Assembly (NCBI GenBank): GCA_020438665.1
Contig: JAGQUE010000613.1
Span: 1-5,319, forward strand
Direction: 5' to 3'
Length of the DNA: 5,319 nt
Source: Nocardioidaceae bacterium
GTDB lineage: Bacteria; Actinomycetota; Actinomycetes; Propionibacteriales; Nocardioidaceae
Shown in pieces: positions 1 to 5,319 of the stretch (positions are counted from its first letter, which is position 1; each line of letters opens with the position of its first letter). The position numbers and the translations under genes are program-made. The notes under the pieces are model-generated. The model ran no database searches. It worked only from the letters and a program-made list of their open reading frames with translations, and had not been told where the DNA came from.

Positions 1-36
1 CTTCAAACCCAGTATCGCCTCCTCATTCGGAAACAT
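1..36 (-). CDS. Possible start of a downstream gene, cut by the window edge
   Basis: Reading leftward from 36 there is an ATG followed by eleven open codons (MFPNEEAILGLK) that run off the window. A GGAG motif lies about six bases before the ATG, in a normal ribosome-binding position. It begins 21 bases past the terminator hairpin that closes rsr, so it would be the next gene on the same strand. Codons such as TTT, AAT and ATA are less GC-biased than those of the neighbours. Twelve residues are too few to name a family, and chance openness over so short a stretch is possible. Confidence 0.4.
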   Translation of the reverse strand, partial: MFPNEEAILGLK

Positions 37-57
37 TGAGGTCTCCGGATAGATCAA

Positions 58-90
58 CAGCGCCGGGCGACATTCAGTCGCCCGGCGCTG
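58..90 (-). terminator. Terminator hairpin at the end of rsr
   Basis: A perfect 14-bp inverted repeat (58-71 with 77-90) encloses a five-base loop. The loop contains the rsr stop codon (TGA, 76-74), so the last codons of rsr form one arm of the stem. The minus-strand exit reads TTGATC, a weak U tract, and the plus-strand exit reads CTGTTT. The stem is GC-rich and strong enough to end transcription, possibly in both directions, or to protect the mRNA 3' end. Confidence 0.7.
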
Positions 91-1702
91 CTGTTTCGCT
101 GCTTCGCAGCCCGTGCGCGAACTCCGTGATCAGCGACGGCACGGCGGCGTCGAAGCCGACCACGTCGAGCATGCCGGGGTCGGACGGGTCGGCGATGGTG
201 AACTGCGTGGCCGTCAGACCGACCACGATCAGCTTGGCGTCGATGCCCGAGCGTCGGCGGTAGTCCGCCAGCGCCTGGTGCGGGTGAATATTGCCGGCCC
301 AGGTCTCGTTGTCGGTGTAGATGACGAACGTGTCCACCGCGAGACCTTTCTCGGTCGCGTGCACCATGGGCAGCGCACAGTCGGTGCCACCCATCGGCAT
401 CGCATCGACCACGCGCAGGGCGTCATCGAGCCGGCGCCGTGGCGAGATCGCCAGGGGCCGCAGCGCCGAGTCGTGCCACCCGTGGCTGCCGGGCCGCGTG
501 GTGAAGCCGACCGCTGAGGCGGAGGGCTCCGTGGCCAGCTGCACCAGGGCCAGCGCGGCCGACGCCTCCCGAGCCGTGATCGGCATCCCGGAGATGGGCA
601 CGCCCATCGACCCGGACACGTCCACGGCCAGCAGGGTGCGCTTGCCGGAGGGCTCGACGGCCCCGTACGCCGCATAGAACGCCGCGTCGAGAGCGTCGGT
701 CACCTTCTGCGAGGGCACCCACTCCCCCACGCCGCGAGCCGACCGGCCCGAGGCATAGGTGCGCTGGGCGACGAGCACGTTGACCGGGTGGACCCGGCCG
801 GCGCGCAGCCGCCCCGGATCCGTCAGCTGAGCGGTCACCTCGTCGGTGCGGCCACCCAGGTCGGGCAGCAGGCCCAGTCGGGTCAGCCGTGGCAGCTGGC
901 GCATCAGCGCGGTCTGCGGCACGCCCACATCGAGCAGGGCGTCCCACACGCCCACCTCGCCCAGAGCAGCGTCCGGAAGCATCTCCCACGACAGCCCGTG
1001 CTGCCGCACCAGCGCCGCCCACTCGGACGGATCCGACATCGCCTGGGCACGCACGAACGCCTCGATGAGCGCAGGCGTGTGCTCACCCAGCGAGCCGCGC
1101 ACGATCCAGTCGAAGGTGTCCCGCAGCTCGGGCACCGCCGTCTCCGGGTGCGCCAGGCGCAGCAGGTCGCGGTGGGTCCAGCCCTCACGCTGGCGATACT
1201 TGACGACCTGATAAGCCAGGGCATCCGCGTCGCGCGAGGTGTACCACGAGCCCACGGCGCGACGCAGACCCCGGCCCCAGCCGCGGAACTGCTCGACATA
1301 GGCGGCGAACAGGAACAGGTGCGTGCCCGTGCGAGCGACCTGCGGCAGCGCCGCCAGCGCCAGGCCCGAGGACTCTGGGTGGGACGCCGCCAGCGCCAGC
1401 GCGAACAGCGCCGGGTTCTGCTTCGGCGCAGCACCGGACCGGGACACCTCGACGATCGACGAGACCAGAGCCTCCGGGTCCTCCTGCGCCATCCGCGTGA
1501 CGACGCCGGCGTTGTCGCGCGCGAGGTCTCGCGGCGCGGCGTAGTAGGTGCCGCCGTCGACACCCAGCACCAGAAAGCGGTGGAGCCGCGCAGCGTCGTC
1601 GAGCACGAAGGCATAGCCGCCGGCCGCGTTGCGGCGCTGGCGGACGTCGGCCCGCTCCGACTGCGGCGTACGGCGTCGGCCGAGCGTGCGCAGAACATCC
1701 AT
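74..1702 (-). CDS. rsr: Ro60 orthologue (Rsr), TROVE plus von Willebrand A domains
   Basis: This is a 542-residue protein of the Ro60/Rsr family. These ring-shaped RNA-binding proteins hold noncoding Y RNAs and, in bacteria, help exoribonucleases handle structured or damaged RNA. Residues about 15-350 fit the helical-repeat TROVE domain, with family-like stretches such as KQNPALFALALAA (94-106). Residues about 354-530 form a von Willebrand A domain with an intact metal site: DVSGS at 361-365, Thr440-Asp441 within GGTD, and a YTDNE strand end at 462-466. The length is normal for the family. The ATG at 1702 is supported by AGGAG seven bases upstream. No signal peptide or membrane segment is seen, so it should be cytoplasmic. 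Two tRNA-like RNAs lie directly upstream, a position commonly occupied by Y RNA genes. Those RNAs, HNH, rtcB and tRNAs precede it on the same strand, suggesting a common transcript. Confidence 0.93.
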   Translation of the reverse strand: MDVLRTLGRRRTPQSERADVRQRRNAAGGYAFVLDDAARLHRFLVLGVDGGTYYAAPRDLARDNAGVVTRMAQEDPEALVSSIVEVSRSGAAPKQNPALFALALAASHPESSGLALAALPQVARTGTHLFLFAAYVEQFRGWGRGLRRAVGSWYTSRDADALAYQVVKYRQREGWTHRDLLRLAHPETAVPELRDTFDWIVRGSLGEHTPALIEAFVRAQAMSDPSEWAALVRQHGLSWEMLPDAALGEVGVWDALLDVGVPQTALMRQLPRLTRLGLLPDLGGRTDEVTAQLTDPGRLRAGRVHPVNVLVAQRTYASGRSARGVGEWVPSQKVTDALDAAFYAAYGAVEPSGKRTLLAVDVSGSMGVPISGMPITAREASAALALVQLATEPSASAVGFTTRPGSHGWHDSALRPLAISPRRRLDDALRVVDAMPMGGTDCALPMVHATEKGLAVDTFVIYTDNETWAGNIHPHQALADYRRRSGIDAKLIVVGLTATQFTIADPSDPGMLDVVGFDAAVPSLITEFAHGLRSSETAAPGD

Positions 1703-1742
1703 GGTCTTCTCCTGTGATCTCCTTCTTCATCGCGACGAGGGT

Positions 1743-1857
1743 GAGAGCGGGCGTGGTGTGCCGTCCGGGGTAGACGGCCGCGCCGCCAGCGGAACCAACG
1801 GGGACTCGAACCCCAACCGCCATGTGCCAGATAACCGAACTGCTCCGGCCCGCTCTC
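1743..1857 (-). ncRNA. tRNA-like RNA just upstream of rsr (Y RNA candidate or decayed tRNA)
   Basis: A clear T-arm lies at 1815-1799 on the minus strand: GGGG, loop TTCGAGT, CCCC. Ahead of it is a D-like hairpin, CGGA (1847-1844) with TCTG (1831-1828), whose loop GCAGTTCGGTTA contains the GG of D-loops. A perfect 10-bp inverted repeat (1848-1857 with 1743-1752) ties the ends together, and a 6-bp hairpin follows the T-arm. The result is a closed RNA of about 115 nt with a tRNA-like part, as known for bacterial Y RNAs. It ends 40 bases before rsr. The alternative is a colinear tRNA at 1791-1866: 5-bp acceptor GAACC/GGTTC, anticodon arm GTTAT-CTGGCAC-ATGGC with apparent anticodon GGC. That fold has two acceptor mismatches and an overlong D-loop, and it borrows bases from the neighbouring RNA's terminal stem. 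The tRNA resemblance is clear; the identity is not. Confidence 0.5.
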
Positions 1858-1861
1858 GAGA

Positions 1862-1993
1862 GGTTCGGGTGGGCATGGTGGTGACCACCGGAGTCATGTG
1901 CTCTGCCGTTGAGCTACCTCGCCGAGGCGAGGGCGGGGGTCGAACCCGCAACACCAGGATCCGTTAACCGACGGTCGTCGGCCCACCCGAACC
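1862..1993 (-). ncRNA. Circularly permuted tRNA-Arg(CCG)-like RNA with a 13-bp closing stem
   Basis: On the minus strand the tRNA 3' half (about 1963-1925) precedes the 5' half (1923-about 1888). The first half holds anticodon-stem strand TCCTG, variable GTGTT, T-arm GCGGG-TTCGACC-CCCGC, acceptor CCTCGCC and T73. After one further base (C1924) come acceptor GGCGAGG, TA at positions 8-9, D-arm GCTC-AACGGCA-GAGC, A26 and CATGACTCCGG. Swapping the halves gives a 72-nt tRNA with perfect acceptor, D and T stems, U33, loop CTCCGGA and anticodon CCG. The anticodon stem CATGA/TCCTG has one T-C mismatch. Both halves carry CGG at the break. Flanks 1981-1993 and 1862-1874 form a perfect 13-bp inverted repeat, with small hairpins CCGAC-GACC-GTCGG and GGTGG-TCA-CCACC inside it. 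It may be a Ro60-binding Y RNA with a closed acceptor stem, or a permuted pre-tRNA needing endonuclease and ligase. The fold is seen directly; the function is inferred. Confidence 0.78.
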
Positions 1994-2011
1994 ATTAGTG
2001 GACAGCATCAG

Positions 2012-2083
2012 AGGCCTCTCCCGGAATCGAACCGGGGTCGGCGGCTTTGCAGGCCGCTGCCTCAACCACTCGGCCAAGGGGCC
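2012..2083 (-). tRNA. tRNA-Cys (GCA)
   Basis: Anticodon arm GCGGC-CTGCAAA-GCCGC is perfect and carries anticodon GCA. T-arm is CCCGG-TTCGATT-CCGGG. The D-arm GCC/GGC with an AGTGGTTGA loop resembles actinobacterial tRNA-Cys, and the discriminator is T, as expected for Cys. Acceptor GGCCCCT/AGAGGCC pairs except for a C-A at position 5. CCA is not encoded. Its 5' 22 bases overlap the end of the HNH reading frame, and its 3' end is 18 bases from the permuted RNA. Confidence 0.92.
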
Positions 2084-2520
2084 GCGAGCTCGGCCCGCGT
2101 GGGGACCGACGGCTCGACGAGGAGCCGCATGCCGGCCTCCTGCGGAGTCCGGTCGGACTTGCGGGAGTTGCACGGCGCGCACGCCGCCACCGTGTTGAGC
2201 CACGACCAGGCACCGCCCCGGCTCACCGGGAGCACGTGGTCGACGGTGGTCGCTCGGCGGCCGCAATAGGCACAGCGGTGCCGGTCGCGCCGGAGCACAC
2301 CGGCCCGCGTGAAGCCGGCAGGGCGATACATCCACGTCGCGGCGACATAGCGCACCAGCCGGATGACCTTGGGCCACGGGTGCGGCCCGATCATCTTGTC
2401 GCCACGCCCCTCCTCGACGATGGCCACCTCGCGGAAGAGCATCCGCACGGCATGCTTGAACGACACCGTGCCGAGCGGCTCATAGGAGGCGTTCAGCAAG
2501 GTCACCGACGTCATGGTCAC
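2062..2520 (-). CDS. HNH endonuclease
   Basis: This is a 152-residue HNH-family nuclease. The N-terminal stretch with LLNASYEPLG (8-17) is typical of a common actinobacterial and phage HNH group. The C-terminal half carries the zinc knuckle Cys83-x2-Cys86 and Cys114-x2-Cys117 around the ββα-metal core, which has Asp94-His95 and Asn109. All expected metal and catalytic positions look intact. The GTG at 2520 is preferred because AAGGAGG ends about eight bases before it; the in-frame ATG at 2514 would be about 14 bases away. The ATG-led extension to 2631 would overlap the end of rtcB and lacks such a site. The stop (2064-2062) lies inside tRNA-Cys. The family includes homing-type nucleases and phage packaging or recombination helpers. 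Its job here is unknown, but it may reflect mobility of the tRNA array. Confidence 0.9.
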   Translation of the reverse strand: MTMTSVTLLNASYEPLGTVSFKHAVRMLFREVAIVEEGRGDKMIGPHPWPKVIRLVRYVAATWMYRPAGFTRAGVLRRDRHRCAYCGRRATTVDHVLPVSRGGAWSWLNTVAACAPCNSRKSDRTPQEAGMRLLVEPSVPTRAELAAPWPSG

Positions 2521-2568
2521 CGCTGGCACCTCCTTCCTGGTCTCCTCGGGTGTGCGGTGGATCGGCGT

Positions 2569-2611
2569 ACGACGCACCGCCAGCCCCGTCGCGGGACCGG
2601 CGGCACGCCGT
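2569..2611 (-). terminator. 20-bp hairpin directly after rtcB
   Basis: Bases 2611-2592 pair continuously with 2588-2569 on the minus strand: 20 pairs, six of them G-U, around a CGA loop. The six G-T oppositions suit an RNA helix rather than a DNA palindrome. The stem starts four bases after the rtcB stop codon. No U tract follows, so it fits a U-less actinobacterial terminator or attenuator, a double-strand processing site, or an mRNA stabiliser between rtcB and the HNH gene. Confidence 0.6.
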
Positions 2612-2615
2612 CTGG

Positions 2616-3842
2616 TCAGCCCTTCACGCACATCAGCGTGGTGAGCCGGGCAACGACCTCGACGAGGTCGACCTGGGCCTCGATGACGGCACCGAGGTCC
2701 TTGTAGGCGCCGGGGATCTCATCGACCACACCCGCGTCCTTGCGGCACTCGACCCCGGCGGTCTGCGCCACCAGGTCCTCGACGGTGAAGGTGCGCTTGG
2801 CCTTGGAGCGCGACATCCTGCGGCCTGCGCCATGCGAGGCCGACCAGTACGACGCCTCGTTGCCGAGGCCCTTCACGACATAGGAGCCGGTGCCCATCGA
2901 GCCGGGGATGAGACCCCACTCCCCCAGCCCCGCGCGGATCGCGCCCTTGCGGGTCACGATCAGCTCGGTCCCGTCGGAGAGGGTCTCCCGCGCCACATAG
3001 TTGTGGTGGGCGGAGATCTGCTCGCCGAAGTCGACGGTCAGACTCTCAGCCGCGAACGCCTCGGCGACCACCCGCTGGAAGATCGCCATCATGACCGCGC
3101 GGTTGCGGGCGGCGTACTCCTGCGCCCACGTGAGGTCATGCAGATAGGCATCCATCTCGGGCGTCCCGGCCAGGAACACCGCCAGGTCACGGTCGGGCAG
3201 CCCGAGGTTGTGATCCAGCCCCCGGGCCGCAGCGATGTGGCGCTCGGCGACCTCCTTGCCGATGTTGCGCGAGCCGGAGTGCAGCATGAGCCACACCTGC
3301 CCGTCGTCGTCGACGGTGAGCTCGAGGAAGTGGTTGCCGCCCCCGAGCGTGCCCATCTGCTGCTTGGCACGGCGCTCGCGGTCCTGCACGCCCTGGTGCA
3401 GGGCCCCGAATCCGCCCCAGAACGCCGACCAGCCGGCGAAGCGCCCGTGGTCGAGCCCGAGCCGCTTCACGTCGGGCGCCGCGTCGTGGGAGGAGAACCC
3501 GACCGGGATCGCCCTCTCCACCGCCAGCCGCAGCCGATGCAGGTCGTCGGGGAGGTCGCCCGCCGTCAGGCTGGTGCGCACCGCCTGCATGCCGCAGCCG
3601 ATGTCGACGCCGACCGCGGCCGGCGAGACCGCGTCCCGCATCGCGACGACCGAGCCGACGGTCGCACCCTTGCCGAGGTGGACATCGGGCATCACCCGGA
3701 CGCCGTGCACCCACGGCAGCCGGGAGATGTTGCGCAGCTGATCGAGCGCCGCGGGCTCCACCTCGTGCGGGTGCGCCCACATCAGAGTCTCGGCCTCGGC
3801 GCCCGGCAGGGCGACCGGCAAGTCGTGGGTGTTGGTGGTCAT
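2616..3842 (-). CDS. rtcB: RtcB-type RNA ligase
   Basis: This is a 408-residue RtcB. The family seals RNA with a 2',3'-cyclic phosphate or 3'-phosphate to RNA with a 5'-OH, using GTP and manganese. It repairs cleaved tRNA and rRNA in bacteria and splices tRNA in archaea and animals. Visible active-site elements are Asp80 and Cys83 in GVDIGCGM, His171 in GGGNHFLEL, His188 in LHSGSRNIG, the HHN segment (279-281), and the presumed GMP-accepting His337 in SHGAGRRMSRS. The C-terminus VKG is typical, and nothing appears missing. The ATG at 3842 has AAGGAGG five bases upstream; the frame extends further, but only through tRNA sequence. It begins 35 bases after the CCA of tRNA-Arg(CCG), so it is probably co-transcribed with the tRNAs. 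Neither rtcA nor archease is in the window. Plausible substrates include the neighbouring tRNAs and the permuted RNA. Confidence 0.96.
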   Translation of the reverse strand: MTTNTHDLPVALPGAEAETLMWAHPHEVEPAALDQLRNISRLPWVHGVRVMPDVHLGKGATVGSVVAMRDAVSPAAVGVDIGCGMQAVRTSLTAGDLPDDLHRLRLAVERAIPVGFSSHDAAPDVKRLGLDHGRFAGWSAFWGGFGALHQGVQDRERRAKQQMGTLGGGNHFLELTVDDDGQVWLMLHSGSRNIGKEVAERHIAAARGLDHNLGLPDRDLAVFLAGTPEMDAYLHDLTWAQEYAARNRAVMMAIFQRVVAEAFAAESLTVDFGEQISAHHNYVARETLSDGTELIVTRKGAIRAGLGEWGLIPGSMGTGSYVVKGLGNEASYWSASHGAGRRMSRSKAKRTFTVEDLVAQTAGVECRKDAGVVDEIPGAYKDLGAVIEAQVDLVEVVARLTTLMCVKG

Positions 3843-3877
3843 GGTCGCCTCCTTCGGCGTTCTCTTGGATTCTGGTC

Positions 3878-3949
3878 TGGTGCCCCCACCTGGAGTCGAA
3901 CCAGGCAGCCCGCCTTCGGACGGCCGGTGGCAGCTCCGCTGCTGAGGGC
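3878..3949 (-). tRNA. tRNA-Arg (CCG), shortened D-arm
   Basis: Acceptor GCCCTCA/TGGGGGC pairs fully with one T-G wobble, followed by A73 and an encoded CCA (3880-3878). T-arm CCTGG-TTCGACT-CCAGG is perfect. Anticodon arm CGGCC-GTCCGAA-GGCGG has U33, anticodon CCG and a G-G mismatch at the second pair. Only 16 bases separate the acceptor from the anticodon stem, where 18-20 are usual, so the D-arm is cramped (about GCAGC-GGA-GCTGC). It abuts the CCA of tRNA-His with no spacer. It could be impaired or non-canonical. Confidence 0.62.
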
Positions 3950-4026
3950 TGGGGTGACTGCCCGGAATCGAACCGAGGACCTCCAGAGCCACGATCTGGC
4001 GTGCAGGGCCGCTACACCACAGTCAC
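3950..4026 (-). tRNA. tRNA-His (GTG) with C33 and no encoded G-1
   Basis: Acceptor GTGACTG/CAGTCAC is perfect, followed by C73 and an encoded CCA (3952-3950). D-arm is GTGT-AGCGGCCCT-GCAC, anticodon arm CCAGA-TCGTGGC-TCTGG and T-arm CTCGG-TTCGATT-CCGGG. C73 and the acceptor match actinobacterial tRNA-His. Two features are abnormal. The base before the anticodon is C rather than the near-universal U33, and position -1 is T rather than the G that pairs with C73 in bacterial tRNA-His. It starts two bases after the tRNA-Arg(ACG) discriminator. Confidence 0.82.
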
Positions 4027-4028
4027 AG

Positions 4029-4100
4029 CACCCCCTCCAGGACTCGAACCTGGATCCCCGGTTTCGTAGACCGGTGCCGTCTCCGTTGGGCCAAAGGGGT
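4029..4100 (-). tRNA. tRNA-Arg (ACG)
   Basis: Acceptor ACCCCTT/AGGGGGT is complete with one T-G wobble. Anticodon arm CCGGT-CTACGAA-ACCGG and T-arm CCAGG-TTCGAGT-CCTGG are perfect. The D-stem has three pairs (GCC/GGC) with a C-C at the fourth. Anticodon ACG would be read after A-to-I editing to decode CGU, CGC and CGA. Discriminator is G and CCA is not encoded. It follows the three-hairpin spacer after the whiB-like gene. Confidence 0.92.
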
Positions 4101-4110
4101 CGGGGCTGCT

Positions 4111-4156
4111 GGGGACTCCCCCGCGGCGCCATGCGCCCCGCACGCAGCCGGTGCGG
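4111..4156 (-). other. Three tandem RNA hairpins between the whiB-like gene and tRNA-Arg
   Basis: On the minus strand, three stems follow each other almost without gaps. The first is CCGCAC/GTGCGG with a seven-base loop (4156-4138), the second GGCGC-ATG-GCGCC (4137-4125), and the third GGGGAGTCCCC (4121-4111). They fill the space between the stop codon at 4163 and tRNA-Arg(ACG) at 4100. No U tract follows. They may stall or end transcription after the regulator gene, or guide cleavage of the tRNA transcript. Confidence 0.4.
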
Positions 4157-4162
4157 TCCTGC

Positions 4163-4477
4163 TCAGGCGGCGGTCGACTTCTTGGGCCGACCCCGCTGCT
4201 TGACGGTCTCGATGGGCTTGCCGTTCTCGAGGAGTACGCCGCCCCAGACGCCCCACTCCCTCCGGTCCACACCGAGGGACAGGCAAAGCGTCCGTACGCC
4301 GCAGCCGGCGCACACCGCCTGGGCCTCGGCCAGCCCCGCCTCGTCGGCAGGGTCGAAAACGTCGGGGTCGTCATAGCCCACGCAGCCCCAGGAGACGGCG
4401 GGCAGCCGCGGGGTGGGGTGGCCATAGGCCACCGTCACACCCCAGGTGTCCAGGGACTCGGTCATCGTGGTGTTCAT
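4163..4477 (-). CDS. WhiB-family iron-sulfur transcription regulator
   Basis: This is a 104-residue Wbl protein. Family members bind a [4Fe-4S] cluster, usually sense redox or nitric oxide, and act with the main sigma factor in actinobacteria and their phages. Four cysteines at 32, 56, 59 and 65 give the C-x23-C-x2-C-x5-C pattern, followed by the GVWGG turn at 76-80. The tail KQRGRPKKS contains RGRP, an AT-hook core like that of WhiB7-type proteins. The ATG at 4477 is preferred, with AAGGAGGTGA ending about eight bases upstream; an in-frame ATG at 4465 is a weaker alternative. It sits within the tRNA array, 38 bases after the CCA of tRNA-Met and ahead of the tRNA-Arg group. This position suggests it may control this operon or host genes, but its targets cannot be read here. 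Confidence 0.92.
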   Translation of the reverse strand: MNTTMTESLDTWGVTVAYGHPTPRLPAVSWGCVGYDDPDVFDPADEAGLAEAQAVCAGCGVRTLCLSLGVDRREWGVWGGVLLENGKPIETVKQRGRPKKSTAA

Positions 4478-4515
4478 GTGCCTGTCACCTCCTTCGGTTG
4501 CTCGGATGGCACACG

Positions 4516-4586
4516 TGGTTGCGGGGCCACGAGTCGAACGTGGACCGACGGGCTTATGAGACCCATGGCGTCACCCGACACCCGCA
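4516..4586 (-). tRNA. tRNA-Met (CAT), minimal D-arm
   Basis: Anticodon loop CTCATAA gives CAT, on stem TGGGT/GCCCG with G-U pairs at both ends. T-arm CCACG-TTCGACT-CGTGG is perfect. The 3' end CCCCGCA, A73 and encoded CCA resemble initiator tRNA. The acceptor pairs at six of seven positions, including T1-A72, where bacterial initiators have a mismatch. Only 14 bases lie between the acceptor and anticodon stems, so the D-arm is at best GTC-GGGT-GAC. Initiator, elongator or lysidine-modified Ile type cannot be settled. Confidence 0.8.
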
Positions 4587-4610
4587 TCGGCGCCGCCAGT
4601 GCACCGGTCG

Positions 4611-4682
4611 TGGGGCCGCGAGGGATCGAACCTCGCCCTGCCGGGCTTCAACCGGCCGCGCCGCCGTCAACGCTTCAGCCCC
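4611..4682 (-). tRNA. tRNA-Phe (GAA)
   Basis: Acceptor GGGGCTG/CGGCCCC (one T-G), D-arm GCGT-TGACGGCG-GCGC, anticodon arm GCCGG-TTGAAGC-CCGGC and T-arm CGAGG-TTCGATC-CCTCG all pair. Anticodon is GAA with U33. Discriminator is A, as expected for Phe, and CCA is not encoded. It starts one base after the discriminator of tRNA-Leu, consistent with a single processed precursor. Confidence 0.92.
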
Positions 4683-4683
4683 G

Positions 4684-4770
4684 TACCCGCCCCCGGAGTC
4701 GAACCGGGATGCCCCGAGGGGCGCGGCGTTCTGAGCGCCGTTCGTCTTCCGCTGATGTCGCGAGAATCCG
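4684..4770 (-). tRNA. tRNA-Leu (CAG) with a degenerate 5' half
   Basis: The 3' two-thirds is a clear class II tRNA: anticodon arm CGGCG-CTCAGAA-CGCCG (CAG), long variable arm GCCCC-TC-GGGGC, T-arm CCCGG-TTCGACT-CCGGG, acceptor strand GGCGGGT and A73. The upstream strand lacks a good partner. The best fit, ATTCTCG from 4767, gives five pairs, two of them wobbles. The D-region AGCGGAAGACGAA looks like a Leu D-arm missing the part that carries GG. The space since tRNA-Glu is right for a full-length gene, so this looks like sequence decay rather than truncation. The exact 5' end is uncertain. Confidence 0.7.
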
Positions 4771-4844
4771 TACCCCCAGCCGGGCTCGAACCGGCGCCCT
4801 CCCGGATGAGAACCGGGCGTCCTTGACCACTAGACCATGGGGGC
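4771..4844 (-). tRNA. tRNA-Glu (CTC)
   Basis: Acceptor GCCCCCA/TGGGGGT pairs with a G-T first pair. D-arm is GTC/GAC, anticodon arm CCCGG-TTCTCAT-CCGGG with anticodon CTC, and T-arm GCCGG-TTCGAGC-CCGGC. The sequence closely resembles normal actinobacterial tRNA-Glu, including the ATGGTCTAGTGG start of the D region. Discriminator is A and CCA is not encoded. tRNA-Leu follows at once. Confidence 0.95.
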
Positions 4845-4931
4845 GAGCGAGGTGTGCCGTGGACCGGGGGCGACCGCGGGTCGAGGGTCCGGGCGGGCAG
4901 CCGTCACCACGGCGTGCCCCGGCACGAGTGG
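4845..4931 (-). other. Structured spacer between tRNA-Asp and tRNA-Glu
   Basis: This 87-base spacer has no convincing gene. A 7-bp inverted repeat (4856-4862 with 4907-4913) encloses 44 bases that contain a smaller stem, CGACC-CGC-GGTCG. A separate GTGCC-GG-GGCAC hairpin lies next to tRNA-Asp. No T-loop or D-loop motif is present, so I do not call a further tRNA. In this position it could aid processing of the tRNA transcript. Confidence 0.35.
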
Positions 4932-5004
4932 CGCTCCGTACGGGACTCGAACCCGTGATCTCCCGCTCGACAGGCGGGCGTCCACTCCACTGGACCGACA
5001 GAGC
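4932..5004 (-). tRNA. tRNA-Asp (GTC)
   Basis: Acceptor GCTCTGT/ACGGAGC pairs with one T-G. D-arm GTCC-AGTGGAGT-GGAC, anticodon arm CCCGC-CTGTCGA-GCGGG (GTC) and T-arm ACGGG-TTCGAGT-CCCGT are all perfect. Discriminator is G, as required for Asp. Position 8 is C instead of the usual T. CCA is not encoded. It is the first tRNA of the array visible in transcription order. Confidence 0.94.
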
Positions 5005-5009
5005 ATGAT

Positions 5010-5054
5010 CCGCAGCGCTGGCATCCCGGACGTCTCCGCCGTGGGTCGCTGCGG
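5010..5054 (-). other. Stem-loop just upstream of tRNA-Asp
   Basis: A perfect 8-bp stem (CCGCAGCG with CGCTGCGG) encloses 29 bases that contain an inner hairpin, CGGA-GACG-TCCG. It ends five bases before the tRNA-Asp 5' end, where it could shape leader processing or be a small structured RNA. In such GC-rich DNA it may be fortuitous. Confidence 0.3.
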
Positions 5055-5283
5055 CGACAGGGCGCCGCTCCCGCGGGTGCGGGTCCGGCTCCTGCCTGAT
5101 GATGTCCACTATCGAGTTCGCCCCCACTCCCCACTGCTGGGGTCTGGGTCGGGAGAGGTGCCCCCACGGCCATGTGACCGCTAGCCCGGTGCCACGTTGC
5201 TCCCCGGCCTCTCGGCCAGGTCGCGGGTCCGGTGCCCGTGGGACCTTCCACGATTCGTGTTGAGTTGTGCGCATGCCGCCGTA

Positions 5284-5301
5284 CGGCGCCAGCTGGCGCC
5301 G
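5284..5301. promoter_or_regulatory. 18-bp perfect palindrome, operator-like
   Basis: CGGCGCCAGCTGGCGCCG reads identically on both strands with no spacer. No T run follows on either side, so a dimeric protein-binding site fits better than a terminator. It lies about 280 bases upstream of the first tRNA. Binding by the WhiB-like protein or another regulator is speculation. Confidence 0.35.
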
Positions 5302-5319
5302 GACATGCAGAAGGGCCGC

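Follow-up and report, generated by a model that had tools for sequence, protein, structure and literature searches.

Does a tRNA-like element whose T-arm half precedes its D-arm half encode a circularly permuted tRNA, or an RNA of another kind that resembles one? The question is raised by positions 1862-1993 (minus strand) of a 5,319-nucleotide stretch of Nocardioidaceae DNA, which was analysed as a whole and is called the window below. The original prediction was a circularly permuted tRNA-Arg(CCG). Its description of the bases is accurate: the T-arm half comes before the D-arm half with all named bases present on the minus strand, the halves are joined across a 7-bp acceptor stem (1932-1926 / 1923-1917) with a two-base TC tip, and the anticodon stem has a single mismatch (CATGA/TCCTG, 4/5 pairs). 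If the halves are swapped, ARAGORN reads a tRNA-Arg(ccg). In the native order the program calls seven tRNAs in the window and none at 1862-1993. The permuted order and the tRNA fold are retained below; the assignment as a tRNA-Arg(CCG) gene is not. The element is probably (we estimate about 0.88) a YrlA-type bacterial Y RNA with a tRNA-like head, and neither charging nor decoding is expected of it. The remark, made along with the original prediction, that bacterial Y RNAs are tRNA mimics is supported.

The neighbourhood is actinobacterial, with all genes on the minus strand: a Ro60 ortholog, an HNH protein, the RNA ligase RtcB, a WhiB-type protein and the seven tRNAs called by ARAGORN (Table 1). 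The Ro60 gene (TROVE and vWA domains) lies about 160 bases downstream of the RNA on the same strand. The closest relatives of its product are from Cellulomonas and an Actinomycetales MAG (82-84% identity in the best segment). The RtcB, HNH and WhiB-type genes and the tRNA array adjoin Ro60 at 2011-5004 of the window (minus strand). No RtcR was seen in the window. Two more tRNA-like stretches that ARAGORN does not call were noticed by eye at 3876-3960 and 4684-4768 (minus strand); one has a 7-bp acceptor with ACCA and an odd D arm, and one has a long variable arm and a CAG anticodon-like loop. In the tRNA-Met called by ARAGORN at 4516-4586 (minus strand) the anticodon is at position 29, the 5' half being unusually short.

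A second Y-like RNA was found beside Ro60. Its 10-bp closing stem is present in the predicted fold of 1743-1859, the z-score of the whole fold being only -0.7. Relatives also give model matches at this place, and a T arm like that of the second RNA is absent in the 12 relatives compared there.

Table 1. Features of the window and coordinates of stand-alone permuted tRNA-like elements in other records
Feature	Position	Strand	Basis or remark
Probable YrlA-type Y RNA, ~132 nt	1862..1993	-	held-out covariance model R2; Rfam RF02553 (below cut-off)
Closing stem H1, 5' strand GGTTCGGGTGGGC	1981..1993	-	13 bp with 1862-1874
Ro60-side stem H2, 5' strand GACCGTCGG	1968..1976	-	9 bp with 1883-1891
GGTTAAC, Y-RNA-like motif beside H2	1963..1969	-	GGTTAYC in relatives
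Anticodon-stem-like strand TCCTG	1955..1959	-	pairs 4/5 with 1894-1898
Variable loop GTGTT, 5 nt	1950..1954	-	by position
T arm GCGGG-TTCGACC-CCCGC	1933..1949	-	96.8% of cells paired in A1
Acceptor-like stem, 3' strand CCTCGCC	1926..1932	-	pairs with GGCGAGG
Acceptor tip TC	1924..1925	-	CUCG cap if the innermost pair is opened
Acceptor-like stem, 5' strand GGCGAGG	1917..1923	-	A1 covariation
U8-A9 equivalents TA	1915..1916	-	T at first position in 122/122 parsed matches
D arm GCTC-AACGGCA-GAGC	1900..1914	-	A1, A2
Anticodon-stem-like strand CATGA	1894..1898	-	pairs 4/5 with 1955-1959
Ro60-side stem H2, 3' strand CCGGTGGTC	1883..1891	-	includes bases originally taken as anticodon
Closing stem H1, 3' strand GCCCACCCGAACC	1862..1874	-	A1 covariation
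Second Y-like RNA beside Ro60	1744..1857	-	10-bp closing stem, GGTTATC, T-arm hairpin GGGGTTCGAGTCCCC, without D arm
Ro60 (Rsr) ortholog, 542 aa	74..1702	-	TROVE + Ro60 vWA; Pfam PF25045 E 2.3e-61, PF05731 E 1e-42
tRNA-Cys(GCA), closest tRNA gene to the RNA	2011..2083	-	ARAGORN; Rfam 60.6 bits
RtcB RNA ligase	2616..3842	-	Pfam PF01139 E 3.2e-123
Stand-alone element, plasmid	L385:1560-1665		Gluconobacter pSJF2-e
Stand-alone element, plasmid	L506:3999-4120		Nocardia pNF2
Stand-alone element, viral contig	L304:12325-12406	-	= L086:11637-11718
Stand-alone element, viral contig	L367:767-840	-	
Stand-alone element, viral contig	L091:11543-11613		
Stand-alone element, genome contig	L301:7756-7839	-	
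Stand-alone element, genome contig	L300:7659-7740	-	

The bare geometry of the element, defined as a T stem, a 7-bp acceptor with a loop of 0-8 nt, a D stem and an anticodon stem of at least 4/5 pairs, has a single occurrence in the window, and 3 of 200 first-order Markov windows contain it as well. Thus the geometry alone is not overwhelming and is insufficient to exclude a chance origin, which is ruled out by conservation. Homologs occur upstream of Ro60 in many actinobacteria and viral contigs. A held-out model (R2), built without the window from 19 relatives and their RNAalifold structure, scores the window at 125.3 bits (E 2.4e-26); the window's own RNA was the blastn query that yielded these relatives and those in alignments A1 and A4. 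None of 200 dinucleotide shuffles folds as well as the RNA (z -4.4).

Covariation across the permuted stems, suggested as a check along with the original prediction, was found in alignment A1, in a larger alignment and by RNAalifold without the window. A1 is a MAFFT alignment of 19 sequences, window included, and is not fitted to structure. It contains double-sided changes in 23 of 43 pairs, and 91.6% of its cells pair; none of 500 shuffles reaches any of five measures, and slid partners lower the pairing to 37-47%. In the larger, structure-fitted alignment double changes are seen in 39 of 41 pairs. Given the 19 relatives without the window, RNAalifold finds the closing stem, the 9-bp inner stem and the T, acceptor and D stems; it does not recover the anticodon-like stem. 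The single-sequence fold favours another structure (-66.8 vs -58.9 kcal/mol), with no probability for the 9-bp stem and about 0.33 for the D stem. The inner stem H2 is thus absent from the single-sequence fold and recovered de novo from the relatives.

The individual stems of A1 behave as follows. The closing stem H1 has double-sided changes in 8 of 13 pairs, with 89.9% of cells paired, and H2 has double changes in 4 of 9 pairs, with 98.8% of cells paired. In the acceptor-like stem 5 of the 6 outer pairs show double changes and 80.4% of cells pair. The D stem is 100% paired and invariant in A1, and in A2 it varies while the pairing stays. Within the motif GGTTAAC, the GGTTA and the final C are invariant in A1. 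This motif aligns to GGGUUAUC of the Rfam RF01656 stem-bulge RNA consensus (28.3 bits, cut-off 38).

The best Rfam match at the site is YrlA RF02553, with 41.2 bits (E 8.9e-7) against a gathering score of 69, which is the curators' threshold and not a biological trait. None of 20 other loci scanned reaches this score, some being without any model match, and sub-threshold matches to the family also occur in 13 of 14 control genomes. The assignment to the YrlA type is based on architecture and locus: adjacency to Ro60, a long end stem with GGTTAAC, and a tRNA-like domain in the order T arm, acceptor, D arm.

The link with Ro60 is seen both in loci selected by this gene and in genomes that were not. 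Among 111 relatives, all taken from loci chosen by Ro60 (58/80 genome loci and 38/80 viral loci), 106 end at most 1.2 kb upstream of Ro60, and all 111 are on the same strand. In 198 genomes of the phylum not chosen by Ro60, a model match (E 1e-6) was found in 7 and a TROVE domain in 8. All seven genomes with a model match are among the eight with TROVE, the best match being at most 0.9 kb from TROVE on the same strand (P 9e-11 for the co-occurrence, query genome excluded); one of the eight TROVE genomes has no model match. Two further matches are not beside TROVE: in G175 a full-length match lies on a different contig, and in G251 a partial match (L299) corresponds to two identical tRNA genes. 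When 119 genomes were scanned at the order level, six gave full-length matches, with TROVE on the same contig in all five checked. The scan also gave 14 partial matches, 12 of which are adjacent tRNA genes, ten of these being two copies of one tRNA.

Unannotated Y RNAs were also observed upstream of annotated Ro-like genes in the mycobacteriophages LinStu (L286:3685-3947) and Sparky (L285:2109-2340). In LinStu a small hypothetical CDS (3791-3964) overlaps the Y RNAs.

The model matches were used to ask whether the RNAs resemble tRNAs as a class. Two scans gave 304 matches (177 + 127), of which 277 were aligned, and in 122 of these a parser of the two arms recognises the permuted order of T arm, acceptor hairpin and D arm; both the parser and the covariance models favour the very architecture that was subsequently counted. 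The 122 comprise 118 distinct and 112 full-length RNAs, window included. The swap test excluded nine of the 112, whose arms are separated by less than 14 bases. With the halves swapped, ARAGORN reads a tRNA in 92 of the remaining 103, compared to 6 of 112 in the native order. When the halves are mixed between RNAs, a tRNA is read in 13-21 of 103 (five rounds). Thus the tRNA shape is kept within each RNA individually.

The coding features of a tRNA are not kept. The "anticodons" of the 92 swapped RNAs take 39 forms, with CCG in 10 and arginine in 33. The arginine excess is put down to the CCGG strand. It resembles an anticodon and is in fact a conserved stem strand, since GACCGTCGG pairs with CCGGTGGTC in the inner 9-bp stem. 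Some bases of CTCC|GGA, originally read as an Arg(CCG) anticodon loop, are thus part of the covarying stem H2, in which the supposed anticodon partly lies, and the native RNA is not expected to have a free anticodon loop. Seven uninterrupted acceptor pairs are present in only 35 of the 122 parsed matches. Four-nucleotide tip loops close the acceptor in 55 of the 112 full-length RNAs (loops of at least 3 nt were required). The tips include TTCG (15) and CTCG (10), together 25/112, and GAAA, GCGA and GCAA (three each). An encoded CCA was considered as a general YrlA feature and rejected, as NCCA follows the 7-base strand in 3 of 112 RNAs, with 1.7 expected. The 39 different "anticodons" and the acceptor stems of varying length argue for a mimic rather than a decoder.

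An ordinary tRNA-Arg(CCG) is present in at least five of eight relatives' genomes, as counted with a strict pattern, so that more may carry one. The arginine identity bases were considered as a further argument. A20 is an arginine identity base; the window has C20 and T73, and the relatives' tRNA-Arg(CCG) have A20 in 5 of 6 and A73 in 4 of 6. The argument was dropped, as the ordinary tRNA-Arg(CCG) of one relative (L161) has C20 and T73, the same bases as the window.

The stem at the anticodon end behaves differently from the "anticodon". With a variable loop of 5 nt, at least 4/5 pairs of the anticodon-like stem form in 59 of the 112 RNAs, compared to a mean of 12.8 and a maximum of 23 for shuffled partners (1000 shuffles). 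With loops of 3, 4, 6, 7 and 8 nt the counts are 6, 10, 7, 6 and 7 of 112, respectively. Thus about half of the RNAs keep an anticodon stem at the exact tRNA geometry, where it is fused to the Ro60-side stem. This anticodon-like stem is a detail that may be new.

The permuted topology itself is not new. The ARTEMIS study (PMC11472068) already states the permutation relative to tRNA: the bacterial Y RNA 6CU1 can be superposed on tRNAs by way of a circular permutation, and it takes part in 81 of 99 permuted pairs. Predictions of YrlA also exist for mycobacterial genomes and for one mycobacterial prophage (PMC9569102, PMC8190616). The RNA of the window shares with Salmonella YrlA (PDB 6CU1, RF02553) the end stem, T arm, capped acceptor and D arm in permuted order. 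It differs in scoring below the Rfam cut-off, in its actinobacterial setting of RtcB, HNH and a tRNA array with no RtcR seen in the window, and in the anticodon-like stem kept at the exact tRNA geometry in about half of its relatives. Rhizobium plasmid loci (L507:3956-4101, L508:3955-4226) similarly contain a Ro60-type gene (vWA_Ro60 and TROVE) with adjoining YrlA; they carry RtcR, and L508 also carries rtcB. The first YrlA of these loci has a 7-bp acceptor followed by a UCCA tip. The Deinococcus Y RNA, which acts with Rsr and PNPase (RYPER), also lies beside a Ro60 ortholog, and the action proposed below is the same (PMC8394870, PMC7790460); PNPase binding is described there and may or may not extend to the RNA of the window.

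These systems suggest how the RNA may work. The closing stem and the second stem beside GGTTAAC lead into the tRNA-like head. The permutation of T arm, capped acceptor and D arm results from the anticodon end being the place where the RNA passes into the tRNA shape and out of it again. By analogy with published work on YrlA, in which the basal stem serves Rsr and the tRNA-like domain is modified by DusA and TruB (PMC8394870), and on Deinococcus Y RNA, the stems would hold Ro60. Ro60 would thereby take the place of the anticodon loop, and the head would present the elbow and acceptor arm of a tRNA with neither a free CCA end nor a free anticodon loop. Such a head could recruit a tRNA-binding partner, either a nuclease such as PNPase, which Rsr and Y RNA are described to steer (PMC8394870), or tRNA-modifying or repair enzymes. 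Presented in this way to a partner, the head would allow Ro60 and the partner to act jointly on damaged or structured RNA. The adjoining RtcB ligase and tRNA array suggest a setting of tRNA damage. In Salmonella the rsr-yrlBA-rtcBA operon is induced by tRNA damage (PMC7790460).

The RtcB-HNH-tRNA-array setting is not common to the Ro60 loci of relatives. In the fetched flanks of 160 such loci RtcB was found in none, with a query that recovers 80/80 known RtcB loci, and HNH was found in 10. Conversely, an RtcB-led search of viral contigs for the same cluster gave Ro60 in 0 of 80 loci. Two of these loci have model matches at E 0.01 (L192 and L197), the former being an adjacent tRNA pair.

A true circularly permuted tRNA-Arg(CCG), opened by cleavage within the acceptor tip, joined at its anticodon ends perhaps by RtcB, and decoding CGG, is very unlikely. 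It would account for the full cloverleaf read as Arg(CCG) on swapping and for the adjoining RtcB gene, and the ordinary tRNA-Arg(CCG) of L161 shares C20 and T73 with the window. However, its anticodon would be a strand of a conserved stem and would take 39 forms among the relatives, its acceptor would often be interrupted, capped by four nucleotides and devoid of CCA beyond the expected frequency, and it would duplicate a tRNA that most of the relatives examined already have. The absence of RtcB from the 160 loci also stands against it. The permuted tRNA genes of algae and Thermofilum likewise have the 3' half first and an acceptor closed in the precursor, with the junction in the anticodon loop in some of them, and they yield real tRNAs via a BHB-type junction and a circular intermediate (PMC3978253). 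In contrast, the anticodon ends of the RNA of the window continue into the Ro60-side stems, and, as judged by eye, a continuous 9-bp stem occupies the place of such a junction. Even less credible is an origin as debris of two neighbouring array tRNA genes, the T half of one and the D half of the next: the element does sit in a tRNA array, and adjacent tRNA genes do match the core of the model elsewhere, as in the 12 of 14 partial matches above, but covariation is seen in the stems that surround and cross the halves, and loci that lack arrays retain the RNA next to Ro60.

Less remote, although still doubtful, is another role for the same Y RNA, whose head would mainly be a decoy or competitor for anticodon nucleases or repair enzymes that guards the tRNA array, instead of a tether for an exonuclease. 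The surrounding tRNA array, RtcB and HNH genes are consistent with it. In Salmonella YrlA is described as no substrate of the anticodon nuclease, and competitive inhibition is suggested (PMC7790460); mycobacterial tRNA arrays are termed a putative antidefense system (PMC12803027). On the other hand, close relatives retain the RNA without tRNA arrays: in 25 Ro60 loci scanned for tRNAs ARAGORN made six calls in five loci, at least four of them on the Y RNAs themselves.

Seven stand-alone permuted tRNA-like elements, without Y-RNA stems, were found on plasmids, viral contigs and genome contigs (Table 1). A covariance model, which favours paired sequences, supplied L301 and L300 and was also the first source of L304 and L091; similarity led from L367 to L385, and from L385, which holds ACCA, to L506. 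Two candidates with no full-length Y match were left out, L314 (anticodon stem 2/5) and L354 (D arm not parsed). Two of the order-level partial matches (L175 and L177) belong neither to tandem tRNAs nor to Y RNAs, and another such match is in L086. The acceptors of all seven elements have 7/7 pairs (mean 4.3 in mixed halves) and the anticodon stems 4-5 of 5 (2.5 in mixed halves). After swapping, a tRNA is read in 7/7, compared to none in the native order and 12/42 in mixed halves; the anticodon that is read varies with the placement of the join. The tips are ACCATGG, ACCACGA, ACTCAT, ACGCAT, ACCCAT, TTCGA and TCCAGATCAT, and NCCA is encoded in three elements. The 70 bases after the D half fold with -23 to -40 kcal/mol in 5/7 elements, reached by 0-3 of 300 shuffles; in L300 and L091 the folding is not unusual. 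Only L385 has a T run behind the hairpin.

Among 83 sites where CCA is encoded and a normal tRNA lies on one or both sides, none reaches 7/7 acceptor pairs. The pattern of ACNCAT tips occurs in 68 viral loci and in none of 396 genomes of the phylum. In 61 of these loci there is a normal tRNA on one or both sides, with 0-6 of 7 acceptor pairs; of the seven others, six have 7/7 pairs and one has 6/7, and three match the Y RNA model full-length. The Y models cover only the tRNA-like part of the stand-alone elements. RF02553 matches L304 and L301 over the whole length at 35-39 bits, below the cut-off. A Ro60 match was found in 17 plasmid records, none of which is the Gluconobacter or the Nocardia plasmid.

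Possible identities of the stand-alone elements are permuted tRNAs, mimics and tmRNA-like pieces; they might also be by-products of integration near tRNA genes. The element of G114 is preceded by TTGACA and TAGACT, 18 bases apart and 8 bases ahead of the T-half anticodon stem. An attP core is disfavoured for this element, since its halves occur nowhere else in the draft genome with up to 3 mismatches. L304 may be a by-product of an attP core, as an integrase adjoins it on the same contig. Permuted tmRNA genes are known in bacteria, and a tmRNA-like origin could be considered for L304, L367 and L385, which give tmRNA-family matches of 20-27 bits against cut-offs of 47-84. As a DNA query, the L301 element has matches in 149 of 198 genomes (E 0.001), those listed being mostly to one half and some to both, e.g. 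in G520, G058, G530 and the YrlA of G087. L385 has blast matches in 45 plasmid and 18 phage records; the six examined are the stand-alone L506, YrlA-type RNAs (L507-L509) and tRNA pairs (L510, L511).

Tandem copies of one tRNA gene were also seen to match the permuted core (L176, L178-L183, L188, L189, L191), because the sequence from one anticodon to the next already amounts to a permuted tRNA. Tandem copies are thus a possible origin of YrlA heads. We regard as improbable, even more so than the decoy role, a scenario in which YrlA heads descend from a lineage of true bacterial permuted tRNAs, with the RNA of the window as its Ro60-tethered branch. Here the piece between the anticodons of tandem copies could persist as a gene, and the stand-alone elements would be opened at the acceptor and sealed by a ligase at the anticodon, yielding working tRNAs. 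To our knowledge, no permuted tRNA genes are known so far in Bacteria, and no publication on them was found among the matches listed in a literature search. A 2014 review describes bacterial tRNA genes as uniform and permuted ones as present only in an archaeon and algae (PMC4033280).

If the stand-alone elements mature, they would be, as far as we know, the first permuted tRNA genes of bacteria. As for the window, the striking reading as a permuted tRNA is settled in favour of a probable tRNA mimic tied to Ro60. With the Rfam YrlA model and its cut-off, neither this RNA nor the actinobacterial and phage members tried are detected; the new model finds them. Their comparison indicates that the anticodon-end stem of the mimic is selected in many members, and its "anticodon" is not.
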